The notes under the pieces are model-generated. The model searched no databases, was not told the DNA's origin, and was given only the letters and a program-made list of their open reading frames with translations. DNA of 11,049 bases, from assembly GCF_019052655.1 (NCBI RefSeq), contig NZ_JAHQVB010000065.1, forward strand, positions 1-11,049, read 5' to 3'. This DNA comes from Holdemanella porci (GTDB taxonomy: Bacteria > Bacillota_I > Bacilli_A > Erysipelotrichales > Erysipelotrichaceae). This document shows, in pieces, positions 1 to 11,049 of this stretch. Each line of letters starts with the position of its first letter. The stretch's first letter is position 1. Position numbers and translations under genes: made by a program.

Positions 1-23
1 AATCCTTTTAATCATTAAAAACA

Positions 24-85
24 AATCTAGGGGTCTATAGGTTCATGCCGATATGACATCAGTCCCCTAAATTGACCCCTAGATT
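24..85. repeat. 12-bp perfect inverted repeat enclosing a 38-bp loop; terminator-like or element end
   Basis: AATCTAGGGGTC at 24-35 is the exact reverse complement of GACCCCTAGATT at 74-85. Read on the minus strand, the right arm of the stem is followed by TTTGTTTTT, so it could act as a long-looped terminator for transcripts leaving the kdp cluster. It is GC-richer than its surroundings, and a gene fragment begins directly beside it on the plus strand, so it could equally be the remnant end of an insertion element or a short MITE-like insertion. I do not recognise the repeat as a named insertion-sequence terminus. Confidence 0.6.
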
Positions 86-213
86 ATTTGGTTACCCAAG
101 CTATCATTGAGGCCGTACCTGATGAAAATGATAGCATGATGATTGGGTTAGGTGATTTCAATTTTCCGCAAGAAGAGATTGAGGAAATAAAAAATGAAAT
201 AACAATCATTTGA
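76..213 (+). pseudogene. C-terminal remnant of an unrecognised protein
   Basis: An open frame runs from just after a TGA at 73-75 to a TGA at 211-213, giving about 45 codons. The composition looks like a genuine protein tail: it is acidic and soluble, with stretches such as EAVPDENDSMMIGLGDF and PQEEIEEIKNEI. No plausible start with a ribosome binding site is visible, and the frame begins inside the right arm of the inverted repeat at 24-85. I infer that the gene lost its 5' part when something inserted or recombined there. It converges on the sensor gene that ends at 224, leaving only 10 bp between them. I do not recognise the family. A small internal ATG start is possible but would give only about 26 residues. 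Confidence 0.4.
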
Positions 214-223
214 GTGTTTATTA

Positions 224-2134
224 TTATCTTTCTAAAGAATCCATTGCTAGAGAAACTTCATTTAAAATTGTTTTAATTAAACTTTTTTCATATTGACTTA
301 ACGCTTTGTTGCTAATCATATCTATTCCTATAACACCATATATTTTATCATTTCGCCGAATAGATAAATACAAAGCCTTTGCTTCTTGCAATGTGCTAGT
401 GGTTGGACCCGCATTTTTATTGTTTATATAAACCCATTTTGCCACTGTTCTTTCTTTTTCTGTCAAAAATATATTGCTATCATCCAAAAGTTTATTCGGA
501 TTATAAATATATGGTTTATCTAACATTTTTCTATTTACAGGATAAAAAATAATAATTCGTTTTAACCATTTATTTAATTGAACACATGTTTCTTTCATAA
601 CATCATTGTAAGTTTTTGCTTGTTGTAGTTTTTGGCTTGTTTCTAACAAAACCTCCATGCTATAAGCACGTAAAGATGCGCTATTTTTTTCCTTCTTTAA
701 TTTAAAATTTAAAACATTTATAATAAAGGAAACGACAATCATTACAATTAATACCATAACATATTCTGATGAAATCATTTCCAAAGAATATTTTGGATTA
801 ATAAATAAATAATTTATTAAACATACATTTATAAACGGTATTATAAAACTATAAATAGGAAGTAATGTTAAACTACCTATAATACATGATGATAATACAT
901 ATAATAATATAATCGTAGTAATATCAAATCCCGCAATTTGTGCGAAATATGCTAAGATGGTTATAATCAATAATATACTTATTGAAATAGAGCTATCCCG
1001 AGTAGAAAAGCGAAAAAAATTTTGATATTGATATTTTACACTGTTTAGATTTTGATTGCTCGAATTGTTATCTGGAATAATATATATATCTAAATTAGGA
1101 GATAATTTTGTTAATTTATCTACTATCGTTGGTTTATTAAAAATTGATTTTTTTTGATATGAACGTCCTAAAACTAATTTAGATACTCCTGCTGTTTTAG
1201 CATACTGACTAATTTGATAGGCTATATCATCACCAGATGTAGATACAATGTTTGCTTGTAACTCCTTTGCAAGAGAAATGTTTTTTTTGAGTTGTTGGAA
1301 AGCTTTTAAATCTAATTCTTGTGAATCAGAATTTTCAACGTACAAAGCTGTAAACTCTCCATGAAATGCTTGAGCCATTTTAGAAGCGGTTCGAATTACT
1401 TTTTGATTCGTTGGTGATGTTCCTAAACAAACCAATATTTTTTCTTTAAGAAATTGCTTATTTTCATCTTTTGCATATAAATTTATACGATCAGCGCATT
1501 TCCTTAATGAAATTTCTCGTAATGCTATTAAATTATCTTTTATAAAAAAATTCTCTAACGCCCTTTTTGCTTGTGTCTTACTATAAATTTTACCCTGTTT
1601 TAACCTTTCTATTAAATCATTTATATCAACATCTATTAGCTTAACATCATCTGCATCATTAAATATATAATCAGGAATCCTCTCATTTACCTTTACTTTT
1701 GTAATACTTTCTACAACATCGTGTAAACTTTCTATGTGTTGTACATTTACCGTAGTATAAACATCTATACCTGCTCGCAATAATTCTTCAATATCACTAT
1801 ATCTTTTTTTATGTCTAGAAGTAGGCGCATTTGTATGAGCTAATTCATCAACTAGTATTAGTTGAGGGTGTCTATCTAATGCTTTATCTAAATCGAACTC
1901 AGAAAAATGATGCCCCTTATAAAGTACCTCTTTAGTCGGTATTTTTTCTAATCCATATGTTAGGTTCTGTGTATCTGGTCTATCATGACTTTCTATATAT
2001 CCAATTACTACATCTACACCTTCAACAGATTTTTGCTGAGCTGTATTTAACATAGAAAAGGTTTTTCCAACTCCTGCACAATATCCAAAAAAAATTGTTA
2101 ATTTTCCATTTTTCGCCTCTTCCAATACTAACAT
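224..2134 (-). CDS. kdpD: KdpD-like sensor without kinase domain (P-loop KdpD domain, USP, four TM, GAF)
   Basis: This protein matches the sensory two thirds of KdpD, the potassium and turgor sensor. Residues about 10-215 are the KdpD N-terminal domain, with Walker A GYCAGVGKT at 17-25 and a Walker B-like LILVDELAHTN at 92-102. A universal-stress-protein domain spans about 230-355, a hydrophobic four-helix DUF4118-type membrane block about 383-475, and a GAF domain about 495-632. It ends directly after the GAF helix (MDSLER), where HisKA would start in full-length KdpD, so it cannot autophosphorylate. It lies 13 bp after the kinase-bearing paralog and is last in the operon. I infer a modulator or heteromeric partner of that kinase. 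The AAGGAG ribosome binding site touches the ATG with no spacer; a TTG at 2123-2125, nine bases from it, may be the real start. Domain assignment is firm; the role is inferred. Confidence 0.9.
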   Translation of the reverse strand: MLVLEEAKNGKLTIFFGYCAGVGKTFSMLNTAQQKSVEGVDVVIGYIESHDRPDTQNLTYGLEKIPTKEVLYKGHHFSEFDLDKALDRHPQLILVDELAHTNAPTSRHKKRYSDIEELLRAGIDVYTTVNVQHIESLHDVVESITKVKVNERIPDYIFNDADDVKLIDVDINDLIERLKQGKIYSKTQAKRALENFFIKDNLIALREISLRKCADRINLYAKDENKQFLKEKILVCLGTSPTNQKVIRTASKMAQAFHGEFTALYVENSDSQELDLKAFQQLKKNISLAKELQANIVSTSGDDIAYQISQYAKTAGVSKLVLGRSYQKKSIFNKPTIVDKLTKLSPNLDIYIIPDNNSSNQNLNSVKYQYQNFFRFSTRDSSISISILLIITILAYFAQIAGFDITTIILLYVLSSCIIGSLTLLPIYSFIIPFINVCLINYLFINPKYSLEMISSEYVMVLIVMIVVSFIINVLNFKLKKEKNSASLRAYSMEVLLETSQKLQQAKTYNDVMKETCVQLNKWLKRIIIFYPVNRKMLDKPYIYNPNKLLDDSNIFLTEKERTVAKWVYINNKNAGPTTSTLQEAKALYLSIRRNDKIYGVIGIDMISNKALSQYEKSLIKTILNEVSLAMDSLER

Positions 2135-2147
2135 CTCCTTATATTAT

Positions 2148-4109
2148 TTAACAATTAACCATGTTCTTATTTATAGTTATCTTTGTAGCCGGTAAACTAA
2201 ATGTAAAAATAGCCCCTGTTGGTTGATTATCTTTTACAGATATAACACCACCGTGTGCTTCAACAATTGATTTACATAATGACAAACCTAGTCCCATACT
2301 CTTCTTACTATCGACAACAGAATGATTTACAGTATAGAATTTTTCAAAAATTTTATTTTTATCAATATCTTTTATTCCACTTCCATTGTCACACACTTCA
2401 ATGTACACATTATTTTTTATTTGATAAGCGTTTATAGAAATTGTTGATTCATCTTCTGTATATTTTATCGCATTATTAATTAAATTTATTAAGACCTGTA
2501 CAATTAATCTCGCATCCATATCCGCCATTAAAAAATCATCAGAAATATTCACTTTAATTTTACGATTATCTTTGATTCTACTAACATGACTTAATGATTC
2601 ATCAATTACATCTTCTATAACTTCTGGTTCTATTCTTAATTTCACGCTACCATCTTCTATACGAGTTATTGATAATAGATTTTCTACTAAATTGATCAAC
2701 CACAAAGAATCGTCATATATATTTTTGTATAAAGCATTTTTTTTATCATTCTTCAAATTACCATTATCATTTAACAACACATCAGCATTACCATATATCG
2801 AAGTCAACGGCGTTCTGAGATCATGAGATATAGACCTAAGTAAATCAGATCTAAATTGCTCTTTTTTTACTTTTATAATAGCCTCATTCTTTTCTTCATT
2901 ACTTTTTATATTTTCCAAGCACATAGCCATTTCACTTAATATAGCCAATAAAATACGTTTATCAAATGATTCTAAAACATCGTTACCTAAATAAATACCA
3001 ATAACTCCATATATTTTATCATCCGTTAATACAGCATAATAGATACTCTTTGATCCTGATAAATAACGAGTTGTCGCTCCTGCATGCTTTCCATTGATTG
3101 CTACCCATTTTGCAACGCCTATCTCATTAGCATTCAAAAACTCTTTACAACAAGAATTTTCCTTTTTGGGAAACAGAATAGGATTTTGTATAGAAGACTT
3201 CTCAATTGGAAAATACGCAATATCTCTATTAAATAAATTTGATAATTGTTTGCATCCACAATTAAATATATCTTCCACAGATTGTTGTTTTTGCAAAAGC
3301 TGGTTTTTTTCTAATAAAATACGAGAAACATTAGCCATATTAGCATAACTTGCAGCTGTTAATTGAATTTTATTCATTAGTGTACTTATTAAAAAAGCAA
3401 CTATAATCATAATTACAAATGTCATTAAATAAGCTGAATCATAAAAAGATAAACTTAATATAGGCAGTGTAAAATAAAAGTTAAATAAAATAACACTAGC
3501 AATCGATGAAACGACACTGCATATGATATTTGATGTAGTTAAGGCAATCAATAAAACACCAATTAAGTAAATCATAATAATATTAGAATCATGAAATCCC
3601 ATATCAAAAAACACAAAACCAACTACTGTACAGATAAACAATATAAGAATACTAGTAACAATCGATTTTAGTGTCAATTTACTTTTATTGTTTAATCTCT
3701 TGAATATTCTATTTTCTTTTACTGGCACGATAATTAAATTAATGTCTTCAATATTCTCTAATAAATATTGATAAATTGGTTTTTGAAAGAGATGAAATCT
3801 CATATTCATGTTTTTTCCGATGACAAGTTTATTTACTTTATATATATTAGCAAATTTAAAAATTTCACCCGCTATATCCTCAGAAGAAACAATTTCCACC
3901 TCTGCTCCTAATTGTTTTGCACAAGCAATATTTTTATCTAGCTGTTCCTGATTTGAATCACTTAATGTCCTTTTTGTATCAGATATATACAATGCATAAA
4001 AATGGTCTTTTTTATTTCGCAGCATACTACTAGCAACACGAATTACATGGATATTAGATGGTGAAGGAGAAAGACATACCATGATAGAATCAGTATTTTG
4101 GTTACTCAT
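2148..4109 (-). CDS. kdpD: KdpD-like histidine kinase lacking the N-terminal P-loop domain (USP, four TM, GAF, HisKA, HATPase)
   Basis: This membrane sensor kinase should autophosphorylate and pass phosphate to KdpE. Numbering from an ATG at 4127, it has a USP-like domain (about 11-137), four membrane helices (about 153-250), a GAF domain (about 270-405), HisKA with phospho-acceptor H435 in ISHDLRTPLTS, an N-box around N548/N552, DNGSGI at 580-585 and GLGLSL at 612-617. All catalytic boxes are intact. The roughly 220-residue KdpD N-terminal P-loop domain is absent; the protein begins almost at the USP strand. I chose the ATG at 4107-4109 (653 aa) because GAGG lies nine bases upstream, whereas the ATG at 4127 sits on top of that site. 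This start overlaps the kdpE stop by 8 bp, implying translational coupling. The GAF domain closely parallels that of the next gene (both contain DKIYGVIGI), so the two are paralogs. Confidence 0.92.
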   Translation of the reverse strand: MSNQNTDSIMVCLSPSPSNIHVIRVASSMLRNKKDHFYALYISDTKRTLSDSNQEQLDKNIACAKQLGAEVEIVSSEDIAGEIFKFANIYKVNKLVIGKNMNMRFHLFQKPIYQYLLENIEDINLIIVPVKENRIFKRLNNKSKLTLKSIVTSILILFICTVVGFVFFDMGFHDSNIIMIYLIGVLLIALTTSNIICSVVSSIASVILFNFYFTLPILSLSFYDSAYLMTFVIMIIVAFLISTLMNKIQLTAASYANMANVSRILLEKNQLLQKQQSVEDIFNCGCKQLSNLFNRDIAYFPIEKSSIQNPILFPKKENSCCKEFLNANEIGVAKWVAINGKHAGATTRYLSGSKSIYYAVLTDDKIYGVIGIYLGNDVLESFDKRILLAILSEMAMCLENIKSNEEKNEAIIKVKKEQFRSDLLRSISHDLRTPLTSIYGNADVLLNDNGNLKNDKKNALYKNIYDDSLWLINLVENLLSITRIEDGSVKLRIEPEVIEDVIDESLSHVSRIKDNRKIKVNISDDFLMADMDARLIVQVLINLINNAIKYTEDESTISINAYQIKNNVYIEVCDNGSGIKDIDKNKIFEKFYTVNHSVVDSKKSMGLGLSLCKSIVEAHGGVISVKDNQPTGAIFTFSLPATKITINKNMVNC

Positions 4110-4839
4110 TATTTTTATCCTCAACATCAGAATTATCTATTTTTATCATTTTATAACCTACCCCAACATGTGTTTGTATGTATTTTTCATTTGATATTTT
4201 CTCTATTTTTTTTCTTAAAGAAGTTACATAAACTCTTAATGAAGATAAATCAGATTCAATAGAGTTAACCCATACTTTATCTAATATATACTGATGTGTT
4301 AATACTCTTCCTATATTTTTAGATAATAAGCACAATAGATTGTATTCAATAGGCATTAAATGAATTTCTTTATCATCTACATATACAGATTGAGCAATAT
4401 AATCTATTTTTAAATGTCCATTCACAAAATAATTATCATTATTTAATGTATTTTCTTTGTACTGAATTCTTCTCAAAGTTGAGCGAATTCGAGCTAACAA
4501 TTCTTCTACACTAAATGGTTTAGTTATATAGTCATCCGCTCCAATATCTAAGGCTGTAATTTTGTCATCATCGTTGCTTCTGGCACTAATTACAATAATT
4601 GGAGTAAATGAAAATGTACGTAATTTTTTTATGATATCTATTCCATCTAAATCTGGCAAACCTAAATCAAGCAAAATAATATCAAATTGATGTTTAACTA
4701 GTAATGACAACGCCATACTACCATTCGTAGCCATTTCGAAATTATAACCATTTGTTTCTAATGCAGTTGATATTAAATTTCGTATAGCGGACTCATCTTC
4801 AACTATTAATACATTCATTAAATTATTCACAGTGTTCAT
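4102..4839 (-). CDS. kdpE: KdpE, OmpR-family response regulator of the kdp operon
   Basis: This is a DNA-binding response regulator that, once phosphorylated, should activate the Kdp transport operon. The receiver domain occupies about residues 8-122, with acidic pair E14/D15, phospho-acceptor D58 in LLDLGLPDLDG, S85 in IIVISAR and K107 in TKPFS. A winged-helix OmpR-type domain spans about 135-235 and ends with the typical VGVGYKM. Length (245 aa) is normal. It precedes the two sensor genes, the reverse of the common kdpD-kdpE order, and overlaps the start of the kinase gene by 8 bp. The start is ambiguous: GGAG directly abuts the ATG at 4837-4839 with no spacer, while a GTG three codons later (4828-4830) sits nine bases from it and may be the true start. 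A consensus extended -10 promoter lies just upstream. The call is secure. Confidence 0.95.
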   Translation of the reverse strand: MNTVNNLMNVLIVEDESAIRNLISTALETNGYNFEMATNGSMALSLLVKHQFDIILLDLGLPDLDGIDIIKKLRTFSFTPIIVISARSNDDDKITALDIGADDYITKPFSVEELLARIRSTLRRIQYKENTLNNDNYFVNGHLKIDYIAQSVYVDDKEIHLMPIEYNLLCLLSKNIGRVLTHQYILDKVWVNSIESDLSSLRVYVTSLRKKIEKISNEKYIQTHVGVGYKMIKIDNSDVEDKNNE

Positions 4840-4863
4840 CTCCGTTCGTGTAAATTTCTATAT

Positions 4864-4872
4864 ATTATAACA
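4864..4872 (-). promoter_or_regulatory. Extended -10 promoter for kdpE and the two sensor genes
   Basis: On the minus strand the bases read TGTTATAAT: a perfect TATAAT (plus 4864-4869) with the TGn extension. It lies 24 bp upstream of the kdpE ATG, so the leader would be only about 20-27 nt. No good -35 box is visible at 17 bp, which is tolerable for extended -10 promoters. This would let the regulatory genes be transcribed at a basal level independently of kdpFABC. Inferred from sequence only. Confidence 0.6.
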
Positions 4873-4967
4873 TTTCTAAAAAATCAAATAAAGAATTATT
4901 TAGACTATCATTTGTATAGCAATAAGATACTATTTTTGCTTTATTAGTAATTATAGAAAAATCGATT

Positions 4968-5591
4968 TTAACTTTGTTTGATTTCTCTTATTAAAGATAG
5001 ATTTAATTGCAACACATTAACTTTTTCTTCGCCAAAGATACCAAGTAATTTATTTTCAATATTATCCTTTATTAATTTTTTCAATACCTCCTTAGAAATA
5101 TGCGTATTTTTTGACACTCTATCAATTTGAACATTAGCAGCATCAACAGAAATATGTGGATCTAATCCTGATCCAGATGCAGTTATTATATCTGCAGGAA
5201 TATCTTCTCTTTTTATCGTAGGATTTTCTTGTAGAAATTTTTCAATATCATCATTAATTCTTTTTTCTAATTTAGGATTACTTGATGCTAAATTTTCACT
5301 TCCAGATGATGGTAAAACTTGTCCTTTGCTTTCTTTTTCGTTTTGTGTGAAAGTATTATAATTTACAGCAGAAGGTCTACAATGAAACAATCTCTCATCC
5401 GTAAAATCTTGTCCAACCAGTTCAGAACCTATAACTTTTCCGTCAATTTCAATTAGACTTCCATTTGCTTGATGTGGGAAGATAGCTTGAGATAACCCTG
5501 TCATTAACATAGGATAAATCAATCCACAAATTACGAACATTACTAATGATAATTTAAATGGTGTTTTTAATTTATTAAATAAACATTTCAT
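4968..5591 (-). CDS. kdpC: KdpC, accessory subunit of the K+-transporting KdpFABC ATPase
   Basis: KdpC is the single-span subunit that assembles with KdpA and KdpB and helps nucleotide binding. The protein has one N-terminal membrane helix (about residues 12-35, LSLVMFVICGLIYPMLMTGL) and an extracytoplasmic domain with the family signature SGSGLDPHISVDAANVQI, preceded by RPSAVNYN. Length is about 207 aa, slightly above the E. coli protein (190). I chose the ATG at 5589-5591 because TAGGAGG lies six bases upstream; the ATG at 5597 abuts that ribosome binding site with no spacer. The TAG stop of kdpB is part of the same TAGGAGG, so translation is probably coupled. It is the last gene of the transport unit; no convincing terminator follows before the kdpE promoter. 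Confidence 0.96.
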   Translation of the reverse strand: MKCLFNKLKTPFKLSLVMFVICGLIYPMLMTGLSQAIFPHQANGSLIEIDGKVIGSELVGQDFTDERLFHCRPSAVNYNTFTQNEKESKGQVLPSSGSENLASSNPKLEKRINDDIEKFLQENPTIKREDIPADIITASGSGLDPHISVDAANVQIDRVSKNTHISKEVLKKLIKDNIENKLLGIFGEEKVNVLQLNLSLIREIKQS

Positions 5592-5601
5592 AAACATCCT
5601 C

Positions 5602-7659
5602 CTATAATCCTAAAAAAACCAGTAATGGTGAAATGAGAATATCAATTAATTTAATACCAATAAATGGACAAATTACGCCTCCTAAACCATAAATCATCAT
5701 GTTTCTTCCCAATAGTTTAGATGCACTCATAGGTTTATATTTGACACCTTTCATAGCTAACGGTATTAGGAAGGGAATAATAATCGCATTAAAGATTAAT
5801 GCCGATAAAATTGCACTTGATGGAGAGCTAAGTCCCATAATATTTAAGACGTTCATTTGTGGAATTGCAATTGTAAAAATTGCTGGAATAATTGCAAAAT
5901 ATTTTGCAATATCATTTGCTATAGAAAATGTAGTTAACGATCCTCTTGTAATTAATAATTGCTTACCAATTTCTACTACCTCTAATATTTTCGTTGGATC
6001 CGAATCTAAATCTACCATGTTAGCTGCTTCTTTGGCAGCAGTAGTTCCGCTATTCATTGCTATTCCTACATTAGCTTGGGCTAAGGCTGGTGCATCATTT
6101 GTTCCATCACCAGTCATAGCTACAATTTTCCCTAATGATTGTTCTTTTTTTATTGCTTCTATTTTATCTTCGGGTTTACATTCAGCAATATAGCCATCAA
6201 CACCAGCTTCAGCAGCAATAGTTGCAGCTGTTAAAGGATTATCCCCTGTGCACATAATCGTTTTAATACCAATCTTACGTAAACGATCAAATCTTTCTGT
6301 CAATCCTGGTTTTACTGTATCTTTTAAATAAATAACACCTAAAATCTTGTCATTAGCGCAAACTACCAACGGAGTTCCTCCTAATTTTGAAATATTTTCC
6401 ACTTTTTCATTTAAATCAGAAGGAATTAATCCATTTAAATTTTTTACATAATTAATAATGGCTTCACCAGAGCCTTTTCTTATTTTAGTACCATCTTCAA
6501 GATCAATCCCACTCATTTTGCTACTAGCTGTAAATTCAATGAATGTTGCATTCTTGTAATCATCAATATTTAATGTAACTCCCATCTTTTTAGCTAATTC
6601 TACTGTTGATTTCCCTTCAGGTGTCGTATCTTTTAACGATGCAATACATGCATATTTCACAAGATCCGTTTCATCTACACCGTCAACATTAATAAAATCA
6701 CTCGCCAATCTATTTCCGAATGTAATAGTACCTGTTTTATCTAAAATCATTGTATCAACATCACCACATGCTTCTACTGCCTTTCCAGATAGTGCAATAA
6801 CATTAAATCTAGTAACACGATCCATACCTGCAATACCAATTGCACTAAGTAATGCCCCAATTGTGGTTGGGATTAAGCATACTGTTAATGCTACTAACGT
6901 TGAAATTGGAATTTTAACATTTAGGTATGTAGCGAGAGGATATAATGTGACGATTACTATTAAAAATATAATAGTTAAAGATACTAACAAAGTATTCAAG
7001 GCAATTTCATTTGGAGTTTTCTTTCTAGAAGCGCCTTCGACCATAGAAATCATTTTATCCAAGAACGAATGACCTGGATCTGTTGATATTTCAATTTTAA
7101 TCCAATCAGAAACAACAGTAGTACCCCCGGTAACTGAAGCAAAATCTCCTCCTGCTTCTTTTGTGACAGGAGCTGATTCACCAGTTATCGCCGATTCATC
7201 AACACTAGCAATACCATCTATAATTTCACCATCACTAGGAATTAATTCACCAGTTTTAACAAGTACAATATCACCTTTTTTTAGTTCACTACTAGATACT
7301 TCCTTTTCAGATCCATCATCTAAAATCAAACGTGCTTTCGTATCTTTTTTTGTCTTTTTTAAAGTATCTGCTTGTGCTTTGCCACGTCCTTCAGCAACGG
7401 ACTCAGCAAAATTTGCAAACAATAATGTGACAAACAAAATAATTGCAACTATTGCATTATATAGGCTTAAATTACTTCCTTCATCATGAAACAAATGAGG
7501 AAAAAAAACTAATATTGTACATAAAATAAATCCAACTTCAACAACAAACATAACCGGATTTTTTATCATATATTTTGGAGATAACTTTGTAAAAGCACCT
7601 TTAATTGAAGAATAGAAGATATCTTTCGTAATAAATTGCTTCTTTTCTTTTTTACTCAT
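5602..7659 (-). CDS. kdpB: KdpB, catalytic P-type ATPase subunit of KdpFABC
   Basis: KdpB hydrolyses ATP to drive K+ uptake through KdpA. All P-type signatures are present: TGES at 159-162, the phosphorylation motif DKTGT with D307, KGSGEA at 395-400, TGDN at 471-474, GDGTND at 517-522, and NDIAKYF with D583 and K586 in a membrane helix. Numbering at these sites coincides with the E. coli protein as I know it. S162, equivalent to the residue whose phosphorylation inhibits E. coli KdpB, is conserved. The 685-aa length is normal and no lesion is visible. The start has GGAGG seven bases upstream. The TAG stop of kdpA lies inside that ribosome binding site (TATAGGAGG), and the same arrangement recurs at the kdpB-kdpC junction. 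Certain assignment. Confidence 0.99.
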
Positions 7660-7670
7660 TTTTATTCCTC

Positions 7671-9413
7671 CTATAATGTCAACATCTCTGCAACTGGTCC
7701 TAATGCAATTGCAGGTAAAAATGTTAGGGCTGCAAAAATATAAACAACAATTACTAATATAATTGCAAATGTTAGAGTATTAGTTTTTAAAGTTCCTGTA
7801 GATTCGTTAATATCTATTTTATTCATCAAACTACCAGCAATACCTAGTTGAATGATTATTGGCAAATATCGAGCTAAAAACATGACTATACCACAACTCA
7901 TATTCCAAAATAATGAATTATCTAATAAACCTTCAAAACCTGAACCATTATTAGCTGCTGATGAAGCAAACTCATATAAAACCTGCGATAAACCATGAAA
8001 ACTAGGATTCGTAATACCGTTAACACCTTCTGGAATAGATACAGCTAAAGCACTAAAACCTAAAATCAATAATGGATGAATAATAATACATAAAGCTGCA
8101 AGTTTCATTTCTTTTCCTTCAATTTTTTTACCAAGATATTCGGGTGTTCTACCAATCATCAAGCCACAAATAAACACGGCAATAATGGCATAGATTAACA
8201 TATTCATAAGCCCAACACCAGCTCCACCAAAAACAACATTCAACATCATATGCATTAATGGAACTAATCCACCTAATGGCGTTAATGTATCATGCATGTT
8301 ATTGACGGATCCAGTTGTAAAAGATGTTGTCGCAGTAGTAAATAATGCGGATTGTGCAACACCAAATCTTACTTCTTTTCCTTCCATATTACCAAAAGTT
8401 TCTGTGATACCTGCTTGTGCTACTGCATGGTTTCCTAGCGATTCACTCCAAAAACAAACTCCTAAACCAATAACAAATAATATTGACATAGCAACGAAAA
8501 TTGTTCTTCCTTCCTTGCCAATCCACACTTTGTTTGCTCTATTGCAATTTTTAGTTGACAAAGTATAAACTCTGTTATTTGCTTTTGATTCTTCATGCTT
8601 ATCATATGCCATTCTACCAAAAACAAAAATACAAGAAACCGGCAAAATCATCATTGAAAATAATTCGATAATATTTGTAATAATTGTTGGATTTTCTAAA
8701 GGTGTAGCTGAATTGGCACCTAAAAATCCCCCACCATTTGTTCCTAAATGTTTAATAGATTCTAATGCTGCTATAGGACCAGATGCAATTTCTTGAATTT
8801 TTCCTTCTATTGTTGTTAATTCAATATTTGAATTCAAATTTTGTGGAACACCTTGCCATACAAGAAATAATCCAATAATCATTGATAAAGGTAATAAAAA
8901 TCGGTTAATGATTCGGATAAAATCAACATAGAAATTACCCATTTTTTTACCTAACAAACCTCTAATCATAGCAATACATGCAGAAAAACCCGTTGCAGCA
9001 GAAGTAAACATCATCATAATAATCACAAGCATTTGAGATAAATATGATAATCCAGATTCTCCAGCATAATGTTGTAAATTCGTATTTGTCATAAAAGATA
9101 TAATGGTATTAAAAGACAATGATTCTTCCATACCACTAATACCATTAGGATTTAAAAATCCAATTGATTGAATTCTTAAAATCAAATACCCAATGAAAAC
9201 TAGGCATAAATTGACCATCAACAATGACATAGCATATTTTTTCCAAGTCATCGTTGATGTATCTATTTTTAGTATCCTAAACACAAAATTATCCATTTTA
9301 TCAAATACTGGATCTGCAAATGTTCTCTTACCAACAGACACATGGTAAACATAATTTCCAATCGGAAAGATGATAACCATAAACAATAATAATGTACAAA
9401 CTATCTGTACCAT
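7671..9413 (-). CDS. kdpA: KdpA, K+-binding and translocating subunit of KdpFABC
   Basis: KdpA is the channel-like membrane subunit that selects potassium. The 580-aa protein has about ten hydrophobic helices and the four pseudo-repeated filter loops: [14 protein letters not shown] (about 106-119), [19 protein letters not shown] (224-242), [14 protein letters not shown] (about 362-375) and [10 protein letters not shown] (487-496). These match the family in order and spacing, so the transporter should be functional. It is slightly longer than E. coli KdpA (557). The ATG has GGAGGG seven to eight bases upstream and begins 14 bp after the TPR gene. It is immediately followed by kdpB in the conserved order. 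Confidence 0.99.
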
Positions 9414-9427
9414 AAATGACCCTCCAT

Positions 9428-9823
9428 TTACATAAATTTATTTTTTTCAGCGACATGTGCGATATGTCTACTATCATATTTAATCTCATATTTTTGCTCG
9501 CTTTTAGAACAGTCTGACTCTTCATAAAAAAATTTATGCATCGTTTCAAAACTACTAAAATTAGACATATTTTCTCGAGCAGGTAAATAAGTTGGATCTA
9601 AACACCACGCCGCTCTAAAATGTTTCATTGCTAGAATATGATTACGTTTTTTTTCATATATAATCCCTAATAAATTATGAGGTATAGCAGAATTTGGATG
9701 TTTTGACATAAAATTGCAAATAATTTGAATAGCTTCTTGTAATTTACCAGAACAAATAAGCTTTTTCATTTCTAAACAAAAGTATTTTTCATTTTCCTCA
9801 TCGCCGTTGAGTATAGTATTCAT
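9428..9823 (-). CDS. Small TPR-repeat protein in the kdp operon, function unknown
   Basis: This 131-residue soluble protein has no signal peptide or membrane helix. Residues about 48-81 form a good tetratricopeptide repeat (pattern N-LLG-Y, then A at the turn, F--A and LDPTY). Residues about 15-47 look like a preceding degenerate repeat (LICSGKLQEAIQIICNFM then KHPNSA). The C-terminal 45 residues are polar and charged, with no motif I recognise. It starts 27 bp after kdpF, with GAGGAAGG before the ATG, and stops 14 bp before kdpA, so it is almost certainly co-transcribed with the pump. TPR pairs normally bind peptides or proteins. I infer an assembly or regulatory factor for the Kdp complex or its sensors. 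It is not one of the standard Kdp subunits. Confidence 0.85.
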   Translation of the reverse strand: MNTILNGDEENEKYFCLEMKKLICSGKLQEAIQIICNFMSKHPNSAIPHNLLGIIYEKKRNHILAMKHFRAAWCLDPTYLPARENMSNFSSFETMHKFFYEESDCSKSEQKYEIKYDSRHIAHVAEKNKFM

Positions 9824-9850
9824 ATTACCTTCCTCTTTCTATAATATAAG

Positions 9851-9928
9851 TTAAAATTTATCTGGGTTTACCAAAGCATACAAAAGATAACAAGAAAGTA
9901 ATATAATAATTACTATCATAATAAACAT
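9851..9928 (-). CDS. kdpF: KdpF, small stabilising subunit of KdpFABC
   Basis: This 25-codon frame encodes a single hydrophobic helix (MFIMIVIIILLSC) ending in YLLYALVNPDKF. The tail matches the KdpF family signature (E. coli ends YLVYALINAEAF). KdpF is the lipid-like small subunit that stabilises the KdpABC complex in the membrane. It sits in the expected place upstream of kdpA, although a TPR gene intervenes. The start follows AGAGGTGATGATAA, a moderate ribosome binding site, 12 bp after the preceding small gene. Short genes like this are often missed by gene finders. Confidence 0.87.
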   Translation of the reverse strand: MFIMIVIIILLSCYLLYALVNPDKF

Positions 9929-9940
9929 TTATCATCACCT

Positions 9941-10033
9941 CTATCTTTTTAATTCTTTATCAATCCAATTTACAAACCCTGTCATAAGAAAAAACGAAAT
10001 AACTAAAATAGATAACATGATTACATCAATCAT
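9941..10033 (-). CDS. 30-aa single-pass membrane peptide at the head of the kdp operon
   Basis: An ATG at 10031-10033 with a near-perfect GAGGAGG site six bases upstream opens a 30-codon frame. The peptide has one hydrophobic helix (about residues 3-20, with ILVISFFLMTGF) followed by a charged cytoplasmic-type tail, VNWIDKELKR. This shape resembles the small hydrophobic peptides encoded ahead of kdpA in some Gram-positive kdp operons, such as the kdpZ/kdpY genes reported in Clostridium acetobutylicum. I recall that comparison rather than having computed it. It is 12 bp from kdpF. It could be a second small subunit of the pump or a membrane-bound regulator. The strong ribosome binding site and position make it very likely to be translated. 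Confidence 0.75.
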   Translation of the reverse strand: MIDVIMLSILVISFFLMTGFVNWIDKELKR

Positions 10034-10082
10034 AAATTTCCTCCTCACCATTAAATTCACAATCTCTTTATCCTTAGGACAG

Positions 10083-10137
10083 AAGTATTTTAATACTTTC
10101 AGAATTAAAATAGGTTTAAAAAAAAGAACTTAAAATT
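10083..10137 (-). promoter_or_regulatory. Candidate kdp promoter/operator region: 16-bp palindrome plus T-rich block
   Basis: AAGTATT-TT-AATACTT (10083-10098) is a perfect 7-bp inverted repeat about 50 bp upstream of the first small gene. On the minus strand a weak -35 (TTAAAC, plus 10114-10119) and -10 (TATTAA, plus 10090-10095) are separated by 18 bp, and the -10 lies inside the palindrome. Upstream is a T-rich block reading TTCTTTTTTTTAAACC, which resembles the T-rich KdpE target ahead of E. coli kdpFABC. A poor core promoter next to such a block fits an activator-dependent promoter. All assignments here are inference from pattern. Confidence 0.35.
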
Positions 10138-10158
10138 AAAATTAAATTAAAATTAAAT
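10130..10158. repeat. AT-only tandem repeat upstream of the kdp promoter
   Basis: The stretch is made of repeated AAATTAA/AAAATTA units and contains no G or C. It lies directly upstream of the T-rich candidate KdpE site. It may be an intrinsically curved or UP-element-like sequence, or simply low-complexity drift at the boundary between the kdp leader and the mobile-element remnant. Confidence 0.6.
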
Positions 10159-10206
10159 ACTAGCTTAACGCTATACTATACAAACTATACTTTTGTAGCA
10201 AGCACA

Positions 10207-10226
10207 GTAAGTGTGTACCCACTTAC
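10207..10226 (+). other. oriT-like inverted repeat (candidate nic region)
   Basis: GTAAGTG-TGTACC-CACTTAC is a perfect 7-bp inverted repeat with a 6-bp spacer. It resembles the nic regions of MOB-P/Q type plasmids (TAAGTGCGCCCT in RSF1010 and the related pIP501/pC221 group). It lies about 110 bp upstream of a mobC fragment on the same strand, the usual position of an oriT relative to its relaxosome gene. Three CTATAC repeats (10171, 10176, 10185) lie just before it. The resemblance to the nic consensus is from memory and partial. Confidence 0.5.
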
Positions 10227-10237
10227 CGAAAATTGAT

Positions 10238-10271
10238 GAAGCAGCCCCTTATGGAACTGCTTCTTTTTTTA
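10238..10271 (+). terminator. Rho-independent terminator
   Basis: GAAGCAG (10238-10244) pairs perfectly with CTGCTTC (10257-10263), and seven T residues follow on the plus strand. No complete gene remains upstream on that strand; its promoter region or gene may have been lost, or this may be a leader attenuator ahead of mobC. The minus-strand side lacks a T run, so it acts on plus-strand transcripts only. Confidence 0.8.
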
Positions 10272-10334
10272 GCAATTTTAACTTGTTAGGGAGAACTCTA
10301 AGGCCCCATTTTTTAGACAAAGGAAGTGATTGTC

Positions 10335-10463
10335 GTGACACATAGAATTAGAAATGTTCAGCTCAAAATTAATTTAACTGAAGAAGAAAAAGCATTATTT
10401 CAAAAGAAAATGAAGATGGCTAATTGTAAGACCATGAACCATTTTATAATACCATTCGCTTAA
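10335..10463 (+). pseudogene. mobC: Truncated mobC (relaxosome accessory protein) fragment
   Basis: A GTG start with GGAAG eight to nine bases upstream opens a frame whose first 39 residues fit the MobC family of small mobilization proteins: HRIRNVQLKINLTEEEKALF, then MANCKTMNHFI. MobC proteins normally run to well over 100 residues and continue with an Arg-Lys-Cys-type segment after HFI. Here the frame instead continues IPFA and stops, 42 codons in all. The break coincides with the first copy of a TTTTATAATA repeat found twice more downstream, suggesting a recombination or insertion junction. MobC assists the relaxase at oriT during conjugative mobilization; no relaxase follows in the window. 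The family match is from recognition, not a search. Confidence 0.7.
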
Positions 10464-10612
10464 TTTTCTGTAGTTTTTATGAAAACAATACCTTTTATAA
10501 TACCAATCAAACGAATTTAGAGCAATTTATAAAGAATATAGCAACTTTTTTAATGTCAACCGTCTATTTTTCGGCGTCTTTTTTTGAAAACAGCGACTTT
10601 TATAATAACAAT
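10442..10612. repeat. Imperfect direct repeats sharing TTTTATAATAMCA
   Basis: A 34-bp unit at 10474-10507 recurs at 10579-10612 with 28 of 34 bases identical; both contain TGAAAACA and end in TTTTATAATA(C/A)CAAT. A shorter copy, TTTTATAATACCATTCG, at 10442-10458 lies at the point where mobC is broken. Starts of the TTTTATAATA core are at 10442, 10493 and 10598, i.e. 51 and 105 bp apart. They could be iterons, recombination sites, or copies from local duplication. Confidence 0.65.
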
Positions 10613-10705
10613 ATGTTATATTTTACTGCGTTTAACCTCAATAACACATAATTCCTATATTCAAAACACATGTATAGCGTATTTTTCACTTATATTTTGA
10701 AAGAC

Positions 10706-10792
10706 ACATTAAAAAAGGTGTCATTTAAAATCAAACGTTAAAAGTTCAATGATATCAGTAACCCATCAACATTAAAAAGGGCGTCATATTAA
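10706..10792. repeat. Second pair of imperfect direct repeats
   Basis: ACATTAAAAAAGGTGTCATT at 10706-10725 recurs in altered form, ACATTAAAAAGGGCGTCATA, at 10769-10788, and both continue into a TTAA. The first copy also forms a short hairpin, GACAC with GTGTC. The spacing is 63 bp. No function can be read from sequence. Confidence 0.5.
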
Positions 10793-10847
10793 CTATGTGG
10801 TGGTAAATTAGTTGCTATATTTTCTTCATGAATTTAATAACAAAAAT

Positions 10848-10883
10848 GAGCAACCCCCGTTATCAGAGAGTTGCTCTTTTATT
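10848..10883. terminator. Bidirectional intrinsic terminator
   Basis: GAGCAAC (10848-10854) pairs perfectly with GTTGCTC (10870-10876). TTTTATTA follows on the plus strand, and on the minus strand the stem is followed by ATTTTTGTTATT. It lies about 110 bp beyond the stop of the minus-strand gene that enters from the right edge, so it probably ends that transcript. Confidence 0.7.
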
Positions 10884-10933
10884 AAATCTATATACTACGC
10901 TTTACTATTTGTAGTTATCTTTCCATTTTAAAT

Positions 10934-10955
10934 TGGCGTAAGTGTGGCGTAAATG
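10934..10955. repeat. 11-bp tandem direct repeat TGGCGTAARTG x2
   Basis: TGGCGTAAGTG is followed without a gap by TGGCGTAAATG, with 10 of 11 bases identical. It lies between the terminator at 10848 and the stop of the partial gene at 10994. Short tandem repeats of this kind often serve as arm-type binding sites for tyrosine recombinases at the ends of integrative elements, but no integrase gene is visible here. Confidence 0.55.
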
Positions 10956-10993
10956 TGTAAATTTACAACCAAAAATTACTAATTTTTTTAATT

Positions 10994-11049
10994 CTAGTAA
11001 AGCTTAGCTCCTGCAGGAATCTTGTCATCAACCATCAATAAGTTTAGTC
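10994..11049 (-). CDS. Partial gene, last 17 codons of an unrecognised protein
   Basis: The minus-strand frame entering from the right edge ends at a TAG (10994-10996) and reads LNLLMVDDKIPAGAKLY. Too little remains for family recognition. The terminator beyond it supports a real gene, but the other frames are also short here, so confidence is limited. Confidence 0.35.
   Translation of the reverse strand, partial: LNLLMVDDKIPAGAKLY

Follow-up and report, generated by a model that had tools for sequence, protein, structure and literature searches.

A KdpD carried by two proteins in Holdemanella porci: a predicted serine kinase and a histidine kinase in chains of apparently different ancestry

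KdpD is a potassium regulator and is usually a single protein with two kinase activities. In the window analysed here, the whole stretch of 11,049 nucleotides from Holdemanella porci (contig NZ_JAHQVB010000065.1), a kdpFABC operon was found in which KdpD is carried by two proteins, referred to below as D and K; D is 635/636 identical to a protein listed under Holdemanella porci. The two chains were probably drawn from two KdpD lineages, D being a putative serine kinase that switches off the pump and K a putative histidine kinase that drives KdpE, with the sensory inputs sorted between them.

All genes lie on the minus strand. D (224..2134, 636 aa) comprises a P-loop domain, a USP domain, a four-TM region and a GAF domain without a histidine kinase, as assigned by Pfam, our own HMMs and a structural model (m39a1accc4423), and K (2148..4109, 653 aa from the ATG at 4109) is a USP-TM-GAF-HisKA-HATPase histidine kinase without the P-loop domain. 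Upstream are kdpE, encoding the response regulator (4102..4839, Pfam), kdpC (4968..5597, Pfam), kdpB (5602..7659, family profile), kdpA (7671..9413, family profiles), a gene for a small TPR-like protein that accompanies a number of kdp operons (9428..9823) and kdpF, of 25 aa (9851..9928; PF09604, 24.3 bits against a cut-off of 21.2). The D and K genes, previously described as overlapping, are 13 nt apart; the overlap is between kdpE and K and measures 8 nt (4102-4109). D likely opens at TTG 2125, which fits an AAGGAG at 2140-2135 and the N-termini in relatives and would widen the gap to 22 nt, and an alternative start of K at 4127 would give 659 aa. Rfam searches of the window, L001 and L003 at gathering thresholds returned no match to a c-di-AMP riboswitch or other RNA.

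The preliminary description had placed USP, TM and GAF regions in both genes, the P-loop domain only in the downstream one (D) and HisKA/HATPase only in the upstream one (K), and this was borne out. In D, Pfam identified PF02702, a predicted atypical serine kinase domain (1484..2110, 309 bits), as well as DUF4118 and, with a score under the curated cut-off, Usp; in K it identified DUF4118, HisKA and HATPase_c. It called no GAF in either chain and no Usp in K. Domain HMMs constructed from 23 full-length KdpDs detected USP, TM and GAF in both, with USP at 172 bits in D (1067..1450) and 103 bits in K (3717..4097), and GAF at 153 bits in D (227..655) and 140 bits in K (2901..3323). The four-TM regions (DUF4118), at 677..988 in D, where it has diverged, and 3345..3656 in K, were located by Pfam and our own HMM alike. 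The D open reading frame terminates at the end of GAF, ahead of any HisKA, and the P-loop domain was absent from K by Pfam and our own HMMs; neither chain has P-loop and histidine kinase together. Both scored below the curated cut-off of 1123 for full-length KdpD, NF007793 (D 463.9, K 316.3). The predicted structure of D matched solved structures of the KdpD N-domain (2r8r, rmsd 1.5, 49% identity), USP (7ji4) and GAF (4qpr), and the part common to D and K aligns over 411 aa at 32% identity (E 2e-57 in a single pairwise comparison), far beyond chance.

D carries the Walker motifs that mark the KdpD atypical serine kinase: Walker A is GYCAGVGKT (G-X5-GKT; 2060..2086, aligned to E. coli G30-T38) and Walker B is Asp-Glu (1844..1849, corresponding to E. 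coli D109/E110). From the E. coli adenine pair W39/R190, D keeps the arginine; in place of W39 the window has F, and most census rows have Y. In K the histidine kinase region (2166..2879) was recognised by PF00512 (55.9 bits) and PF02518 (91.9 bits), and the phosphoacceptor His429 (2823-2825, numbered in the 653-aa form) was invariant in a 28-row alignment. At the level of sequence, D and K form a split serine/histidine kinase pair beside kdpABC and kdpE.

The search proposed with the preliminary description, for kinase-less KdpDs next to N-terminally truncated KdpD kinases, located the same split in 11 further genomes, giving 12 window-type genomes altogether in a group of gut bacteria, which excludes a sequencing artefact confined to the window contig. 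G-X5-GKT, Asp-Glu and R190 are kept by D in all 12, and in 11 D lies on the strand opposite K. K-type partners either lack the P-loop domain or carry it in a dead form (3 genomes, 2 lineages): it is degenerate in L084/L085 (844 aa; Walker A GYAMHTGKT, Walker B DH) and L086 (814 aa; GCNDTVMES, DN), the Walker residues being lost in all three chains with a residual domain. These fossils support the earlier proposal that the chains descend from full-length KdpDs and lost opposite ends. Kinase-less KdpDs also occur in Romboutsia (L003) and in L117/L121. In trees these grouped with other full-length KdpDs, and in one tree L118 grouped with L117; those of L003 and L117/L121 look like separate events and were not counted as window-type.

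The c-di-AMP binding motif of the KdpD USP is SXS-X20-FTAXY (PMC4686210), and an S244A exchange in S. aureus KdpD is reported to abolish c-di-AMP binding. D reads GTS..FTALY, with Gly for the first Ser, and control of D by c-di-AMP was dropped as an explanation. This Ser is missing from D in 11 of the 12 window-type genomes, and Gly stands there in 5/52 full-length KdpD rows also. The K USP matches in part (SPS..FYALY), the SPS and Tyr being kept.

Conservation is complementary, with P-loop and USP held by D and TM and kinase by K. Mean identity of the P-loop domain was 76% within nine D rows and 72% in nine chosen full-length KdpDs; identity of the kinase domain was 60.5% in six K rows (window, L112, L001, L119, L086 and L084; L089, L087 and L088 excluded) and 61.5% in the full-length proteins. 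The USP of the same K rows averaged only 38% against 64% in full-length KdpDs, and is missing altogether in L089, while the TM region of D, its least conserved part, is 28% identical to the nine full-length KdpDs. The idea of two ligand-sensing sets feeding one kinase is not supported by a USP that erodes in K and a TM region that has diverged in D. D and K of the same genome are about as similar to each other as those of different genomes (USP, TM and GAF; six pairs), and co-drift and gene conversion between the two chains were therefore rejected.

In E. coli, according to PMC11018627, the KdpD P-loop domain is an atypical serine kinase that shuts off KdpB at the Ser of its TGES motif, an activity that needs the Walker/P-loop residues and not the DHp/CA part. 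TGES was found in the window KdpB and in 51/52 KdpBs of the KdpB tree, and by analogy we infer that D phosphorylates this Ser. A P-loop domain acting on KdpB would be expected to retain its motifs with the pump and lose them without it. Where a kinase-bearing KdpD has no D partner, the motifs were intact in 42/44 rows with kdpA and in 4/12 without (Fisher 1.3e-5, kinship between rows ignored); of the 10 rows in this set with lost motifs, 8 lack kdpA. The census covered 60 kinase-bearing rows, or 59 after L143 (5' end missing) was dropped, from a list without L101 (contig-cut) and L113/L114 (re-fetches); the apparently broken kdpD genes of relatives L094, L098 and L099, and the short L126, were counted as non-kinase pieces. 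The exceptions were motif loss despite a pump in L100 (EN) and L135 (GKS), and intact motifs without kdpA in L081, L131, L146 and L147, where the L146 locus has kdpB and L131 sits on a 4.6-kb contig. Orphan kinases near K, with neither D nor pump, have likewise lost the motifs, and the loss extends to orphan kinases that adjoin Trk/Ktr-type transporter genes. Natural variation in these genomes is genetic evidence for selection on the N-terminal domain by way of the pump: with KdpB the domain is usually retained, in chains with a D partner it is dead, and without a pump it is often dead.

The same census bears on the view of D as a regulatory subunit whose P-loop, USP and GAF would work on K within a mixed complex, any serine kinase activity being secondary. 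In favour of this view, TM and GAF are still present in D, and the GAF core residues do not vary across 30 aligned rows, comprising D, full-length KdpDs and a small number of further kinase-less KdpDs; the title of a 2000 paper listed among the references of PMC11018627 also states that, in E. coli KdpD, the C-terminal domain is complemented by the N-terminal one. However, P-loop loss mostly tracks a missing pump while the histidine kinase stays, orphan kinases included, and TM is the part of D that has changed most, making this view unlikely. The preliminary description's kinase-less regulatory partner leaves out of account an N-domain of the type reported in PMC11018627 as a serine kinase acting on KdpB in E. 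coli.

The earlier proposal, that a single kdpD was duplicated in tandem within this lineage and the copies then lost opposite parts, is not favoured in its simple form and appears rather improbable. The common USP-TM-GAF part and the adjacency in the window speak for it, but in the USP-TM-GAF tree D and K formed separate clades (100/100 and 100/98), and the sister of K was the full-length L070_F893 with the pump-less orphan kinases (joined 100/96; orphans with L070 99/88), not D. A second tree, with 30/52 full-length rows, made the orphans sister to K, L070 excluded (96/86). With clades chosen after the first tree had been viewed, AU tests rejected the D9 and K7 sets as one clade (p 0.0035; p 0.013 with the N-domain added, in overlapping data sets) and D9+K7+L070+orphans (p 0.030, N-domain data set); KdpDN+USP alone gave no decision, rejecting neither D9+L084_G844 (p 0.073) nor D9+L070+L099 (p 0.12). 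A long branch (stem 0.93 in the USP-TM-GAF tree) is part of the basis for the position of D. Identity of K to L070 exceeds that to D in TM (50 against 29%) and GAF (48 against 38%), hardly in USP (38 against 35%). L070 serves another pump lineage, and the KdpB tree placed nine D-type pumps in one half (99* for the set with L065) and the L070 pump in the other; the inversion of D in 11/12 genomes also speaks against duplication in place. The partners in L087 and L088 grouped apart from K7 (p 0.0076, N-domain data set), their union with K7 was not rejected for the kinase domain (p 0.076), nor was kinship with D (p 0.40), which leaves duplication some room; in view of the last two values, serial exchange of the kinase partner is not claimed. 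The kinase-domain tree neither resolved K7 as one clade nor rejected it (p 0.26). Trees omit L002, L085 and L120 (D 99, 100 and 92% identical to L001, L084 and L119), the kinase and N-domain trees also L100 and L127 (long branches), the tree placing L003 and L117/L121 other long-branched or near-duplicate rows, and the KdpB tree 14 loci (near-duplicates, re-fetches, a contig-cut locus and second loci of a genome). That a single kdpD was simply broken by fission or a frameshift, or wrongly assembled, is barely credible even with apparently broken genes in L094, L098 and L099, as USP-TM-GAF is present in each chain separately, a difference from simple fission already pointed out in the preliminary description. 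The pair is moreover present in all 12 genomes, D being inverted in 11 of them, and D of the relatives is 58-67% identical to the window D, with intact reading frames.

In the preferred reading, of two chains from two KdpD lineages, D belongs with the pump lineage of the window and would have lost its histidine kinase, becoming a membrane-anchored serine kinase that at high K+ would phosphorylate the KdpB TGES and stop the pump. K would go back to another lineage's full-length KdpD; judging from its domains and position, it would drive KdpE, and with it transcription of kdp, when K+ is low. Its serine kinase may have been lost because D supplied the activity, or before recruitment; orphans without P-loop motifs are sister to K in one tree, so the loss may predate D. 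Inputs would have been sorted later, USP being conserved with the serine kinase and TM with the histidine kinase. As the P-loop domain also influences histidine kinase/phosphatase output in E. coli (PMC11018627), D may act on K too. The direction proposed in print is fusion; the D/K pair suggests that the reverse, a renewed split of fused KdpDs, can also occur. That a bifunctional sensor kinase has here been taken apart anew, from two KdpDs of different ancestry by reciprocal erosion, with USP sorted to the serine kinase and TM/GAF to the histidine kinase, is a possibility we hold tentatively; if true, it bears directly on a question left open in PMC11018627, whether different signals control the two activities. 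The D/K system allows the two outputs of KdpD to be assayed separately without engineering.

Within the open-access literature, no prior account of a recruited, secondary KdpD split with intermediates was found, and split chains were described only in Silberberg et al. (2024; PMC11018627), where pairs of a KdpD/Usp chain and a TM/GAF/DHpCA chain are reported. Like D and K, these place serine and histidine kinases on separate polypeptides with a Kdp pump present; unlike them, D and K of the window each keep USP, TM and GAF. Separate chains are read there as preceding fusion, whereas D and K apparently come from fused KdpDs, with a fossil P-loop domain left in relatives. The KdpDs without histidine kinase domains reported in the same paper are mostly from species without KdpE, which is present in the window. 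D resembles the short KdpD (NF038185, a KdpD-like non-kinase potassium sensor; D. geothermalis KdpD) in having P-loop domain and USP without a histidine kinase, but adds TM and GAF, reaches a score of 339.6 where the cut-off is 550, and lacks the first c-di-AMP-motif Ser. K, with DUF4118, GAF, HisKA and HATPase beside kdpE, resembles the KdpDE histidine kinase, but is without the P-loop domain and has an eroding USP. All domains of the E. coli type full-length KdpD, a tandem serine histidine kinase, are matched in the window, but across two proteins, encoded by two genes of apparently different ancestry, each minus one kinase.

Reciprocal domain loss between two KdpD chains, as claimed in the preliminary description, was confirmed. 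D (224-2134, minus strand) matched the KdpD P-loop domain PF02702 at 309 bits and had no histidine kinase, and K (2148-4109, minus strand) carried HisKA and HATPase without PF02702; USP, TM and GAF were recognised in both with HMMs built from 23 full-length KdpDs. The predicted structure of D (mean pLDDT 80.3) fitted the solved KdpD N-domain 2r8r (1.5 A, 49%), and also the solved KdpD USP (7ji4) and GAF (4qpr) structures. The window's D protein occurs on 320 listed contigs, and a protein named Holdemanella porci differed from it in 1 of 636 residues, upstream of the likely true start, a TTG at 2125. All genes of the operon are on the minus strand, in the transcription order 30-aa hydrophobic ORF (9941-10033, no Pfam match), kdpF (9851-9928, 25 aa, PF09604 24.3 bits, shorter than the length limit of the ORF list), a small TPR-like gene (9428-9823), kdpA, kdpB, kdpC, kdpE, K and D. 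kdpE and K overlap by 8 nt, and K and D are separated by 13 nt, or 22 nt from the TTG. A TPR-like small protein accompanied kdp operons at 17 of the 87 loci examined, some representing the same genome twice and all with KdpB (the window, L001, L003, L070, L084, L086, L087, L088, L090, L099, L119, L139, L146 and others).

The split was found to recur, in 12 window-type genomes including the window. PF02702 matches with open frames of 635-660 aa were present in 9/294 genomes from the order to which the C. spiroforme-like G001 belongs; by family, such frames were found in 6/43 genomes of G001's family and 3/272 of G107's. Among 391 genomes of Romboutsia's class, G003, G710 and G674 had frames of this length class and G731 a longer one; G710 grouped with the window in trees, the D of G674 was 92% identical to that of G710, and G003 and G731 grouped elsewhere in the USP-TM-GAF tree. 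D and the kinase gene were on opposite strands in 11 of the 12 window-type genomes, and only in the window was D at the operon end. The kinase partner was a USP-TM-GAF-kinase chain in the window, L001, L002, L112, L119, L120 and L087, a 629-aa chain with no recognised USP in L088 and a 525-aa TM-GAF-kinase chain in L089; a residual P-loop domain was kept in L084, L085 (844 aa) and L086 (814 aa). Romboutsia has another split form (660+528), as do L117 and L118 (569/563 aa, plus 493), where a P-loop-USP-GAF chain without TM adjoins a TM-GAF-kinase chain, probably a further independent split. Short P-loop and USP proteins of 381-391 aa were found at L115, L116 and L124. G132 has two full-length KdpDs, of which one adjoins the pump and the other does not (L095, L096), possibly a starting state for such splits. 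The kdpD-like genes L098, L099 and L094 (G153, G054, G047) appear broken into two frames.

The KdpD N-terminal domain of E. coli is described as phosphorylating KdpB Ser162 (in TGES) and inhibiting the pump, which needs Walker A, D109, E110 and the W39/R190 pair, the histidine kinase part being dispensable (PMC11018627). GYCAGVGKT, DE and the Arg were kept by D in 12/12 genomes, and the Walker residues were lost in all three K-type rows that still have a P-loop domain (two lineages; GYAMHTGKT/DH and GCNDTVMES/DN). In a census of 59 kinase-bearing KdpD rows, motifs were intact in 42 and not in 2 where kdpA was present without D (L135, a conservative GKS; L100, EN), intact in 4 and not in 8 where kdpA was not found in the genome, and intact in 0 and not in 3 with D. 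Comparing rows with and without the pump gave a Fisher p of 1.3e-5, and comparing pump-bearing rows that lack D with rows that have it gave 6e-4 (0.006 counted as two events). These values are no formal tests, because the rows share kinship and include near-copies, and the assemblies may have gaps. L122, L123 and L125, in small genomes (0.9-1.1 Mb) where kdpA was not found, are P-loop, USP and weak GAF proteins of 515-517 aa with intact Walker motifs.

The fetched stretch was examined at 13 pump-less kinase loci, comprising the 12 census rows without kdpA and the broken L094. TrkH-type and/or TrkA_N-type (Ktr-like) genes, by Pfam names taken from the L114 pair, were found at 8/13 (L131 having a KtrA-like gene alone) and none at 5/13, including L091, which starts at a contig end. 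P-loop motifs were lost or missing in five of the eight (L092, L093, L094, L103, L149) and intact in L081, L131 and L147. The remaining loci gave a strong Trk pair in L130 only and weak TrkH matches (38 bits) in L070, L086 and L099. KdpDE seems to be re-used for another K+ transporter in these genomes where kdpA was not found, often without the serine kinase.

A USP-TM-GAF tree of 81 rows gave one clade of nine D rows (100/100) and one of seven K rows (100/98). The sister of the K clade was the full-length KdpD of another pump lineage, L070_F893, together with three orphan kinases that lack a pump, the whole joined at 100/96. Tandem duplication of one kdpD followed by reciprocal loss, as first proposed, is unlikely: D did not neighbour this group, and forcing the nine D and seven K rows together cost 39.8 log units (AU p 0.0035). 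Adding the N-domain, for an alignment of 50 rows and 632 columns, gave p 0.013 for D and K and p 0.030 for D, K, L070 and orphans as one group, but KdpDN+USP data alone did not reject kinship of D and K (p 0.073 and 0.12). These p-values are guides only, as the groups were chosen once the first tree had been seen and the D stem is long. A quick KdpB tree (LG+G4, 52 rows) gives a further hint: the nine D-type pumps belonged to a 99* set together with L065 in one half, and the L070 pump fell in the other, separated by 100* branches, so that the kinase chain seems to have a history different from that of the pump and D. The orphans lost the P-loop domain without having D and were placed on L070's side in the USP-TM-GAF tree (99/88) and on K's side in another (96/86); K's own loss may follow or precede its meeting with D. 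Second DUF4118 histidine kinases near the kdp genes at L070, L084, L086, L087 and L099, with no recognised GAF, form one clade in the kinase tree, some with their own KdpE-like regulator. Sequence comparison establishes the split, its recurrence, the motif state, complementary conservation and the separate clades; we consider it probable that this is a two-chain KdpD of two lineages, D presumably acting as serine kinase and K, probably acquired by recruitment, as a histidine kinase. That two KdpDs of different ancestry eroded reciprocally to an off-switch and an on-switch, their sensors sorted along, is tentative, at slightly under an even chance. These two gradings are kept slightly lower, and that of tandem duplication slightly higher, because K may have lost its P-loop domain before or after it met D and because the rejecting data sets, USP-TM-GAF and N-domain-added, overlap.

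Mean pairwise identities in the two chains were P-loop 76, USP 71, TM 46 and GAF 53 (nine D rows) and USP 38, TM 54, GAF 49 and kinase 60.5 (six K rows), against P-loop 72, USP 64, TM 58, GAF 53 and kinase 61.5 in nine full-length KdpDs, to which the D TM was 28% identical. D therefore guards P-loop and USP while its TM has drifted, and K guards the kinase, and TM nearly as well, while its USP is being lost. The first Ser of the c-di-AMP motif, described as essential for binding in S. aureus (PMC4686210, PMC8214093), is Gly in 11/12 D and 5/52 full-length rows and kept in 8/8 K rows; the motif is not simply in step with input sorting. All 14 genomes tested for diadenylate cyclase (PF02457) had it; 11 of these carry D and 3 carry orphan kinases. 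The open-access literature searched gave no account of the dual-sensor split form and its intermediates, or of P-loop loss linked to pump loss or a second copy. This kind of split is already known, and the conservation of D and K resembles the commonest printed form, a P-loop/USP chain plus a TM/GAF/kinase chain, here seemingly reached from fused ancestors.
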